From positions 623,001 through 687,000 of the forward strand of contig NZ_CP071604.1 of NCBI RefSeq assembly GCF_017357225.1: a stretch of 64,000 nt of DNA, written 5' to 3'. Below are positions 1 to 64,000 of the stretch, in pieces. A program made the translations under genes and the position numbers. Origin of the DNA: Rhizobium binae (lineage in GTDB: Bacteria; Pseudomonadota; Alphaproteobacteria; Rhizobiales; Rhizobiaceae). How positions within the stretch are numbered: position 1 is the stretch's first letter; every line of letters starts with the position of its first letter. The notes below the pieces were generated by a model. The model saw nothing but the letters and a program-made list of their open reading frames with translations, did no database searches and was not told the DNA's origin.

Positions 1-282
1 ATGGCGTGATGGCGAACGGTCGAGCCGGGATCGGACAAACCCGATCAGTGGGTGCCGCTTGAAAGCGCGTTGACCTGTCTGGGATCCGATCAGCGGACTA
101 CATCAGGGCCAGCGGCATGAACGCGCCGCAATCAAAGGCCGTATACATGCCTGCACCCGACCAATCTGCCGGAAACACCAAACTGCCCCTTGCCACGCGG
201 AGGCCGTCCATACATGCGGCGCTGAGGGAACCAAGTGAGCCCTGACGTGTTGAAATGCCGGATCGAAACGCTGGAGACCATC
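1..282. other. Left edge, no gene recognised
   Basis: No reading frame in this stretch has a convincing start, ribosome site or recognisable protein. It is probably the upstream region of the small secreted protein that begins at 283, plus the tail of whatever lies outside the window. Confidence 0.4.
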
Positions 283-546
283 ATGCAGGTGCTTCTTCGC
301 CTTTGGGCAACGACCTTGATTATCGGGTGCGGTGTCTTTGCCGGCTCCGCCTATGCCTCGCTCGAAACCGGCACGGACTATTCCGCGCTTCCGAAGGACC
401 AGATCGCGCTCAACGAATATACCGGAACGGCCGCCTGTCAGCCGGCAGAGCCGCACTATCTGCCGTCCTTCATCCGCACGGCGGACGGCACGATCATCGG
501 TGTCGGCTATGTCGAGGTGGAGAATGAAAGCGGCGCGGGCTGCTGA
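283..546 (+). CDS. Small secreted hypothetical protein
   Basis: 87 residues. A signal peptide is visible: a short charged start, a hydrophobic stretch (LWATTLIIGCGVFAG) and an SAYA-S cleavage site near residue 25. The mature part is about 60 residues and contains two cysteines, one in the middle (TAACQ) and one as the last residue, which could form a disulfide in the periplasm. The ATG at 283 was chosen because GGAG lies at 273-276 and the signal peptide starts there; an in-frame GTG at 235 would put the signal inside the protein. I do not recognise a domain. It stands alone, and the next gene lies on the other strand. Confidence 0.6.
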   Translation: MQVLLRLWATTLIIGCGVFAGSAYASLETGTDYSALPKDQIALNEYTGTAACQPAEPHYLPSFIRTADGTIIGVGYVEVENESGAGC

Positions 547-772
547 GAATCCGATCTGTTCGGACGAGGCTCGCCGGCGTTTCCGGTGACGAGCCTCTGA
601 CCATCATCATGATGGCTGCGTGTTTTCTATCGAAACAGCTGTCCCGGGCGCAACGCCCTTTGCGCCAGAACCCGGCACCTGCTCGATCCAGGGTTAAGTG
701 AAAATTAAACAATGCATCGTTCCGGCACGCCTTGCCGAACAAATCGAAAAACAGCCGGACGTTCCTGCCGTG

Positions 773-1018
773 TTAATGCAGCAGCTTCAGCTTCGCTTCT
801 TCGGCCGCCGCCAGGAACTCGGCCCTTGCCTCTTCGACGCTCTTGCGCCCGTCGAGTGCCGCCCGGCAGGTACTGCGCGCCTTGATATAATGCAGTCCGC
901 GCGCACTCGGCCAGAGATCCGCCAGACATTTCAGCGCATCGAACGGCCCGTTGACGGTTTTGAGGTCAGCGCCTTCGAAACCGACCTTGACCGGGTCGTT
1001 CCATTTTTCAGTTGCCAT
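773..1018 (-). CDS. DUF982 domain protein
   Basis: 81 residues. Pattern and length match the small DUF982 proteins that occur in many copies in rhizobial genomes: an N-terminal beta part (WNDPVKVGFEG), a central segment (GPFDALKCLADLWP) and a helical C-terminus rich in Ala and Glu. The function of the family is unknown. The frame is open well upstream, but the start at 1018 gives the usual family length, with sequence of AGGAG type just before it. Not linked to either neighbour as an operon. Confidence 0.75.
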   Translation of the reverse strand: MATEKWNDPVKVGFEGADLKTVNGPFDALKCLADLWPSARGLHYIKARSTCRAALDGRKSVEEARAEFLAAAEEAKLKLLH

Positions 1019-1281
1019 CGATGCTCCTCCGGGGTTTCGACAGAACCAAGTGTGCTGCGCCATCCTGTCCTCAGGGGGCCGCCGCCATGATAGCCATTCT
1101 AGCGAGAATTTTGCGGTCAACAATGGTGAATCGTTTGTTGCCGATGAGGCGAAATGCCAGCGTTTGTAAGACGGGTGGAGTCGCGTCCCGCCGTAAGAGG
1201 ATTTTTGGATGGTCGAAGATAAGTTGTATGGCGTTTGCGCGCTACTACCGCTACCGTGCTCGAGAAAGCCGAGGGCTCGAC

Positions 1282-1722
1282 ATGGGTTTCGATGGAAAAT
1301 GGATCTGGGCTGCGTTTCTGTGCGGTGCGCTGGCAATGCCTGCCCTTGCCGGTGGCGCAGAGACGTCCTCAGAAGAGGCTTTCCTAATCCGCATTTCTAC
1401 CGAGGTCATTCCAACAATGCAGCGGGAGTATCTGCGGGCCGCCCTACGTCGGTATCTTGAGGCCGGGGTGATAGATCTTGCTGCCTACGCTTGGTCGGAG
1501 AACTTTGAGCGATGGTATATTGAAGGCACGTTCGATGGAACAACTGCATGGCCCCACACACCAATTCCAGGCGAAGAGTTAGTAACCGGAGAAATGTTCG
1601 AGCTGTGGCAGTTTTCGCCGTTCGTACCCTATTATCTTGAGGTAACCGACATTCCCGATTGCACTGGCATGCAGTCCGCTTCGTGCGGACGGCTGCCCCT
1701 CAGCCTAACCCTCTCACGGTAA
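1282..1722 (+). CDS. Secreted hypothetical protein with repeat-derived C-terminus
   Basis: 146 residues with a signal peptide (hydrophobic core IWAAFLCGALAMPALA, cleavage probably after ALAG near residue 24). The mature part is mostly helical and acidic, with aromatic-rich segments (YAWSENFERWYIEGTF). No family recognised. The start at 1282 is preceded by GAGGG at a good distance and gives the signal peptide; the frame is open for 90 codons upstream. The last 12 or so residues (GRLPLSLTLSR) are encoded by the edge of a dispersed repeat (1689-1866), so the original C-terminus has probably been replaced or shifted. Confidence 0.55.
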   Translation: MGFDGKWIWAAFLCGALAMPALAGGAETSSEEAFLIRISTEVIPTMQREYLRAALRRYLEAGVIDLAAYAWSENFERWYIEGTFDGTTAWPHTPIPGEELVTGEMFELWQFSPFVPYYLEVTDIPDCTGMQSASCGRLPLSLTLSR

Positions 1723-1866
1723 AAGCGGCGAGGGGACGTGCCCGGCGAGAGGCCTGCGAGGACGGAGAGGTTGCGACATAACCCTTCGCCCCGTTTTCGG
1801 GGGGTGCGAAGGACGGTTCGAGACCCGTGGACAGGCCCCGGTCAGTGGCGGCAGCCAGATGAGGGG
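1689..1866. repeat. Dispersed palindromic repeat, rhizobial type
   Basis: The two ends are inverted relatives: GGCTGCCCCTCA at the left and, read on the other strand at the right end, CCCCTCATCTGGCTGCC. Inside is a hairpin at 1783-1812 with arms CCTTCGC and GCGAAGG around runs of C and G. This style of repeat (CCCCTCATCC.GGCTGCC ends with inner CCTTC/GAAGG hairpins) is common between genes in Rhizobium and Sinorhizobium. It runs into the 3' end of the preceding gene. Confidence 0.6.
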
Positions 1867-1905
1867 CTTGTCGAGTGCGGGAGAAATGATGTCGGATCAG
1901 AAAAC

Positions 1906-1980
1906 TGGTGCTGCCGAGTGGGATTGAACCACCGACCTCACCCTTACCAAGGGTGTGCTCTACCACTGAGCTACGGCAGC
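1906..1980 (-). tRNA. tRNA-Thr (anticodon GGU)
   Basis: Read on the minus strand, the 75-base gene starts GCTGCCG and ends CGGCAGC-A-CCA, so the acceptor stem pairs perfectly and CCA is encoded. The D arm has GTAGCTCAGTGGTAGAGC. The anticodon stem CACCC/GGGTG encloses the loop TTGGTAA, giving anticodon GGT. The T arm contains GGTTCAATCC. Confidence 0.95.
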
Positions 1981-2136
1981 AGGACCAGGACCCGTGCGAG
2001 CCGGGCGGCTCAAATCGCGGGAACGGGGCGGCTATTGCCACAGCTTGACGGCAAGCGCAAGCAACAAATTCCAACTTCGCGTGGATTGCGATGCGGGGGA
2101 CTTTTGGATCGGCGCGAATTCGGCTAATCCTGTCAC

Positions 2137-2331
2137 ATGAACGACAAGACCGAAACCGGCCAGCAGAGCCGCAAACAGGCGATCGAGGCACAGGCGAAAC
2201 TGCGCCGCGAGCGCGCGGCCGAAAAGCTCAGGGAAAATCTCAGCCGACGCAAACAGCAGGTGCGCGCCCGCCGCTCTGGCCAGGCCGACGAAACAAATGG
2301 GCTGCCCGCCGCAAAAATGGACGAATCGTAA
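2137..2331 (+). CDS. Small charged hypothetical protein upstream of murA
   Basis: 64 residues, very rich in Arg, Lys, Gln and Glu, and predicted to be one long helix (residues 8-45: QQSRKQAIEAQAKLRRERAAEKL...). No signal peptide or metal site. It resembles the short conserved protein found immediately before murA in Rhizobium genomes; its role is unknown. It reads in the same direction as murA, about 100 bases ahead. Confidence 0.6.
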   Translation: MNDKTETGQQSRKQAIEAQAKLRRERAAEKLRENLSRRKQQVRARRSGQADETNGLPAAKMDES

Positions 2332-2437
2332 TGTTCCGTCCAGCACGAATTGAAGCTCCGCAAGAAATCCCCTAAACACCCACTCCTTCTTTCAAGTCAG
2401 AACTTTCAGGAAAGGCGGGCGCGGCCCGTAGGCGCAC

Positions 2438-3730
2438 ATGGATCGTATCAGAATCGTCGGCGGTAATGAGCTGAATGGCATCATTCCGATTTCCGGCGCC
2501 AAGAATGCCGCACTGCCGCTGATGATCGCCTCGCTGCTGACCAGCGATACGCTGACGCTGGAAAACGTGCCGCATCTGGCCGATGTCGAACTTCTGATGC
2601 GCATCCTCGGCAATCACGGAGTCGACGTCGCCGTCAACGGCCGACGCGAGCGCCAGGAGGATTCCTACGCCCGCACGATCCATTTCACCTGCCGCACCAT
2701 CGTCGATACCACCGCTTCCTATGAACTGGTCTCGAAGATGCGCGCCTCCTTCTGGGTCATCGGCCCGCTGCTGGCCCGCGAGGGCCATTGCCGCGTGTCG
2801 CTGCCGGGCGGCTGCGCCATCGGCACACGCCCCGTCGACCTCTTCATCGAAGGCCTGACGGCGCTCGGCGCCACCATGGAGATCGATGCCGGTTACATCA
2901 ACGCCAAGGCCCCGGATGGCGGCCTGATCGGCGCGCGCTATACCTTCCCGAAGGTTTCGGTCGGCGCCACCCATGTGATGATGATGGCGGCAACGCTTGC
3001 CCGCGGCACCACGGTTATCGGCAATGCCGCCCGCGAGCCCGAAGTCGTCGACCTCGCCAACTGCCTGAACGCCATGGGCGCCAAGATCTCCGGCGCCGGC
3101 ACGGCGACCATCACCATCGAGGGCGTCACCTCGCTCTCCGGCGCCCGTCATCGCGTCCTGCCGGATCGCATCGAGACCGGCACCTATGCCATGGCCGTCG
3201 CCATGGCCGGCGGCGACGTCGTGCTCGAAAATACCGATGTGGCGCTGCTCGAGACGGCGCTGGAGACGCTCCGCCGCGCCGGCGCCGATATTTCCGCGAC
3301 CAATAATGGCATGCGCATCAAGCGCAATGGCGCCGGCATCAAGCCGGTCGATATCGTCACCGATCCTTTCCCGGGCTTCCCCACCGATCTGCAGGCGCAG
3401 TTCATGGCGCTGATGACCCGCTCCTCCGGCATCTCGCACGTCACCGAGACCATCTTCGAAAACCGCTTCATGCACGTGCAGGAGCTTGCCCGCCTCGGCG
3501 CCAGGATCACGCTCTCCGGCCAGACGGCGAAGATCGAAGGTGTCCAGCGGCTGCGCGGCGCGCCCGTCATGGCGACCGATCTGCGCGCTTCCGTTTCGCT
3601 CGTCATCGCCGGCCTTGCCGCCGAGGGCGAAACCACGGTCTCCCGCGTCTATCACCTCGATCGCGGTTTCGAGCGGCTCGAGGAGAAGCTGACCCGTTGC
3701 GGCGCCGTCGTCCAGCGCATCAGCGAGTAG
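2438..3730 (+). CDS. murA: UDP-N-acetylglucosamine 1-carboxyvinyltransferase
   Basis: 430 residues, normal for the family. MurA moves an enolpyruvyl group from phosphoenolpyruvate to UDP-GlcNAc, the first committed step of peptidoglycan synthesis in the cytoplasm. Visible features: the Lys22-Asn23 pair in [10 protein letters not shown] near the N-terminus, the loop [10 protein letters not shown] with the catalytic Cys126 (the fosfomycin target in other bacteria), and the inside-out alpha/beta repeats typical of EPSP-synthase-like enzymes. The start at 2438 gives the expected [10 protein letters not shown]-terminus. Followed by a DUF2948 gene and hisD in the usual rhizobial order. Confidence 0.97.
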
Positions 3731-3826
3731 GCCTCGTTCATCCCCGGTTGCGTAATCGGCCACAGCATCCTATTTCCCTTGTCTGACGCATCGCCATTCC
3801 GGCGGTGCCTGCTGGGATATGACCGA

Positions 3827-4258
3827 ATGACCGATCTGAAGCTTGTTGCGCTCGATGATGAGGATCTTGCCATCATCTCCGCGCATATGCAGGACAGCGT
3901 CTTCAAGGTCGGTGACATCGACTGGTCGCCGCGCGAGGCGCAATTCGCCCTTGCCGCCAATCGTTTCGTCTGGGAAGGTGCCGGGCGCAAGCGCAGGGGT
4001 TTCGAGCGCCGCCGGGCTGCGCTGGTCTTTAAGCGCGTGCTGGCCGTCCGCTCGCTCGGCATCGACCGCGGAAAACGGGACGAGGTGCTGTCGCTCCTGG
4101 CGCTGCGCTTCGAGAAGAAGGGCGAGGGGCCGGATGGCACGGTCGAGCTGGCGCTGTCGGGCACGGCCTCGATTGCCCTCGATGTCGAATGCATCGAGGC
4201 GCAGCTCGCCGATATCGGCGGCGCCTGGGAGGCGGCTTCCAGGCCGCGCCATCCCTGA
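3827..4258 (+). CDS. DUF2948 family protein
   Basis: 143 residues beginning MTDLKLVALDDEDL, with the conserved block DIDWSPREAQFALAANRFVWE near residue 40 and FERRRAALVFKRV near residue 60. This matches the DUF2948 family, found almost only in Alphaproteobacteria and usually between murA and hisD, as here. No biochemical role is known. The ATG at 3827 is preferred over an earlier in-frame TTG at 3779 because it matches the usual family start. Confidence 0.8.
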   Translation: MTDLKLVALDDEDLAIISAHMQDSVFKVGDIDWSPREAQFALAANRFVWEGAGRKRRGFERRRAALVFKRVLAVRSLGIDRGKRDEVLSLLALRFEKKGEGPDGTVELALSGTASIALDVECIEAQLADIGGAWEAASRPRHP

Positions 4259-4309
4259 CGCGCCAGACGTTTGAATGTTGCGGTTTCGAGTTGAGAAGGA
4301 ATATCGGCC

Positions 4310-5608
4310 TTGGCAATCTGGCTGGATCAGGCATCGGAAGGTTTCGAGCAGCGTTTCGCCGCTTTCCTGACGACGAAGCGCGAAGTCTCCGAGGATGTGA
4401 ACGCGGTGGCGCGCGCCATCATCGATGACGTCAGGGCACGCGGCGATGTGGCGCTTGCCGAATATTCGCTGAAATTCGACGGCATCGATTTCGCCACCGT
4501 CCCGATGCGCGTCACGCCCGAAGAGATCGATGCCGCCATCGAGGCGGTGCCGTCGGAAGTGCTGGGGGCGCTGAAGCTCGCAGCGCTGCGCATCGAAAGC
4601 CATCATCGCCGGCAGCTGCCGAAGGACGATATCTACGAGGATGATCTCGGCGTCCGTCTCGGCTCGCGCTGGACGGCGATCGAGGCGGTCGGGCTCTACG
4701 TCCCGGGCGGCACCGCGAGCTATCCGAGCTCGGTGCTGATGAATGCCGTGCCGGCCAAGGTCGCCGGCGTCGACCGTATCGTCATCGCCGTTCCCGCCAC
4801 CGGCGGCGCCGTCAATCCGGCGGTGCTCGCCGCCGCCAGGCTTGCCGGTGTGAGCGAGATCTACCGCGTCGGCGGCGCCCAGGCGATCGCCGCTCTCGCC
4901 TATGGAACCGAGACGATCGCCCCGGTCGCCAAGATCACCGGCCCCGGCAACGCCTATGTCGCCGCCGCCAAGCGCCATGTCTTCGGCACCGTCGGCATCG
5001 ATATGATCGCCGGCCCCTCCGAGGTGCTGGTGATTGCCGACGAGGACAACAATCCCGACTGGATTGCCGCCGATCTCCTGGCGCAGGCCGAGCACGATGC
5101 CAGCGCCCAGGCGATCCTGATCACCGACGATGCCGCATTCGGCAAGGCGGTGGAGCAGGCAGTCGAGAGCCAGCTGAAGACGCTGAACCGCGCGGAGACG
5201 GCGGCCGCCAGCTGGCGCGATTTCGGCGCGGTCATCCTGGTTGCCGACCTGAAACAGGCCATTCCGCTCGCCAACCGCATCGCCGCCGAACATCTCGAGC
5301 TTGCCGTCGCCGATCCGGACCGGCTGCTCGACGGCATCCGCAATGCCGGCGCGATCTTCCTCGGCGCCCATACGCCCGAGGTGATCGGCGATTATGTCGG
5401 CGGTTCGAACCATGTGCTGCCGACGGCGCGTTCGGCGCGCTTTTCCTCCGGTCTTTCGGTGCTCGATTTCGTCAAGCGCACCTCGATCCTGCGTCTTGGG
5501 CCGGGTGAGCTGCGCACGCTTGGGCCGGCGGCGATCGCGCTTGCGGTCTCCGAAGGTCTCGATGCCCATGCGCGATCCGTCGCGATCCGCCTCAACCTCG
5601 AAAGGTGA
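4310..5608 (+). CDS. hisD: Histidinol dehydrogenase
   Basis: 432 residues. HisD oxidises L-histidinol to L-histidine in two NAD-dependent steps, the end of histidine synthesis. Visible signatures: the nucleotide-binding segment [12 protein letters not shown], the [13 protein letters not shown] motif, Gln and His of the zinc site in [13 protein letters not shown], and [10 protein letters not shown] followed by RFSSGLSV near the C-terminus. The start is TTG at 4310, with GAGAAGGA about 10 bases upstream; no ATG in frame fits better. It lies in the same direction as murA and DUF2948 and leads directly into the UPF0262 gene 4 bases later. Confidence 0.96.
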
Positions 5609-5612
5609 GGGC

Positions 5613-6086
5613 ATGGCGGCGGGCGATTTCCGGCTTTGCGACGTCGTCCTGGACGATACGATCGGCCGTTCGACGCCCGATGTCGAGCATGAGCGCGCCG
5701 TCGCCATCTTCGATCTGATTGAGGAGAACAGTTTTGCGCCGATCGGCCATGCCGGCGGGCCCTATCGGCTGAACATCTCGCTGGTCGATTCGAAGCTGGT
5801 CTTCGCCATCACCACCGAAGATGGCGGCAATGTCGCCACCCATATCCTGTCGCTCACGCCCTTCCGGCGGATCGTCAAGGATTACTTCATGATCTGCGAG
5901 AGCTATTACGAAGCGATCCGTTCGGCGACGCCGAGCCGCATCGAGGCGATCGACATGGGCCGGCGCGGCATCCACAACGAGGGGTCGCAGACGCTGAAGG
6001 ACAGGCTGAACGGCAAGATCGACATCGATTTCGACACCGCCCGGCGGCTGTTCACGCTGGTCTGCGTGCTCTACTGGCGCGGATGA
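5613..6086 (+). CDS. UPF0262 family protein
   Basis: 157 residues. Contains the family's typical segments: [19 protein letters not shown] near the start, [16 protein letters not shown] in the middle and [13 protein letters not shown] toward the end. UPF0262 proteins are small cytosolic proteins of Alphaproteobacteria with no assigned function. The gene starts 4 bases after hisD and its stop overlaps the start of the following phosphatase gene by 4 bases (ATGA), so the three are almost certainly cotranscribed. Confidence 0.85.
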
Positions 6087-6568
6087 CGAAGATGGAGCTC
6101 GCCGCCGACGTTGGGGAGGGAAAGAGGCCGGGCGCCATCCTCTTCATGTGCGGGCTGAACGCCATCCGCTCGCCGATGGCGGAAATCATCGCCCGTAGCA
6201 TTCTGCCGTCCAATATCTATATAAGGTCCGCCGGCGTTCGCGCCGGCGAGCGCGATCCCTTCGTCGATGTCGTGCTCGAGGAGATCGGGCTTTCGCTCGG
6301 GCGCCGCCAGCCGCAGACGCTGGAAGAACTCGAGGACGATTATTTCGATCTGATCATCACGCTGTCGCCGCAGGCCCACCACGCCGCACTCGAGCTGACG
6401 CGCTCGAATGCAATCGACGTCGTCTACTGGCCGACCATGGACCCGACGGTTGTCACCGGGACGCGCGAGCAGATTCTCGAGAGCTATCGCGAGGTCCGCA
6501 ATCACCTCGCCGGCCTCATCGAAAGCCGGCTGCTCAAACGAAATGGCATTGCCGCGCAATCGGCTTGA
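6083..6568 (+). CDS. Low molecular weight phosphatase family protein
   Basis: 161 residues. The P-loop C-x5-R of the low molecular weight tyrosine phosphatase / arsenate reductase fold is visible at residues 23-29 ([14 protein letters not shown]), with the Ser-Pro that follows it in the family. An acidic loop near residue 119 (WPTMDPTV) can supply the general acid. It probably removes phosphate from a protein or small molecule in the cytoplasm; the substrate cannot be read from sequence. Translationally coupled to UPF0262. The order hisD - UPF0262 - phosphatase - infA is conserved in Rhizobiales. Confidence 0.85.
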
Positions 6569-6691
6569 AAACAAATGACGGAAAGCCCGATCAACAAGGT
6601 TCACAAACCCGCCTTGATTGTGTAGTTTCCGCCCAAATTTTAAAGGCGCGCGCTGCGCTGCCTCTTCAACCCACAGGAAGAAAACCGCTAT

Positions 6692-6910
6692 ATGCCGAAA
6701 GAAGAAGTCCTCGAATTCCCGGGAATCGTCACCGAACTTCTGCCGAATGCGACGTTTCGCGTGAAGCTCGAAAACGAACACGAGATCATCGCCCATACCG
6801 CCGGCCGCATGCGCAAGAATCGCATCCGCGTTCTCGCCGGCGACAAGGTGCTTGTGGAAATGACGCCCTACGATCTGACCAAGGGCCGCATCACCTACCG
6901 TTTCAAGTAA
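6692..6910 (+). CDS. infA: Translation initiation factor IF-1
   Basis: 72 residues, the exact usual length. IF-1 is a single S1-like OB fold that binds the ribosomal A site during initiation. Recognised from [19 protein letters not shown], the [11 protein letters not shown] strand, [17 protein letters not shown] and the C-terminal GRITYRFK. The 123-base gap before it, more AT-rich than its surroundings, probably holds its own promoter. Confidence 0.98.
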
Positions 6911-6965
6911 GCTTGCCCAAGGTCCTGCAAGGGTTTTTCTCCCGTCTGCCGATGGTCGAGGTTCC

Positions 6966-7586
6966 ATGACGCTGAAATATAAGCTCATTCTCGCCTCGGG
7001 CTCGCCTCGTCGCGTCGACCTGCTCAACCAGGCAGGCATCGAGCCCTCGCGCCTGATGCCGATGGATATCGACGAGACGCCGAAGAAGTCGGAGCATCCG
7101 CGTTCGCTCGCCCGAAGGCTTTCGGCCGAGAAGGCGCAAGCCGCCCTTGCCGCCATTAAGGGCGATGTCATCTGGAAGGGCAGTTATATCCTCTCAGCCG
7201 ATACGGTTGTCGCCGTCGGCCGGCGCATCCTTGGCAAGGCCGAGTTCGCCGATGAGGCGCTGAACTCGCTGCATCTTTTGTCGGGGCGCAACCATCTCGT
7301 CTATACCGGCGTTTGCTTGGTGACGCCGGATCGCAAGATCCGCCAGAAGATCGTCGAGACCAAGGTGCGCTTCAAGCGGCTGTCCGGCTTCGAGATCGAG
7401 AACTACCTGGCCTCCGGCCAGTGGCGCGGCAAGGCGGGCGCCTACGGCATCCAGGGGCTTGCCGGCACCTTCGTGCAGAAGATGGTGGGCTCCTACACCA
7501 ATGTCGTCGGCCTGCCGCTTTATGAAACCATTGTGCTTCTGACCGGCGAAGGCTTCGATGTGCATAGCCGGTGGCCCGAGGCCTGA
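6966..7586 (+). CDS. maf: Maf-like nucleotide pyrophosphatase
   Basis: 206 residues. Maf proteins hydrolyse non-canonical nucleoside triphosphates to monophosphates. The N-terminal LASGSPRR motif (residues 9-16) and the catalytic-Asp segment [16 protein letters not shown] are clear, as are the downstream [11 protein letters not shown] and [14 protein letters not shown] blocks. Which Maf subgroup (dTTP/UTP or m7GTP preference) is not certain. Located 55 bases after infA and 32 bases before yacG in the same direction; this trio is standard in Rhizobiales. Confidence 0.92.
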
Positions 7587-7618
7587 GCCCGCGGCCGACG
7601 CCATAGGACGGACCGATC

Positions 7619-7831
7619 ATGCCCGATGACAACAAAGCCGCCGCCAAGGTCGAACCGCTGCGCAAGACGCGCCCCTGCCCCGAATGCGGCAAGCCGTCGA
7701 ATCGCGAACATTATCCCTTCTGCTCCAACCGCTGCCGCGAGGTCGATCTTTCCCGCTGGCTGACCGGCTCCTATGCCATTCCGGTTGCCGATGACGAGAC
7801 GAAGGCCGATTATCCCGACGAGGAAAACTAG
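7619..7831 (+). CDS. yacG: DNA gyrase inhibitor YacG (zinc protein)
   Basis: 70 residues. Four cysteines at 20, 23, 35 and 39 (PCPECGKP...FCSNRCRE) form the zinc site of the YacG family, followed by the conserved DLSRWLTGSYAIP block. E. coli YacG binds GyrB and blocks DNA binding by gyrase; the same role is inferred here. Has an acidic C-terminal tail. Last protein gene of the conserved block before tRNA-Phe. Confidence 0.93.
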   Translation: MPDDNKAAAKVEPLRKTRPCPECGKPSNREHYPFCSNRCREVDLSRWLTGSYAIPVADDETKADYPDEEN

Positions 7832-7911
7832 GGAAATCCGCCAGCGAAGCTCTTATTTTTCCTCATGAATCGGCAAATTCGGCAAGACCGTCAAAAAAGA
7901 GTCATTTGACG

Positions 7912-7940
7912 CTTGCCATGAGCGAACAAGATGCTATAAC
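7912..7940 (+). promoter_or_regulatory. Possible promoter of tRNA-Phe
   Basis: CTTGCC at 7912-7917 and TATAAC at 7935-7940 are separated by 17 bases, close to the alphaproteobacterial housekeeping pattern CTTGAC-N17-TATAAC. They lie about 70 bases before the tRNA. Read by eye only. Confidence 0.4.
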
Positions 7941-8009
7941 CCCGCTCGCTTCCGGGGCGAACCAAGGCCCCGCGGTTCTTTTCGCGAAGAACTCTTGAGA
8001 AGCGGGTTA

Positions 8010-8085
8010 GCCCAGGTAGCTCAGTTGGTAGAGCAGCGGATTGAAAATCCGCGTGTCACTGGTTCGATTCCGGTCCTGGGCACCA
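8010..8085 (+). tRNA. tRNA-Phe (anticodon GAA)
   Basis: 76 bases with acceptor stem GCCCAGG/CCTGGGC, D arm TAGCTCAGTTGGTAGAGCA, anticodon stem GCGGA/TCCGC around loop TTGAAAA (anticodon GAA), T arm GGTTCGATTCC and encoded CCA. A truncated IS3-type orfA begins about 70 bases downstream, and accessory genes follow. Confidence 0.96.
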
Positions 8086-8152
8086 CTCAATCCTCTATAA
8101 CTGATCTCCCATGAAAAGTATCGGATAGGCCGGCCAACAGACCGTCTGTTCA

Positions 8153-8390
8153 GAGCTTCGTGCCGCCCTTTCGTTGTCTTCGCCAGCATTTCGCTCAGCG
8201 TCGCCGCCGAGAGCCTGGATTCGGCCAAGAGCTTCTTGAGCTTCTGGTTCTCTTCCTCCAGAACTCCACATCTAATCCTTTTCGCATGGAGGCCGGCATT
8301 TCCGGACTGCGGGGATTGCCACCGATAGAAGCTCGGTTCGCTGATACCGTGCTCGTGGCAAACCGCTACCGTCACGCCGGCCTGATATTT
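8153..8390 (-). pseudogene. IS3-type transposase OrfA remnant, copy 1
   Basis: Encodes, on the minus strand, HEHGISEPSFYRW, then NAGLHAKRIR and EEENQKLKKLLAES, the helix-turn-helix and leucine-zipper parts of IS3-family OrfA proteins (IS407-like group). It is cut off at its N-terminal side at about 8390 (the first 20 or so residues of copy 2 are missing). It has a 6-base insertion and a 3-base loss relative to copy 2, and has lost the stop codon seen there, so the frame runs on into unrelated sequence. No OrfB is present. Nearly identical to the copy at 20637-20915 and in the same orientation. It abuts the DUF302 gene stop. Confidence 0.8.
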
Positions 8391-8872
8391 CATTGGCCGA
8401 CCGGTTCCGTCACCGCTTTAATGACGTCAGACGCCATCTTGAATTCCTTGTCGCGGCTGGTGATGCCGTGGCGTCGCGCGATCCAGGCAAAATCCGTGTA
8501 GGCGACGCGAACCGACCCATCCCTCGTTTTGTAGACGAGAACGCGGACCGGCCAATCGAGGCCGGCTGTGGGATTGGCAGTGATGAATGTCGTTCCGAGT
8601 GCCGGATTGCCGAACAGAATCAACCGTGAAGGCAGGACCTTGTTGCCAGCGGCCGTACCGAGAGCCGCTTGATCAATATCATCGAACAGCATGATGCCCT
8701 TCTCCGCGACATTGGCCTTGATCTTACTGACAGTCTCGTCAACCGAGTAACGGCTTTTCAGAACAACGACCCCGTCGCGCGCACCTGCCTGGGCGACTGA
8801 GGCGGGCGTTGCTGCGATTGCGGCTGCCAATGAAAGCATTGCGGTGAAGAATAGGTTGATCACTCTTTGCAT
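8390..8872 (-). CDS. Secreted DUF302 domain protein
   Basis: 160 residues with a signal peptide (FFTAMLSLAAAIAATPASVAQA, cut near residue 28). The mature part matches DUF302: VVLKSRYSVDETVSKIKANVAEKGI at the start, a DDIDQA turn, the central LPSRLILFGNP strand and the WPVRVLVYKT strand. DUF302 proteins are small periplasmic or cytosolic proteins often next to redox or metal genes; no activity is established. The stop codon sits exactly where the IS3 remnant begins, so the last codons may have been trimmed, though PVGQ is a plausible end. Confidence 0.8.
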   Translation of the reverse strand: MQRVINLFFTAMLSLAAAIAATPASVAQAGARDGVVVLKSRYSVDETVSKIKANVAEKGIMLFDDIDQAALGTAAGNKVLPSRLILFGNPALGTTFITANPTAGLDWPVRVLVYKTRDGSVRVAYTDFAWIARRHGITSRDKEFKMASDVIKAVTEPVGQ

Positions 8873-8960
8873 GTCATTCTCTCCTTTGGTTGGGTAGATT
8901 TTTGGGCGTAGTCGTCAGGTCGGGGCGGAACATCGTTCCCTCCGCTTCGATAGGCTGGGC

Positions 8961-10163
8961 TTATGATTCTGGCGCGCTCAGCGACCCTCCGAGGAAGATT
9001 GCCGTGCCGAGTGCGGTGCTCAGGACGAGCACGCAGGCGTTCCAGCCAAGATGGTCATAGACCTGTCCGAGAGCGAGGCTGCCGATCATGCCGCCGGTAT
9101 AGTAGGATGCCAGGTAGATGCCGCTGGCACCGGCCTTGTCGCTCATCGCACGCCGGCCGATGATGCTTGTGGCAATCGCCTGCGCCAGGAAAGTGCCTAT
9201 TGCCACCAGCGTCAATCCGCCGAGGATGATTGGCAAATTTGTGCTGAGAAGCGCCACGAGGCCGAGGACGGCCATTGCCAGGGTCAAGACGATTGCCGCT
9301 TTCGAGCCGACATGGCTTGCGAGCTTCCCGGCAAACGGCGTGGTCACGATCGAAGGGAGAAAGACAAGGTAGACAAGGCCGAGCGCCATCGGCGCCACGC
9401 CCAGCGCGACGATCTGGAAGTTCACATAGGTATAGGTGCCGATGAACACGAACAGGATCAGGAAACCGATCGCGAAGACGCGGCGCAGGTCCGGATCGGC
9501 AAGGTGAACGCTCCAGATGTGCCTGGTCAGGCTGCCTCGGCTGTTCATGCGCATCATGCTCGCGGTTTTTTTGAGCGTGAACCAGACCAGGGCGGCGCCG
9601 AGGAGATTGAGTCCGGCGAATATCAGAAAGTTCAGCGAAAGGCCGCCGACGCCGGCAATAGCGGCAGACAGCATACGGCCAAAGAGATTGCTCGCGACAT
9701 TGCCGGTCACATAGGCTGCCAGGGCCCCTGCGGTCTTCCCGGAGGAAAAATGTTCAGACAGGTAGGCTGCCGTGAGCGTAAAGGCGGTCGACATGCATAG
9801 TCCCTGAAGCACCCGTAACGCTGCGAAGACGATAATGTTGTCGGTAAATGCCAGCAGCGTCGTCGGGATGGACAGAAGGGCGAGACTGATCCAGATGCCG
9901 TTGCGCCGGTCGACATCACCGCCAAAAAAAGCCACGAGCAGACCGGCGACTGCCATGCCGAATGTGCTGGCATTGACGGCAAAGCCCATCGTCGCGCGGC
10001 TCACCTGGAATCTCTCCACCAGCGAAGGCAACACCGCCTGTGCCGCGAAGAGGTCGACAAGGGTCAGGAAGGCAATAAGGGCGATCAGTCCAAATCGCCA
10101 ACTGTCCGCACGAAGTGTCTTATCTGGATGAATGGATGCGAGCGGCTGTTCGATATCGGTCAT
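8961..10163 (-). CDS. MFS transporter (YnfM-like drug exporter group)
   Basis: 400 residues with about 12 hydrophobic segments. The N-terminal half has the MFS loop 2-3 motif in altered form (GGDVDRRNGIW) and the first helix LIALIAFLTLVDLFAAQAVLPSL, resembling the YnfM/AraJ-type proton-driven exporters. The substrate is unknown. The start at 10163 (MTDIEQPL) is preferred; the frame is open 25 codons upstream but without family likeness. It lies between the DUF302 gene and the cupin gene on the same strand, which with the LysR gene may form one minus-strand group. Confidence 0.88.
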   Translation of the reverse strand: MTDIEQPLASIHPDKTLRADSWRFGLIALIAFLTLVDLFAAQAVLPSLVERFQVSRATMGFAVNASTFGMAVAGLLVAFFGGDVDRRNGIWISLALLSIPTTLLAFTDNIIVFAALRVLQGLCMSTAFTLTAAYLSEHFSSGKTAGALAAYVTGNVASNLFGRMLSAAIAGVGGLSLNFLIFAGLNLLGAALVWFTLKKTASMMRMNSRGSLTRHIWSVHLADPDLRRVFAIGFLILFVFIGTYTYVNFQIVALGVAPMALGLVYLVFLPSIVTTPFAGKLASHVGSKAAIVLTLAMAVLGLVALLSTNLPIILGGLTLVAIGTFLAQAIATSIIGRRAMSDKAGASGIYLASYYTGGMIGSLALGQVYDHLGWNACVLVLSTALGTAIFLGGSLSAPES

Positions 10164-10253
10164 TGCTGGGTTCCCCGAAGCGCGGCGATTTCGGCAATGG
10201 CCGAAAGCGCCGCAGAGTAGCTCAATGGTCTGAGTCACCGGACGTATCAGCGA

Positions 10254-10751
10254 TCACATCGCTGACACGTCGTGCATTTCCGGGCTCAAAATATCGGAGG
10301 AATAAAGCACGGCCGGAACCTTGCCGTTGTTCTTCCACCAATGGGAGAGGTGGCCGAACTCGCCGGCAACCTCGCCCGCCTTGTGCAGGATCGGCACCTT
10401 ACAGGTGCTGCGGTACTCGGTGATCGAGCCTGAGACGATCAGGATGTTGGCCGGACGCATCTCATGCGAATGCCAGGGAACGACGCCGCCCGGCTGCACG
10501 ATGAGCTTTCGCATGCGCAGCATGCTGCCCTTCCAGGCATCACCCTTGGAGGAAAGATCGATTGTTTCGAGGACGCTGTCGGTGACGCCCTTCGGCATCA
10601 TCGGGCCAGGCTTCATGCCGTCTTCGGCAACCTGATCGGCTGGGCAGTCACCGGCCAAGGCAGATGAGGCGTGCAGGCAGGAGGCGAACGTCAGCGCGTT
10701 AAAGGCGAGCATAGCCAAAGAGACTCGGCTGGTTTTGAATGAAGGCATCAT
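10254..10751 (-). CDS. Secreted cupin domain protein
   Basis: 165 residues. N-terminal signal peptide (VSLAMLAFNALTFASCLHASSALAG, cut near residue 33), then one cupin barrel. The metal-binding cupin motif is visible as GGVVPWHSHEMRPANILIVSG, with His-x-His and a following Glu; a second His lies in EFGHLSHWWKN. It probably acts in the periplasm and may bind a metal, but whether it is an enzyme or a sensor cannot be told. Two adjacent ATGs (10751, 10748) are equally possible starts, both after a GGAG-type site. Confidence 0.82.
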   Translation of the reverse strand: MMPSFKTSRVSLAMLAFNALTFASCLHASSALAGDCPADQVAEDGMKPGPMMPKGVTDSVLETIDLSSKGDAWKGSMLRMRKLIVQPGGVVPWHSHEMRPANILIVSGSITEYRSTCKVPILHKAGEVAGEFGHLSHWWKNNGKVPAVLYSSDILSPEMHDVSAM

Positions 10752-10943
10752 CGGTGGTTCTCCTTGTTGGGCTCGGCAAGATCGGTGTCGAGCATGTGTG
10801 GAGAGTGGCGGAGCGCCGATCCAAAGAGAAATGCCAGATGCTTTTGATTTCGATAGCCGTGGGCTATTGCCGATTGCCAAACAAGGACCAAAAGCCCGGC
10901 GAATTGCCAGGCGATGTTCGGCAGGGTCAGTCCGATAGGGTCG

Positions 10944-11840
10944 TTAATGCGGTCTGGTTGGCGGGGAAGCCCAGCCATAGGATTTCACGGCGCCGACAAA
11001 GACGGAAACCGCCGGCGAAAAGCGACGGCCGGCGACAGTCACGAGACAGACTTCCCGGCTGACCTCCGGCTCCGCGACGGGTCGCACCTGCAGGCCGGGA
11101 ATGACGGCGCTGTATTCAGGGATGAAGCAAATGCCCAAGCCGCCGGCTACAAGGTTCTGGATCCAGTCTTCGCGTTCGCTGGAATAGGAAACGAGCGTCT
11201 TGACACCTTGCGCATCGCAAAGATCCGAGAGGTAGTCCCAATATTCGCAGTTGACGCGACGCAGATAGACTTCGCCGTCGATCGCCGCGATGGGAATGGC
11301 GTCGTATTGGCTGAGCCTGTGGCCGGCAGGGAAGGCGAGCATGAACCTCTCGTGGAAGAGGGAGGTCACGTCGAACCGCTCCGGAAAATTCGTTGCAGTC
11401 GACATCAGCGCCACATCGATTTCGCCGGTCTCCAACAGATCGGACAGTCTCGTGGGCACGCCTTCGATCAGTTGCAGCTGGATACCCTTGTGACGCATGT
11501 TGAAGTCGGTCAGGAGACCGGTGAACCGCCGCGGCCCGATCGTACACATGATCCCGACCTTGAGATTAGCTTCGCTCAGACATAGAAATCGCGAGGCCTC
11601 CGTCCGAACGCCCATGAGCTCATCCTGAATCTGCTGGAACCGTGGCCGGAGCAGATTGCCGAGATCGGTGATATGAGTGAGATTGCGCTCTCGACGGAAC
11701 AGCAGGCCACCGACCTCGTCCTCAAGCTGCTGTATGGCGCGGCTGAGGGCCGGTTGAGTAACATTGCACTTTTCGGCCGCACGCGTGAAATTGCGTGTTT
11801 CGCAGACGGCCAGGAAATAACGTATATGATGAATATCCAT
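10944..11840 (-). CDS. LysR family transcriptional regulator
   Basis: 298 residues. The N-terminal helix-turn-helix (residues 1-60: MDIHHIRYFLAVCETRNFTRAAEKCNVTQPALSRAI, written here to mark the region) is textbook LysR, followed by the two-lobed ligand-binding domain (from about 90: ANLKVGIMCTIGPRRF). The start at 11840 gives the canonical N-terminus. It is divergent from the 3-hydroxybutyrate dehydrogenase gene across 182 bases and lies behind the cupin gene, so it may control either side. The ligand is unknown. Confidence 0.92.
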   Translation of the reverse strand: MDIHHIRYFLAVCETRNFTRAAEKCNVTQPALSRAIQQLEDEVGGLLFRRERNLTHITDLGNLLRPRFQQIQDELMGVRTEASRFLCLSEANLKVGIMCTIGPRRFTGLLTDFNMRHKGIQLQLIEGVPTRLSDLLETGEIDVALMSTATNFPERFDVTSLFHERFMLAFPAGHRLSQYDAIPIAAIDGEVYLRRVNCEYWDYLSDLCDAQGVKTLVSYSSEREDWIQNLVAGGLGICFIPEYSAVIPGLQVRPVAEPEVSREVCLVTVAGRRFSPAVSVFVGAVKSYGWASPPTRPH

Positions 11841-12022
11841 CGCTGCCCCCGGGGTGAACGCGATCTTTACTATGCTGCAAATCTCTACCGCGGCGGCATT
11901 CTCATCCAATGCCATGGATTTATCAATTCCATACCACACCGGCATTTCTAAAGTGAGCGCCGATACTCCACTGTGACTGCCATGACGCCAGAAAGTGTCG
12001 TCGATCGCAGTGGAGAGCGCAT

Positions 12023-12853
12023 ATGTTGAACGCCTTTGATCCCGAAATTGATAGTCTCGTCGGCCGCAAGCCCCTGGAGGGGCGCAGCGCCATCGTCACC
12101 GGTTCCACCAGCGGGATTGGTCTTGGCATTGCGCACGCACTTGCTCGCTCAGGTGCGGCCGTGATGTTGAACGGTTTTGGTGACCCAGCCGAGATCGAGA
12201 CGCTGCGCGCCGGCATCGCCGGCGACAACGACGTCGATGTCGCCTATGACGCGGCTGACATGGCCAAACCGGAGGCCATTCGGATGATGGTCGAGAGGGC
12301 GGTCGCGCGGTTTGGCCAGGTCGACATCGTCGTCAACAATGCCGGCATCCAGCACGTTTCGCCGATCGGCAAATTTCCGCCGGAAAAGTGGGACGCCATC
12401 CTCGCCATCAATCTCTCCGCCGCTTTTCATCTGGTGCAGTCGACATTCGACGGCATGTGCGCCAGAGGTTACGGCCGGATCATCAATGTCGCCTCGGCTC
12501 ATGGATTGATCGCATCGCCGTTCAAGTCCGCCTATGTGGCGGCCAAGCATGGCATCGTCGGCTTCACAAAGACGATCGCGCTCGAAGGTGCGGAATTCGG
12601 CGTCACATCCAATGCGATCTGCCCCGGCTATGTCTGGACGCCGCTTGTCGAACACCAGATCGAAGATCAGGCGAAGTCGCATAAGATCGCCCGAGATGCG
12701 GTGATCCGCGATGTTTTCCTGAAGGATCAACCGACCAAGCGTTTTGCCACCATCGAAGAAATGGGTGCGCTCGCGGTGTTTCTCTGCGGCGACCTTGCCG
12801 GATCGATCACCGGGACCGCTATTCCGGTCGACGGCGGCTGGACCGCGCACTGA
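12023..12853 (+). CDS. 3-hydroxybutyrate dehydrogenase (SDR family)
   Basis: 276 residues. Short-chain dehydrogenase fold with the NAD-binding motif TGSTSGIG at 26-33, NNAG near 105, and catalytic Ser158, Tyr171, Lys175 (NVASAHGL...SAYVAAKHG). The segment after the active site (AICPGYVWTPLVEHQI...) and the C-terminus TAIPVDGGW are typical of D-3-hydroxybutyrate dehydrogenases, which convert 3-hydroxybutyrate from polyhydroxybutyrate breakdown to acetoacetate. Rhizobia usually have another bdhA copy, so this may be an accessory paralogue. It is followed 29 bases later by a patatin-like gene in the same direction. Confidence 0.85.
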   Translation: MLNAFDPEIDSLVGRKPLEGRSAIVTGSTSGIGLGIAHALARSGAAVMLNGFGDPAEIETLRAGIAGDNDVDVAYDAADMAKPEAIRMMVERAVARFGQVDIVVNNAGIQHVSPIGKFPPEKWDAILAINLSAAFHLVQSTFDGMCARGYGRIINVASAHGLIASPFKSAYVAAKHGIVGFTKTIALEGAEFGVTSNAICPGYVWTPLVEHQIEDQAKSHKIARDAVIRDVFLKDQPTKRFATIEEMGALAVFLCGDLAGSITGTAIPVDGGWTAH

Positions 12854-12882
12854 CCAATCATTCGAACCAAGGGGAGGCAATC

Positions 12883-13956
12883 GTGAACAAGCACATAGGA
12901 AGACAGTCTGGAATGCAGCCCGAATTTTCCGTTGCCGGGCGTGAACCACGGATGATCAATCTCGCGTTACAGGGCGGGGGCGCGCATGGCGCCTTCACCT
13001 GGGGCGTGCTCGATCGGCTGCTGGATGAGCCCAGCCTTTCTTTTGAAGGCATCGTGGCGACGAGCGCCGGCGCGATGAATGCTGCCGTGATGGCTTACGG
13101 CCTTGCCGCGGGCGGACGAAGCGGGGCGCAAAGCGCGCTCTCCAATTTTTGGCGCCGCGTCAGCCATGCGGCCGCATCGGGACCTTTGCAGCCGACTTTG
13201 CTCGACCGTCTTACTGGTTCGAAATCGCTGGAGTTCTCCCCGGCATTTATCATGTTCGACCTGGTCACCCGGCTGATGTCGCCCTACCAGTTCAACCCAT
13301 TCAACTTCAATCCCCTGCGCAAGGTGCTGGAACAATCGATCGATCTCGACGCCATCCGAATGGCGCGCTGCCCCGTCAAACTCAGCATTTGTGCCACCAA
13401 TGTGAGGACCGGCAAGGTGAAGGTCTTCGGCAATGACGAGCTCTCCATCGATGCGGTTATGGCGTCCGCCTGCCTGCCTTTCCTGTTCCAGGCGGTGGAA
13501 ATCGATGGGGAAGCCTATTGGGACGGTGGCTATATGGGAAATCCCGCAATATTCCCGCTGATCTATGGCTGCGATACGCCCGATGTCCTCGTGGTCCATA
13601 TCAACCCGATCGAAAGAGCCGACGTGCCGCGCACCGCAGGCGAAATTCTCAACCGCATCAACGAGATCAGCTTCAACTCGTCGCTGCTGAGGGAGATGCG
13701 CGCGGTGGCTTTCGTGACGCAGCTTATCGACGCCCAGATGACGCCGCCCCCCAATCTCAAGCGTGTTTTCGTGCACGGTATTTCCGACGACGACACGATG
13801 AAGAATCTCAGCGCGTCGAGCAAGCTGAACGCAGACTGGGGAGCGCTCGTGGATCTGAGGGATCGCGGCCGTGAATGCGCCGAACACTGGCTGGTCGCCA
13901 ACTACGACGACATCGGCAAACGATCGACGGTGGACATCCGCGAACGCTATCTTTGA
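12883..13956 (+). CDS. Patatin-like phospholipase family protein
   Basis: 357 residues. Patatin-type serine lipase fold: oxyanion glycine run QGGGAHGAF at 30-38, nucleophile Ser61 in ATSAG (the family usually has GTSAG, so the first Gly is Ala here) and catalytic Asp214 in DGGYMGNP. No signal peptide, so cytoplasmic. Translation starts at GTG 12883 after GGGGAGG. Pairing with a 3-hydroxybutyrate dehydrogenase suggests work on a lipid or intracellular polyhydroxybutyrate-related ester, but the substrate is not shown by sequence. A strong terminator follows at 14000-14034. Confidence 0.88.
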   Translation: MNKHIGRQSGMQPEFSVAGREPRMINLALQGGGAHGAFTWGVLDRLLDEPSLSFEGIVATSAGAMNAAVMAYGLAAGGRSGAQSALSNFWRRVSHAAASGPLQPTLLDRLTGSKSLEFSPAFIMFDLVTRLMSPYQFNPFNFNPLRKVLEQSIDLDAIRMARCPVKLSICATNVRTGKVKVFGNDELSIDAVMASACLPFLFQAVEIDGEAYWDGGYMGNPAIFPLIYGCDTPDVLVVHINPIERADVPRTAGEILNRINEISFNSSLLREMRAVAFVTQLIDAQMTPPPNLKRVFVHGISDDDTMKNLSASSKLNADWGALVDLRDRGRECAEHWLVANYDDIGKRSTVDIRERYL

Positions 13957-13999
13957 TCCTCGACAATTCTCAACTCCCGGCAGTTGCCTCCTGCCCCTT

Positions 14000-14034
14000 G
14001 AGCCCTCGTCTTTTCCAACGGGGGCTCTTTTTTT
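14000..14034 (+). terminator. Rho-independent terminator after the patatin gene
   Basis: GAGCCC at 14000-14005 pairs with GGGCTC at 14022-14027, with extra pairing inside, followed by seven T. It separates the dehydrogenase/patatin pair from the bufferin-like run. Confidence 0.85.
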
Positions 14035-14171
14035 GGATGGGATCGACTGCCGAAGCATAGAGACGGCGTATCGAAACCATGCGGAGACAGCATTTCAGAC
14101 GGAAGCAGACTTCTGGGAAAGTGAGTTGGTCAAGCCGATGGCGGTTTGACCCACCAACCAGGAGACTTCTC

Positions 14172-14441
14172 ATGAGTGCTTCACGTTTTCTTATCAGCTC
14201 GGCTATTGCTGCTGCCGCCTCCATGAGCGCCGCCAGCGCCTTTGCCGGCCCGGCTGCCAAGCCGGATTTCTCATTCGAAAAATGCTTTGGCGTCGTCAAG
14301 GCCGGCCTCAACGACTGCCAGACCGCCAGCCATTCCTGCGCTGGCACGGCGACGGCCGATAACGCGAAGGATTCGTGGATTTATATTCCGGCCGGCACCT
14401 GCAGCAAGATTACCGGCGGCAGCACCGAACCCAAGGCCTGA
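14172..14441 (+). CDS. DUF2282 protein, bufferin-like (BufA1/GigP) precursor
   Basis: 89 residues. Signal peptide [17 protein letters not shown], cut near residue 25. The mature peptide of about 64 residues has four cysteines at 38, 49, 56 and 77, in [17 protein letters not shown] and AGTCSK. This is the DUF2282 pattern of the bufferin A1 / GigP precursors, peptides exported to the periplasm whose cysteines are modified (to thiooxazole-type groups in studied cases) and which bind copper. The next two genes encode the matching modification enzymes, which strongly supports this. The start at 14172 has AGGAG upstream. Modification here is inferred. Confidence 0.88.
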
Positions 14442-14483
14442 CCCCTCTCAAGCTCTCAACTGCACATCCGAAAGGAGCAACCG

Positions 14484-15509
14484 ATGTCCAAGATATTTCC
14501 GAGCAATCCGGTACCGAACGCTGCGGGCATCGGCCTTCGCTCCCAGCATATCGGCGAAATGCTGTCCCGCCGCCCATCGGCGGGGTGGCTCGAAGTCCAT
14601 GCGGAAAATTATATGGGCGGCTCGGCGGCCGTCGATGCGCTTGAGCGGCTGCGGGAAAGCTATCCCCTGTCGATCCACGGTGTCGGCCTGTCGCTCGGCA
14701 GCAGCTCCGGTCTTGATCGCGATCACTTGGAACGTATGCGCAAGCTCTGCCTGCGTTTCCAGCCAAGCCTTGTTTCCGAACACCTTGCTTGGAGCGTTGC
14801 CGATGGCGCCTATCTGAATGACCTTCTGCCGCTGCGCTATGATGCGCAGGCACTGGCCATCGTCGCCACCAATGTCTTGCGGCTTCAGGATACGCTTCAG
14901 CGGCGCGTCTTTATTGAAAACCTCTCGGCCTATATCGCCTTCGAGGGCTCAACGATGACCGAGGCGGAATTTCTCGCCGAACTCGTCCGGCTCACCGGTT
15001 GCGGTCTGCTCCTCGACGTTAACAACGTTTATGTATCGGCATGCAATCTCGGCTTCGACGCCAAAGCCTTCATTGATCAGCTCCCGGCGCATGCCGTCGG
15101 CGAAATTCACCTCGCCGGCCATGCGGTTAACGAGGTTGAGGGCGATATCGTGCTGATCGACGACCATGGCTCCCGCGTTCCGCCGGCCGTCTGGTCACTC
15201 TATGCCTATGCGATCCGGAAAATCGGACATCGCCCCACGCTCATCGAATGGGATACCGATGTCCCCGCCCTGGACGTGCTGCTCGGCGAAGCCATGTGGG
15301 CCGATCTGCTCGGCCAATCGATCGCCTTCGAAGATCGAATGCTGGCCGCAAGGCCAGCGTCTCAGACGAGCCGGTTCGAAGCCATGGTGCTGCCGTTGCA
15401 GCCCGCCAGCACGAAGGGACCAATGCCGGCACTTGCCGCGCTGGCGACGATCAAGCCGTCCGTATTTGCCAATCATCCAAGGGCGAGGAGGAGCGGCCAT
15501 GCTTTCTGA
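14484..15509 (+). CDS. DUF692 multinuclear iron enzyme, BufB/GigA-like
   Basis: 341 residues. DUF692 is the family of MbnB and TglH, TIM-barrel enzymes with two or three iron atoms that rearrange cysteine residues in peptides. Candidate metal ligands and conserved blocks are all present: HAEN at 39-42, His65 in SIHGVGLSLG, Glu99-His100 in SEHLAWS, FIENLS near 145, DVNN at 178-181, EIHLAGH at 207-213, DDH at 226-228 and EWD at 255-257. It probably modifies the cysteines of the DUF2282 precursor encoded 42 bases upstream. Its last codons overlap the next gene by 11 bases. The C-terminal 60 residues or so lie beyond the core barrel. Confidence 0.92.
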   Translation: MSKIFPSNPVPNAAGIGLRSQHIGEMLSRRPSAGWLEVHAENYMGGSAAVDALERLRESYPLSIHGVGLSLGSSSGLDRDHLERMRKLCLRFQPSLVSEHLAWSVADGAYLNDLLPLRYDAQALAIVATNVLRLQDTLQRRVFIENLSAYIAFEGSTMTEAEFLAELVRLTGCGLLLDVNNVYVSACNLGFDAKAFIDQLPAHAVGEIHLAGHAVNEVEGDIVLIDDHGSRVPPAVWSLYAYAIRKIGHRPTLIEWDTDVPALDVLLGEAMWADLLGQSIAFEDRMLAARPASQTSRFEAMVLPLQPASTKGPMPALAALATIKPSVFANHPRARRSGHAF

Positions 15510-16281
15510 TTGCGCCCTGCAGTCGCGGATTGCCCAGGCCGTTCTGCACGGCGATCGTAGCGACGTTGCTCCGGTGTTGGCCAAGGCCGCCTTCGATCCG
15601 CTGCGCCGGTTCAACATCTACCGCAACAACACGTTCGCCTCGCTGACGGCGACCTTGATCGCGGTTTTCCCGGTCACGGTGCAGCTCTTAAGCGAAAACT
15701 ACTTTCGTTACGTTGCCGGTCTCTTCATACGCAGCAATCCGCCACAGGAGGCGCGGCTCGTTCGCTATGGTGGCAATTTCCCCCGCTTTCTGGCCGGGTT
15801 CGAAGGCATTCGTTCGATGCCCTTCATCGCCGAAACTGCCCGGCTGGAATGGATGATTGCCGAAGCGCTTGACGCGCCGGCATTGCCGGGCTGCATCTTG
15901 GAGCAGCTTGCAGACGGCGAAGCCGACACGGTTCCACAACTCTTTCTTCAGCCGTCGCTGCGTCTGCTCGTCTGTCGCTGGCCGGCACTGGAGATCTGGT
16001 CGGCGCATCAGCCGGGCGGACAGATCGGGATGCTGACGGGATTGTGCCGCCGACCTGAGCGCATCGCTTTATGGCGAACCAACGAAAGCGTGCGTTTTCT
16101 GCGCCTCGAAGCTCGGCATTTCGCATTCCTGCATGCACTGAAGAAGCGTGCAAGTCTGGAGGCGACAGTCGACCGCATCCTTTTGCGAACGCCTGATTTC
16201 GATCTCGCGACTGCCTTGAGCGGCTTGTTCGCCGAAGGCCTCGTAGCTCGCATCCGCCACATCGAACTCGCAACCAATTGA
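15499..16281 (+). CDS. DUF2063 protein, BufC/GigB-like partner
   Basis: 260 residues. The N-terminal DUF2063 domain is visible (FDPLRRFNIYRNNTFASLTATLIAVFPV and NYFRYVAGLFIRSNPP, residues 30-80), followed by a helical C-terminal half. In bufferin, gig and methanobactin-type clusters this protein works with the DUF692 enzyme and is thought to present the precursor peptide. The annotation DNA-binding sometimes given to the family is not supported by this context. The start at 15499 overlaps the DUF692 gene by 11 bases, so the two are translationally coupled. Confidence 0.88.
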   Translation: MLSDCALQSRIAQAVLHGDRSDVAPVLAKAAFDPLRRFNIYRNNTFASLTATLIAVFPVTVQLLSENYFRYVAGLFIRSNPPQEARLVRYGGNFPRFLAGFEGIRSMPFIAETARLEWMIAEALDAPALPGCILEQLADGEADTVPQLFLQPSLRLLVCRWPALEIWSAHQPGGQIGMLTGLCRRPERIALWRTNESVRFLRLEARHFAFLHALKKRASLEATVDRILLRTPDFDLATALSGLFAEGLVARIRHIELATN

Positions 16282-16293
16282 AGGATGGAAATC

Positions 16294-16767
16294 ATGACAA
16301 TGATGAACCCTGCCGCAGCGGGCCGCAAAGCCGGGATCGCCGGACTCTACGTCTCCGCGTTGGAGCGATTGAACATCCTGCCGCTCTCGCTTGTCCAACT
16401 CGTCTCCCGCCTGGCCGTCGCTCATGTCTTCTGGCAGTCATCGCAGAGCAAGCTTGCCTCCTGGCCGGCGACGGTGCAGTTGTTCACGCTTGAATACAGG
16501 CTGCCCGTCATCGATCCCGGCTTGGCCGCTGGGCTCGCGACGACGGCTGAGCTGAGCGGCTCCATATTGATTTTTCTCGGCCTGTTCTCGCGCCTTGCCA
16601 CCCTGATGTTGCTTGGCGTGATTTCGGCGATCCAGTTCCTCGTCTATCCCCAGAACTGGCCCGATCATTTGCTCTGGACCGCGCCGCTGTTGTTGATCCT
16701 GACGCGCGGAGCCGGTGTTGTTTCGCTCGACTATGTCGCCAGCCGCCTGTTTCTGAGGGAGCGCTGA
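16294..16767 (+). CDS. DoxX family membrane protein, GigT-like
   Basis: 157 residues with four hydrophobic helices (around VQLVSRLAVAHVFW, LAAGLATTAELSGSILIFLGLFSRLATLML, LGVISAIQFLVYP and LLWTAPLLLILTRG), the layout of the DoxX family. DoxX members close DUF2282-DUF692-DUF2063 clusters (gigT in Cupriavidus). Its job there is unknown; quinone-linked thiol oxidation has been suggested for DoxX relatives. The ATG at 16294 is preferred over 16285 because AAGGA at 16281-16285 is then at normal spacing. Ends 3 bases before the flavoprotein gene. Confidence 0.88.
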   Translation: MTMMNPAAAGRKAGIAGLYVSALERLNILPLSLVQLVSRLAVAHVFWQSSQSKLASWPATVQLFTLEYRLPVIDPGLAAGLATTAELSGSILIFLGLFSRLATLMLLGVISAIQFLVYPQNWPDHLLWTAPLLLILTRGAGVVSLDYVASRLFLRER

Positions 16768-16770
16768 GAC

Positions 16771-18090
16771 ATGCGTATCACGGTAGAGGAGGCCGATAGC
16801 GGTTCGCCTGCGATCAATCGGAATGCTTTCAAGGCAACAATTCGCCGTCAGAAGGTGGTCATCCTCGGGGCCGGATTTGGCGGTCTTGCCGCGGCTATGG
16901 GACTCCGCCATGCGGATGTCGATGTGACGGTCATTGACCGGCGCAACTACCATCTTTTCCAGCCTTTGCTCTACCAGGTGGCGACAGCCGGGCTTTCTCC
17001 GGCGCAAATTGCCATGCCGATCCGCCGCATCCTCTCGCGACAAGCCAATGTCACCGTTCTGATGGAGCGCGTCGAAGGGATCGACAAGGAGGCCCGGATC
17101 GTCCAGACGGCCAACCGCCGCATTGCTTACGACTATCTGATCATCGCGACAGGCGCCAGGCACGCATATTTCGGCAATGATGAATGGGCGGAGACAGCAC
17201 CCGGATTGAAGACGATCGCCGATGCCACCGAAATCCGCGCCCGTATTCTGTCGGCCTTCGAACGCGCCGAGGCTGCCGAAGATCAGGCCGACCGCGAGCG
17301 CTTGCTCACATTCGTCGTCGTCGGCGGCGGCCCGACCGGCGTTGAGCTGGCAGGCGCCATTGCCGAACTGGCGAAAAAAGTCATCGTTCGCGATTTTCGA
17401 CGCATCGACTCGTCCTCCGCGCGCGTTGTCCTGGTCGAAGCCGGTGGAGTCGTCCTGCCCGCCATGCCGCCGAAACTGTCAGAGAAAGCCCGGCGGCACT
17501 TGGAGATGCTTGGCGTCGAGGTACTTCTTAAGGCGGCGGTGACGCGCTGCGATGTTCAAGGTGTCACACTTGCCGATGGGCGGGAAATTCAATCATCCTG
17601 TGTGCTGTGGGCGGCCGGCGTCATGGCTTCCAAAGCAGCGAAATGGTTAGCCGTGCCTGCCGATCGCGCAGGCCGCGTCCATGTCGACCGAAATCTTAAT
17701 CCGCCAGGCAACGATGACATCTTCGTAATTGGCGACACCGCGGCGGTGACGGATGAAAGCGGCCGGGCAGTTCCGGGTGTCGCGCCGGCCGCCAAGCAGA
17801 TGGGCGAGCACACAGCACGCGCTATTCTCGCCAATATTGACGGTCGGGCCGTCGGGCCGTTCCGCTACCGTGATTTTGGCCGTCTGGCGACGATCGGGCG
17901 CAAGGCGGCGGTTGCCGACTTCGGGCGAATCCGGCTGTCGGGTTTGGGTGCCTGGCTGGTGTGGAATATCGCGCATCTTTGGTTTCTTGTCGGTTTCCGC
18001 AATCGCGCCGCGGTCTTCGTGGATTGGGCCCTGGCCTACGTTCGCTATGATCGCAGTGCCCGTCTGATTACCGATCGCCATGAACGCTAG
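16771..18090 (+). CDS. Type II NADH dehydrogenase-like flavoprotein
   Basis: 439 residues. Two Rossmann motifs: FAD site at 31-38 (ILGAGFGG) and NAD(P)H site near residue 180 (VVVGGGPTGVELAGA). HLFQPLLYQVATAGLSPAQIA is the quinone/FAD-side block of NDH-2 enzymes, and the C-terminus has the amphipathic and hydrophobic membrane anchor (LGAWLVWNIAHLWFLVGF). It probably passes electrons from NADH to quinone at the inner membrane without pumping protons. An N-terminal extension of about 25 residues precedes the fold. It starts 3 bases after the DoxX gene and overlaps the next gene by 11 bases, so it belongs to the bufferin-like run. Confidence 0.88.
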   Translation: MRITVEEADSGSPAINRNAFKATIRRQKVVILGAGFGGLAAAMGLRHADVDVTVIDRRNYHLFQPLLYQVATAGLSPAQIAMPIRRILSRQANVTVLMERVEGIDKEARIVQTANRRIAYDYLIIATGARHAYFGNDEWAETAPGLKTIADATEIRARILSAFERAEAAEDQADRERLLTFVVVGGGPTGVELAGAIAELAKKVIVRDFRRIDSSSARVVLVEAGGVVLPAMPPKLSEKARRHLEMLGVEVLLKAAVTRCDVQGVTLADGREIQSSCVLWAAGVMASKAAKWLAVPADRAGRVHVDRNLNPPGNDDIFVIGDTAAVTDESGRAVPGVAPAAKQMGEHTARAILANIDGRAVGPFRYRDFGRLATIGRKAAVADFGRIRLSGLGAWLVWNIAHLWFLVGFRNRAAVFVDWALAYVRYDRSARLITDRHER

Positions 18091-19939
18091 GGCTTTCCCA
18101 CGGGTTAAAATGGGACGCGCAGTCACCGCGTTGCTGTTGCTTGCAGTGTTGTCCACGGCAGCGCTTGTCCATCTGGTCTGGTATCGCACGGCCACCCAGA
18201 ATGTCGAAACGGTTGTCGCCAGCCTCGACGCCCAAAGCACCGCCGCCGTCCGCAATGCGCTGACCTCAAATCTGGCGCTGGTATCCAGCAGCGCGGAAAT
18301 CGTCAGATCGGTTTTTTTTCAGGGCGCGGTCCGGCCAGACGACGAAGTCAAGCGTGAGTTCCTGTTCCTGTCGCTGCTGCGCGAGCAGCCGGCGATCGCC
18401 TGGATCGGGTTCGGCTTCCCGGATGGCCGTTTCTTTGGCTCGCACGCGATGCCGGACGGTGAGATCGAAATGGTGGAGATTGGCGCAGCGGCGCCGGGAA
18501 AGCCGCGCCCGTTGCGCCGTGATCTCTATAAGCCAATACCCGGTGATATCTTCTTCGAGAACCGCCTGAAGTCCGAAAGCGTCTATGTCTCGGAGGGTTC
18601 GCCGTGGTATCGGCGCGGCAGCATGAGTACGGAAGCGGCCTGGACTGTCGTCAGCATTTTGCCCAATGGCTTCGAGCCGGCGATTGTGGTTTCCAAAAGG
18701 GTTGAAGCCTTCAAACATTTCGAAGGCGTCGTGATGGTGGCGGTCAGTCTGAATCGGCTGTCGGCCACGCTTTCCGCACTCAAAGTTCCGAAAGGCAGCA
18801 AGGCCTTCCTCCTCGCCAGAGACGATATGGTATTGGCGACATCAGAACCATCCGATGGTGGCGTGGCGGCTCATCTCAAGGATTTCCCTCCATCCGATGC
18901 ACTGGCTGCAGCGGTCGCCACCGCGGCGACTCGCGACCAGGTCGACAGCTTCCGGACGCAGGTCGACAGCAAACTCCTCGGTCCGGTCTTCGTGTCGTCG
19001 GGTAAGTTGCCGTTCGAAGATTGGCGGCTGGTCACCGCGATACCGCGAGCGACCTTTGCCGGCGATATCGATGCCAATACCGAGCGCGTGATCTTCATCA
19101 TCGGCGCCATCGCATTGCTCGCAGCAGTGACTGCGATCCTGTTTGCCAGGACGCTCTTCACTCGACCACTGTCTCGCCTTGCCGGGCAACTGCACCTGAT
19201 CGAGAGGTTCGAACTCGAGGCCGTTGAGCACCGGCCGGCGCTGCTGGCCGAACTCGACGATTTCTCGTTCGCGCTGAAACGCATGTCGAGTGGCCTTTCC
19301 GCCTTTGCACGCTTTATGCCGATCGAGGTCGTTCGTCCGCTTGTCGATGGCGGCATCGAGCCTCGTCCGGGCGGTGAACTGAGGGAAATAACCGTCCTGT
19401 TTGCCGATTTACCCGGCTTCACGGAGCTGACCGAAGAGCTCGGCAGCGGCGTCGAGCCGAGCCTGACCCGCTTCCTGACCTCGTCGATCGCCGCCATTCA
19501 TGCCGAAGGCGGTACGGTCGACAAGTTCATCGGCGATGCGGTGATGGCAATCTGGAATGCGCCAAATGACGAACCCGATCACGCATTGCGTGCGTGTCGT
19601 GCCGCAGCCGCAATCCGTGACGCCATGCACGCCATGCCTCCCATCGCGTCGAAGCACGATGCCATTCGCGTGCGTATCGGCATCAATAGCGGCGTGGCGC
19701 TTGTCGGCAATATTGGCTCAGCAGAAAGGCTGAGCTACACGGCGATCGGCGACGTCGTCAATCTCGCGAGCCGGCTCGTCGGTGCCGCGAAGGAAAAGGG
19801 CGTGGAGATCGCGCTGAGCGACGAAACGTTCCTCAGGACGCGAGGCCATATCCATGCAAGATTGCTGGGAGCAGTAGACATTCGAGGAAAGACTGCGCCA
19901 GTATGCGTGCATACGATCGATCCAAGCGGGAGCAGGTAG
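18080..19939 (+). CDS. Transmembrane adenylate cyclase, class III
   Basis: 619 residues: first membrane helix at about 13-34, a periplasmic sensor domain of about 300 residues, second membrane helix near 337-360, a short linker, then a class III cyclase domain from about 430. Metal-binding Asp residues are visible in LFADLPGFTEL and in DKFIGDAVMAIW; the Lys before FIGD and the Asp in YTAIGDVVNLASRL are the residues that choose ATP over GTP. It should make cyclic AMP in the cytoplasm in response to something sensed in the periplasm. Its start lies inside the end of the flavoprotein gene (11-base overlap), an unusual partner for a cyclase. Confidence 0.9.
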   Translation: MNARAFPRVKMGRAVTALLLLAVLSTAALVHLVWYRTATQNVETVVASLDAQSTAAVRNALTSNLALVSSSAEIVRSVFFQGAVRPDDEVKREFLFLSLLREQPAIAWIGFGFPDGRFFGSHAMPDGEIEMVEIGAAAPGKPRPLRRDLYKPIPGDIFFENRLKSESVYVSEGSPWYRRGSMSTEAAWTVVSILPNGFEPAIVVSKRVEAFKHFEGVVMVAVSLNRLSATLSALKVPKGSKAFLLARDDMVLATSEPSDGGVAAHLKDFPPSDALAAAVATAATRDQVDSFRTQVDSKLLGPVFVSSGKLPFEDWRLVTAIPRATFAGDIDANTERVIFIIGAIALLAAVTAILFARTLFTRPLSRLAGQLHLIERFELEAVEHRPALLAELDDFSFALKRMSSGLSAFARFMPIEVVRPLVDGGIEPRPGGELREITVLFADLPGFTELTEELGSGVEPSLTRFLTSSIAAIHAEGGTVDKFIGDAVMAIWNAPNDEPDHALRACRAAAAIRDAMHAMPPIASKHDAIRVRIGINSGVALVGNIGSAERLSYTAIGDVVNLASRLVGAAKEKGVEIALSDETFLRTRGHIHARLLGAVDIRGKTAPVCVHTIDPSGSR

Positions 19940-19945
19940 CGCGAC

Positions 19946-20341
19946 ATGGCTATTGATTGCCTCCTCCTGACAAGTCTCGTTTGGCTGCAGATCAAGCATT
20001 TCGTGGCCGATTACGTGCTGCAGCCTGCCTGGATGATAGGAGGCAAAGGCGATTTCAGGAAACCGGGGGGATATGTCCACGCAGGCATTCACGCGGCCGC
20101 CACTCTGCCAATCCTGTCGTTATCAATGCCATTCCCGATGTGGAGTGTCGCTGTTGCGGCCGGCGAGTTTCTGGTTCATTTCCTAATCGATCATCTCAAA
20201 GCCGTTCACGGTCGCCGTCATCCTTGCGCAGTGAATGCGCGTTCATTCTGGATACTGCATGGTAGCGATCAGCTCGCGCATCACCTGACGTATTCGATGA
20301 TTTTGACCGTGGTAGCCTGGCAAAATTATCTCAATGTTTGA
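19946..20341 (+). CDS. DUF3307 membrane protein
   Basis: 131 residues, hydrophobic. The typical DUF3307 pattern is seen: HFVADYVLQPAWM near residue 20, GGYVHAGIHAA near 45, EFLVHFLIDHLK near 75 and a C-terminal DQLAHHLTYSMIL. Conserved His and Asp residues in or near the membrane helices are characteristic, and their function is unknown. It starts 6 bases after the cyclase gene and ends the seven-gene run. Confidence 0.85.
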   Translation: MAIDCLLLTSLVWLQIKHFVADYVLQPAWMIGGKGDFRKPGGYVHAGIHAAATLPILSLSMPFPMWSVAVAAGEFLVHFLIDHLKAVHGRRHPCAVNARSFWILHGSDQLAHHLTYSMILTVVAWQNYLNV

Positions 20342-20636
20342 AAAATGCAGGCGACCGGGGCAGACGACCGCGAGGTCATGCGGTCGGCCTGGGTTTACAG
20401 GTCCGGACCAGAAACCACCCACCTCTCAAGCTCGCCTGAAACGCAGGGCGATGGGAATGAGGCAGAGGCGTTCTTAAAGGTGGCCGCGGTGTTCTCTGCA
20501 ATGCCGGGTGCAGATCTTGCCTTTTCTCCCGTCCCTGCTCGGGAGGCCGAGCCTCCCGCTCCATGGGTCGAGCTCTCGGGTTCTCCTGCCCGTGCGGTCG
20601 TCGAGTAGGGCAGCCAAAAGCCCCTTTGTTCAGAGG
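20342..20636. other. Gap before IS3 remnant, no gene supported
   Basis: A frame of 87 codons is open on the plus strand at 20345-20608, but its product has no recognisable domain and unusual composition. The stretch may be leftover mobile-element sequence next to the IS3 remnant. No terminator is obvious. Confidence 0.4.
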
Positions 20637-20915
20637 TTAGTGCCGCCCTTTCGTTGTCTTCGCCAGCATTTCGCTCAGCGTTGCCGCCGAGAGCATGGAT
20701 TCGGCCAAAAGCTTCTTCAGCTTCTGGTTCTCTTCCTCCAGGGCTCTAATCCTTTTCGCATGGAGGCCGGCATTTCCGGACTGCAGGGATTGCCACCGAT
20801 AGAAGGTCGGTTCGCTGATGCCGTGCTTGTGGCAAACATCCGCCACCGTCACGCCGGCTTGGTGTTCCTTCAGGATGCCCGAAATCTGGTCGTCGTCATA
20901 TTTTCGCTTGCCCAT
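20637..20915 (-). mobile_element. IS3-type transposase OrfA, copy 2 (orphan)
   Basis: 92 codons with intact start (20915) and stop (20637): MGKRKYDDDQISGILKEHQ, a helix-turn-helix (DVCHKHGISEPTFYRW), then a leucine-zipper segment (ALEEENQKLKKLLAES). This is the OrfA half of an IS3-family (IS407-like) transposase. The catalytic OrfB half is missing, and the upstream end of the element is cut off within a few bases of the start, where the HlyD gene ends. It is therefore a remnant unable to move alone. Same orientation as copy 1 at 8153-8390. Confidence 0.82.
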
Positions 20916-20922
20916 CACCGCT

Positions 20923-22368
20923 TCAATCCTCACGAAATGCTCTGTTGAAGCTGTCGAAAAGTGGTCTGACGGCATAGAACGCCACGCTGCTTTCGCCAGT
21001 TTCGATAAGCGTCTGGACAGGCATGCCGGCAACCAGTTCGACATCATTCATTTTCGCCAACCGCTCGTCCGTGACACGGATGGTCGCGGCAAAATAGGGT
21101 TGGCCGGTCTGCGTATCGATGAGACGGTCCGCCGAGACATAGTCGACCCGACCTTTCAGGAGTGGAACGCGCCGCTGATTGTAGGGGAGCAGGTGAACCT
21201 GAGCCTCCAGCCCCGCGCGGACGAGATTGATGTCTTCCGGCCTGACGTGGACAGACACGATCAGCCGATCGGAGCGTGGCAGAAGATCGACGAGCGGTTC
21301 GCCCGCGCCGATCACCCCGCCTGATGTGTGGACGCGCAGGTTCATGATGGTGCCATTCTCGGGAGCCCGGATATCGGTCCGCGAAAGCTGGTCGTCGATG
21401 GCCCGCAGGCGCTCGCGCATCTGCATGATCCGGCTTTCCGTATCGCGCATGCCTTGGGCGATTTCGCTCAGCCGGTCGCTCTCGAGCTTTGCGAGATCGG
21501 CCTGTGCTCCGCTGATCACCTGGTAGGCGCGAGAGATCTGCGCCGCGACTTCGCCCTGCTGGCCATCAAGATCTGCTTTTTCCCGCTGCAGGTTGAGAAG
21601 TCTGCTCTTCTTTTCCAGCCCCTTGGCGCTGAGGGCGGTAACCTGGTCCAGTTCCTGGCTCGAAATTGCGGCTCGGCCGGCCAGTGCCGCCTTCTGCGCC
21701 TCAAGTCCGACGATTTCCTGCCGCACCTGCGCAATTTTTTCGTTGGTGATCTGAATTTCCGCCTGCACGACCCGGCGACGGGCCTCGAAGATTTTCTGCT
21801 GCCCGGTCAGGATCGCGCTGACGGAAGGATATCTGTCCATGGCCGCCCTCAGATCTTCGGGATAGGTGACATGGTCGTCGCCCGCCTGCTCCGCGAGCAG
21901 GCGGGCGCGGTTTCCTTCGGCATCCCAAAGCTGCCCTTGAACACTGTCGCGCTCCGCGCGGAACTTCGTGTCTTCGAGTTCGATGACGATCTGCCCGGCC
22001 ATGACGGTATCGCCGTTTTTGACGAGGATCCGTCGCACGATGCCGCCTTCCAGATGCTGAATGGTCTTGCGGCTGGACTCCGGTTCGATGACGCCCAACG
22101 CGACCGCCGCACTTTTCAGCGGCGCCAGAACCGACCAGAATCCCAGGCCGACGACGAAGAGCAGGATCAACAGGTTCCCCATCCAGACAACGCCCCTGAG
22201 CCCCGGCATGGGTGAAGCGGGGGCGGGGCCGCGCTGTTTCTGTTTGATCACAGGCGCATAGGCCGTCTCTTGCCTGGCTGTCGCTGATGATCGTCGAGCG
22301 AAGCGCTGGCCCGTTCTTGGCGAATTTGAAAGTCTCGCCGGCGTTGCGTCCAGTGAAACAAGGGTCAT
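20923..22368 (-). CDS. Type I secretion periplasmic adaptor (HlyD/PrsE family)
   Basis: 481 residues. N-terminal cytoplasmic tail of about 60 residues, a single membrane helix (LLILLFVVGLGFWSVLAPL), the lipoyl-like half motif (EGGIVRRILVKNGDTVMAGQ), a long coiled-coil hairpin (about 150-300, rich in Glu, Gln and Ala), the second half motif (IRAPENGTIMNLRVHTSGGVI) and the beta-barrel end typical of PrsE/HlyD adaptors. It bridges the inner-membrane ATPase to an outer-membrane TolC-type pore, which is not encoded here. It follows the ATPase gene by 14 bases. Its final residues FNRAFRED are normal for the family, so the neighbouring IS did not truncate it. Confidence 0.93.
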   Translation of the reverse strand: MTLVSLDATPARLSNSPRTGQRFARRSSATARQETAYAPVIKQKQRGPAPASPMPGLRGVVWMGNLLILLFVVGLGFWSVLAPLKSAAVALGVIEPESSRKTIQHLEGGIVRRILVKNGDTVMAGQIVIELEDTKFRAERDSVQGQLWDAEGNRARLLAEQAGDDHVTYPEDLRAAMDRYPSVSAILTGQQKIFEARRRVVQAEIQITNEKIAQVRQEIVGLEAQKAALAGRAAISSQELDQVTALSAKGLEKKSRLLNLQREKADLDGQQGEVAAQISRAYQVISGAQADLAKLESDRLSEIAQGMRDTESRIMQMRERLRAIDDQLSRTDIRAPENGTIMNLRVHTSGGVIGAGEPLVDLLPRSDRLIVSVHVRPEDINLVRAGLEAQVHLLPYNQRRVPLLKGRVDYVSADRLIDTQTGQPYFAATIRVTDERLAKMNDVELVAGMPVQTLIETGESSVAFYAVRPLFDSFNRAFRED

Positions 22369-22382
22369 GGCGGCATCCCTCC

Positions 22383-24098
22383 CTATGTTCCTGTTCGAGA
22401 CGGCGGTTGAAGATAGGTTTCATAAATCCGTTCGCTGTCGCCGAAGGCAGCCACCGTGCCGTTGCGCATGATGGCGATCTTGTTGGTGACGGGCAGGATC
22501 CCCATCCGGTGAGTTATGATAACGACGGTCATCCGCCGGGCTTTCATGCGCTCGATGGCCGCAAACAGCATCCGTTCGCCGTCATAATCGAGGCTCGAGT
22601 TCGGATCGTCGAGAACGATCAACGACGGATTTCCATAGGCCGCCCGGGCCAGCCCCAGCTGTTGGCGCTGGGCTCTGAGGAGCAGGCTGCCGTTTTCGCC
22701 GATATCGGTCTCGTAGCCCCGGGGCAACCGCATGATCGCGTCGTGCAATCCGACCAGCTTTGCGGCATCGATCGCCTTGCCGGGGTCCTCGCCGTCCAGC
22801 CGGCCGATCACGTCCTTGATGGCGCCGCCGAAGAGCTCGATGTCCTGCGGCAGGTATCCGACGTGCCGCGTCCCGCCGCAGAGGCGCAGAGCCGAGATAT
22901 CGACCCCGCCGAGAAGGGCGCATCCGCTCGTTGCTGGCACCACGCCCGCCATGACGCGACCGAGGGTCGATTTTCCCGACCCCGACGGACCGATCAGCGC
23001 TATGCAATCGCCCGGTGCGAGGCGCAAGGTGACATCAGTCAATATCGGCCGATCGGGGAACGGAATGACATAGCTGACGTTTTCGAGAACCAGCCCATTG
23101 GGCTCCGGGAACGGCACGATTCGGCCATCCTGTTCGGATGCAACAGTTATCAGCATCCTGTTCAGGCGATTGAAGGCATTCCTGGCAAACGTAAAGGAGC
23201 GCCATGCACCGATTGCGCCCTCGATCGGTGCAAGCCCGCGCCCGAGCAGCAAGCTCGCAACGAAGATGATTCCGGGACTACCGCTGTTGACGAGCACCAG
23301 CCACGTCGCCGATCCCATCATCAGGATCTGCGCGAGCGTGCGGATCGATTTGGAGAAGCCAAGAACGATCTCCGTGCGATGCATCGCGACGTCCTGCGCC
23401 CTTCTTGCCATTTCCGCATCGCGGTAGACGATCATCGCTGCGCCATCCTGCATGCCCATTGCCCGGATCACCTCGATGTTCTTGAGGGCGGTCGCAAATC
23501 GGAAATAGCTCCTGGAAAGGGCGAGATTGGCGTGGGCAAGCGGCTCGCGCGTCGCCAGTTCCGTCAAAAACGCAAACAGCAGAAGTGCAACTGCGCTCAA
23601 AAGACCGATGGTTCCAAGCAGCGGATGAACAAGAAAGAGCAAGAGCAGGAATACCGGCGCCCAGGGAACGTCAAAAAACAGCGAGCTCGCCGGTGAATCG
23701 AGAAACTGGCGCAGCGCGCCAAGATCCCTGTAGCACTCCGTGGCGGCTCCCGCATCGGCGCGTGCGGCATATTCGAATGATGCGGTCAGCACCATCGGTC
23801 GTAGCCTGTGATCAATCCAGCTGCCGACGCGCGAAAGCGCTGCCCTGCGCACGATATCCAGCATGGACCCGACCAACACGGCGACGGCGATGATCAGCGT
23901 CAGCATCACGAGCGTGTCGGCGCTGCGGCTCGACAGGACCCTGTCATAGATCTGCAGCAGATAGATGGACGGCGCCAGAAGAAAGAGATTGTAGCCGCAG
24001 CTGTAGAGGAAGACCAAGCCGAAGGCTCCGGCACAAGCTCGTAGTGCAACGACGAGATGTGTCTGCGGACGCGCTGGTTTTGTCGAAGTCGTTGTCAT
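22383..24098 (-). CDS. Type I secretion ABC ATPase/permease (PrsD family), altered ATPase motifs
   Basis: 571 residues from the ATG at 24098 (an ATG at 24116 is also possible; neither has a strong ribosome site). Membrane domain of about six helices (20-300), no C39 peptidase domain, then a nucleotide-binding domain. Walker A is intact (GPSGSGKST, 370-378) and the switch His530 is present. The ABC signature usually reading LSAGQ in PrsD-type proteins is LLRAQ at 473-477, and the residue after the Walker B Asp, normally the catalytic Glu, is Asp498 (VLDDPNSSLD). Exports proteins in one step with the HlyD-type partner. The glycine-rich protein encoded just upstream is the likely substrate. Confidence 0.9.
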   Translation of the reverse strand: MTTTSTKPARPQTHLVVALRACAGAFGLVFLYSCGYNLFLLAPSIYLLQIYDRVLSSRSADTLVMLTLIIAVAVLVGSMLDIVRRAALSRVGSWIDHRLRPMVLTASFEYAARADAGAATECYRDLGALRQFLDSPASSLFFDVPWAPVFLLLLFLVHPLLGTIGLLSAVALLLFAFLTELATREPLAHANLALSRSYFRFATALKNIEVIRAMGMQDGAAMIVYRDAEMARRAQDVAMHRTEIVLGFSKSIRTLAQILMMGSATWLVLVNSGSPGIIFVASLLLGRGLAPIEGAIGAWRSFTFARNAFNRLNRMLITVASEQDGRIVPFPEPNGLVLENVSYVIPFPDRPILTDVTLRLAPGDCIALIGPSGSGKSTLGRVMAGVVPATSGCALLGGVDISALRLCGGTRHVGYLPQDIELFGGAIKDVIGRLDGEDPGKAIDAAKLVGLHDAIMRLPRGYETDIGENGSLLLRAQRQQLGLARAAYGNPSLIVLDDPNSSLDYDGERMLFAAIERMKARRMTVVIITHRMGILPVTNKIAIMRNGTVAAFGDSERIYETYLQPPSRTGT

Positions 24099-24201
24099 TA
24101 TCAGATCTCGCTGCATTTGATACTGACAAGGAGAGGCTGCTGACTGCTTCATTAACGCCTGAGGGGCGCCGGCCGAAACCGGCGGCCCTCGGGACCTGAG
24201 T

Positions 24202-24777
24202 TCATGAGCCGAGATGGCTGAGGTCGATATCGCCAAAGGCGTTTAAGAAGTGATCGAGAGAGTTGTGTACCGTCGTCGTTTCGGGGTCGGTGTGGACCAA
24301 AGCCGACGATATATCGCCGCCACGGGCCATGGCGCCGTTGCCGCCGTTGCCGCCGACGCCTGCGAGGATGGTGGCATGCTGGTCGGCCATCAGCTGCGTA
24401 TGTTGCGTCGCGGTCGTCGCCGCAGCCACCGAAGCCGTGTCACCGCCGCTCTCGTTTCCTTGATTGCCGTTGGAGTGAGTATCTCCCCCGTCGCCGCCGT
24501 CGCCGCTGTTCGAGATCTTCGCCAGGAAGCCGTTCTTAGCCTCGGCATAGCCACCGGGTCCGCCATTGCCGGCGTCCCAGTCTGCCTTTTGCCAGACATG
24601 ATCGCCGTTGTGCAGATCGGTATCCGCCCCGTAGACCTTTTGCACGGGGTCAATATAGGCAACCGGGTTGTAGTCGATGTTGCCATGATTGATGCCGTCG
24701 CCGCCGTTGCCGGCATTCGCGTCACCGGCATCCGGGTTGTTGAGATGAATCGTGTCGGATATTTGTGGAATAGGCAT
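24202..24777 (-). CDS. Glycine-rich repeat protein, likely type I secretion substrate
   Basis: 191 residues, no N-terminal signal peptide, rich in Gly, Asn, Asp and His. Residues 23-50 (GNGGDGINHGNIDYNPVAY...) match the first half, and residues 128-148 (QLMADQHATILAGVGGNGG) the second half, of the unit repeated four times in the divergently encoded protein at 25415-26500; about 75 residues of glycine-rich sequence are inserted between the halves. The C-terminus (LDHFLNAFGDIDLSHLGS) is amphipathic and ends in small and hydroxyl residues, as in type I secretion signals. It is the first gene of an apparent minus-strand operon with the ATPase (103-base gap) and adaptor. No RTX nonapeptide is seen. 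Confidence 0.75.
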   Translation of the reverse strand: MPIPQISDTIHLNNPDAGDANAGNGGDGINHGNIDYNPVAYIDPVQKVYGADTDLHNGDHVWQKADWDAGNGGPGGYAEAKNGFLAKISNSGDGGDGGDTHSNGNQGNESGGDTASVAAATTATQHTQLMADQHATILAGVGGNGGNGAMARGGDISSALVHTDPETTTVHNSLDHFLNAFGDIDLSHLGS

Positions 24778-25414
24778 GATGTCGCTCCTCTACTTGGTTT
24801 CGTCCGGGTTTCTTTCGTACGGCGTTCCCCCTACGGTGTGGGTATTCAGGATCTCACCGCCAGCCAATACAACCGCGAGCGAATATTGCCTGCGATTTAA
24901 ACTTTGAACTATCTAGATATTCGGTGACGTCCTTTCGGATGTATACTTGCAAGTACCAGAGCGTTGTTTGGGGTCAGTCCTTGATGATCTGGTGCCGGAT
25001 GGCATTGTTACGATCATGTCTGCGACCCCACCGAAGCGCCGCCGTTTTTCGAAGCACGGCCGCCCGGACGAACCGGGATTGTTGCGGGGTTTTGATTAGG
25101 CTGCGCCCGGCAAAGAAGACCCTGCCTCGGGCTGAAAACTCTCATGACACGCCGCAAGAACGCGGGGTGCAAGATGCAGGGCCTCCAACCCGAAGGCGGA
25201 TTTAGTGTTCGCAAACACGCGCTGCGCCATGACAGCCAAATGGCTACAGCCCTAGCCGAGGGGATATAGACGAATTGCAGGCTCCGCTTTTCCTGCTTTC
25301 AGATGCACAATGCCTGAACAATCCAGGGCCTGAACAATCCAGGGCCTGAACAATTCAGCCTACATCCGTTGCACGCTCGGTGGCCGTGCGGTTGTCCGCG
25401 GAATGGAGACGGTA
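24778..25414. promoter_or_regulatory. Divergent control region between the two glycine-rich genes
   Basis: 637 bases without a supported gene; the short frames on both strands encode no recognisable protein. It separates the two repeat-protein genes and should hold promoters for both. The only ordered structure seen is a 16-base tandem repeat near its right end (25312-25358). Confidence 0.5.
25312..25358. repeat. 16-bp tandem repeat, about 2.9 copies
   Basis: The unit GCCTGAACAATCCAGG is repeated at 25312-25327 and 25328-25343, with a third, slightly changed and shortened copy at 25344-25358. It lies about 55 bases before the start of the four-repeat protein, where a regulator could bind. 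Confidence 0.8.
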
Positions 25415-26500
25415 ATGACGGAAGCTCGTCCCTTATCGGAAGACCTGCCCAAGTCAGGTTCCGATCAACACCTCGCCTTCAATGTGGCCGCGGGGCATCT
25501 CGCATTGGTGCCGACCTGGCTTCCCTTGGATGTCGCTTCCGGGCCAGGCTATAGCTCAGCCGGCAGCGGTGGTGATGGAATAAGCGACGGCGTGATCAGC
25601 AGCAATGCGCTGGCCGTCTTCATGCCGTCCAACGCCGCCATTGCAGGGCCCCATTCGACGGCCGAGGCCGTTCAGGGCAACGACGCGTTCATCAATCAGC
25701 ATCCCACCGAAATGGCGGGGATAGGCGGGAATGGCGGAAGCGGCAATGTTGCCATCGGCGGCGGTGACGCCAGTCATGCCGGCAGCGGGGGCGCCGGCCT
25801 GTTCTACGGTGGGCTCGTCAGCACCGAAGTCGGGTTGTTTGCCCCCGTGAATGCCGCCGTGGCTGCCGGCCCCGGCGCAGTGGCGCACTCCGAGCAATCG
25901 AACAACGCGCTGTTCCTGCAGGGCGCAACCCAGATCGGCGGCATGGGCGGCTCGGGCGGAGACCATAATGTCGCCAGCCACGGCCCGTCGATGAGCCCGG
26001 GAACGTCGCTCACTTTCACCGGCGACAATTATGCTGGCCACGGCGGCGATGGATATTTCGTCGGCAGCATGGTCGACGTGAGCATCGCCATCTTCTCGCC
26101 GATCAACATCGCCATCGGCGCCGCAGGCGGCTCGGCCGAGGCTCATCAGACAAACAATGTGATTTTCGATCAGGGCACTGTGCAGATCGCCGGCGTCGGC
26201 GGCAACGGCGGTGGCTTCAATCTGTCGTCGGACACGATTTTTACCGGGAACCATGCCGGCGGCGGTGGCGGAGTCGGATCGGCGACCGGCAGCATGGTCG
26301 ACGTCAATTTCGGCTATTTCCATCCCATCAATATTGCCGTTCCCGCCGGTGGGACGGCCGATGCCCAGCAGATCGATCATGTCCTCTATGATCAGCATGC
26401 GCTCCAACTGGCCGGCATCGCAGGCAACGGCGGAGAGGGTAACCTGACGGACGCCCATTCGGCTCTCGTCGACGACATTCTGACCTTCATGCACAGCTAA
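25415..26500 (+). CDS. Four-repeat glycine-rich protein, likely type I secretion substrate
   Basis: 361 residues, no signal peptide. Four tandem units of about 62 residues at 49-111, 122-185, 207-269 and 281-343. Each opens with GxGGxG, goes through a hydrophobic stretch with (A/S)PxNxAxA and a segment with Asn/Gln/His, and closes with Q(I/L)xGxxGNGGxxN. Asp and Gly at turns recall calcium-bound or beta-roll proteins but the RTX pattern is absent. The C-terminus ends VDDILTFMHS. It probably leaves the cell through the neighbouring type I system and may act as a surface or matrix protein. ATG 25415 follows GGAG at 25406; ATG 25403 is an alternative. Confidence 0.75.
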   Translation: MTEARPLSEDLPKSGSDQHLAFNVAAGHLALVPTWLPLDVASGPGYSSAGSGGDGISDGVISSNALAVFMPSNAAIAGPHSTAEAVQGNDAFINQHPTEMAGIGGNGGSGNVAIGGGDASHAGSGGAGLFYGGLVSTEVGLFAPVNAAVAAGPGAVAHSEQSNNALFLQGATQIGGMGGSGGDHNVASHGPSMSPGTSLTFTGDNYAGHGGDGYFVGSMVDVSIAIFSPINIAIGAAGGSAEAHQTNNVIFDQGTVQIAGVGGNGGGFNLSSDTIFTGNHAGGGGGVGSATGSMVDVNFGYFHPINIAVPAGGTADAQQIDHVLYDQHALQLAGIAGNGGEGNLTDAHSALVDDILTFMHS

Positions 26501-27245
26501 TCTATCGGTAAGCTCTCAATTGCCTTGCCGAGGCTGAACCGCAGGAAACATTCCTCCTGCCGTTTTTCAATCCGTGTATCGGTCGTTCCTCCGCCCGGCT
26601 TTCGTCTCTTGCGCCTGCATGACGCCGCGCTTCCCGAGATGGCGAACATTCCACCATGGCTTCATCGCATCGTCGCCGATCTCGGCCTACAGAAACTCTG
26701 AGATCTTCCCGGCATCTGCCCACGCCCGAAACTGGGCGCCGGAGAGACTACGACCGAAACTGGTATTAAATGCGTCGATAGTCCCCGAGTTCTTCAATAA
26801 TCATAACGGGTAGGCACCGATCTCGCGCTTTCGTTGCCTTTCGCATTTGTCGTTTTGCCGCCGGGTCCGCGGCAGCTTTGAATTGTGATATGGAAACAAT
26901 GCTGCGCCGGTCGGCGGCGCGATCTATCCACCACCGCCTTGCCAAATGGGCCTGTCTCAAATCCGTTGCCTTTTCAATCCCTTTGAAACCTTCTTTGACT
27001 CACTTGCCGTAGGTGAATTGCGCCAAGGCTGGAAGTCCGCGACGACAAGTCGAACCAGCATACCCGCATGAAACGTGCTCTTGCGAGCCCGGTTATCTCT
27101 TGCAGAAATCTTATAGACTATAAGAATTATCAGAAGGGAACGGACTATTGGTATCGGTAATACACTCGCTTTTTATCATGACATGTAGTGAGAACGAGAT
27201 TAATATGATTAGCTGTTGGGTTGCAAATATTCCGGGGAGCCCGCA
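26501..27245. other. 745-base gap, no gene supported
   Basis: Several short frames exist but none encodes a recognisable protein. The right half (from about 27090) is noticeably richer in A and T than its surroundings and contains a perfect 15-base palindrome at 27110-27124; it probably holds the promoter of the LuxR-type regulator gene. Confidence 0.5.
27110..27124. promoter_or_regulatory. Perfect 15-bp palindrome upstream of the LuxR-type gene
   Basis: CTTATAG-A-CTATAAG, in an AT-rich stretch 122 bases before the regulator gene start. Possible operator; the binding protein is unknown. Confidence 0.45.
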
Positions 27246-27983
27246 ATGTCCGACAGTTCTGGAGCCAGGCGCCGTGTGGGGCGCAATACACCGACCGTGA
27301 TCATCATCGGGAATTCAACCCTTGCGCGCACCGCCGGGGTGAAGTTGCTGGAGCGCGAACTTGCGGGGTGGAACCTTATCGATCTGGTCTCGACCGAGAG
27401 TCTCGATCGGGCACTTGGAACTGAGGTGCGTTTGATTGCACTGGATCTGGCCGGCAGAGCTGTCGAGAGCGCCAGCCTGCGTGAAGATCTCGCGGCGATT
27501 GCCGCACGTTTTCCCGATGCTCCTATCACGTTGCTCTCAGGAACGGATGACGCCATCATCGCCCGTCAGGCGCTCAAGATGGGCATCCGCGGCTTTTTCT
27601 CGACTTCGCTTGCCGTTGACATTGCCCTTGCCGGCCTTCGTCTCGTTCTGGCAGGAGGAACATTTTTCCCGCAGCTGTTGGGCACTGTTGCCAACGGTTC
27701 GAACGAGCATGGTCACGCCCGAAACGAGGCCGAAAGAAGAATGGATGATAGGACGCAATACCTCGCGATTGCCGATTTCACGCCCCGGGAAGCGGATATC
27801 CTCGCAGAGTTGCAAAGCGGCTGTTCAAATAAGGTGATTGCAGGAAAGCTGAATTTGTCGGGACATACGGTGAAGATGCATCTGCAGCACATCATGCGCA
27901 AGCTGCAGGCGCAGAACCGGACTGAAGTGGTTGCCCGCCTGATTCAGAGAGCCGCCGGCGGGCACGACGCATCGCCGACCTGA
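27246..27983 (+). CDS. LuxR-type regulator with degenerate receiver domain
   Basis: 245 residues. Residues 17-145 fold like a response-regulator receiver, with Asp67 at the phosphate-acceptor place (IALDLAG). However, the acidic pair near the N-terminus is Gly-Asn (IIGNST, 20-25) and the conserved Lys near 118-120 is missing (GFFSTS), so normal phosphorylation is doubtful. A LuxR/FixJ-type helix-turn-helix follows at 178-235 (FTPREADILAELQSG...HTVKMHLQHIMRKL). ATG 27246 follows GGGGAG. No kinase gene is adjacent, and the secretion and repeat-protein genes on its left are its likely targets. Confidence 0.85.
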   Translation: MSDSSGARRRVGRNTPTVIIIGNSTLARTAGVKLLERELAGWNLIDLVSTESLDRALGTEVRLIALDLAGRAVESASLREDLAAIAARFPDAPITLLSGTDDAIIARQALKMGIRGFFSTSLAVDIALAGLRLVLAGGTFFPQLLGTVANGSNEHGHARNEAERRMDDRTQYLAIADFTPREADILAELQSGCSNKVIAGKLNLSGHTVKMHLQHIMRKLQAQNRTEVVARLIQRAAGGHDASPT

Positions 27984-28094
27984 TTTCTGCTGCGTCATGA
28001 ATATGGCGCGCCTCTGAACAAGCCTGCTGGAGCAACGGAACAATCACGACCTTTTCTGGTTTAGGCTAGATCCGTATTCCCGGCGGAGGCGACG

Positions 28095-28322
28095 ATGTGG
28101 GCAGTTCTGATTGGTGCCGTTCTCATAATCGGCGGCCTACTTTTTCTTCTGCAGGCGACGCTTCGTCGAAGACCGAGTGATCCGCACCTGATGCCGCAAG
28201 GCGGCGTGACGTTGGAACCGCGGCGCCAGGGCTTGCGATTCCTCGGATTGTCGCGGAATTGGCCGGCGCTTGCGACCATCGCGGTCGGTGCGCTTCTTCT
28301 GGCTTTTGGCAGTTATCTGTGA
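28095..28322 (+). CDS. Small two-helix membrane protein
   Basis: 75 residues with hydrophobic helices at about 3-20 (AVLIGAVLIIGGLLFLL) and 57-74 (ALATIAVGALLLAFGSYL), joined by a basic, proline-containing loop. Similar short membrane proteins are common in rhizobia; function unknown. It converges with the TetR gene, its stop 53 bases from the TetR stop. Confidence 0.55.
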   Translation: MWAVLIGAVLIIGGLLFLLQATLRRRPSDPHLMPQGGVTLEPRRQGLRFLGLSRNWPALATIAVGALLLAFGSYL

Positions 28323-28374
28323 CGGGCGACCTGGCCGCGCCGCCCGCTCCGTTCCGTACAATCGAGAACCGAAC

Positions 28375-28968
28375 TTACGCCGATGTCTTGAGAAGGCCTG
28401 CAGCCAAAGCGCCGAAGGCTTCGACAGCTTTCGGCAACACCTCCTGCGGTTCGTTGCTGGCAGCGATCCAGAGCGCGGCATTGAGCGCAGCGCCGCTGAG
28501 CAGCCGGGCGGCTGCTTCCGCATCGACCGGCTTCAATGCTCCTTGTCCGATCAGGCGCTCGACCGCCTGCCTGGTCGCTTGAAGACAGTTGCTCTGGCTC
28601 GGCCATTGGGAAGGATCGCCCAGCACCGCGGGTCCATCGAGCAGAACGATGCGCTGGACCTCCGGATCGAGCGCCATCTCGATATAGGCAATACCTTCGG
28701 CAAGCAGGCCCTGCCAACCATCACCCGCACGGGCGCCGATCTCCTGGGCGCGCGAGGCCATTTCCGTGTCGATCTGGTCGACAACTGCGGCGAGGAGCCC
28801 GCGCTTGTCTCCGAAGTTGTGGTAGAGCGCGCCCCGCGTCAGCCCGACTTCGGCCGTCAACTCGTCCATCGAGGCGGCTGCATATCCTTTCTCGGCAAAG
28901 GCCTTTCGCGCGGCGGCGATCAGCTTTCGGCGATTTTCCTCCATCGTCTCGACACGGCGGTTGGCCAT
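28375..28968 (-). CDS. TetR family repressor
   Basis: 197 residues. N-terminal DNA-binding domain with the helix-turn-helix at about 30-52 (SMDELTAEVGLTRGALYHNFGDKRGLLAAV) and a C-terminal ligand/dimer domain ending in a TetR_C-like helix pair. The first residues, MANRRVETMEENRRKLI, include a second Met at 9. It is divergent from the RidA gene, with three palindromes of one consensus between the two, strongly suggesting control of itself and of RidA. The ligand is unknown. Confidence 0.92.
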   Translation of the reverse strand: MANRRVETMEENRRKLIAAARKAFAEKGYAAASMDELTAEVGLTRGALYHNFGDKRGLLAAVVDQIDTEMASRAQEIGARAGDGWQGLLAEGIAYIEMALDPEVQRIVLLDGPAVLGDPSQWPSQSNCLQATRQAVERLIGQGALKPVDAEAAARLLSGAALNAALWIAASNEPQEVLPKAVEAFGALAAGLLKTSA

Positions 28969-28983
28969 TTCAACTCCAATCTC

Positions 28984-29000
28984 ACATACGCGGCGTATAT
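28984..29000. promoter_or_regulatory. TetR operator-like palindrome 1
   Basis: ACATACG-CGG-CGTATAT, one of three sites matching A(C/T)ATACG-N3-CGTAT(A/G)T between the TetR and RidA genes. It lies 15 bases upstream of the TetR start. Confidence 0.75.
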
Positions 29001-29007
29001 CAATTTG

Positions 29008-29024
29008 ACATACGTCGCGTATGT
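29008..29024. promoter_or_regulatory. TetR operator-like palindrome 2
   Basis: ACATACG-TCG-CGTATGT, a perfect 7+3+7 inverted repeat, 24 bases start to start from site 1. Confidence 0.8.
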
Positions 29025-29033
29025 GGTATATTT

Positions 29034-29050
29034 ATATACGCACCGTATAT
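29034..29050. promoter_or_regulatory. TetR operator-like palindrome 3
   Basis: ATATACG-CAC-CGTATAT, a perfect 7+3+7 inverted repeat, 26 bases start to start from site 2 and 79 bases before the RidA gene. Confidence 0.8.
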
Positions 29051-29128
29051 CAACTGAGGCAGCAATGGGAAGCTCCTGTTGCGGCGCACACAGGATTCCC
29101 AGTCAACGCTATCGAAACGAGATCGACA

Positions 29129-29527
29129 ATGACCCGACGCGAAGCAATTTTTCCCGCAGACCGGCATGCTCTTTACGAGCAACACGGCTATTCCGCCGCC
29201 ATCCGATCCGGCGATCTTCTCTTCGTGTCTGGCCAGGTCGGCAGCCGTTCCGATGGAACGCCGGAGCCTGATTTTGAACGCCAGGTCCGACTGGCGTTCG
29301 AAAACCTCAAGGCGACGCTGGAGGCCGCGGGCTGCACCTTTGAGGATCTGGTTGATGTGACGACGTTCCACACCGATCCCGAAAACCAGTTCGAAACGAT
29401 CATGGCCGCCAAGCAGAAGATTTTCAGCAAGGCGCCCTATCCGAACTGGACCGCAGTCGGCGTCAACTGGCTGGCCGGCTTCGATTTCGAGATCAAGGTG
29501 ATCGCCCGCATCCCTTCGAATGCATGA
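29129..29527 (+). CDS. RidA family protein
   Basis: 132 residues, usual length. RidA-type trimers remove reactive enamine/imine intermediates made by PLP enzymes; some relatives act on other small molecules. Recognised from YSAAIRSGDLLFVSGQVG, then ENLKATLEAAGCTFEDLVDVTTF and the C-terminal AVGVNWLAGFDFEIKVIA. The Arg of the classical active site (usually in a conserved RxxVEV-type strand near the end) is not obvious; the matching strand reads FEIKVIARIPS, so it may belong to a non-RidA subgroup. The start at 29129 is just inside the region controlled by the TetR palindromes. Confidence 0.85.
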   Translation: MTRREAIFPADRHALYEQHGYSAAIRSGDLLFVSGQVGSRSDGTPEPDFERQVRLAFENLKATLEAAGCTFEDLVDVTTFHTDPENQFETIMAAKQKIFSKAPYPNWTAVGVNWLAGFDFEIKVIARIPSNA

Positions 29528-29580
29528 TCCGCGACAATCCAGCCGGCAGATCCTCAGACGATGGAAGCGTGGGATCCGAC

Positions 29581-30513
29581 CTAACGAGCGAAAAGTTCCG
29601 GGATCATCGCGCGGGCGCGATCGCGCAGACCTTTCGCTTCCTGCTCGCCGATAAAGCGGTAAGGCCAACGCAGCCTGGTGGTAACAGGGCCCCAATTGCC
29701 GACCGCCGCGAGCAGTTTGTCGAGCGCGGCATTGCAATAGCCGTGCTCACGTCGAAACGGGACGATGTGGCTGTCCATGAAGGCGCAGATGCGGCTTTCG
29801 ATCTCCAGCGCGGCGTTGATGTCGGTGTGCATCAGCTTTGTCCAGGCTTGGGCGCCGCGGGGACTGAGACAGGCGACGTTGGAAAACGCTCCGGCAGCGA
29901 CGCCCTGTTTGATGCCGGTTGCGAGATGGTGGCCGGGAATGAACAGCGAGAATTCGCCGAGATATGCCCGCGCCTGCGCGTACCAGGCGTCGTCGCCATC
30001 GGCGATCTTCATCCCGACCACCGATGGGCAGGGGCCGCACACGTCGCTGAGCTCGGCTGGCGACAGGACACGTTTGGCATGCGGGGGATTGTAGAGGATG
30101 AGCGGGATGCCTTCGGCGGTCTCCGACGCCCGGTGCAGGAAATCGATGGCTTCGAGATTGGTGAGCGCCCACCAGTCGGGAAGGATCACCTGGATTGCCA
30201 ATGGTTTGTGGGCAGTGGCGCGGCGCAGGCGATCGAGCATGATGATCGGATCGGGCTGGCAGGCGCCGATGACGAAGGCCATTCCGGCGGCCCGGCAACG
30301 CGACGCCAGCATCTCCTGAATTCGCTCGTATTCCGCGTTCGTCTGGTTATGAAATTCACCCGCCGTGCCATTTGAATAGATGCCGTCGACCTTGGCGGCG
30401 ATCAGTAGGTCGATTTCCTCGCCGAGCTTTTCGAAATCGATGCTGTCGTCCTCGGCAATTGGTAAGAGCAGGCTTGCCCAGTTGCCCGCAATTGGGTGAC
30501 GGCGCATTGTCAT
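29581..30513 (-). CDS. DapA-family lyase/synthase, first copy
   Basis: 310 residues. TIM-barrel of the dihydrodipicolinate synthase / N-acetylneuraminate lyase family. The GTTGE-like loop reads NGTAGE, the Tyr is in LILYNPP and the Schiff-base Lys in VVGMKIADGDD. These enzymes cleave or make carbon-carbon bonds next to a keto acid; because it sits in a transport operon a catabolic aldolase role is more likely than lysine synthesis. The start at 30513 (MTMRRHPIAGNW) avoids a long overlap. It is the last gene of the operon, 16 bases after the end of the ATP-binding gene. Confidence 0.85.
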   Translation of the reverse strand: MTMRRHPIAGNWASLLLPIAEDDSIDFEKLGEEIDLLIAAKVDGIYSNGTAGEFHNQTNAEYERIQEMLASRCRAAGMAFVIGACQPDPIIMLDRLRRATAHKPLAIQVILPDWWALTNLEAIDFLHRASETAEGIPLILYNPPHAKRVLSPAELSDVCGPCPSVVGMKIADGDDAWYAQARAYLGEFSLFIPGHHLATGIKQGVAAGAFSNVACLSPRGAQAWTKLMHTDINAALEIESRICAFMDSHIVPFRREHGYCNAALDKLLAAVGNWGPVTTRLRWPYRFIGEQEAKGLRDRARAMIPELFAR

Positions 30514-30529
30514 CGGCCTCTCATCTCCT

Positions 30530-31483
30530 TCAATCGAGATCATCGCGGATGCAGGCCTTGTAATGCCCCCGCGTCATTTCGCGCAGCTCCGGCACGGTTT
30601 CGCCGCAGGCCGGCAGGGCGTTCGGACAGCGCGTACGAAAAACGCAACCGCTCGGCGGATCGGCAGGGCTCGGAATATCCCCCTTGAGGATCTGGCGGTT
30701 GCGCGGCGCATCAGGATCGGGCGAGGGGATCGCCGAGAGCAGCGCCCGCGTGTAGGGATGCAGCGGCCGGGCATAAAGCGCAGCACTTGAGGCGATTTCC
30801 ACGATCCGGCCGAGATAGAGGACAATCACCCGGTCGCAGATATATTCGACCACGGCGAGGTCGTGACTGATGAACAGCATGGTCAGACCAAGGCGCTGCT
30901 GCAGGTCGCGCAGAAGATTGATCACCTGCGCCTGGATCGAGACATCGAGTGCAGAGACCGGCTCGTCGGCGACGACGAATTCCGGCGCGAGCGTCAACGC
31001 CCGGGCGATGCCGATCCGCTGCCGCTGGCCGCCCGAGAATTCGTGGGCGTAACGATTGACGGCGTCCGGCGGCAGATCGACCTGTTCGAGCGCGGCGCGG
31101 GCGCGTTCCAATCTCTCTCTTGCCGTGCCGAGACCCTGGATATTCAGTCCCTCGGTCAGGATTTCGCCGATCGTCATGCGCGGTGAAAGGCTGGCGAACG
31201 GGTCCTGAAAAATATATTGCATGCGGGGCCGCAGGCGCCGCATTGCCGATGAGGACAGGCTGGTGAGTTCGGTGCCGTCGAAGCGGACGCTGCCGGCGGA
31301 GGGTTCGATGAGGCGCAGCACCGACCGCCCGATCGTCGTCTTGCCGCTGCCGGATTCCCCGACCAGCCCGACCACCTCGCCCCTGCCGATATCGAAGGAA
31401 ATGTCCCGCAGAATGGTCAGCCTAGCGCCGCGGGACGTATAATCTTTTCCAAGGTCGCGGACTGAGAGAAGGGGCTCGCTCAT
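30530..31483 (-). CDS. Peptide-type ABC importer, ATP-binding protein (DppF/OppF)
   Basis: 317 residues. Walker A GESGSGKTTIG near residue 45, signature FSGGQRQRIGIARAL, Walker B VVADEPVSALD, and the C-terminal oligopeptide-transporter extension with cysteines (GCVFRTRCPNALPACGE) that bind an iron-sulfur cluster in studied homologues. Energises import together with the DppD-like protein encoded immediately upstream (the two genes abut). It carries the usual DppF-type N-terminal MSEPLLSVRDLGKDY. Confidence 0.93.
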   Translation of the reverse strand: MSEPLLSVRDLGKDYTSRGARLTILRDISFDIGRGEVVGLVGESGSGKTTIGRSVLRLIEPSAGSVRFDGTELTSLSSSAMRRLRPRMQYIFQDPFASLSPRMTIGEILTEGLNIQGLGTARERLERARAALEQVDLPPDAVNRYAHEFSGGQRQRIGIARALTLAPEFVVADEPVSALDVSIQAQVINLLRDLQQRLGLTMLFISHDLAVVEYICDRVIVLYLGRIVEIASSAALYARPLHPYTRALLSAIPSPDPDAPRNRQILKGDIPSPADPPSGCVFRTRCPNALPACGETVPELREMTRGHYKACIRDDLD

Positions 31484-32509
31484 CTAGATCTCCTGCCAGC
31501 GGATGCAGCGGCTCTTGTGGCGCGGATTGACGTCGGCCAGCGGCGGTACCGCCGCGCGGCAGGCGTCGACGGCAAATTGGCAGCGCGGCTGGAAAGCGCA
31601 GCCGCCGGGCATGTTCATCAGGCTCGGCACGACGCCCGGAATGGCCGCCAGCCTTTCGCCCGCCTGTCTCATCCGGCTGGCATCACCGAGTTTCGGCATC
31701 GAGGCCAGCAGGCCGATCGTATAAGGATGCCGCGGGTTGCGGAAAACCTCGGCCACCGGCCCGGTCTCGACGATCCGCCCGGCATACATGACCGCCACCC
31801 GATGGGCGATTTCGGCGACGACGCCGAGATTATGGGTGACGAAGAGCATGGCCATGCCGCGCTCGCGCTGCAGCGCCTGCAGCAGCGCGAGGATCTGCGC
31901 CTGGATGGTGACGTCGAGCGCCGTCGTTGGCTCGTCGGCGATCAGCAGCGTCGGGTCGCAGGCAAGCGCCATGGCGATCGTGGCGCGCTGGCGCATGCCG
32001 CCGGATAATTCGTGCGGATATTGGCCAGCACGGCGCCTGGCGTCGGGGATGCCGACGCTGTCGAGAAGCGCGACGGCCGCATCCATGGCGGCTTTCCGGT
32101 TCGCCCCGCGATGGATGCGGATCGGCTCCGAGATCTGGTCGCCGACGGTGTAGACCGGGTTGAGGCTCGACATCGGTTCCTGGAAGACCATGCCGATATC
32201 ATTGCCGCGAACGGCGCGCATCTCCTGTTCGGCGAGGCAGACAAGGTTGCTGACGGTCCCGTTCTTGCGCTTCAGATCGATGCGGCCGGCGGCGATCGCA
32301 CCGATATTGCGGGTGAGGAGACGCATGACCGAAAGGCTGGTGACCGATTTGCCCGAGCCGGACTCGCCGACGAGCGCCAGCGTCTCGCCAGCAGCCACGC
32401 TGAGATCGATGCCGTTGACCGCTGTCACCTCGCCTGATCGGATGCGGAAGACGGTCCGCAGCCCCTTGATGTCGAGAATGGTGTCGGCGGTCTGTGGCAC
32501 GGCATCCAT
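31484..32509 (-). CDS. Peptide-type ABC importer, ATP-binding protein (DppD/OppD)
   Basis: 341 residues. Walker [14 protein letters not shown], signature [15 protein letters not shown], Walker [12 protein letters not shown] and a C-terminal cysteine-containing oligopeptide-transporter tail ([17 protein letters not shown]). Partner of the DppF-like protein. The start overlaps the stop of the second DapA-like gene by one base, showing tight coupling. Confidence 0.93.
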
Positions 32510-33426
32510 CAGGAAAGCAGGCCGGTGACGCGGAGGATCTCGTCGATCCTTGCGGTTTCGGCCTCGTTAAGGGCCGCCCGCGGACGCGGCATCAGCGCCG
32601 TATCGATGATGCCGAGGCTCTTCATCGCCGCCTTGAAGGCGCCGATGCCGGCCGCCCCGCCGCTGACCCGGCCCGCCCCGACCCAGACGATTTCGAAGAG
32701 CCGGCAGAGCCGCTCCTGTTCCTTGCGGGCCGCGACCCAGTCGCCGCGCTGGGCGGCATTCCAGAGCCTGACGTAGCCGTGCGGATCGACATTGGCGATG
32801 CCGGGGACGACCCCATGCGCGCCCATCTGCAGCGCCGTGTCGACGACGATCTCGGAGCCGGTCATCAGGAAGACGTCCTTGTTGTCGGCGAGATCGAGCA
32901 GCACGTAACGAAAATTGCCGTCGTCGCCGCTCGAATCCTTGATGCCGATGATGGTTCCCTCCTTCGCCAGCGTCACGCTGGTCTGGCGCTGCAGTTTCAC
33001 ATGGACGCAGACGGGAATGTCGTAGGCGATCAGCGGCACGTCGACGGCATCGCGGATACAGCGGAAGTGATCGATGATCTCGCCCTGGCCGGTGACTGTG
33101 TAGAACGGCGCCGTCACGACAACCGCGTCGGCGCCGGCCGATTTTGCGATCCTGGCGTGGTTGATGACCCTGTCGGTCGTGGGATCGATGGCGCCGACGA
33201 TCAGCGGCACGCGGCCGTTGATGACCTTGGCCGAATGCTCGATGATCTCCTGCCGGGTCTTTTCGTCGTGGAATATCACCTCGCTGGTCGAGCCGAGCAC
33301 GAAGAGGCCGTGGCAGCCGGCCTCGATGAGGTTTTCGAGCACCCGCGTATAGGACGGGTAGTCGACGCTGTAATTCTCGTTCAGCGGGGTTATGACGGGA
33401 GGAACGACACCCTTGAATTTGCTCAT
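32509..33426 (-). CDS. DapA-family lyase/synthase, second copy
   Basis: 305 residues. Same family as the gene at 29581-30513 but clearly different in sequence. The substrate loop reads [10 protein letters not shown] instead of GTTGE, the Tyr is in PLIAYDIP, and the Schiff-base Lys in [15 protein letters not shown]. It is probably an aldolase acting on a keto-sugar acid or similar compound. It lies between the permease gene (19-base gap) and the ATPase genes, so the lyase is embedded inside the transporter operon. Confidence 0.87.
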
Positions 33427-33445
33427 TTTCGCTTTCTTTCGATCG

Positions 33446-34321
33446 TCAGTTTAATTCGGCGCGAGGGTCGAAGGCATCGCGAAGACCATCGCCAATGAAG
33501 TTGATTGCAAGGACGGTCAGCACCAGAAAGCCGCCGGGAAACAGCCATTGCCAGGGATATTGTTCGAGCACGGCGGTGGAGCGGGCGGCATTCAGCATGT
33601 TGCCCCAGCTTGCCGCCGGCGGCGCAATACCGAGCCCGAGGAAGGAGAGGCCGGCCTCGAGCAGGATGGCATTGGCGATCTGCAGCGTCGCGAAGACGAC
33701 CAGGATGTCGATCGAGTTCGGCAGGCCGTGGCGGAAGAGCAGGTGCGGCAGACCTGCCCCCATGCCTCTTGCCGCCATCACGAAGTCGCGCTCGCGAAGT
33801 TCGAGCAGCCGCGAGCGCACCATGCGCGCCAGCAGCGGCCAGGAGAGCAACGAGATGACGAAGACCGTCGGCCAGATGCCGGTGCCGGCGATCGAGGCGA
33901 GCACCAGCAGGAAGATGACCGGCGGCAGGGTCATGACAAGATCGACGAAACGCATGGTGACGGCATCCGCAAAGCGGCCGGCAAGCGCCGAGGCCGCACC
34001 GACCAGGAAACCGATGACGCCGGAAATGACGGTCGAGGTGATGGCCACCAGGAGTGAAATCCGCCCGCCGTCCATGACCCGGGCAAAGATGTCGCGGCCG
34101 ACGCCGTCGGTGCCGAACCAGTGTCTCGATCCCGGCTGCGCATTCATCGCCAGAAGATCGATGTCATTGGGCTTGAAGCTCCACCACAACGGATAGGAAA
34201 GGATCGCCATGATCACCAGCGTGATCATGCACAGGCCGGCGAAGGCGGCTCGGTTGAGCAGGAAGCGATGAAGGGAGCGTGCGATCGGGCCCGGGCTGCC
34301 GGCAGGGTTTCGTGCCAGCAT
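33446..34321 (-). CDS. Peptide-type ABC importer permease (DppC)
   Basis: 291 residues with about six membrane helices; N-terminal OppC_N segment ([27 protein letters not shown]), the [16 protein letters not shown] motif that marks DppC/OppC proteins, and the EAA loop ([27 protein letters not shown]). Forms the channel with the DppB-like protein. It starts 3 bases after the DppB gene. Confidence 0.93.
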
Positions 34322-34324
34322 CGT

Positions 34325-35284
34325 TCAGCCCACCTTGATGCGCGGATCGACCACTGCATAGGCGAGGTCGGTCAGAAGGTTGACGGCGATGACGCAGGCG
34401 CCGATCACCAGCGTCGAACCCATGATGACAGGATAGTCGCGACCCTCAACCGCGTCGACCATCAACAGGCCCATTCCGGGCCAGTTGAAAACGCTTTCGA
34501 TGAAGATCGCGCCGCCGATCGCAAGGCCGATGGTCGACCCGATCAGCGTGATGACCGGCAGCAGCGCATTGCGCAAGGCATGCTTGGCAATGACCCAGAA
34601 TTCGAAGACGCCCTTGGCGCGCGCTGTGCGCACATAGTCCTGGTTCAAGACCTCAAGCATGGAAGCGCGCATGTAGCGCATGATCAGCGCTGTCTGCGCC
34701 ACGGCAAGCAGAGTCGCCGGCAGGATGAGGTGGTGGAGGAGGTCGGCGACGGAAAATTCCAGGCCGGGCGTCAGCATGCCGCCGGAGGGCATCCAGTGGA
34801 AATAGACTGAAAATAGATAGAGGCCGACCAGCGCGCTTAAGAAGGGCGGGCTGGAAATGCCGGTGACCGCGAAGACAGACAAGGACAGGTCGGCGATCGA
34901 GTTGCGACGAACCGCGCCGACGATGCCGGTCGCGATGCCGGCGATGATCGCAATCGCGATCGCCGATCCCATCAGCAGAACCGTCGGACCGACCCGCGAC
35001 AGCACGAGGCCGAGCACCGGCTGGTCGGGCCGTTTGATCGAATAGCCGAGATTTCCCACCAGCGCCTGCTGCAGCCAGGCGACATATTGCACCGGCAGCG
35101 GCTGGTCGAGGCCGAGCGTAAGGCGCAGATCGGCAAGATCCGACGCTGACATCGGCACATTCGGGTCGATATAGGCGTCGATCGGATCGCCGGGGGTAAG
35201 GCGCAGCATGATGAAGATCAGCATGCTCAAGGCAATGAGCATGCCCACTCCGATCAGCAGGCGCCGGAGGCTGTATCTCAGCAT
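34325..35284 (-). CDS. Peptide-type ABC importer permease (DppB)
   Basis: 319 residues, about six membrane helices. N-terminus [21 protein letters not shown] and the [11 protein letters not shown] loop are typical of DppB, as is the EAA region ([30 protein letters not shown]). Works with the DppC-like permease. It lies 74 bases after the binding-protein gene, a normal gap for a stabilising hairpin. Confidence 0.94.
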
Positions 35285-35358
35285 GGAAAATCCGTTCCGG
35301 TGCGGGCAGACAGGTCGCTAGCTGGCCGCCCTTGGCTTCTCAGGATGCGTGGCGCGCC

Positions 35359-36945
35359 CTATTCGGCGATCGCCCATTTTTCCGGGTGCGCCTGGTACGG
35401 ACCGCCGCCGGGGGCAGGCGTCCAGATGAAGTCCTTGAGCTTGGCGGAGGCGACGCCGTAACGTTTCGCTACCCAGAGCGGACCCCAGGGCAGTTCCTTG
35501 TTCATTACTCTGCAGACCTCCTGGTAGCGGCCGTCGCGCTTGGCGGCATCCGTCTCGCCAAGGGCCGCATCGAGAGCGGCGGTCAGCACCGGCATGCGCA
35601 CGCGCGCGACGTTCGGGCCGGCCGGTGGAATCTGCTTTTCGTTGAGGCCGACATTGATGCTGCCCGGATCCGGGCCGTTCTGCAGGCCGGCATAAACCAT
35701 CTGGAATTGCGCGACATCGGGCGTCGGGTTGAGCACGATACTGTTATAGGTCGGCGTGTCGACGGCGCGCGGCGTGACGTTGATGCCGACCTGCGCCAGC
35801 ATCGCCTGGACCGCAGCCATGACATTGGCGGCAAGCGGTGTCGTGTAATAGGTCAGAAGCGTTATCGGCTTGTCGCCGTTGATCTCATCCCAGCCGGCTT
35901 CCTTCAGCAACTGCCTGGCCTTTTCCGGATCATAGGAATAAGCCTCGATGCCCTTCGGCACTAACTGGTCGGCGATATAGCCGCAGTTGGCGGGTTTGGC
36001 GGCGCCGCCGTAAAGGCTCTGGATGATCGCGTCGCGATTGATCGCATACATCACCGCCTGACGGACCCGGACATCCTTCCAGATCGGCGAATCATGGTTG
36101 AAGCCGAGATAGTTGACGACGAAGGAATTGCCTTCGATGACGCGGAAATCCTTATTGTCGTTGAAGGCCTTCAGATCGTTGGAATCGACATAGGTGAACT
36201 GGATCTCGCCGGCCCGCAGTGCGGCGATTGCCGCAGCCGGATTGGCGAAATAGCGGTTGATGATCTTTTCCAGCGCCGGTTTGCCGCCCCGGTAGTCGGT
36301 GTTGGCGGCAAGTTCGACATATTGATCGGTGACATATTTGCTGAACTTGAACGGCCCCGTGCCGATCGGCGTGGTCGACCACCAGCTGTTCTTGGCGAGC
36401 TGATCGGCGGGTATCTGCGAAAGCGCGTGCTCCGGCAGCATCATCACCTTCGTCAGCGTGTCCATCAGGCTTGCCGACGGGGCCGACAGTTTGATGACCA
36501 GGGTCTTGTCGTCCTTGGCGTCGGCCGAGGAAACGGCGTTCAGGCGAGCCGCGAGAACCGAGCCGGTCTTGGCGTTCTTGGCAAGCTCGATGGTGAACTT
36601 CGCGTCTTTTGCGGTAAAGGGCTTGCCGTCATGCCATTTCGCGTCGGCGAGCTTGAACGTGTAGGTCATCTGGTCTGGGCTGACCTCATAGGACGAGGCG
36701 AGCTGGCCGACGACTTTCTCGAGCTTCTCGTCATAGGTCACCAGCGGCTCGAAATAGACGCTGAGCCAGGTGAAGCCGCCCGTCGCGGCGAGCGGGTTGA
36801 AATTGCCCTGGAAGCCGCCAGGCCCGACATCGAAACCGCCCGACAGCGTCGCGGCCTGCGCCGGGCCGGTGAAGACCGGAATGGCGGTCGTCGCCATCAT
36901 TGCAGCAAGCGCGATGGCGGATGATAATCTGAACAGTCCTTTCAT
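35359..36945 (-). CDS. Peptide-type ABC importer, periplasmic binding protein
   Basis: 528 residues with a signal peptide (SSAIALAAMMATTAIPVFTGPAQA, cut near residue 31). It belongs to the family 5 extracellular binding proteins (DppA/OppA/NikA group): YEPLVTYDEKLEKVVGQLASSYEVS near the start and FKLADAKWHDGKPFTAKDAKFTIE near residue 110. Such proteins bind peptides, but also sugars, sialic acid, opines or nickel in some systems. The two lyase genes in the operon suggest an organic acid or sugar-acid ligand rather than a peptide. The start overlaps the regulator stop by 4 bases. Confidence 0.92.
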   Translation of the reverse strand: MKGLFRLSSAIALAAMMATTAIPVFTGPAQAATLSGGFDVGPGGFQGNFNPLAATGGFTWLSVYFEPLVTYDEKLEKVVGQLASSYEVSPDQMTYTFKLADAKWHDGKPFTAKDAKFTIELAKNAKTGSVLAARLNAVSSADAKDDKTLVIKLSAPSASLMDTLTKVMMLPEHALSQIPADQLAKNSWWSTTPIGTGPFKFSKYVTDQYVELAANTDYRGGKPALEKIINRYFANPAAAIAALRAGEIQFTYVDSNDLKAFNDNKDFRVIEGNSFVVNYLGFNHDSPIWKDVRVRQAVMYAINRDAIIQSLYGGAAKPANCGYIADQLVPKGIEAYSYDPEKARQLLKEAGWDEINGDKPITLLTYYTTPLAANVMAAVQAMLAQVGINVTPRAVDTPTYNSIVLNPTPDVAQFQMVYAGLQNGPDPGSINVGLNEKQIPPAGPNVARVRMPVLTAALDAALGETDAAKRDGRYQEVCRVMNKELPWGPLWVAKRYGVASAKLKDFIWTPAPGGGPYQAHPEKWAIAE

Positions 36946-37673
36946 TGTGCTCCTCCCACATTGGCACTTTTCTTATTGGCGGTGATCACCCGGGAAATGC
37001 CGTCATAGTGGCGGTCCAGGCGCTTCTGCGCTTCCGCAACGTCCCTTGCCTCGATGGCATCGACGATCGCCGCATGATCCCTCCAGGTCGCGACGGGGTC
37101 GACATTGTCGAGGTTTACGAAATCGGACGCCTTGTAGAAAGCGAGCCAGAACACATCGATCAGCCGGGCAAGTGTCTCGTTGTTCTGGCAGCGGAACAGC
37201 AGGGTATGAAAGAGCTGGTCTTCGTCGGCAAAGGATTGACCACGCTCGGCATGGACCCGCATGCGGTCCACGGTGGCGCGCAGCTCGGCGATATCCTCGT
37301 CGCCGATCATTTCGACCGTCTTGTCGATCAGGCCGACTTCCAGGGTCCGGCGGATCTCGATCACCTCCTCGATCTGGCGCAGAGCGCCGCCGAGGCCATA
37401 GGCGAGATTGTCGAGCAGCGGCTCGAATGAGAAGGCCTTGACGAAGATGCCGACGCCGCGCCGCGATTCCAGCACGCCCACGGATTCCAGCGCCTTGATG
37501 CCCTCACGCAGGGAATTGCGGCTGACGCCGAGCTGGTTTGCCAGGTCGGATTCGGCCGGAAGCAGCGTGCCGGGCTTCAGGCCGTTGTCGCTGATATAGG
37601 CCCGCAGGCTTTCCTGCACGGAGACGTGGAGAAGCGGCGCACGGGCGAGGGGCTTCATCGATTTCAGCGACAT
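36942..37673 (-). CDS. GntR/FadR-subfamily regulator of the importer operon
   Basis: 243 residues. Winged helix at about 15-75 (LLPAESDLANQLGVSRNSLREGIKALESVGVL) and an all-helical FCD ligand domain, whose metal-binding pattern (Asp/His residues: FADEDQLFHTLLF, WRDHAAIVDAI, LDRHYDGI) is present. Such regulators usually respond to the operon's substrate or product. It is the first gene on the minus strand, overlapping the binding-protein gene by 4 bases, so it regulates its own operon. ATG 37673 is chosen; the frame is open 21 codons upstream. A palindrome at 37711-37729 may be its operator. Confidence 0.9.
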   Translation of the reverse strand: MSLKSMKPLARAPLLHVSVQESLRAYISDNGLKPGTLLPAESDLANQLGVSRNSLREGIKALESVGVLESRRGVGIFVKAFSFEPLLDNLAYGLGGALRQIEEVIEIRRTLEVGLIDKTVEMIGDEDIAELRATVDRMRVHAERGQSFADEDQLFHTLLFRCQNNETLARLIDVFWLAFYKASDFVNLDNVDPVATWRDHAAIVDAIEARDVAEAQKRLDRHYDGISRVITANKKSANVGGAQ

Positions 37674-37710
37674 GCCGTTCCCATTCGATCTGCAATGATG
37701 ATGGTGAAAC

Positions 37711-37729
37711 ATATCCACTTGTAGGATAT
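37711..37729. promoter_or_regulatory. Possible GntR operator
   Basis: ATATCC-ACTTGTA-GGATAT, perfect 6-base arms around 7 bases, centred 47 bases before the regulator start. FadR-type regulators bind short inverted repeats like this at their own promoters. Confidence 0.5.
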
Positions 37730-37894
37730 CCGTCAACAGGATTTGATTTAAGCGCGGTAGATCAGCTAGCTTGCGCCGCGGCAGAGGAAGGCGGATGCGT
37801 TTCGCCCGCGCCGCAGCCGGTGGCTTCGGTCCGGATCGTGCGGGCCGAATCTATGATCGGTGAAAGTCGGAGAAGCGCCCGGCGACGGATCTGG

Positions 37895-38905
37895 TCAATC
37901 GGGTTGCGGGGAAGAGGTCGTTTCCCCTGCCGAAAGTTCGCAGTCAAGCAGGATGGGATGGCCGACGCCGGGCGTCGGTTGCTTGTTCAAAAGAACCGCG
38001 ACCGCGGCTGCGGCAATCTTCTGAATCGGCTGCTTGACGGTGGTCAGCCGCGGCGTCGTCATGCTCGACAGCGGGATGCCGTCGAAACCGACGATGGAAA
38101 GGGCTGCGGGGACCGGAATTCCCAGATCATGCGCCGCTCTCATGCAGCCGATCGCCTGCTGATCCGAGCTCGCGAAGATGGCGGTCGGCCGTTCGCTGCG
38201 CGCGCGCGCCAGCAGATAGTTTCCTGCGGACCGGCCGCTTTCATAGTCGAAGGCCGCCTCGGCGATCAGCGGCGAAGCTTGAATTTCTCCGTCGTCATCG
38301 GATTGTCCCATCGCATCAAGGTAGCCCTTGAGGCGATCATTGGCAGGCACGGAATGCCTGGGGCCCGAAATGAAGCCAATGCGGCGATGGCCGAGCTTCA
38401 AGAGATGTTCGACGCCGAGGCGCACGCCGCTGCGGTGATCGGAGGCGATGCCGGAATATCCCGGCATCAGGCGATCGACGACTACGATCGGTAGAGCCTT
38501 CGGCAGCTTCAGCGTATGGAAATCATTGCTGGGAACGAGAATGATCCCGTCCACCTTCCGGCTTGTCAGCTGCCCGATGCGGTCGGCCTCCTTGGCCGCA
38601 TCGTCAAACGACGTCATGACGATGATATTGTAGCCATGACTTGCCGCCGCCTGTTCGGCCGACTGCACAAGTTCGGAGAAGAACGGATTGGTCAGATCCG
38701 GAATGATGATGCCGATCAGGCGGCTGACCTTGCTGCGCATGCTTCTCGCCGACGGATCGGGCATATATCCGAGGTCGTCGATGATGCGTCTGACGCGTGC
38801 CCTCAGTTCATTCGTCACCGAAGGGTGATCATTCAGGACGCGTGAGACTGTTCCGGTGGAAACGCCGGCAAGCTTGGCAACGTCTCGAATTCCGACCTTT
38901 GGCAT
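37895..38905 (-). CDS. LacI family regulator of the sugar importer
   Basis: 336 residues. N-terminal helix-turn-helix plus hinge (GIRDVAKLAGVSTGTVSRVL, then SARSMRSK), followed by a periplasmic-binding-protein-like sugar domain (LIGIIIPDLTNPFFSELVQ). It is divergent from the sugar-binding-protein gene, and the 313-base region between them holds two identical LacI-type sites, so it most likely represses the transporter until the sugar is bound. The sugar is unknown. Confidence 0.93.
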   Translation of the reverse strand: MPKVGIRDVAKLAGVSTGTVSRVLNDHPSVTNELRARVRRIIDDLGYMPDPSARSMRSKVSRLIGIIIPDLTNPFFSELVQSAEQAAASHGYNIIVMTSFDDAAKEADRIGQLTSRKVDGIILVPSNDFHTLKLPKALPIVVVDRLMPGYSGIASDHRSGVRLGVEHLLKLGHRRIGFISGPRHSVPANDRLKGYLDAMGQSDDDGEIQASPLIAEAAFDYESGRSAGNYLLARARSERPTAIFASSDQQAIGCMRAAHDLGIPVPAALSIVGFDGIPLSSMTTPRLTTVKQPIQKIAAAAVAVLLNKQPTPGVGHPILLDCELSAGETTSSPQPD

Positions 38906-39039
38906 AATGGAAGAACATGTCCCTTCATCTTCATTGTCGGGACGTCCGAGGGCGCCCCATCCAGCTCTCAGCTAATGATCTCCAGCGCCTTCGTCAAACG
39001 TGATGACATCACGATAGCACGAGGCTCGGTCGCGCTCAA

Positions 39040-39053
39040 TGGAAACGGTTCAT
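39040..39053. promoter_or_regulatory. LacI-type operator site A
   Basis: TGGAAACGGTTCAT, with the GAA-x-CG-x-TTC core around a central CG that LacI/GalR proteins bind. Identical to site B. Confidence 0.75.
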
Positions 39054-39155
39054 TATCTTCGGCTATAAAGCGCAGGGTTTGATCCAATTTGCGCCGTGTT
39101 CCTCTAGTTTCCGGTGCCTTGACAATCGATCTAGGCATTGTTACGCAAGCGTTGT

Positions 39156-39169
39156 TGGAAACGGTTCAT
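39156..39169. promoter_or_regulatory. LacI-type operator site B
   Basis: TGGAAACGGTTCAT again, 50 bases before the sugar-binding-protein start, where a bound repressor would block transcription. Confidence 0.78.
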
Positions 39170-39218
39170 CTGCGAAGGCACTCAGGTGAGGAGGCCCGGA
39201 ACCGTTCGGAGGAGAGAA

Positions 39219-40205
39219 ATGTCCCATTTTACAAAGCGTGATTCCGTCCTGATGAGTGCGCCGCGCCGTGCGGCATTGAGGCTTGGACTTGCCGGCACCC
39301 TGGTGCTTGCCCTGTCCTGCGGCGTGTCGCCCGCTTTTGCGGCCGGCAAGCCCAAGGTCGGCCTGATCATGAAGTCTCTGTCCAATGAGTTCTTCAAGCA
39401 GATGAAGGCCGGCGCCGATAAGTATGCGGCTGAGAACAAGGACAAGTTCGACTTCAAGGCCGTCGGCATGAAGGACGAGCGCGATTTCGCCGCCCAGGTC
39501 GATGCCGTCGAAAACTTCGTGACGCAGAAATACGACATCATCGTCGTTGCCCCGGCCGATTCGAAGGCGATGGCAACGCCGCTGGCCAAGGCCGTGAAAT
39601 CAGGCGTCAAGGTCATCAATATCGACGTGCCGCTCGACGCCGATGCCAAGAAGGCGGCCGGTATCGACCTGGCCTTCTTCGGTCCTGACAATCAGGAAGG
39701 CGCCAAGCTTGCCGGTGACGCACTGGCCAAGGATCTCGGCCCGGGAGCGAAGGTTGTCATCCTCGAGGGCAATCCAGAGGCCGACAACGCCAAGGAGCGG
39801 AAGGAAGGCTTCATGGACTCCGTTAAGTCGGGCAAGCTCGAGCTTCTCGACAGCAAGACCGCCCATTGGGAGACGGAAGAAGCCAACACCGTCATGACCA
39901 ATTTCCTGACGAAGTATAAGGATATCCAAGGCGTGATGGCAGCCAACGACTCGATGGCGCTCGGCGTCGTCAAGGCGCTCGACGCAACCGGCCAGGCCGG
40001 CAAGATCAAGGTCGTCGGCTTCGACAACATCCCGCCGGTGCAGCCGCTGATCAAGGATGGAAAGATGCTTGCCACCGTCGAACAGTATGGCGCCCAGATG
40101 GCGGTCATGGGCATCGACTACGGCATGCGTGAACTTGCCGGCGAGAAATTCACCGGCTGGGTCAAGACCGACATCAAGCTCGTCACTGCCGACGACCTCA
40201 AATAA
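39219..40205 (+). CDS. Sugar ABC importer, periplasmic binding protein
   Basis: 328 residues. Signal peptide LGLAGTLVLALSCGVSPAFA, cut near residue 41. Mature protein is a type I binding protein (RbsB/XylF group): KVGLIMKSLSNEFFKQMKAGADK at the start, DIIVVAPADSKAMATPLAKA, and the hinge-side VMAANDSMALGVVKAL and VVGFDNIPP blocks. Binds a monosaccharide or similar; which one cannot be read. The start at 39219 follows GGAGGAGAG. First gene of the importer operon, then ATPase and permease. Confidence 0.93.
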   Translation: MSHFTKRDSVLMSAPRRAALRLGLAGTLVLALSCGVSPAFAAGKPKVGLIMKSLSNEFFKQMKAGADKYAAENKDKFDFKAVGMKDERDFAAQVDAVENFVTQKYDIIVVAPADSKAMATPLAKAVKSGVKVINIDVPLDADAKKAAGIDLAFFGPDNQEGAKLAGDALAKDLGPGAKVVILEGNPEADNAKERKEGFMDSVKSGKLELLDSKTAHWETEEANTVMTNFLTKYKDIQGVMAANDSMALGVVKALDATGQAGKIKVVGFDNIPPVQPLIKDGKMLATVEQYGAQMAVMGIDYGMRELAGEKFTGWVKTDIKLVTADDLK

Positions 40206-40281
40206 TCGAGACTCTCGGCCTGGAACGGGATGATTTTGGACCCGGTCGGTCTATCTGAATCCTGTTCTAAATTAAGGAGTT

Positions 40282-40321
40282 AGAGCATGATGCCGTCTTA
40301 CACTTTTCGGCATCATGCTCT
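40282..40321. repeat. Dispersed palindrome in the importer operon
   Basis: AGAGCATGATGCCG at 40282-40295 is perfectly inverted at 40308-40321, forming a 14-base stem. Similar GAGCATGATG hairpins are common between genes in Rhizobium. It lies between the binding-protein and ATPase genes and may weaken transcription of the distal genes or protect the upstream message. Confidence 0.75.
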
Positions 40322-40462
40322 TGGGCCAAAGGAAGCGCCGGCTGTAGGCCGGTGCTGACCGCTGCCAACCGATTGCATGATGATCGCTGCGAATGAGGCT
40401 CATTGCGGGTTTCGCGGACTGCGGCTTGTGCGGATGGTGGCCATCTCGAATTTCAACGGATC

Positions 40463-41998
40463 ATGCACGAGGTGGACGTGTCAGACGCAGCAGACGACTA
40501 CATCTTGACGCTGGATGGGATCGGCAAACGCTTCCCCGGCGTTGTCGCCCTTCGCAATGTTTCCATGCGGATCGGCCGCGGCAAGGGCCACGTCCTGCTC
40601 GGTGAGAATGGCGCGGGCAAATCGACCTTGATCAACCTGCTGGGCGGCGTCTTCAAGCCCGATGACGGGCACATTTCTTTTGACGGCAAGCCTTATCACC
40701 CGGGCTCGCCGCTGGAAGCCTTCAAGGCGGGCATTCGCGTCATCCACCAGGAGCTCCATCCCCTTTCCAATCTCACCGTCGCCGAAAACCTGCTTTTCGA
40801 GCATCTTCCGCGCCGATACGGCCTGGTGGACTACCGGAAAATGAACAGCCGCGCGGCCGAACTGCTGGCGGAAGTCGGCCTCGACGTGGCGCCGACGACG
40901 CTTGCCGGCCGCCTCAGCGTCGCGCAGCTGCAGCTGCTCGAGATCGCCAAGGCGCTCTGCTATGAAAGCAAGCTGCTCGTTCTCGACGAGCCGACGGCAA
41001 CCCTGACCTCCAAGGAAGTCGACCGGCTGTTCGAAATTCTGAAGCGGCTGAAGGCGCGCGGCGTCACGACGCTCTATATCTCCCATCGGCTCGAGGAGAT
41101 TTTCGAAGTCGGAGACGATGTCACGGTGCTGCGCGACGGCCAGCATGTCATCACCCGACCGCTGTCCGGATTGGCGATCCCCGATATCGTCGAGCTGATG
41201 GTCGGGCGAACGCTTTCGGATCATGGCGTCTTTCGCAGCGACAGCGCCGTGTTCGGCGAAGCGCTTGGCGTCTCCGGCCTGAAGGTGACACGCAAAAGTC
41301 CGGAACTGTCGTTTTCCGTCGCCAAGGGCGAGATCGTCGGCATTGCCGGTCTTGTCGGCAGCGGCCGGACGGAAGCGGTGCGCGCCATATTCGGCGCCGA
41401 CGCCAAAGCCGGCGGCGAAATCCGCGTCGACGGCGAGCCGGTTGCGATCCATTCGCCCAAAGACGCGGTTGCCGCCGGCTTGTGCCTGGCGACCGAAGAC
41501 CGCAAGCTGCAGGGCCTGATGCTCGACATGAGCTGCGCGGAAAACGCCACGGTGACGGATCTCGGCAAGATCTCCCGCAAGGGACTGATCAGCCGAAAGG
41601 CGGAGAACGAGCAGGCGCAGCGTCTCGTGCGCGAGCTGCGCATCAAAACCCCGTCGATCCATCAGATGGTCAGGACGTTTTCGGGCGGCAATCAGCAAAA
41701 GGTCGTGATCGCCAAATGGTTGTTCCGAGGTCCCAAGGTGCTGATTTTCGATGAGCCGACCCGCGGGATCGACGTCGGCGCGAAGGCGGAAATCTATGAA
41801 CTTCTCTGGAAGTTTGCCGCCGAAGGAAAGGGCGTTCTTGTCGTCTCCTCTGACCTGCCGGAGCTCATCGGCATCTGCCATCGCATCATCGTCCTGTCGG
41901 ACGGCAAGATGGCCGGCGAAATAGCGCGGGATCAATTCGAAGAGAGCAGGATCCTCTCACTCGCTTACAAGGAGTACAGTCGTGTCCGGCAACATTGA
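40463..41998 (+). CDS. Sugar ABC importer, double ATP-binding protein (RbsA/XylG-type)
   Basis: 511 residues from ATG 40463 (GTG 40478, after GAGG, is an alternative). Two ABC domains in one chain: first Walker A GENGAGKSTLINLLGG, with signature LSVAQLQLLEIAKAL and Walker B LLVLDEPTATL; second domain from about 250 with altered Walker A (GLVGSGRTEAVRAIFG), signature FSGGNQQKVVIAKWL and Walker B VLIFDEPTRGIDVGAK. Such asymmetric pairs are normal for ribose-type importers. Overlaps the permease gene by 17 bases. Confidence 0.94.
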   Translation: MHEVDVSDAADDYILTLDGIGKRFPGVVALRNVSMRIGRGKGHVLLGENGAGKSTLINLLGGVFKPDDGHISFDGKPYHPGSPLEAFKAGIRVIHQELHPLSNLTVAENLLFEHLPRRYGLVDYRKMNSRAAELLAEVGLDVAPTTLAGRLSVAQLQLLEIAKALCYESKLLVLDEPTATLTSKEVDRLFEILKRLKARGVTTLYISHRLEEIFEVGDDVTVLRDGQHVITRPLSGLAIPDIVELMVGRTLSDHGVFRSDSAVFGEALGVSGLKVTRKSPELSFSVAKGEIVGIAGLVGSGRTEAVRAIFGADAKAGGEIRVDGEPVAIHSPKDAVAAGLCLATEDRKLQGLMLDMSCAENATVTDLGKISRKGLISRKAENEQAQRLVRELRIKTPSIHQMVRTFSGGNQQKVVIAKWLFRGPKVLIFDEPTRGIDVGAKAEIYELLWKFAAEGKGVLVVSSDLPELIGICHRIIVLSDGKMAGEIARDQFEESRILSLAYKEYSRVRQH

Positions 41999-43004
41999 AA
42001 CCAAGATCGAAGCGAAAGAGACAGGCTTCTGGGACAAGCTCATCCGGATCTCGATGAAGGAGGCAGGTGTCGCCATCGCCCTCGTCCTGATCGTCATATT
42101 CTTCTCGGTGACGGCGCCCTATTTCGCCACGCCGGAGAATTTCCTGAAGATCTTCGTGCAGATCGCCATCAACACCGTGCTCGCCTCGGGCATGACCTTC
42201 GTCATCCTGGTCGGCGGCATCGATCTTTCGGTCGGCTCGCTGCTGGCTCTTTGTACCGTCATCGGCGCAACGATCATGATCGACCCGAGGTTCTCCCCCT
42301 GGCAGGCGATCGTGCTGGCGTCGCTCGCCTCGATGGGCACCGGCGCGATCCTTGGTGCCATCAATGGCTGGGTCTGCGAAAAGTGGAAGCTTCCGTCCTT
42401 CATCGTCACGCTCGGCATGCTGAATGTGGCAAGCGGCTTGGCACGCGTCGTCAGTGACAACTCCACCATCACCGGCCTGCCGCAGCCCTTCGTCGATTTC
42501 GGCAATCTGATCTTCTGGGGGATTTTCCCGTCGATCTTCCTGATTGCGATCGTCGTCGTCCTCGTCGGCTGGTTCGTGCTGCGTTATACGGTCTTCGGGC
42601 GCTTCGTCTTTGCGATCGGCACCAACGAAGAGGCCGTGCGGCTGTCGGGACACGAGCCGAAGCGCTACAAGATCGCGGTGTTCACGATCTCAGGCCTGAC
42701 CTCCGGCATTGCCGCCATGGTCTATCTGCTCCGCCTCAACGTCGGCAGCCCGGTTGCCGGCATCGGCTATGAACTGAATGCGATCGCCGCCGTTATCATC
42801 GGCGGAACCAGCCTCTCGGGCGGCAAGGGTTCGATCGTCGGAACGCTGGTCGGCGCCTGCATTCTGCAGGTGCTGTCGACGGGACTGCAGCTCCTGGGCG
42901 CCGACGATAACATCAAGCCGATCGTCATCGGCGCCGTCATCGTGCTTGCGGTTATCCTCGATAGCTATCGCGGCCGGCTGATGCGGATACTCGAGACCCG
43001 GTGA
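41982..43004 (+). CDS. Sugar ABC importer permease (RbsC-type)
   Basis: 340 residues, about 10 hydrophobic helices. Contains the family signature GGIDLSVGSLLALC near residue 72, NGWVCEKWKLPSFIVTLGML, and the C-terminal GGTSLSGGKGSIVGTLVGA. Forms the inner-membrane channel. The start codon is GTG at 41982, inside the end of the ATPase gene. Confidence 0.94.
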   Translation: MSGNIETKIEAKETGFWDKLIRISMKEAGVAIALVLIVIFFSVTAPYFATPENFLKIFVQIAINTVLASGMTFVILVGGIDLSVGSLLALCTVIGATIMIDPRFSPWQAIVLASLASMGTGAILGAINGWVCEKWKLPSFIVTLGMLNVASGLARVVSDNSTITGLPQPFVDFGNLIFWGIFPSIFLIAIVVVLVGWFVLRYTVFGRFVFAIGTNEEAVRLSGHEPKRYKIAVFTISGLTSGIAAMVYLLRLNVGSPVAGIGYELNAIAAVIIGGTSLSGGKGSIVGTLVGACILQVLSTGLQLLGADDNIKPIVIGAVIVLAVILDSYRGRLMRILETR

Positions 43005-43088
43005 CCGATTGCAGGGCTTTGGCCTCAATGCATGTCGCCCGGAAGTGTGTAGCGGTTCCGGGACAACGACATGCGTCAAAACAAAGGG

Positions 43089-43132
43089 CTAAAGCGCGTC
43101 GGATGAATCAAATTCGATGCGACGCGCTTTAG
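43089..43132. repeat. Dispersed palindrome, 13-base stem
   Basis: CTAAAGCGCGTCG at 43089-43101 is perfectly inverted at 43120-43132 around an 18-base loop. AAAGCGCGTCG hairpins recur in rhizobial intergenic regions. It has no T-run and is probably not a terminator. Confidence 0.78.
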
Positions 43133-43216
43133 AGATCGCATGGCGGCCTGCGAAGTGAAGCAGGCCGTCAAACTCCTGCCACATGCCCTGCATTAATTCG
43201 GCGCGACCGCGTATTT

Positions 43217-43238
43217 CTTAAATCGGAATTGATTTAAG
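43217..43238. repeat. Short inverted repeat CTTAAATC
   Basis: CTTAAATC (43217-43224) and GATTTAAG (43231-43238) flank six bases, a small palindrome of a type often found in Rhizobium intergenic regions. Confidence 0.6.
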
Positions 43239-43332
43239 GGTAGGCCATGAGCAGCTCAATGCGTTACCGCATTTCCCTGCGCCTCTGACAAAAGGTGCGG
43301 GGGCCGCAGGTAGTCGCGCCGATGGAGATCCG

Positions 43333-44478
43333 ATGCCCGCAATCCTGCGAAAGAAAGCTCATGGCGTCTCAACGAGGGCGCAGGTCATCGATGGTGCGGA
43401 AGATGTCGGCGTCGCCTATCAGGTGTTTTCCGATACGGTGGTCGAGGACGTCATCGTCAAGAATTCGCCGCGCGGCTTCAAATTTCACAATGGCAAGAAC
43501 CTCGTCGTCAGGCGCTGCGAAACGGAGAATGTCAGGGGCGACGGCATCTATCTGACGAAGACGTCGAATGTGCTTCTGGAAAACAACCGCATGGGTGCCG
43601 CGCCGGGCGAGGGCGCGGATTGCTGCCAGTTCGCCTATCAAAACAGCGACGACAATATCAGTTCGGACGTGGTGATCCGCGGCAATCTCTTCCTGCAGTC
43701 GCCGACGAGCACGTCGAACAAGGGTGCGCTGGTCTGCGATAAAACTCGGCGATACCGCGTCGAGTACAACTTCATCGGCGGCAAGAATTTCTCCTTTTCG
43801 TCGATCGGCGACGATGCCGTGGTGCGCAGCAACATCATGCGCGATGGCAGGATGAACGACTATTCCTTCGGCTACGGCATCGGCGACAAGGCCGACCATT
43901 CCGGCCATCACCTCTACGACAATTGGATCGAGAACAACAATCGCGGTATCAGTCTCAGCGGCTTTTCCGACCAGGAGCTGGCACTCCGCAGGGATATCGA
44001 CATCCACGACAACGTCATCAGCGAATGCGACGTCGCCTTCTTCGCCAATCGCCCGTGGTCGGGGAGCTTCCGGCGCAACATATTCATGCGTTGCCGGCAG
44101 GACATCCTTATGAAAGGAAAGGGCGAAGCCACGGCCGGCCAGATTGACGGCAATTATCACAATGACGGCAGCTTCCTTAACGTGACGCCGCCGCCGCTTC
44201 GCTTCAATGCCGACGGTAAAGTCTCCGTCGCCTCGGGCGAGTGGACATCCGAGCCCGATGAGATCAGCATCCAATGGCGTGACAAAGGGGTAGATATCCC
44301 CGGCGCCAACCGGCCTTCCATTGCCGCCGAGCCCGGCATGGAATTGTCCTGCGTGCTGCTCGCCCGCAAGGGTCGCAACTGGATGCTGGCGATCGCCGAA
44401 ACAGCCTATGACGAATTCATCCCGCGCGCATGGCAGGAAAAAATGCTGCCCTGGCAGAAGCGGTATCTCTCGATCTGA
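43333..44478 (+). CDS. Right-handed beta-helix repeat protein
   Basis: 381 residues, no signal peptide. Many successive short strands with Asn/Asp turns of the parallel beta-helix type (VVEDVIVKNSPRGFKFHNGKNLVVRRCETENVRGDGIYL and later turns), as in pectate lyases, polygalacturonases and alginate epimerases; the C-terminal 100 residues are different. No catalytic residue set is clear. Close behind a sugar importer, it may act on a poly- or oligosaccharide, but cytoplasmic location argues against extracellular pectin. Start at 43333 (MPAILRKKAHGVS) chosen as the longest in frame. Confidence 0.75.
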   Translation: MPAILRKKAHGVSTRAQVIDGAEDVGVAYQVFSDTVVEDVIVKNSPRGFKFHNGKNLVVRRCETENVRGDGIYLTKTSNVLLENNRMGAAPGEGADCCQFAYQNSDDNISSDVVIRGNLFLQSPTSTSNKGALVCDKTRRYRVEYNFIGGKNFSFSSIGDDAVVRSNIMRDGRMNDYSFGYGIGDKADHSGHHLYDNWIENNNRGISLSGFSDQELALRRDIDIHDNVISECDVAFFANRPWSGSFRRNIFMRCRQDILMKGKGEATAGQIDGNYHNDGSFLNVTPPPLRFNADGKVSVASGEWTSEPDEISIQWRDKGVDIPGANRPSIAAEPGMELSCVLLARKGRNWMLAIAETAYDEFIPRAWQEKMLPWQKRYLSI

Positions 44479-44576
44479 ACGGCGCCGCGCGCAGCCACGG
44501 GTCGCCCTGGGAACCAAAGGCCCGGCTTTACCGTTGATCGCCATGTCCCACCCCGTGTCCCGGAGACAGGACAGCC

Positions 44577-45377
44577 ATGGCACGCCAGACTTTCTGGAAA
44601 GGTTATCTCAAGCTCTCGCTCGTCACTGCCGCCGTCTCGCTGACGCCGGCGACGACCGAGAGCAACAAAGTGCGTTTCCACGTCCTCAATCGCCAGACGA
44701 AAAACCGCGTCGAAAGCCGCTATGTCGACAGCCTGACCCACAAACCGGTGGCCGACAGGGACCAGGTGAAGGGCTATCCGCGCGGCGAGGATGATTATGT
44801 TCTTCTCGAAGACGAGGAGATCGAGGAAGTCGGGCTGGAAAGCACCCGCACCATCGATATCGACAGCTTCGTGCCGCGCGGCTCGATCGACTGGATCTGG
44901 TACGACAAGCCGCATTTTCTGGCGCCCGAGGACAAGGTCGGCGTGGAAGCCTTCTGCGTCATCCGCGAGGCGATGAAGGCGAACGACGTCGTCGGCATTG
45001 CCCGTCTGGTTCTCTATCGCCGCGAGCGGGCCGTGCTGCTGGAGCCGCAAGGCAAGGGCATCATTCTCTGGACCCTGCGTTATGGCGACGAGGTGCGTGA
45101 ACCCTTGGCCGAGATCGACGGCAGGACAAAGATCGACAGCAAGCTTTTGACGCTGATGAAGCAACTGGTGAAGGAACAGACCAAGGATTGGAGCCCGGCC
45201 ATGGTGCAGGACCCGATCCAGAAACGCGTGAAGTCTATGATCCGCGGCAAACAGAAGAGCTTGAAGCAGGCGGCGCCCGCCAAGAAACCGCCATCGGTGA
45301 AATCGACAGGCAACGTCATCAATATCATGGACGCGTTGAAGAAGAGCCTCGCGGAAGGCGGCAGGAAGCCGCGATAA
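44577..45377 (+). CDS. ku: Ku protein (end-joining), first copy
   Basis: 266 residues. Bacterial Ku homodimers bind DNA double-strand ends and recruit LigD. Recognised from FWKGYLKLSLVTAAVSLTPATT at the start, VRFHVLNRQTKNRVESRYVDS, GYPRGEDDYVLLEDEEIEEV and the C-terminal basic tail (KQKSLKQAAPAKKPPSVKS). It faces the ligD gene tail to tail, 3 bases away, on the opposite strand. Confidence 0.93.
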   Translation: MARQTFWKGYLKLSLVTAAVSLTPATTESNKVRFHVLNRQTKNRVESRYVDSLTHKPVADRDQVKGYPRGEDDYVLLEDEEIEEVGLESTRTIDIDSFVPRGSIDWIWYDKPHFLAPEDKVGVEAFCVIREAMKANDVVGIARLVLYRRERAVLLEPQGKGIILWTLRYGDEVREPLAEIDGRTKIDSKLLTLMKQLVKEQTKDWSPAMVQDPIQKRVKSMIRGKQKSLKQAAPAKKPPSVKSTGNVINIMDALKKSLAEGGRKPR

Positions 45378-45380
45378 TTC

Positions 45381-47891
45381 CTATCTTTTCTTCTTTTCCA
45401 AGGGCTTCGCCGCCGCGAAAAATCCATCCCAGGGATCTCTGGGCAAGGCGTCGAGCCGCGTCGGCGTATTGTCGACGGTAAAATAGGCCGGCCCGATGTC
45501 GGCGGTCAGTTCGCTCCATTCCAGCGGCATGGAGACGGCCGCACCCGGTCTTGCCCGCGTCGAGTAGGCGGCAACCGCCGTGTTGCCGCGGCCGTTGCGC
45601 AGATAATCGATGAAGATCCTCCCCTTGCGCTTGGCCTTCGTCGCCATTGCGAGATAACGATCGGGATCGTCGGCTGACATGCTGTCGGCCAGCCATTTGG
45701 CAAAAGCCTTCACCTCCACCCAGCCGGCTTTCGGTGTCAGCGGCGTCACGACATGCAGTCCCTTGCCGCCCGAGGTCTTGACGAAGGCGGCGAGACCTTC
45801 GGCTTCCAGCCGCTCTTTCAATTCGTAAGCAGCGGCTATCACATTCTCCCATGCCACCTCTTCGCCGGGATCGAGGTCCATGGTGATCATGTCCGGCTTT
45901 TCCCAATTGTCGGTCGTCGTGCCCCACGGATGAATTTCAAGCACTGCCGATTGCACCAGCGCCACGACCCCGTCGAAATCGGTGATCCGCAGCAGCTTCT
46001 CGCCCTGCTTGTCCTTCGGATCGATTATCTGCTCGATATGCGGGTTCATGCCCTTCCAGGCGTGTTTCTGGAAAAACCGCTGACGGCCATTGATTCCGTC
46101 CGGCAGACGCAAGAGCGCCAAGGGGCGGTTGACGACGAAGGGCGCCATGAAGCGCCAGACCTGCGCATAATAGTTCGCCAGCCCCTCCTTGGTAACACCC
46201 TCGTCCGGCCAGTAGATGCGGTCGGGGTGGCTGAGCGTCACAGCAGCTTTCGGCAGTGGGCGGGCTGCGGTCTGTTCCGTCTCTCGCGTCACCTCTTTGG
46301 CGAGCTTGTCTTCGCGCAGTCCGCGGAAGGCGGCATGGCGCAGATTCCCGTCGGCCGACCAGGCGCGGAACTCGACTTCGCCGACCAGCTGCGGCTTGAC
46401 ATAGATCAGCCCGCGTCGCTCATCGGCGGTGAGCTTGTCATCGAAGGAGTTCTCGTTCTGCGCCATCCCTGACAGCTTCTCATAGAGCATTTGCGCAGTT
46501 GCCACCGTATATCCGGTGCCGACACGGCCGACATGCTTGAGCTCGCCACCCTGGTAGTAACCCATCGCCAGCGAGCCGACCGCATTCTTCATCGAGGTCG
46601 ACGGCACATAGCCGCCGATGACGAATTCCTGCCGGTGCGAGCACTTCGATTTGATCCAGTCGCCCTTACGTCCCGAGGTGTATTTGCTGTCGCGCAGCTT
46701 GGAGATCACACCTTCGAGGCTGAGCCGGCAGGCATGATCGAGTACCAGGCCGCCGCGTTCGTTGAAATGTGCGCTGTAACGCAGCTTGTCATCACCGGCA
46801 GGCAGCAGGCCTTCGAGCAGATGCTTGCGATCAATGAGCGTGGCGTCCAGCAGGCTATGGCCGTCGAGATGAAGGAGATCGAAAGCATAGAAGACGAAGC
46901 GGTCGTTGCGGTCCTCGCTCAGATCGCGCTGGAGCGCTGCGAAATCCGAGGCGCCGCTATCGCGCTCGACGACAATTTCGCCATCTATCACCGCCGATTG
47001 CACCGGCAGGGCGGCAAAGGCGTCGAGCACGTCCTTGCCGAATTTTGCCGTCCAGTCGAGGCCGCTGCGGGTCAACATACGGACCTTGCCGTCCTCGACC
47101 CTGACCTGCAGTCGATAGCCGTCGAACTTGATCTCGTGGATCCAGCGATCACCTGCCGGCGGCTTCGGCTTCAATTTGGCGAGCGCCGGTTCGATGAAGT
47201 CGGGCATTGCGCCCTTGCGCGCGCCTTTAGGCCATTCGCGTTGCCGGGATACCGACGACGTCGCCTTTTGCGCCGGCTTCTTGGCGGCAACCGCCTTGCC
47301 GCTCCCCGATTTGAACTTCCAGGTCGCATCGGGATTTTCCGCCACCTCTTCAAGCTGCCGACCTGTTTTGGCCGATTCCGGCCGTTCCTCGAGAATGTCG
47401 CCGTCATGGCGCGCCTCGGCGTCATCCCCCTTGATCAACAGCCAGTTCTCGCGCTTCTCGCCCGGCCGGCCGTGCATGCGCACGAGGTGCCATCGTCCCT
47501 TCAGCTTCTCACCGTCGAGCTCGAATTCCAGATGGCCTTTCCGGTAGGCCTTGTCAGCGTCGCCGAGCGGCGTCCAGGTGCCGCGGTCCCAGACGATTAC
47601 GGTGCCGCCGCCATACTGCCCTTTCGGGATGATGCCTTCGAAATCGCCATAGGATAGCGGGTGGTCTTCGACATGCACCGCCAGGCGCTTGTCCTCCGGA
47701 TTGAGGCTCGGCCCCTTGGTCACTGCCCAGCTCTTCAGCACGCCATCCATCTCGAGCCGGAAGTCATAGTGCAGCCTTGTCGCATCATGCTTCTGGATGA
47801 CGAAACTGTTGCCGCTGCTGTGGCCCTTGCGCCCGCGCGGCTCCGGGGTGAGTTTGAAATTGCGCTTCGCCTGATAGGTCTCGAGAGCCAT
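45381..47891 (-). CDS. ligD: Multidomain DNA ligase D
   Basis: 836 residues in the order 3'-phosphoesterase (about 10-165: HDATRLHYDFRLE and HVEDHPLSYGDFEG), ATP-dependent ligase (about 230-535; Lys255 in EIKFDGYR) and primase/polymerase (about 560-830; LSHPDRIYWPDEGVTKEGL, LLRLPDGI, the DLDPGE metal site). It repairs double-strand breaks together with Ku: end trimming, gap filling and sealing. The three-domain order with polymerase last is common in alphaproteobacteria. It begins one base before the second ku gene stop on the same strand. Confidence 0.95.
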   Translation of the reverse strand: MALETYQAKRNFKLTPEPRGRKGHSSGNSFVIQKHDATRLHYDFRLEMDGVLKSWAVTKGPSLNPEDKRLAVHVEDHPLSYGDFEGIIPKGQYGGGTVIVWDRGTWTPLGDADKAYRKGHLEFELDGEKLKGRWHLVRMHGRPGEKRENWLLIKGDDAEARHDGDILEERPESAKTGRQLEEVAENPDATWKFKSGSGKAVAAKKPAQKATSSVSRQREWPKGARKGAMPDFIEPALAKLKPKPPAGDRWIHEIKFDGYRLQVRVEDGKVRMLTRSGLDWTAKFGKDVLDAFAALPVQSAVIDGEIVVERDSGASDFAALQRDLSEDRNDRFVFYAFDLLHLDGHSLLDATLIDRKHLLEGLLPAGDDKLRYSAHFNERGGLVLDHACRLSLEGVISKLRDSKYTSGRKGDWIKSKCSHRQEFVIGGYVPSTSMKNAVGSLAMGYYQGGELKHVGRVGTGYTVATAQMLYEKLSGMAQNENSFDDKLTADERRGLIYVKPQLVGEVEFRAWSADGNLRHAAFRGLREDKLAKEVTRETEQTAARPLPKAAVTLSHPDRIYWPDEGVTKEGLANYYAQVWRFMAPFVVNRPLALLRLPDGINGRQRFFQKHAWKGMNPHIEQIIDPKDKQGEKLLRITDFDGVVALVQSAVLEIHPWGTTTDNWEKPDMITMDLDPGEEVAWENVIAAAYELKERLEAEGLAAFVKTSGGKGLHVVTPLTPKAGWVEVKAFAKWLADSMSADDPDRYLAMATKAKRKGRIFIDYLRNGRGNTAVAAYSTRARPGAAVSMPLEWSELTADIGPAYFTVDNTPTRLDALPRDPWDGFFAAAKPLEKKKR

Positions 47892-47892
47892 C

Positions 47893-48729
47893 TCAGCCTG
47901 CCTTCTTCCTTTGGCTGTCGCTGCGCGCCGGCGTCTTCTTCGCTGCGCTCTTGCCGCTCATTTTCGCGCTCTGGCGCAGCGCTTCCATCAGATCGACGAC
48001 CTTGCGTTCCGGCGCCGGTTTCTTCTTTGGCGGCGCCCGACCCTCGATCTTCGCCTTCACCAATTCGACGAGGGCGGTTTCGTAGCGATCCTCGTGTTCA
48101 CTGGGATCGAAGCTGCCACGTTTGGTTTCGATAATATGCCCGGCGAGCTCGAGCATTTCCTTCTCGAATTTGATATCGGGAATATCCTTGAAGACGGTGT
48201 CGGCCGAGCGCACCTCATAATCGAAGTTCAGCATGGTCGCGATAATATGGGTGTCATGCGGCCGGATCAGCAGCGTACGGTGGCGCCGGAAAAGCACAGC
48301 TTCGGCCAGCGCCGCCACCTTGGCGTCCCGCATGCCCCGGATGATCAGCGACAGGGCTTGTTCATCGTGCTCATCGACGGGTGCGAGATAATAGGGGCGG
48401 TCGAAATAGAGCTTGTCGATATTGTCATAGGCGATGAAAGCTTTGACATCGAGCACCTTGTCGCTCTCCGGCATGAGCTGGGCAATCTCGTCGCCTTCGA
48501 TGATGATGTAATCGCCATTCTCCATCTGGTAGCCCTTAACCTGGTCGTCGCGCTCCACCGGCTTGCCGGTTTCGCTGTCGACGAATTGTCGTTCCACCCG
48601 ATGGCCGGTCCTGCGGTTGATGATGTTGAAGGAAACCCGGTCCGAGGAAGAAATGGCGGTATAGAGCCCGACGGCGCAAGCAAGGTCGCCTACCTTCAGA
48701 TGACCTTTCCAGCTTGCCCGCGCGGCCAT
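47893..48729 (-). CDS. ku: Ku protein (end-joining), second copy
   Basis: 278 residues. Same family as the plus-strand gene at 44577 but only distantly similar: SWKGHLKVGDLACAVGLYTAISSSDRVSFNIINRRTG, QVKGYQMENGDYIIIEGDEIAQL, a C-terminal basic tail. It precedes ligD on the same strand with a one-base gap, so this Ku and LigD are made together; the other copy may act with a different partner or form mixed dimers. Confidence 0.94.
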   Translation of the reverse strand: MAARASWKGHLKVGDLACAVGLYTAISSSDRVSFNIINRRTGHRVERQFVDSETGKPVERDDQVKGYQMENGDYIIIEGDEIAQLMPESDKVLDVKAFIAYDNIDKLYFDRPYYLAPVDEHDEQALSLIIRGMRDAKVAALAEAVLFRRHRTLLIRPHDTHIIATMLNFDYEVRSADTVFKDIPDIKFEKEMLELAGHIIETKRGSFDPSEHEDRYETALVELVKAKIEGRAPPKKKPAPERKVVDLMEALRQSAKMSGKSAAKKTPARSDSQRKKAG

Positions 48730-48747
48730 TCCATCCTCCGTGACAAA

Positions 48748-48978
48748 TCAGAGCCGACTGCTGCTCTTGTCGGTTTCGAGTTCCTGGAATGCCCAGCCGC
48801 CGTCGGGTGAGGGATAGGCGAGCAGCGCATCGCCATCGCCGATCTTCTGCCGCGACGCGGCGTCCTTGGCGCGGGCGATCGCTTCTTCGGCCGTCTGATA
48901 GGTTTCCGATAACGTGTCGCCGAGCTTGTAGGCCCAGCCATTGTCATGCGGGACGACCTGATAGGTGATATCGGCCAT
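48748..48978 (-). CDS. DUF2188 family protein
   Basis: 76 residues. MADITYQVVPHDNGWAYKLGD, a TAEEAIARAKDAA helix and a C-terminal PSPDGGWAFQELE repeat-like strand match the small DUF2188 fold. Such proteins often lie near ku/ligD or stress genes; function unknown. It lies 18 bases upstream of the second ku gene on the same strand. Confidence 0.75.
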   Translation of the reverse strand: MADITYQVVPHDNGWAYKLGDTLSETYQTAEEAIARAKDAASRQKIGDGDALLAYPSPDGGWAFQELETDKSSSRL

Positions 48979-49056
48979 TTCGGATCTCCTCTTCTTCGAA
49001 CGCCTTTTGCGCAGGTCGGGACTCAGGACCGCTGCGGAGCTCGGCTGGAATTGCTC

Positions 49057-49317
49057 CTAGTTCCGATTTGGTTTGCGCCTTTCATCGAGGGCGATGATCT
49101 TCTCGAGCGAAGCAATATCCTCGCTGGTGACGACGGGAACCGGATCGGCCGCAATCGCCTCCAGCACCTCCTCCGAGATGGCGCCGTTGCGGATCGCCCA
49201 TTCCAGCGTCTCGCGTGTTTCCCGCTCGGCCTTCAGCTGCGCATAGAGCGCGACGATCAGCCGGTCGCGGGCATCCATCCGCCGGTCCTGACGATCCATC
49301 TTGCGGACATGCGGCAT
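49057..49317 (-). CDS. Small hypothetical protein
   Basis: 86 residues, strongly charged, mostly helical (DRLIVALYAQLKAERETRETLEWAIRNGAISEEVLEAIAAD). No signal peptide or known motif recognised. Basic N-terminus (RKMDRQDRR) and C-terminus. Same strand as the DUF2188 gene. Confidence 0.6.
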   Translation of the reverse strand: MPHVRKMDRQDRRMDARDRLIVALYAQLKAERETRETLEWAIRNGAISEEVLEAIAADPVPVVTSEDIASLEKIIALDERRKPNRN

Positions 49318-49462
49318 CGCAATCCACCTTTGTCACTGCTTTCGCTCAGGTGTAGTCAACTGATGGCGGATGGAAAGGTTCCGCTATCGGCGACCGCCGG
49401 CGCCGTTGCCGGCCGGTGCGGATTGTCCTATCTCTGCGAAGCTGTTGTCAGAGGATTCCTTC

Positions 49463-49897
49463 ATGGCTGATCTCAAGGCTCGCCCCCGTCCGACCGGCGC
49501 CACCGCCACTCTCGGCCGCACCGGCTTTCCGCATGTCACTTCCACCACGAAGGGCGAGATCGATATCGTCACCGCGCCCTCGCAGCCGGGCTTCAGCCCG
49601 CTCGATCTGCTCTATGCGTCGCTCTCGGGCTGTCTCGTGCTCAGCGCCCGCATTGCCGCCAGCCATATGGGCGTTCTCGACAGGATCAGCGAGATCACCG
49701 CCGACGTCACCGGCGAAAAGGCGACCGAAGGGCACTCACGCGTTGCGAAGTTCAACATCGTCTTCTCGATCAAGGGCGATATCGACGAGGAGACCCGCAG
49801 CCAAATCGTCCATGCCGCCGAAGATGAGATCTGCACGGTCAGCAACACCATCCGCGGCAATCCCGAATTCTCGACGACGTTAGCGGCATCGGACTGA
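49463..49897 (+). CDS. OsmC family peroxide-reducing protein
   Basis: 144 residues. OsmC/Ohr proteins reduce organic hydroperoxides with two reactive cysteines; here these are in SGCLVLSARIAA (near residue 56) and EICTVSNTI (near residue 122). ASLSGC follows the LDLLYAS helix as in YhfA-type members. The start at 49463 is preferred over an earlier in-frame ATG at 49370, which would add residues without family match. Confidence 0.87.
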   Translation: MADLKARPRPTGATATLGRTGFPHVTSTTKGEIDIVTAPSQPGFSPLDLLYASLSGCLVLSARIAASHMGVLDRISEITADVTGEKATEGHSRVAKFNIVFSIKGDIDEETRSQIVHAAEDEICTVSNTIRGNPEFSTTLAASD

Positions 49898-49986
49898 GAT
49901 CAACAAATCGACAATCGCAGATGGAGCATTGCGCGGGCAATGTCCGGCTTCTATGCTCAGCTATCGAAGCAACGGTCTCGGCCATC

Positions 49987-51423
49987 ATGCAGCCCAAGCC
50001 TCTGCCGACGTCCGGAAAACCCGTCGTCGCCATCATCGGCGGTGGCGTCTCCGGCGCGGGCGTCGCCTATCATCTCGCCGGGGCGATGGCCGACGCGCTT
50101 CCCGTCATCGTCGTCTTCGAGCCACGCGCCGAGCTCGGTCGTGGTCTTGCCTATGACACGGATGACCCGGCTCACCGCATCAACGTTCCCGCCGCCAAGA
50201 TGAGCCTGCAGCCTGACGACCAGACCGAATTCCAGGCTTGGATCGACGCCCGCGACGCCGTCGCCTGCGACCCCGAGGCAAAACGCCCTGATGGTCAAGT
50301 CTTTCCCCGGCGTCGGCTCTTCGGCGATTATGTCGCCTCCCTGCTGAAACCGCTGCTGGCGGACGGCAGCGTGCGTCACTGTCGCGCGGCCGTCAGCCAT
50401 GTCGAGCGTCGGGCCGGCCGCTGGTCGATCCGCGATAACAAAGGCGGCGTGACGGAGGCCGATATCGTCGCGATCGCCACCAGCCATCCGCCGCCGGCAG
50501 CTCCCGGCCGACTTGCAAGCCGGCTTGCCGCCCATCCCCGTTTCGTCGCCGATACCACCAGATCGGGCGCGCTCGACGTCATCCGTCCCCACGACCGTGT
50601 GCTGGTCATCGGCAACGGCCTGACCGCCGCCGACGTCATTGCCTCGCTTGCCGGCCGCGGACATGATGGTCCGGTGACGGCGATCTCGCGCCGTGGCCTG
50701 CGCTCGCGTGGGCATGCGCCGGTGCCGCAACCGCTCTATGGCGATTTCGTTGCCGAAGCGGCTCATTCCGCCGTTTCGCTGCTGGCGGGAATCCGCGCCG
50801 CCATCAGCGCCGCGAAGGCGCAGGGCATAAGCTGGCATGGGGTGATCGATCAGGTGCGGGCGCAGGGATTTGATCTCTGGCAGGCGCTGCCGGTGGCCGA
50901 AAGGCGTCGTCTCGTCCGCCATCTGCGCTCCTATTGGGATGTGCATCGTTTCCGCGTCGCGCCGCAGGTGGAAGCCGTGCTCGATATGGCGATTGCTGCC
51001 GGTCGCCTGGAAATCCTTGCCGGCTCCGTCGCCGATGCGCGCATCGAAGGCGAACTCATCCGTTGCACGCTTCAGCCGCGCCATCGGGGCCAGCCGCTTG
51101 AGCGGATCTATGACGCCGTCGTCGTCACCACCGGTCCGGCCCATGGCGGCATTCTCGAAACCCAGCCCTGGCTCGCGGCGCTTGCGGCAGACGGCCATCT
51201 GTCGCTTGATCCCACCGGCCTCGGTCTTGCCTGCACCGCGCGCTCGGAGGCGATCGGTCCGTCGGGAAAGGCCGATCCGTCGCTGTTGATCTCCGGTCCG
51301 CTGGCGCGTGGCACCTTCGGCGAGTTGATGGGGCTGCCGCAGGTGACCGAGCATGCCTTCTTCATTGCGGCCGAAATCGCCGCAAAGCTGCGGCTTGCTG
51401 AGACAAAGGCGCATCCCGCCTGA
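49987..51423 (+). CDS. FAD/NAD(P)-binding protein
   Basis: 478 residues from ATG 49987. N-terminal FAD motif IIGGGVSGAGVAYHL (residues 12-26), the loop RVNVPAAKMSLQ-type segment (HRINVPAAKMSLQPDD), a second Rossmann motif VLVIGNGLTAADVIASLA near residue 205, and a C-terminal GPLARGTFGELMGLPQV block. This matches the FAD/NAD(P)-binding group (PF13454) often annotated as hydroxyacylglutathione or siderophore-related oxidoreductases; the substrate is unknown. It stands alone between the OsmC and transporter genes. Confidence 0.85.
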   Translation: MQPKPLPTSGKPVVAIIGGGVSGAGVAYHLAGAMADALPVIVVFEPRAELGRGLAYDTDDPAHRINVPAAKMSLQPDDQTEFQAWIDARDAVACDPEAKRPDGQVFPRRRLFGDYVASLLKPLLADGSVRHCRAAVSHVERRAGRWSIRDNKGGVTEADIVAIATSHPPPAAPGRLASRLAAHPRFVADTTRSGALDVIRPHDRVLVIGNGLTAADVIASLAGRGHDGPVTAISRRGLRSRGHAPVPQPLYGDFVAEAAHSAVSLLAGIRAAISAAKAQGISWHGVIDQVRAQGFDLWQALPVAERRRLVRHLRSYWDVHRFRVAPQVEAVLDMAIAAGRLEILAGSVADARIEGELIRCTLQPRHRGQPLERIYDAVVVTTGPAHGGILETQPWLAALAADGHLSLDPTGLGLACTARSEAIGPSGKADPSLLISGPLARGTFGELMGLPQVTEHAFFIAAEIAAKLRLAETKAHPA

Positions 51424-51525
51424 TTTTCCATTCGATGTCGTTCTCCGACTGTCTCAGGCCATCGACTTCTGCTACGCAGTCCGCAGTCAATAACCCGCCT
51501 TCGGGCCATCAGAAATATCGAGATC

Positions 51526-52425
51526 ATGTCGCAGTCCGCTTCCACCCTTTCCGAAGCCTCGCCTTCCAATCGCCTCGCTCTTGCGGCGCTCGTTCTCGGC
51601 GGTGCGGCAATCGGCGGATCGCCGATCTTCGTGCGGCTGTCCGAGGTCGGTCCGATGGCCACCGCCTTCTGGCGCGTGGCGCTGGCGCTGATCCCGATCT
51701 TCATCGTCTCGCTGCTGAAGAGGGATGCTGGCCCCAGACCGCAAAGCCTTGCCGACTACGGCATGCTGGTTCTGCCGGGCGTGATGCTGGCGCTCGACCT
51801 TGCCGCCTGGCACCTTTCTCTCACCATGACCTCGGTCGCCAACGCGACGCTGCTAGCCAATCTCGCGCCTGTTTTCGTCACGCTGATCGCCGTCCTGTTT
51901 TTCAGGGCGAGAACCAGTGGAATCTTTGTGCTGGGGCTGCTCCTGGCGCTTGCTGGAGTCGTTATTCTGAAAGGCGGTCCGGCGGGGCTCGGTAATGGCG
52001 ACTTGCGTGGCGACGGCACCGCGATGGTCGCCGCCTTCTTCTATGCTTGTTATATCCTGGCGATCGGCAGGCTGCGCAGCCGGTTCGATACGATCCGCAT
52101 CATGTTGTGGAGCACGGCGTCCGCCGCCGTCTGCGTCTTCCCGCTGGCCTTCTTGTTCGAAGGCCATATGCTGCCGGCGACCCTCTATGGCTGGTCGATC
52201 CTCTTCAGTCTCGCCTTTATCAGCCATGCCGGCGGGCAGGTGGCCATCACCTATGCGCTGGCCTACCTGCCGCCGGCATTCTCCTCGCTGACACTGCTGT
52301 TGCAGCCGGTCGTCGCCGCCATCCTCGCCTGGGCGCTGCTCAACGAGGCGATCGGCACCATGCAGGCGCTGGGGGCCGCCGTGGTGCTCGCCGGCATCAT
52401 GGTCGCCAGGGCATCACGCGTCTAA
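51526..52425 (+). CDS. EamA/DMT-type exporter
   Basis: 299 residues with about 10 membrane helices arranged as two EamA repeats (first from VLGGAAIGGSPIFVRLSEVGPMATAFWRV, second from LRGDGTAMVAAFFYACYILAIGR). These proteins export small metabolites; the substrate is unknown. It has a polar N-terminal tail of about 18 residues (MSQSASTLSEASPSN). Confidence 0.88.
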   Translation: MSQSASTLSEASPSNRLALAALVLGGAAIGGSPIFVRLSEVGPMATAFWRVALALIPIFIVSLLKRDAGPRPQSLADYGMLVLPGVMLALDLAAWHLSLTMTSVANATLLANLAPVFVTLIAVLFFRARTSGIFVLGLLLALAGVVILKGGPAGLGNGDLRGDGTAMVAAFFYACYILAIGRLRSRFDTIRIMLWSTASAAVCVFPLAFLFEGHMLPATLYGWSILFSLAFISHAGGQVAITYALAYLPPAFSSLTLLLQPVVAAILAWALLNEAIGTMQALGAAVVLAGIMVARASRV

Positions 52426-52441
52426 GCATCCGGACGCAACG

Positions 52442-53998
52442 TCAGCGATTTTCCTGCAGCAGCCATTTTTGGATAATCGGCACGTCGGCATCGCCGAGAT
52501 CGTGGCCGCCGGGAATGACGTCGGAATCGACGGTGGCGCCCGAACTTTTGAGCCGCACTTCCAACTCGCTCGCATATTTGCCGTAGGCATCGGTCTTGCC
52601 GCTGATAACGAGCAGGTCCGTGCCCTTCAGGTCGGCATGCGGATAGTCGCTGAGGACAGGCATGGAGCGCAGCAGTACCGCCTTGTGAACGAGATTCGGG
52701 TGCAGGTAGAGCAGCGAGTTCAAAAGGTTGGCGCCATTCGAATAGCCGACATAGACGACCTTCTTGGGATCGAGTCCATAGGACTTGACGGCGCCTTCGA
52801 TGAAGGCTGCAAAGGCCTCCGCCTCGGTCTTGATGTCGTTCTGGTCGAAGGAGAAGGGCGTGATGCGCTTGTACCAGCGCGGAAAACCTTCCTCCGTCGC
52901 GCGGCCGCGCACGCCGAGCAGCGTGGCGCGCGGCGCCACTTTGTTGAGGAGCGGCATCAGCGTCGTCTCATTGCCGCCCGAGCCGTGCAGCAGCACGAAG
53001 ACGCTGCCGTCGGGATCCGGCGGCGTGTAAAAGCGATGGACGAAGGGCAGTTCGCGATAATTGATGCGCGGCTGGCCGGGCATCGAAAATTGCGGCAGCA
53101 TCACCTTCAGCTCGTCGAGATTGGTGATCGCGTCGGGTGGCGCGAAAAGTTTCGTTCCGAGTGCGGCGTGCTCTTCGTCGACGGTCATGCCCGGCTTGTC
53201 GGTCGCAAGCTCCACCAGCGTGCCACCCGGCTCGCGGGCATAGAGCGAGCGGAAATATTTGCGGTCATGCATGTTGGTCGGCGACGCATCGGTCGCCTCC
53301 AGGGCCTTGCCGACCGACAGCAGCGTCTCCTCGTCGGGTGCGCGGAAGGCGACGTGATCGACCGTGCCGGTGCCGGGCGCTCCGGACCAGAAGCCGCGCG
53401 CATCGCGCACGTCGATAATGTCGCCCGATTGCGAAACCAGCCTGTCGATCGTGCCGCGATTGGCCTGGAAGCGGTATCCGAAATGGCGCTCGAGAAAGCC
53501 GCGGCTTTCGATGGGCTTTTCTGTCAGCATGGTCGCGCCGCGTACGCGCTGGACGGCATGTTCGACGGGGATCGAGGCGCCGTCCCAAGCGGCCGGCGAG
53601 GTGACGTTCTTGGCGCCTGCGAGCTTGAGGATGATATTGTCGGGATCCTTCAGCCTGAGCACAGGCTCGCCGAATTCGTCGGCCGGCCCCTCCGAGCGCA
53701 GCCCAAAGCTCATGGCGCGCGTCAGCCAATAACCGATGCTCGCCGGATTGATCGCCAGTGAAATCTCGCTGATCTGGCCGTAGCCCGCCCGGCCGGGGGC
53801 GCCGTCTTCCCAGACGAGGAAGGTGAGCAGCGAACCCGGCGTTCCCGCCGCGTCGCCGTAGAGCAGATGAAGCTGCATCACATCTTCGTAACCGGCCGTC
53901 TGCTTGACGAGCCGCATGCCGAGAAAGCCGGCGTAGAAGTCCACGTTTGCCTGCACCTTGCGGGTGATGGCCGTCACGTGATGTATGCCTGATACCAT
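52442..53998 (-). CDS. Fused ring-cleaving dioxygenase (VOC) and serine hydrolase
   Basis: 518 residues. Residues 1-310 are a two-module VOC dioxygenase of the MhqO type: metal ligands in IHHVT at the start, in VDHVAFR in the second half and in GTLVELATD. A short linker leads to an alpha/beta hydrolase (about 335-518) of the carboxylesterase/MhqD type: HGSGGNE oxyanion loop, nucleophile in GYSNG, Asp in GKTDAYG and His in GGHDLG. In Bacillus mhqO and mhqD are separate genes for hydroquinone/catechol detoxification; here both are one chain. The start at 53998 matches VOC proteins and drops an unlikely hydrophobic N-terminal extension. Confidence 0.88.
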   Translation of the reverse strand: MVSGIHHVTAITRKVQANVDFYAGFLGMRLVKQTAGYEDVMQLHLLYGDAAGTPGSLLTFLVWEDGAPGRAGYGQISEISLAINPASIGYWLTRAMSFGLRSEGPADEFGEPVLRLKDPDNIILKLAGAKNVTSPAAWDGASIPVEHAVQRVRGATMLTEKPIESRGFLERHFGYRFQANRGTIDRLVSQSGDIIDVRDARGFWSGAPGTGTVDHVAFRAPDEETLLSVGKALEATDASPTNMHDRKYFRSLYAREPGGTLVELATDKPGMTVDEEHAALGTKLFAPPDAITNLDELKVMLPQFSMPGQPRINYRELPFVHRFYTPPDPDGSVFVLLHGSGGNETTLMPLLNKVAPRATLLGVRGRATEEGFPRWYKRITPFSFDQNDIKTEAEAFAAFIEGAVKSYGLDPKKVVYVGYSNGANLLNSLLYLHPNLVHKAVLLRSMPVLSDYPHADLKGTDLLVISGKTDAYGKYASELEVRLKSSGATVDSDVIPGGHDLGDADVPIIQKWLLQENR

Positions 53999-54082
53999 CG
54001 AGAGCAGTCCTGATTGAAGCGGCGTCGTCAGGAGCGCGAGTATGAAAGTTGCAAAGATCATACCGTTGCCAATGACCACCGC

Positions 54083-55678
54083 TTAGTTTTGTTCCGCACA
54101 AAGCGCAAGCGAATCGCCGCGCTGCAGCAGCTCCAGATGATCGACGTCCTCGAGTGCCTCTTCCAGTTGCTGCAGGGTCGGCGGCTTGACCATATAGGCG
54201 CGCGCGCCGAGATTTCTGGCCCGCTGCCTGTCGGTCTCGTCGCTTGAGGTGCTGAGAATGCAGACGGGAATCCGTTTCAGTCGGGCGTCGGCCGAAAGTG
54301 CGTTCAGCACTTCAAAGCCGTCCATGATCGGCATGTTGATGTCGAGCAGCATCAGGTCGATCTGCGGCACGTCGGCAATGCCGGCGCGTTCTTCGAGCAG
54401 CCGCATCGCCTCGCGTCCGTTGGTGGCGACATGCAGGTTGAAGGTCACCTTCTCCCGCCGCATCAGCTTGATTTTCAGAATCTGGATGTCGGCCGGGCTG
54501 TCTTCGACGAGCAGCACTTCGGCAAGCCTGCCGGAACCTTCGCCCGGCTGCTCCGCAGGCTTTGCGGTGGGCGGAACAGCCGATGCGGCGGGCGGCGCCG
54601 GCCGCGCCGCAGAAAGCGGTATTTCGACGATGAAGGTGGCGCCGGGCCCCTTGTCCGGTTCGCACCAGATCGAGCCGCCATGCAGCTGTGCGATGCGGCG
54701 GCAGATGGCAAGGCCGAGCCCGGTGCCCTCGATGCCGCGGCCGACCAGCCGCTTGAACGGCTGGAAGATCAACTCGCGGTGCTCGGGATCGATGCCCGGT
54801 CCGTTGTCACGGACCGTCAGGCGGCAGGTGTCTCCCTGCGCTTCGCCCGAGATCGTCACCTCCGGAGCTTTTTGATCGCAATAGCGGATGGCATTCGACA
54901 CCAGGTTCTGGAGAAGCTGGGTCAGCAGCGTCGCATCGCCCATGACCTCCGGCAGCGCCCCGCGGATGACGACCGCCCCGCGGCTCTCGACCTGCTGGCG
55001 CAGATTGTCCTCCACCTGGTTGAGCACATCCGACAGCGCGACCGGCGTCAGCGCCGGCCCGCCATAGGCTTCGAGCTTGGTGAAGCCCGAGACCTTGACG
55101 ATCAGGTCTTCCATATGGTCGGCGGCGCTGAGCACATAATCGAGCAGTTCCCGGTCTTCGGCCGGAAGTGCTGCGGAACCATGCAGGATGCGGCTGAAGG
55201 ATTTGATCGTCCTGAGCGGCTCCTTCAGATCATGGGCCATGGCGCGCGTGAAGATCTCGAGCGATTGCCGCTTCTGCTCCAGCTGTGCTTCCAGCATGCC
55301 GTGCATGATGGCGTTCTGGATGCAGCGGTGCAGCGTTTCGGGCGACAGCGAATCCTTGGTGAGGTAGTCGCGTGCGCCGGCCTTCATTACTTCGACCGCA
55401 ACCGTCTCGCTGCCCTGGCCGGTCAGCATGATGACATTGGCGACAGGATCGTCCTCCAATATATCGGCAAGCACGCCGAGCCCGTCGCGCCCCGGCAGCG
55501 AATAGTCGAGCAGGATGCAGTCCGGCCGCTTGCGCCCGTTCAGCACGCGACCCTCTTCGCCGGTCTCCGCCTCGACGACGGTATAGGCGGTGCTGGAGAC
55601 GCGGCCCAATATGCGGCGATAGACTTCGCGATCGTCGATATTGTCGTCGATGATGAGAATGCAGCAGTCTTCCGCCAA
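54083..55678 (-). CDS. Hybrid regulator: receiver - histidine kinase - receiver
   Basis: 531 residues. First receiver (about 5-120) with Asp in CILLDYSLPG; HisKA with the phospho-His in AMAHDLKEPLRTIKSF near 153; HATPase domain (about 260-365: SNAIRYCDQKAPEVT, GPGIDPEHRE, GTGLGLAICRRI); then a second receiver (about 385-510) with Asp in LMLLDINMPIMDG. No membrane helices, so cytoplasmic. It probably takes a phosphate from another kinase on the first receiver and passes it on. It is 4 bases after the response regulator gene, in one operon with the sensor kinase. Confidence 0.9.
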   Translation of the reverse strand: MAEDCCILIIDDNIDDREVYRRILGRVSSTAYTVVEAETGEEGRVLNGRKRPDCILLDYSLPGRDGLGVLADILEDDPVANVIMLTGQGSETVAVEVMKAGARDYLTKDSLSPETLHRCIQNAIMHGMLEAQLEQKRQSLEIFTRAMAHDLKEPLRTIKSFSRILHGSAALPAEDRELLDYVLSAADHMEDLIVKVSGFTKLEAYGGPALTPVALSDVLNQVEDNLRQQVESRGAVVIRGALPEVMGDATLLTQLLQNLVSNAIRYCDQKAPEVTISGEAQGDTCRLTVRDNGPGIDPEHRELIFQPFKRLVGRGIEGTGLGLAICRRIAQLHGGSIWCEPDKGPGATFIVEIPLSAARPAPPAASAVPPTAKPAEQPGEGSGRLAEVLLVEDSPADIQILKIKLMRREKVTFNLHVATNGREAMRLLEERAGIADVPQIDLMLLDINMPIMDGFEVLNALSADARLKRIPVCILSTSSDETDRQRARNLGARAYMVKPPTLQQLEEALEDVDHLELLQRGDSLALCAEQN

Positions 55679-55682
55679 ACCG

Positions 55683-56108
55683 TCAGTCCTCGAGCGGCAG
55701 GATCGCGATTTCGAACCAGTATTCCTTCAGCCGCTGGATCGCGGCGAAGAGGCCGTCGAGATCGACCGGCTTCTGTACATAGGTATTGGCGCCGAGCGCA
55801 TAGCAGCCTTCGATGTCGCGCTCGTCGTCGGATGTCGTCAGGATCACCACGGGAATCTTGCGCCAGCCGTCGTTCGACTTGATCGCCTCCAGCGTCTTGC
55901 GGCCGTCGAGGCCCGGCATGTTGAGGTCGAGCAGGATCAGCCCGGGTTTCGGCACCATCACCGCAAGCATGTCGAGCGCTTCCTGGCCGGAGGCTGCCCA
56001 GCGGATCGAGTTGCGCAGGTTGGTGCGCTTGAAGGCGCGCATCGTCGCTTCGAAATCGTCTTCGCTGTCTTCGACGATGAGGATCGGTTGCGTGTCACGC
56101 TGCTGCAT
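55683..56108 (-). CDS. Single-domain response regulator
   Basis: 141 residues, one receiver domain only. Acidic pair and acceptor Asp are clear (ILIVEDSEDD and LILLDLNMPGLDG), as is the Lys in YVQKPVDLDG. It lacks an output domain, so it probably works as a phosphate carrier in a relay. Its start overlaps the end of the sensor kinase gene by 14 bases and it leads into the hybrid kinase gene 4 bases later. Confidence 0.93.
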   Translation of the reverse strand: MQQRDTQPILIVEDSEDDFEATMRAFKRTNLRNSIRWAASGQEALDMLAVMVPKPGLILLDLNMPGLDGRKTLEAIKSNDGWRKIPVVILTTSDDERDIEGCYALGANTYVQKPVDLDGLFAAIQRLKEYWFEIAILPLED

Positions 56109-58236
56109 TCTGCCCCTCGCGCTTTTTTCCCAGGGTGAAATAGAATGTGGTGCCGGCGCCAACTTCGGATTCCAGCCAGATGTCGCCATTGTGCCGCGCG
56201 ATGATCTTGCGGACGAAGGTGAGGCCTGCTCCGGTCCCGTCGTCGGAATCCTGCGACTTTTCGAGACGTTTGAAAATGCGGAAAATGTCCTCATGGAATT
56301 CCTGGGGTATACCTTTGCCGTTATCCCTAACGAAAAACACGTTGCGGGCAATCGTGCCGTTCTGGCCGACATAGCGTTCGAGATAACCGATCGAGACCAG
56401 CGGCGCCGGCTTGTCGTTGTATTTGATCGCGTTGGTGATGAGATTGCGGAACACTTCGGTCAGCCGTGGCGCGTCGCAGACCACTTCCGGCAGCCGGCCG
56501 TCGATGACGACCCTGGCATGCCGCTCCTCCAGCAGGAGCTCCATCGTCGCAACCACATCCTTGATGATCAGACCGATATCGGTGCGTTTGACCGCCAGCT
56601 GCTGTCGCCCAAGCCGGGAGAAGTAAAGCAGGTCATTGACGAGTTTCTCCATGCGCTGGCTGAGACGCACCAGACGGTTCAGCCGGCGCACGCCGTCATC
56701 GTCGAGCTTGTCCTCATAGTCTTCGAGGAGAAAGCGGGAGTGGTTGTGCAGGCCGCGCAGCGGCTCCTTCAGATCATGCGATGCGATGTAGGCGAATTCG
56801 TCGAGGTCGTGGTTGCTGCGCTCGAGCTCGGCGGTATAAGCCTCGAGTTGGGCAAGCGTGGTTTTCATCCGCTCTTCCTGCCGGGCGCGTTCGCTGATGT
56901 CGCGAACGATGCCGACAAAGGTCTTTGTCTCGCCGCTGGCGACGACGCTAATTGACACCTCGATCGGAAAGACGATGCCGTTCTTGCGTCGTCCGGAGAC
57001 CATGCGCGTCGTGCCGATGATGCGTTCCTCGCCGGTCTGCCGGTAATGGGTGAGATAGCCGTCATGCTCGGAATGATAGGGCTCCGGCATCAGCATCTTG
57101 ATGTTCCGGCCGATCGTCTCCTGCGGGGAATAGCCGAACATGCTTTCGGCCGCCGGATTGAAACTCTTGATCGTTCCGCGCTCGTCGATGACGATGACGG
57201 CGTCGGGCGTACTGCGCACCAGCGCGCCGAAGCGGATGCGTTCAGCCTCGAGATTGTGGTTGTTGCGCAGGAAATAGAAGACGAGGATCGCGATCAGCCA
57301 GAGCGTGGCGGCGGTGATCGTGCGGTTGGCGATCTCCTGCCAGAACGAGGTCTGGTCGTGCTGGACGGCCAAGAAGCCGAGCATCAGCAACACGGTGCAG
57401 GCAAAGGCGAAGAAGAGTGGCGCATTCCTGTTGCCGAACCAGAGGGCGGTCAGCACCAGCGGCACGTAGAGAATGCCGTTGGCAAGGCCAAGCGGCGTAT
57501 AGAGATCGACGATAAGGCCGCTGAAGCAGACCGCTGCCGGGATCCAGAGCGGGATCTGCGCCCGGTATGCCGGCTGCAGCCACCAGGAGCGCGCAAGAAG
57601 GCCCGAGCCGAAGAATACCAAGCCGATCGCCGTATGCAGGGCCATCGCCGCATAAGGCCCCCAGCGGTAGCCTTGTTCGGCATCGGTGACATAGCCGGCG
57701 AGCGCGATCATGCCGAGCGTGATGACGACGTAGCTCGTCAGCTCCTGCACCACCTGGCTTCTCGGCCTCTCCAGGTGGAGCGAAAGCAGCAGCGAAAGGT
57801 TGGCGATCAGGAAGATCAACGCCGTGTTGGGCCCCATGCCGCCGCCGATCTCGGCGATGAAGTCGGGCGGAACCACGAACTGGGAGATCAGCATATCGAC
57901 ATTGTGGAAACGTCGCCCGAGCGTCGCTATTTCCACGAGCCGGGCCGCCGCGATCGCCGCTGCAAGCCCAGCCAGAACCGTTGCCGCTATGCGAAAGCGG
58001 CGGCCGGCCAGCGTCGAGGCGGCAAGCCCGACGCCGGAAAGCACGAAGCAGAGCGCGGTGTTGAAAGCCATCGACGGGAAGCCGGGGATGAGCCAGATGA
58101 CGATCGCGATCTGCAACAACCAGCCGGCCAGGGCGCTGGCGCCGAGAAGCAACATCAGGCAGCCGACAGCGATCGCGAAGGCACGGTAGCGCCGCCTTCG
58201 CTGATCCTGCAGGTCCACGTTGCCCTTATCCTGCAC
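56095..58236 (-). CDS. Membrane sensor histidine kinase with PAS domain
   Basis: 713 residues. Residues 1-330 hold about nine hydrophobic helices (MASE-like integral membrane sensor). A PAS domain of FixL type follows (about 345-465: VRSTPDAVIVIDERGTIKSFNPAAESMFGYS; the heme-binding His of FixL is not clear). Then HisKA with the phospho-His in IASHDLKEPLRGLHNHSRF, and HATPase_c (VFRNLITNAIKYND, FVRDNGKGIP, GAGLTFVRKI). It opens a three-gene relay operon with the response regulator and the hybrid kinase, and is divergent from another single-domain regulator at 58434. Confidence 0.93.
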   Translation of the reverse strand: MQDKGNVDLQDQRRRRYRAFAIAVGCLMLLLGASALAGWLLQIAIVIWLIPGFPSMAFNTALCFVLSGVGLAASTLAGRRFRIAATVLAGLAAAIAAARLVEIATLGRRFHNVDMLISQFVVPPDFIAEIGGGMGPNTALIFLIANLSLLLSLHLERPRSQVVQELTSYVVITLGMIALAGYVTDAEQGYRWGPYAAMALHTAIGLVFFGSGLLARSWWLQPAYRAQIPLWIPAAVCFSGLIVDLYTPLGLANGILYVPLVLTALWFGNRNAPLFFAFACTVLLMLGFLAVQHDQTSFWQEIANRTITAATLWLIAILVFYFLRNNHNLEAERIRFGALVRSTPDAVIVIDERGTIKSFNPAAESMFGYSPQETIGRNIKMLMPEPYHSEHDGYLTHYRQTGEERIIGTTRMVSGRRKNGIVFPIEVSISVVASGETKTFVGIVRDISERARQEERMKTTLAQLEAYTAELERSNHDLDEFAYIASHDLKEPLRGLHNHSRFLLEDYEDKLDDDGVRRLNRLVRLSQRMEKLVNDLLYFSRLGRQQLAVKRTDIGLIIKDVVATMELLLEERHARVVIDGRLPEVVCDAPRLTEVFRNLITNAIKYNDKPAPLVSIGYLERYVGQNGTIARNVFFVRDNGKGIPQEFHEDIFRIFKRLEKSQDSDDGTGAGLTFVRKIIARHNGDIWLESEVGAGTTFYFTLGKKREGQNAAA

Positions 58237-58433
58237 CCGTGCATCCTCCCGCGGTTGGCACGGCCGCCATTTTTTCCGAAATCAAGGAATACTCAATAGG
58301 CAGGCGACGCCGCCGCCGCGCTTTTTGCGAAATGATTTTTCGATAAGATGGATCGAATTTTCGTGAAATCGCGATATCGTGAGGTCGAAGGACGGCGCGG
58401 TTCATTCGAACAATATCCAAATCATGGTGCTGG

Positions 58434-58811
58434 ATGCCTACAATCGTGTACGTCGACGACAGCAGGGATGATCTCTTCTATCTCGACTATATCCGAAGGA
58501 AGCAGCAGATAGACGTCGATCTGTTCTGTTTTTCGACGGCCGAGACGGCGCTGGAGGCGCTGAAGCAGCGCGTGGCCGAAGGCTGGGCCCCGCCGGAGCT
58601 GCTGGTCGCCGATCTCTACATGCCTCTCGACAGCGGCATCGGTCTGATGAGCAGGCTGCGCGGCGACAATCGGTTCAGCGCGATGCGGCTTGCGATCTGC
58701 AGCGGATCGGATGCCGATGAGGATCGCGCCCGCGCGCTTGAGGCCGGCGCCGATTTTTACCTCGAGAAGCCGCTTGACCTCGCCGCGATCGTTCTCAATC
58801 TTGAAGTGTAG
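58434..58811 (+). CDS. Single-domain response regulator, divergent copy
   Basis: 125 residues, one receiver: acidic pair in IVYVDDSRDD, acceptor Asp in LLVADLYMPLDSG, Lys in FYLEKPLDL. No output domain. It is divergent from the sensor kinase operon across 197 bases, so it may be controlled with it and share its signal. Confidence 0.9.
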   Translation: MPTIVYVDDSRDDLFYLDYIRRKQQIDVDLFCFSTAETALEALKQRVAEGWAPPELLVADLYMPLDSGIGLMSRLRGDNRFSAMRLAICSGSDADEDRARALEAGADFYLEKPLDLAAIVLNLEV

Positions 58812-59291
58812 GAAACGGCGAAACGCCGATGGTGCGTTCCTGGCGTTCATCAGGGGCGATATGCCAAACCGCAATTGACAAGGCCGAGTGTGCATCCCAA
58901 GATGCAACCAAAACGAAGCGGACGGAATAAAAAGTAAGCGCTGAGAGAACCGAATTGACCCGCGTTCGCCGCCACGAACTTCAGCCAACCCCTTAGCTGA
59001 ATGGGCCTATCGGCTCTCTCGCGCTTACGTCTGGCACTGCCTTCTCGCATTCATGGATGTTGAACACGTGAAGATTTACGATACCCAGGTAAGAACTACT
59101 GCCCCTCAGTATAATCTGCCCGTGCATCACCTGTAGTTGAGATAACTGATGATATCCGCCTTGCGTACCGAAAGTCCCCGTTTCGATATGTCTCATCAAC
59201 CGTCTCGCAATTTTTGTAGCTCTTCGCCTTTTAGACGTATATCCCAAGATTTGGGGATCGGGGGCAAGGCGGGAGAAGAGGAAGGTTGGGA
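58812..59291. other. 480-base gap, no gene supported
   Basis: No protein or RNA recognised. It contains a small inverted repeat, CCCAA-GAT-TTGGG (59243-59255), about 37 bases before the LuxR-type gene. A small non-coding RNA cannot be excluded. Confidence 0.45.
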
Positions 59292-59996
59292 ATGAGCAAT
59301 GCCGCGGCAACTCCTTTTCATGCCGGACCGGAACTGAGCCGGGCGATCAATCGCACCGATTTTTTCCGTCTGCTGAAAGCGGCGGCGCAGCATTATCACT
59401 TCGACAATTTCGCGCTTGCCCGGATTTCCGAAGCGTCGGCTCCTTTCGGTGAACGCGATGTCGTCATCACCAATGTCCCCGAGCGCCGCGTCGGCCTTTT
59501 CATTACGACGTTGAAGGATGCGCTCGGGACCGTCCGGGCAAAGAGCGCCCAGTTTCTGGCAACGCCGGTCCATGGCCGGAGCGCTGAGCCGGGTGCTTAT
59601 CCCTCCGATCGCCTGTTCAACGAGTTCCGCAACGGCGTCTTCCTTTTCATCCCGCTGTTCACGCCGGAGGGGCGGCGATATTGCCTGGTGCTGAGCGGCG
59701 AGCGTGAAGAACCGGATCAGGGCGAGATCGCCGACATGCTTCTCGACGCCATGCGGATTTTCGACAAGCTCTATGAGGAAATCTTGACTCAGGAAATGTC
59801 CGGACGGCTGACCCAGCGCGAATCGGAAATTGTCAAATGGACGAGCGAAGGCAAAACCTCGGCGGAAATCGCCATCATTCTTGGTCTTTCCGAACACACG
59901 GTCAATTCGCACATCACCGCGGCCGCGCGCAAACTCGACGCGGTCAATCGCGTCCACATGGTGGCGATCGCCCTGAGAAACGGTCTGGTTTCGTGA
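59292..59996 (+). CDS. LuxR-type regulator, quorum-sensing-like fold
   Basis: 234 residues. C-terminal LuxR helix-turn-helix (about 170-232: RLTQRESEIVKWTSEGKTSAEIAIILGLSEHTVNSHI). The N-terminal 160 residues look like the autoinducer-binding domain in length and secondary structure (DFFRLLKAAAQHYHFDNFALARI), but the Trp, Tyr and Asp residues that hold acyl-homoserine lactones are not obvious. It may be an orphan or use another signal. ATG 59292 follows GAGGAAGG. The next gene, a receiver protein, starts 29 bases downstream on the same strand. Confidence 0.83.
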   Translation: MSNAAATPFHAGPELSRAINRTDFFRLLKAAAQHYHFDNFALARISEASAPFGERDVVITNVPERRVGLFITTLKDALGTVRAKSAQFLATPVHGRSAEPGAYPSDRLFNEFRNGVFLFIPLFTPEGRRYCLVLSGEREEPDQGEIADMLLDAMRIFDKLYEEILTQEMSGRLTQRESEIVKWTSEGKTSAEIAIILGLSEHTVNSHITAAARKLDAVNRVHMVAIALRNGLVS

Positions 59997-60025
59997 CAAT
60001 GGACTTTGGGACTGGGGAAAATGAG

Positions 60026-60463
60026 ATGACCAGCGAAACTGTCCGAAAGGATGCGGTAAGGGTTCTCTTTGTCGACGATGAATTCATCGAATTCCGCGCG
60101 CTCAAGAAGAAGATCGCCGATCTCTCCGAGCCACGGGTCGAAGTCGAATATTCGTCGTCGATCGGCGACGCGCTGGATAAGATCCGCGCAGCGCGCTTCG
60201 ATCTCATCCTGCTCGACAACCGCCTGCTGCCCAATGCGGATTTCCGCGAAACGGTGCCCGAGCTGCGCGGCATCGGTTATACAGGCCCGATCGGCGTCGT
60301 CTCGACCGATATTTCGGGGGGCTATTTCCAGGAATTTCCCGATTACGGCGTCGACTTCCGGATCGGCAAGGACGAAATCGACGTCCAGTCGCTACAGCAC
60401 ATCATCCGCGAATATGTGCACTACGACGTCCCGGATTTTTGGAAGGACGATTACAGCATTTAG
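60026..60463 (+). CDS. Single-domain response regulator
   Basis: 145 residues; receiver-type fold with the acidic pair in VLFVDDEFI, acceptor Asp in LILLDNRLLP and Lys in FRIGKDEI. No output domain. Starts at ATG 60026 after GGGGA; ATG 59999 is less likely because no ribosome site precedes it. Its stop is 2 bases from the stop of a histidine kinase gene on the other strand. Confidence 0.85.
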   Translation: MTSETVRKDAVRVLFVDDEFIEFRALKKKIADLSEPRVEVEYSSSIGDALDKIRAARFDLILLDNRLLPNADFRETVPELRGIGYTGPIGVVSTDISGGYFQEFPDYGVDFRIGKDEIDVQSLQHIIREYVHYDVPDFWKDDYSI

Positions 60464-60465
60464 CC

Positions 60466-61182
60466 TCAGGCGACCGGGAGGCGAATGGCAAAGCGGCTGC
60501 CGCTTTCGTCCGAATGTTCAAGGCGGATATCCCCACCAAGCGCCTTCAGAAGCTCCTGCGCCGTCGTCAGTCCGAGACCGGCGCCGGGGACGGCTCCCGC
60601 CCTCGGCAATTTCCAGAAGGGCTCGAAGATCCGCTCGCGATGGGCGGGATCGATGCCCGTTCCGTTATCGGAAATCCGGATCAACCAGATCGCCCCCTCT
60701 TGCGCCGCCGCGATCACCACATGCGGCGGCGATGAGCCGCGATAGGTGAGGGCGTTGGAAATGAGCTGCCGCAGCACCATGCCGAACAGTGGCGGGTCGG
60801 TGCGGATGGGGGGCAGGTCTTGGCAGACGAGGGTGGCGTCGCGGGACCCCGTCTCATCCACCAGCTCGCTCCATATCCGTTCGGCCAGCGCCTTGAGGTC
60901 GACCACCTCGGGCGACAGCTGAGGCGCTCCACCGGCAAAGTTCATCAATGCCTTGGTCAGGCGCTGCGCGACTTGCGCCTTTTCCATGATCATCTTGAGG
61001 CTCTGAAGCTGTTCGCTGTCGAGCGTCTCCTCGAGATCGTCGAGCAGCAGTTCGGCATACATGGCGATATGGCGAAGCGGCGATTGCAGATCGTGCGAGG
61101 CGGTGGCGAGAAAACGCTTGATGCGCTCTTCGTTGTCGCCGGCAATCGTGGTCTCAAGCGGTCTCGTCGGGTTGGGTGACAT
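60466..61182 (-). CDS. Soluble sensor histidine kinase
   Basis: 238 residues. No membrane helix or sensory domain; begins with a short N-terminal extension, then HisKA with phospho-His in LATASHDLQSPLRHI near residue 33, and HATPase_c (LRQLISNALTYRG, ISDNGTGIDPAHRE, GAGLGLTTAQELL). It is a minimal kinase that must take its signal from another protein. Tail to tail with the response regulator at 60026-60463. Start at 61182 chosen; the frame is open upstream without family match. Confidence 0.9.
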   Translation of the reverse strand: MSPNPTRPLETTIAGDNEERIKRFLATASHDLQSPLRHIAMYAELLLDDLEETLDSEQLQSLKMIMEKAQVAQRLTKALMNFAGGAPQLSPEVVDLKALAERIWSELVDETGSRDATLVCQDLPPIRTDPPLFGMVLRQLISNALTYRGSSPPHVVIAAAQEGAIWLIRISDNGTGIDPAHRERIFEPFWKLPRAGAVPGAGLGLTTAQELLKALGGDIRLEHSDESGSRFAIRLPVA

Positions 61183-61288
61183 CTGACGGTTTCCCCGATC
61201 TCTGCTGCGGCATCGCGCGCTTTTTTCAGGTGCGCAACGGACGCTGTAATAGCTTGAATTGCTGCATAATTTTATCTTGGCAATAGGC

Positions 61289-61329
61289 AATAATAAAAAG
61301 AGGGCGCCAGCTCTGCAACCGGCGCCCTC
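61289..61329 (-). terminator. Rho-independent terminator of secDF
   Basis: On the minus strand GAGGGCGCC (61329-61321) pairs with GGCGCCCTC (61308-61300) around a 12-base loop and is followed by CTTTTTATTATTG. It lies 25 bases after the secDF stop. Confidence 0.88.
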
Positions 61330-61353
61330 TTCAAGGATGCGTTAACAACCGTT

Positions 61354-63900
61354 TCAGTTCGCCGACTTGCGCGAGCGGCCCTCTTCCGGCGGGATGATGT
61401 CGACGCCGGCATCGGTTGCCGGCGCCTTGGCGTGGCGGCGGCGCCAGTCGCCGAGGAACAGCAGGATGGGTGCGGCGATGAAGATCGACGAGGCGCCGGC
61501 AACCAGAATGCCGAAGACCATCGGGATCGCGAAGCTCGAGACGGCGCTGCCGCCCCAGATTGCCATCGGCACCAGGGCGAGGAAGGCGGTCGCATTCGTA
61601 TAAAGGCTTCGCGCAAGAGTCTCGTTGATCGACTTGTCGATGATCTCGCGCAACGGCATCGACTTATAAAGCCGCATGTTTTCGCGCATGCGGTCATAGA
61701 CGACGACCTTGTCGTTCACCGAGTAGCCGACCAGGGTCAGGATGGCGGCGATGGCCGTCAGGTTGAAGTCGAGGCCGGTGATGGCGAAGAAGCCGATCGC
61801 CTTGGTGACGTCGAGCACCAGCGTGACGATGGCGCCGACGGCGAAGGGCCATTCGAACCGCGCCCAGATATAGATCAGCATCGCGAAGCTCGCGATCACC
61901 ACCGACAGGATGCCCGCCGAGGCGAGCTCGCCGCTGACCTTCGGGCCGATGACGTCAGTCCCTTCGACGGTGGCGGTCGGATCGATCTTGGCGACTTCGG
62001 CCTTCAGCTTGGTGACCGCCGCCGTCTGTGCCTCTTCGCCGCCCTCCTGGCGCTGCGCGCGTACGAGGATGCTGTTGTTGCCGCCGAAGGACTGCAGCGT
62101 GATTTCGCCGAGGCCGAGACTGTCCAGACCTTCGCGGAACTTGGCCAGATCGGCCGTCCCCTGGGTTTTGACGGACATCTGGATGCCGCCGCGGAAGTCG
62201 ACGCCGTAATTCAGGCCGGGATGAATGAACAGCACGACGGAGGCGATCGAAAGCAGCGCCGAAACGGTGACGCCGAAGAAGCGCGCCTTCATGAACTGGA
62301 TATGCTTGTCGTAAGGGCTGAACGGAATCAGCGGCCGGATGTTCAGCACCTTCATCTTGCTGCGGCGGGTGATCTCGATCATCGCGACGCGTACGAAGGC
62401 GACGGAAGTGAACATCGAGATGATCAGGCCGAGCGCCATGGTCACGGCAAAGCCGCGCACCGGTCCGGAACCGAACCAGAACAGGATGGCCGCGGCGATC
62501 AGGGCCGTCATGTTGCCGTCGATGATGGTCGAATAGGCACGGCGGAAGCCGGTGTCGATAGCGGCGAAGGCGCTCCGGCCCTTGCGCGTTTCTTCACGGA
62601 TGCGCTCGTTGATGAGAACGTTGGCGTCGACCGCCAGACCGATGCCAAGAACGACGCCGGCGATACCGGGCAGCGTCAGCGTTGCGCCGACCAGCGTCAG
62701 GGCCGAGAAGGTCAGGATCGTGTGGATCAGCAGCGCGACGTTCGCCAGAATGCCCCAGGTGCCGTAGAGCACGAAGATGAAGGCTGCGACGAGGACAAAG
62801 CCGACGATGCCGGAATAGATGCCCATCTTGATGGCATCGGCGCCAAGGTCGGCGCCGACTGTGCGCTCCTCGATGACCGTCAGCTTGGCGGGCAGGGCGC
62901 CGGCGCGCAGCATGGCGGCAAGCGTCGTGGCGCTCTCGGCCGAGAAGTTGCCGGAGATCTGGCCAGAGCCGCCGGTGATCGGTTCGCGGATATTGGGTGC
63001 GCTCAGCACCTTGTCGTCGAGGACGATGGCGAATGGATTGCCGACGTTCTGACGAGTGATATCGGCAAAGCGGGTGGCGCCGGCGCTGTCGAAGCGGAAG
63101 CTGACGACCGGCTCATGCGTGTTCGGGTCGAAGCTGACGCGGGCATCGGAAAGGCGGTCGCCGGAGATTTCAACGCGGTCGAGAACAGCATAGGACCGGC
63201 CTTCTTCGTCCTGCATCATGGTGACGCCCGGACCGGGCTGGTTGTTCGGCGCCACCATGTGGAACGACATTTTCGCCGTCGAGCCGAGAAGTTGACGCAG
63301 TCGCGTGGGATCCTGCGCGCCGGGAAGCTGGACGAGCACGCGGTTGGCGCCGATGCGCTGGATGGTCGGCTCGGAAACGCCGACCTGGTCGACGCGCTGG
63401 CGGATGACTTCCAGGCTCTGCTGGACGGCATTGTCGACATTGGCGGAGATGCCGGCCGGCGAGAAGCCGATGGTGATGGTCGCGCCGTTCGCCGTGACGG
63501 CGAGGTCGGACTGGCCGGCGCTGAGGCCGGTGCTGATCGGGTTGGCGAGCGTCTTGAGATCGGCGACGGCCTGATCGCTCTGCGCGGCATCGGCGAGCGT
63601 CACGACGATCTGGTTCTGGCTGCGCACCACGGCCTTCGGCTGGATGCCCTTTTCGCGCAGCACGCGGCGCGCGTCCTGAAGCAGCGATTGCAGCCGCTCC
63701 TTGGTGAGGTCGGCTTCGTCGACCTCGAGGACGAGGTGGGAACCGCCGCGAAGGTCGAGGCCGAGCGACACCTGCTCATGCGGCAGCCAAGCCGGGAGGC
63801 GCTGGAGGGTGGATTGCGGCAGAACGTTCGGCAGAGCGATCAATAGGCCGATTACGATGATCACCGAATAGGTGAACACCAGCCATGGTGAATTACGCAT
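61354..63900 (-). CDS. secDF: Fused protein translocase subunit SecDF
   Basis: 848 residues. SecD and SecF in one chain, normal for Alphaproteobacteria. SecD part: first helix, the VSLGLDLRGGSHLVLEVD block near residue 43, a large periplasmic P1 domain, and LGIGLAVDANVLINERIREE with the proton-path Asp. SecF part: LNYGVDFRGGIQMSV (about 575) and TLVGYSVNDKVVVYDRMRE. It uses the proton gradient to pull exported proteins out of the SecYEG channel. Start at 63900 (MRNSPWLVFTYS) is the family start; the 100 bases to the right contain the likely stop of an upstream gene, possibly yajC. Confidence 0.96.
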   Translation of the reverse strand: MRNSPWLVFTYSVIIVIGLLIALPNVLPQSTLQRLPAWLPHEQVSLGLDLRGGSHLVLEVDEADLTKERLQSLLQDARRVLREKGIQPKAVVRSQNQIVVTLADAAQSDQAVADLKTLANPISTGLSAGQSDLAVTANGATITIGFSPAGISANVDNAVQQSLEVIRQRVDQVGVSEPTIQRIGANRVLVQLPGAQDPTRLRQLLGSTAKMSFHMVAPNNQPGPGVTMMQDEEGRSYAVLDRVEISGDRLSDARVSFDPNTHEPVVSFRFDSAGATRFADITRQNVGNPFAIVLDDKVLSAPNIREPITGGSGQISGNFSAESATTLAAMLRAGALPAKLTVIEERTVGADLGADAIKMGIYSGIVGFVLVAAFIFVLYGTWGILANVALLIHTILTFSALTLVGATLTLPGIAGVVLGIGLAVDANVLINERIREETRKGRSAFAAIDTGFRRAYSTIIDGNMTALIAAAILFWFGSGPVRGFAVTMALGLIISMFTSVAFVRVAMIEITRRSKMKVLNIRPLIPFSPYDKHIQFMKARFFGVTVSALLSIASVVLFIHPGLNYGVDFRGGIQMSVKTQGTADLAKFREGLDSLGLGEITLQSFGGNNSILVRAQRQEGGEEAQTAAVTKLKAEVAKIDPTATVEGTDVIGPKVSGELASAGILSVVIASFAMLIYIWARFEWPFAVGAIVTLVLDVTKAIGFFAITGLDFNLTAIAAILTLVGYSVNDKVVVYDRMRENMRLYKSMPLREIIDKSINETLARSLYTNATAFLALVPMAIWGGSAVSSFAIPMVFGILVAGASSIFIAAPILLFLGDWRRRHAKAPATDAGVDIIPPEEGRSRKSAN

Positions 63901-64000
63901 GTTGTATTCCTTAGATAATCGAGGGCCGGCGCGCCCGGGCGCTGGCGGCATGTCGTCAATGGTCGGAAGCGCGCTCGGCGCAGGCCTCAGGCGACGTTCG

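Follow-up and report, generated by a model that had tools for sequence, protein, structure and literature searches.

Bufferins, a large group of copper-binding peptides, were described only recently, and little is known of their signaling and metabolic setting. According to the available text of Antoine et al. 2025 (PMC12452194), Buf1 (DUF2282) clusters comprise a four-Cys precursor with a signal peptide, an MNIO, a DUF2063 protein, and DoxX, as does the locus described here; DoxX belongs to the core of these clusters, NDH-2 lies outside it, and additional conserved genes occur "in extremely low proportions". In the main text of that work, "NADH" and "DUF3307" do not appear and "cyclase" is found in the reference list only, and its supplementary tables may list such neighbors. 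The Cupriavidus gig operon (gigPABT) shares the four core genes with the present locus but, as listed in PMC5413113, is devoid of NDH-2, cyclase, and DUF3307. Within Rhizobiaceae, the Sinorhizobium meliloti genes SMb20527-20530 form a comparable DUF692/DUF2063 cassette, which is under the control of RpoE7 (group ECF16); unlike the present locus, this cassette is listed with sigma and anti-sigma genes at neighboring locus tags, and the listed unit contains neither NDH-2 nor a cyclase (PMC6180224). The available part of PMC4653623 holds nothing on this locus.

An earlier note on this DNA knew of no described version with a cyclase, which is not quite right. The Legionella pneumophila H4 cluster lpg0671-0676, listed in PMC5413113 (2017) with no functional link proposed there, contains four gig homologues, an NADH dehydrogenase, a DoxX domain, and an adenylate cyclase, as does the locus studied here. 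Compared by description, it differs in that the DoxX domain lies inside the dehydrogenase protein, an acetoacetate decarboxylase is included, and the genes are found on mixed strands and do not form an operon.

Organization of the Seven-Gene Run

The window, i.e., the whole stretch of 64,000 nucleotides of DNA from the soil bacterium Rhizobium binae that was analyzed, carries at positions 14172-20341 a run of seven codirectional genes, all on the + strand and with coordinates exact to the base. The first gene, bufA (14172..14441, +), encodes the Buf1/DUF2282 bufferin precursor (Pfam, 84.9 bits; cut-off 22.4), which contains four Cys residues and a signal peptide judged by eye only. Exactly four Cys are present in 74 of 75 BufA precursors, including that of the window, and five in one, while the Cys spacing pattern of the DUF2282 precursor is kept in 75/75. 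The adjoining gene, as in Buf1 clusters, is bufB (14484..15509, +), coding for the MNIO (DUF692) bufferin maturase (NCBIfam MNIO_BufB, 366.9 bits; cut-off 310), and it is followed by bufC, encoding the DUF2063 partner protein (15499..16281, +; Pfam, 66.8 bits; cut-off 27.2), and by the gene of a DoxX family membrane protein (16285..16767, +; Pfam, 50.8 bits; cut-off 23.6). Both partners are above the Pfam cut-offs, and the NCBIfam models HvfC and HvfX match below cut-off. The next gene encodes a predicted type II NADH:quinone oxidoreductase, NDH-2 (16771..18090, +), a flavoprotein fold with an NDH2 C-terminal domain for which both model matches were found (Pyr_redox_2, 175.2; NDH2_C, 34.5, cut-off 27.7), and which matches PDB 9mqy, "NADH:ubiquinone reductase (non-electrogenic)", with 362.8 bits. 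The run is completed by a class III receptor adenylate cyclase (18080..19939, +; Pfam, 68 bits; cut-off 21.9) and a DUF3307 membrane protein (19946..20341, +; Pfam, 43.6 bits; cut-off 23).

The MNIO and DUF2063 genes overlap by 11 bases, gaps of 3 bases separate DUF2063 from DoxX and DoxX from NDH-2, the NDH-2 and cyclase genes again overlap by 11 bases, and 6 bases lie between the cyclase and DUF3307 genes. The earlier note had described a bufferin/gig-type cassette extended by NDH-2, a cyclase, and DUF3307, with gaps of 3 and 6 bases and an 11-base overlap after DoxX; family-model matches for all seven genes and coordinates confirmed to the base bear out this description. The bufferin cassette is probably transcribed together with NDH-2 and the receptor cyclase. 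The strongest terminator-like site of the scanned stretch is located upstream of bufA and not within the run, and a terminator-like stem of 10 pairs with a T-run lies between the patatin gene and bufA (14000..14027, +).

Conservation of the Locus in Relatives

Conservation of the linkage in relatives had been set as a test beforehand, and the full order bufA-MNIO-DUF2063-DoxX-NDH-2-cyclase (A-B-C-X-N-Y) is present in 28 of 79 named loci. The order from bufA to the cyclase is kept in other genera, above chance, at approximately 41-77% protein identity. DUF3307 is the loosest member, found in 24/28 of the named full-order loci and missing in 4/28. In 75/79 named loci, a bufferin cassette is found no more than 10 kb from the same receptor cyclase. 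The loci are not independent events; L163-L165, for example, belong to a single genome, as three contigs that share their match positions. These loci show several layouts that differ in gene order and strand, and the cyclase stands beside separate MNIO lineages of both the Buf1 and Buf2 types. The four named loci missing this linkage each have less than 10 kb on one side, L159, L174, and L175 being at contig ends and L178 having 4.9 kb.

In a less selected genome sample, 17/28 cyclases have bufferin genes at a distance of at most 10 kb, a count that rises to 18/28 when one further stretch (gap 9.9 kb) is added; several contigs appear both as named loci and in the sample (e.g., L178/G649 and L153/G064). 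A bufferin gene is absent, with approximately 9 kb or more on both sides of the cyclase, in G086b, G211, G294, and G674. Another set of 13 genomes contains 23 MNIO genes and at least 313 cyclase domains, and the 14 listed family members (E <= 1e-100) are all less than 7 kb from an MNIO gene. These genomes were chosen mostly knowing the linkage and, thus, the case for linkage rests on the counts of 75/79 and 17/28.

In an MNIO tree of 44 chosen rows, built by a quick method with SH-aLRT support only, type 1 forms one side of a branch, type 2 is mixed with ordinary cassettes, and one Buf2-type lineage stands apart; a long-branch warning applies to L299, to L307, and to the meeting of L112-L116 with L299. 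NDH-2 is absent from Bradyrhizobium-type loci, in most of which the cyclase is divergent. NDH-2 was also considered as a marker and discarded, since 27 of 30 loci examined have no other cassette gene within 1.5 kb, two of these 27 having none in 20 kb either; one exception, L299, shows the order h N p A B C X and has no cyclase.

The earlier note had named the unlinking of the last three genes in relatives as one half of what would speak against it. This half did not come true: relatives keep the linkage, and it reappears in more than one arrangement. The joint retention of the set in many relatives points to a single unit acting in the stress response.

The Surrounding Island and Its Shared Promoter Element

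The conserved unit is larger than the seven genes, since bdhA-patatin, lysR, and cupin-MFS recur upstream, and DUF302 is present in 29 loci. In the window, the + strand carries bdhA, coding for 3-hydroxybutyrate dehydrogenase (12023..12853, +; NCBIfam TIGR01963, 356 bits; cut-off 307), and a gene for a patatin-like phospholipase (12952..13956, +; Pfam). The opposite strand carries the gene of a LysR-type regulator (10944..11840, -; Pfam; start picked by eye), which is a conserved neighbor, and that of an exported cupin (10257..10880, -, as the longest ORF, with a likely start at 10751; Pfam, 27.8 bits; cut-off 27.2), whose counterpart in R. sophoriradicis is annotated as cupin. These are accompanied by two further conserved genes, encoding an MFS transporter (8961..10238, -; Pfam) and a DUF302 protein with a signal-peptide-like start (8390..8872, -; Pfam). 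The window copy adjoins a tRNA-Phe gene and lies between two IS relics; a tRNA attachment repeat, searched for with up to 3 mismatches allowed, was not found.

An operator-like element, TATCGAAACCATGC-N7-GCATTTC, is located upstream of bufA (14069..14096, +), 75 bases before the gene. The same element occurs in the lysR-bdhA intergenic region (11921..11948, +), 74 bases before bdhA, and a weaker copy with 2 mismatches (10828..10855, -) lies 76 bases before the Met codon 10751 of the cupin gene. The presence of this element in type-1 bufA promoters is a new finding. Its core, ATGC-N7-GCATTTC, was found in 29/29 type-1 promoters, in 1/46 other cyclase-linked promoters, and in 0/23 unlinked ones. 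A matrix was trained on bufA sites alone, from 22 of the 29 type-1 rows after removal of near-duplicates, and applied to the 21 rows with a bdhA match. It gave the lysR-bdhA region as the best second site in 18/21 loci and not in the remaining 3/21.

The bufA and bdhA promoters hold the only two exact matches in the genome of the window, and in nine genomes 13 of 14 places with 0-1 mismatch fall at this locus. At the two-mismatch level, 3-12 matches per genome were obtained vs. 0-3 for a reversed control, most of the further ones being scattered and probably due to chance. In 19 family genomes without the cyclase, there was no exact match, and four single-mismatch matches were obtained. The element is also found before bufA and/or bdhA in L177, L223, L299, L104, and L191, and weakly in L128; of the 15 further loci scanned, L118, L125, L126, L183, and L198 showed it at neither bufA nor bdhA.

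The T-N11-A shape of the shared element is what we take to be the shape of a LysR operator. From this shape and from its position, the LysR-type regulator is a candidate reader of the element. The element is common to the bufA, bdhA, and cupin promoters and, therefore, the seven-gene operon probably belongs, as one arm, to an island under LysR control that also includes bdhA-patatin and cupin-MFS. As a separate observation, terminator-like sequences similar to that upstream of bufA are seen by eye in most rows of the promoter alignment.

The Receptor Cyclase and Its Sensor

The cyclase is composed of a dCache sensor between two long helices, followed by a class III catalytic domain. Residues D443, K482, D486, T554, N561, and R565 are invariant in 30/30 sequences and presumably represent the two metal Asp, the substrate Lys/Thr, and the transition-state Asn/Arg. 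The catalytic domain shows the CyaC fold with a target-normalized TM of 0.83. The dCache_1 model scores 25.5 bits in the window cyclase, under the cut-off of 45, and 51.9 bits in a Bradyrhizobium relative (L189). The structural model of the sensor is a double Cache fold between membrane-spanning helices (pLDDT 89.6), with TM values of 0.45-0.61 (query) among the 50 matches listed, many of which are Cache sensors.

Direct copper sensing by the cyclase was considered and is not favored. The sensor is free of cysteine in 29/30 sequences, which makes such sensing doubtful, and only H122 (26/30) and M131 (30/30) stand out. A spread outside Alphaproteobacteria was considered and discarded. The sensor alignment picked up a related sensor in seven genomes, all belonging to one genus. 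Two long frames with this sensor appear hybrid-kinase-like by eye, and these stretches carry a cyclase domain a few kb off and no bufferin gene.

Proposed Function and Alternative Explanations

The preferred reading, to which we assign an even chance, is that this variant bufferin cluster forms an operon within an island controlled by LysR and made up of about three transcription units, namely bufA-B-C-doxX-ndh-cya-DUF3307, bdhA-patatin, and cupin-MFS-DUF302. LysR would bind the element and turn on all units under metal-linked stress. As predicted from the protein families, BufA would be exported, its two central cysteines would be converted into thiooxazoles by BufB with BufC, and the peptide would buffer periplasmic copper. 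BdhA would oxidize stored 3-hydroxybutyrate, generating NADH, and NDH-2, which has no iron–sulfur clusters, would transfer these electrons to quinone under conditions in which Complex I is damaged by copper. The dCache domain of the cyclase may read a small periplasmic ligand, in such a way that the state of the envelope would be reported as cAMP. Both electron flow and cAMP would then serve metal handling. If true, metal buffering would be tied to respiration, storage-carbon use, and cAMP, and one of the many rhizobial receptor cyclases would gain a concrete context. The variant, which is present in tractable rhizobia, Sinorhizobium fredii NGR234 among them, can be tested through its dedicated cis-element, candidate LysR, receptor cyclase, and NDH-2.

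A possible but unlikely alternative assigns NDH-2 and DoxX a role in maturing the peptide or in reducing metal, with the cyclase as a side sensor. NADH electrons would, via quinone, maintain the correct redox state of the MNIO iron site, the peptide thiols, or copper. The position of DoxX directly before NDH-2 in type-1 loci and in L128, L177, and L126 is consistent with this role, as are the DoxX domain and NADH dehydrogenase joined in one protein in Legionella (as listed in PMC5413113) and the status of DoxX as a core bufferin gene (PMC12452194, available text). However, NDH-2 is outside the bufferin core and is absent, according to the ORF list, from the genome's own second cassette (L232) and, thus, it is not generally needed for maturation; moreover, it does not adjoin DoxX in L191, L299, and L118.

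With a similarly low probability, the island could be primarily a response to 3-hydroxybutyrate or organic acids, in which LysR and dCache would read an organic acid and the bufferin would protect against metal freed or bound at that time. This would agree with the recurrence of bdhA, mostly with patatin, as a neighbor of bufA, NDH-2, or the cyclase across loci of differing gene order (L118, L125, L126/L223, L128, L177, L191, and L299), and with the element common to the bufA and bdhA promoters. The acetoacetate decarboxylase of the Legionella cluster (as listed in PMC5413113) points in the same direction, as do the many dCache structures among the matches listed that were solved with small organic ligands. 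However, 32/38 divergent (mostly Bradyrhizobium) rows have no bdhA match within the stretch examined.

A stronger form of the preferred reading, which we regard as rather improbable, makes the cyclase a dedicated bufferin receptor that translates into cAMP how far a periplasmic RiPP is loaded with metal, while the LysR island would switch respiration to an iron–sulfur-free NADH route on stored 3-hydroxybutyrate. Candidate dCache inputs would be the apo peptide, a processed fragment, or a ligand tracking the bufferin state. If true, a second-messenger system would be coupled to a metallophore and would have a respiratory bypass built in.

It is improbable that the cyclase is a local switch taking the place that the ECF16 sigma factor and anti-sigma have in ordinary Buf1 clusters. 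An ECF16-like motif (GTAAC-N15-18-CGAA, within 300 bases upstream of bufA) is present in 0/29 type-1 promoters, unlike in the Buf1 clusters described in the available text of PMC12452194, vs. 12/23 cassettes unlinked to the cyclase, the genome's own second one (L232) included. This would fit a replacement, but it held only in part, since motif and cyclase occur together in 35/46 other cyclase-linked promoters. Moreover, the type-1 bufA promoter contains the LysR-like element and, by eye, no obvious CRP site.

Finally, conservation by descent or joint transfer only, with no joint function, is very improbable: the window copy lies beside tRNA-Phe and IS relics and the cyclase is found in 17 plasmid records from Rhizobium or Sinorhizobium, but the same genes recur in varied orders and strands with several MNIO lineages, and the shared element is almost confined to this locus in nine genomes.

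Organization and Conservation of the Extended Cassette

The predicted operon bufA–bufB–bufC–doxX–ndh–cya–DUF3307 (14172–20341, plus strand) extends the Buf1 cassette, and the extension is both real and conserved. The coordinates given to this seven-gene run in the earlier note were confirmed, and its junction sizes (gaps of 3 and 6 bases and an 11-base overlap) are exact. According to Pfam and NCBIfam, the genes belong to DUF2282, MNIO, DUF2063, DoxX, Pyr_redox_2 with an NDH2 C-terminal domain, Guanylate_cyc, and DUF3307, and the MNIO product scores above the cut-off of the NCBIfam BufB model. The strongest terminator-like hairpin of the scanned stretch (14000–14027) lies between the patatin gene and bufA; therefore, the operon probably starts at its own promoter upstream of bufA, judging from the sequence. 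A similar stem and T-run was recognized by eye in most of 18 aligned relatives' rows, and not in L157, L158, and L169.

The gene order, whose conservation in rhizobial genomes had been proposed as a check, recurs in several genera. A search of named genomes, using aligned N-terminal parts of the cyclase, yielded 79 loci, 28 of which carry the order bufA–bufB–bufC–doxX–ndh–cya (type 1), 24 of these with DUF3307, in Rhizobium, Sinorhizobium/Ensifer, Mesorhizobium, Taklimakanibacter, and MAGs. The cyclase gene is divergent from bufA in 38 loci, mostly from Bradyrhizobium, and codirectional and ahead of it in five; three loci show other orders, one is a truncated type-1 locus, and at four, all with less than 10 kb of sequence on one side, a bufferin gene was not found. 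The DoxX–NDH-2 and NDH-2–cyclase junctions are equally tight in the other genera with type-1 loci, with the earliest possible starts 0–3 bases apart or overlapping in most of 14 rows (the L153 figure is distorted by a second NDH-2-like match). One S. terangae genome carries the locus on three contigs (L163, L164, L165) at identical match positions, a repeat or assembly effect.

Within the family of R. binae, the cyclase (E ≤ 1e-60) is present in 8 of 199 genomes; it is absent from the three other genomes sampled from the genus and from two more of them. Close bufA relatives (E < 1e-33) occur in eight genomes, seven of them the same as the cyclase-bearing ones, while the contig of the eighth (G089) is only 7 kb long. 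The complete run from the patatin gene to the cyclase is found in six other genomes (L048, L049, L050, L052, L054, and L055), followed by DUF3307 in five and by a contig edge in the sixth.

Association of the Cyclase with Bufferin Genes

In less selected samples, excluding R. binae itself, bufferin genes lie within 10 kb of the cyclase (E ≤ 1e-100) at 17 of 28 places, and G948, with a bufA relative 9.9 kb away, is the eighteenth once a further stretch is included. Six of the remaining ten are interrupted by contig ends, and the stretches examined around the cyclase in G086b, G211, G294, and G674 contain no bufferin gene. In an MNIO tree of 44 chosen rows built by a quick method, type 1 forms one side of a branch (SH-aLRT 95) that L177 and L128 join (SH-aLRT 86), type 2 is intermixed with ordinary cassettes, and L112, L114, and L116 form a distant third set. 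This tree and the locus layouts indicate that a single type of cyclase is associated with several lineages of bufferin in differing arrangements, a pattern that descent as a single block would not easily explain. In L112, L114, and L116, a related cyclase adjoins a Buf2 (BufA2) cassette; the precursors of the first two score 86.5 and 85.1 bits against a BufA2 cut-off of 60, and that of L116 is similar by eye. L114 also contains tandem precursors, DsbD_TM, a DoxX-like protein, and a DUF255 thioredoxin protein.

PMC12452194 describes a four-gene bufferin core, beside which further conserved genes are reported to be extremely rare; compared with this Buf1 core, the operon adds NDH-2, the cyclase, and DUF3307. 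The claim that no version with a cyclase had been described holds in part: a Legionella cluster listed in PMC5413113, without interpretation there, includes a DoxX-domain NADH dehydrogenase, acetoacetate decarboxylase, and adenylate cyclase, and no further published cluster of this kind was found in the open-access literature. The Legionella cluster resembles the operon in having NADH dehydrogenase, a DoxX domain, and adenylate cyclase beside bufferin genes, but differs in that the DoxX domain lies inside the dehydrogenase and acetoacetate decarboxylase is present.

A Shared Promoter Element and the Wider Island

Type-1 bufA promoters have in common the element TATCGAAACCATGC-N7-GCATTTCA, about 94–124 bases upstream of the bufA start (200 bases in L169, for which the assigned start may lie too far downstream). 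Its core, ATGC-N7-GCATTTC, occurs in 29/29 type-1 rows, in 1/46 other cyclase-linked rows (L177), and in 0/23 unlinked Rhizobiaceae cassettes. When a matrix built from 22 bufA sites was run across whole loci, the best non-bufA site fell between lysR and bdhA in 18 of 21 loci with a bdhA gene; in the window, the bufA site scores 52.2, the lysR–bdhA site (11921) 20.0, and the next 6.5. These two sites are the only exact element matches in the R. binae genome, and a third, at two mismatches, precedes the cupin gene (10828–10855, minus strand). Spacing to the start codon is 75 bases for bufA, 74 for bdhA, and 76 for cupin (taking Met 10751 as its start). When at most one mismatch was allowed, whole-genome matching located the element at 14 places across nine genomes, and 13 of these are at the island locus; 19 family genomes without the cyclase contain no exact match and four single-mismatch matches. 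Among 15 further loci scanned, the element precedes bufA in L177, L223, L104, and weakly L128, and bdhA in L177, L299, L191, and weakly L128; it was found before neither gene in L118, L125, L126, L183, and L198.

LysR operators have a T-N11-A shape, which ATGC-N7-GCAT also has, and a gene for a LysR-type regulator lies divergently next to bdhA; on these grounds, we infer that this candidate LysR runs the island. Thus, the operon is probably one arm of a LysR island that extends beyond what the earlier note had considered. The MFS, cupin, LysR, bdhA, and patatin genes recur in distant loci, independently annotated genes on an R. sophoriradicis plasmid have an order identical to the island, and the full order is present in an S. 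fredii NGR234 plasmid record. Moreover, 18 plasmid records match the sensor half of the cyclase, 17 from Rhizobium or Sinorhizobium and one from Ruegeria (31%). At its left edge the island adjoins tRNA-Phe (8010–8085), and two relics identified by eye as IS3-like orfA lie in the same orientation on either side (8126–8381 and 20606–20858; 89% identity across 259 bases); a repeat of the tRNA-Phe end was not found. In another alphaproteobacterial family, L299 (5735–11478) combines a Buf1 cassette with NDH-2, bdhA, and a patatin-like match, without the cyclase.

An ECF16-like motif is present in 12 of 23 cassettes without the cyclase (0.085 expected from shuffles), in 35/46 other cyclase-linked loci, and in 0/29 type-1 promoters. 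The second cassette of R. binae, an ordinary four-gene Buf1-like one (L232 9512–12016, contig C2), has this motif 81 bases before the precursor gene, and the type-1 element was not found upstream. S. meliloti RpoE7 (PMC6180224) is a described case of ECF16-type control of such a cassette.

Possible Roles of NDH-2 and the Receptor Cyclase

The operon NDH-2 resembles true NDH-2 enzymes (362.8 bits to 9mqy). A second NDH-2, with 55% identity to it, is encoded in the genome and, therefore, the operon copy is an extra one. Regarding the mechanism of the extended cassette, we infer a putative respiratory bypass, since NDH-2 lacks iron–sulphur clusters and copper damages such clusters: the enzyme would offer electrons a route free of copper-sensitive centers.

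The catalytic residues of the cyclase are invariant in 30/30 sequences. In its model (pLDDT 83, pTM 0.55), two long helices, the first of them N-terminal, enclose a periplasmic domain, and the catalytic domain follows the second helix. Modelled alone (pLDDT 89.6), the sensor resembles the double Cache domains of chemoreceptors and kinases, whose structures in many cases contain an amino acid or another small ligand, and Cys is absent from the sensor in 29/30 sequences. The predicted receptor is therefore more likely to bind a small organic ligand than copper; H122 and M131 are conserved as possible metal ligands. In many Bradyrhizobium loci among L192–L222 (e.g., L195 13424–13990), a second cyclase domain lies ~2–6 kb from the first, rarely further. 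In L254–L259, a related sensor domain occurs in ~1400-residue frames that by eye resemble hybrid kinases; a cyclase domain lies within a few kb of them.
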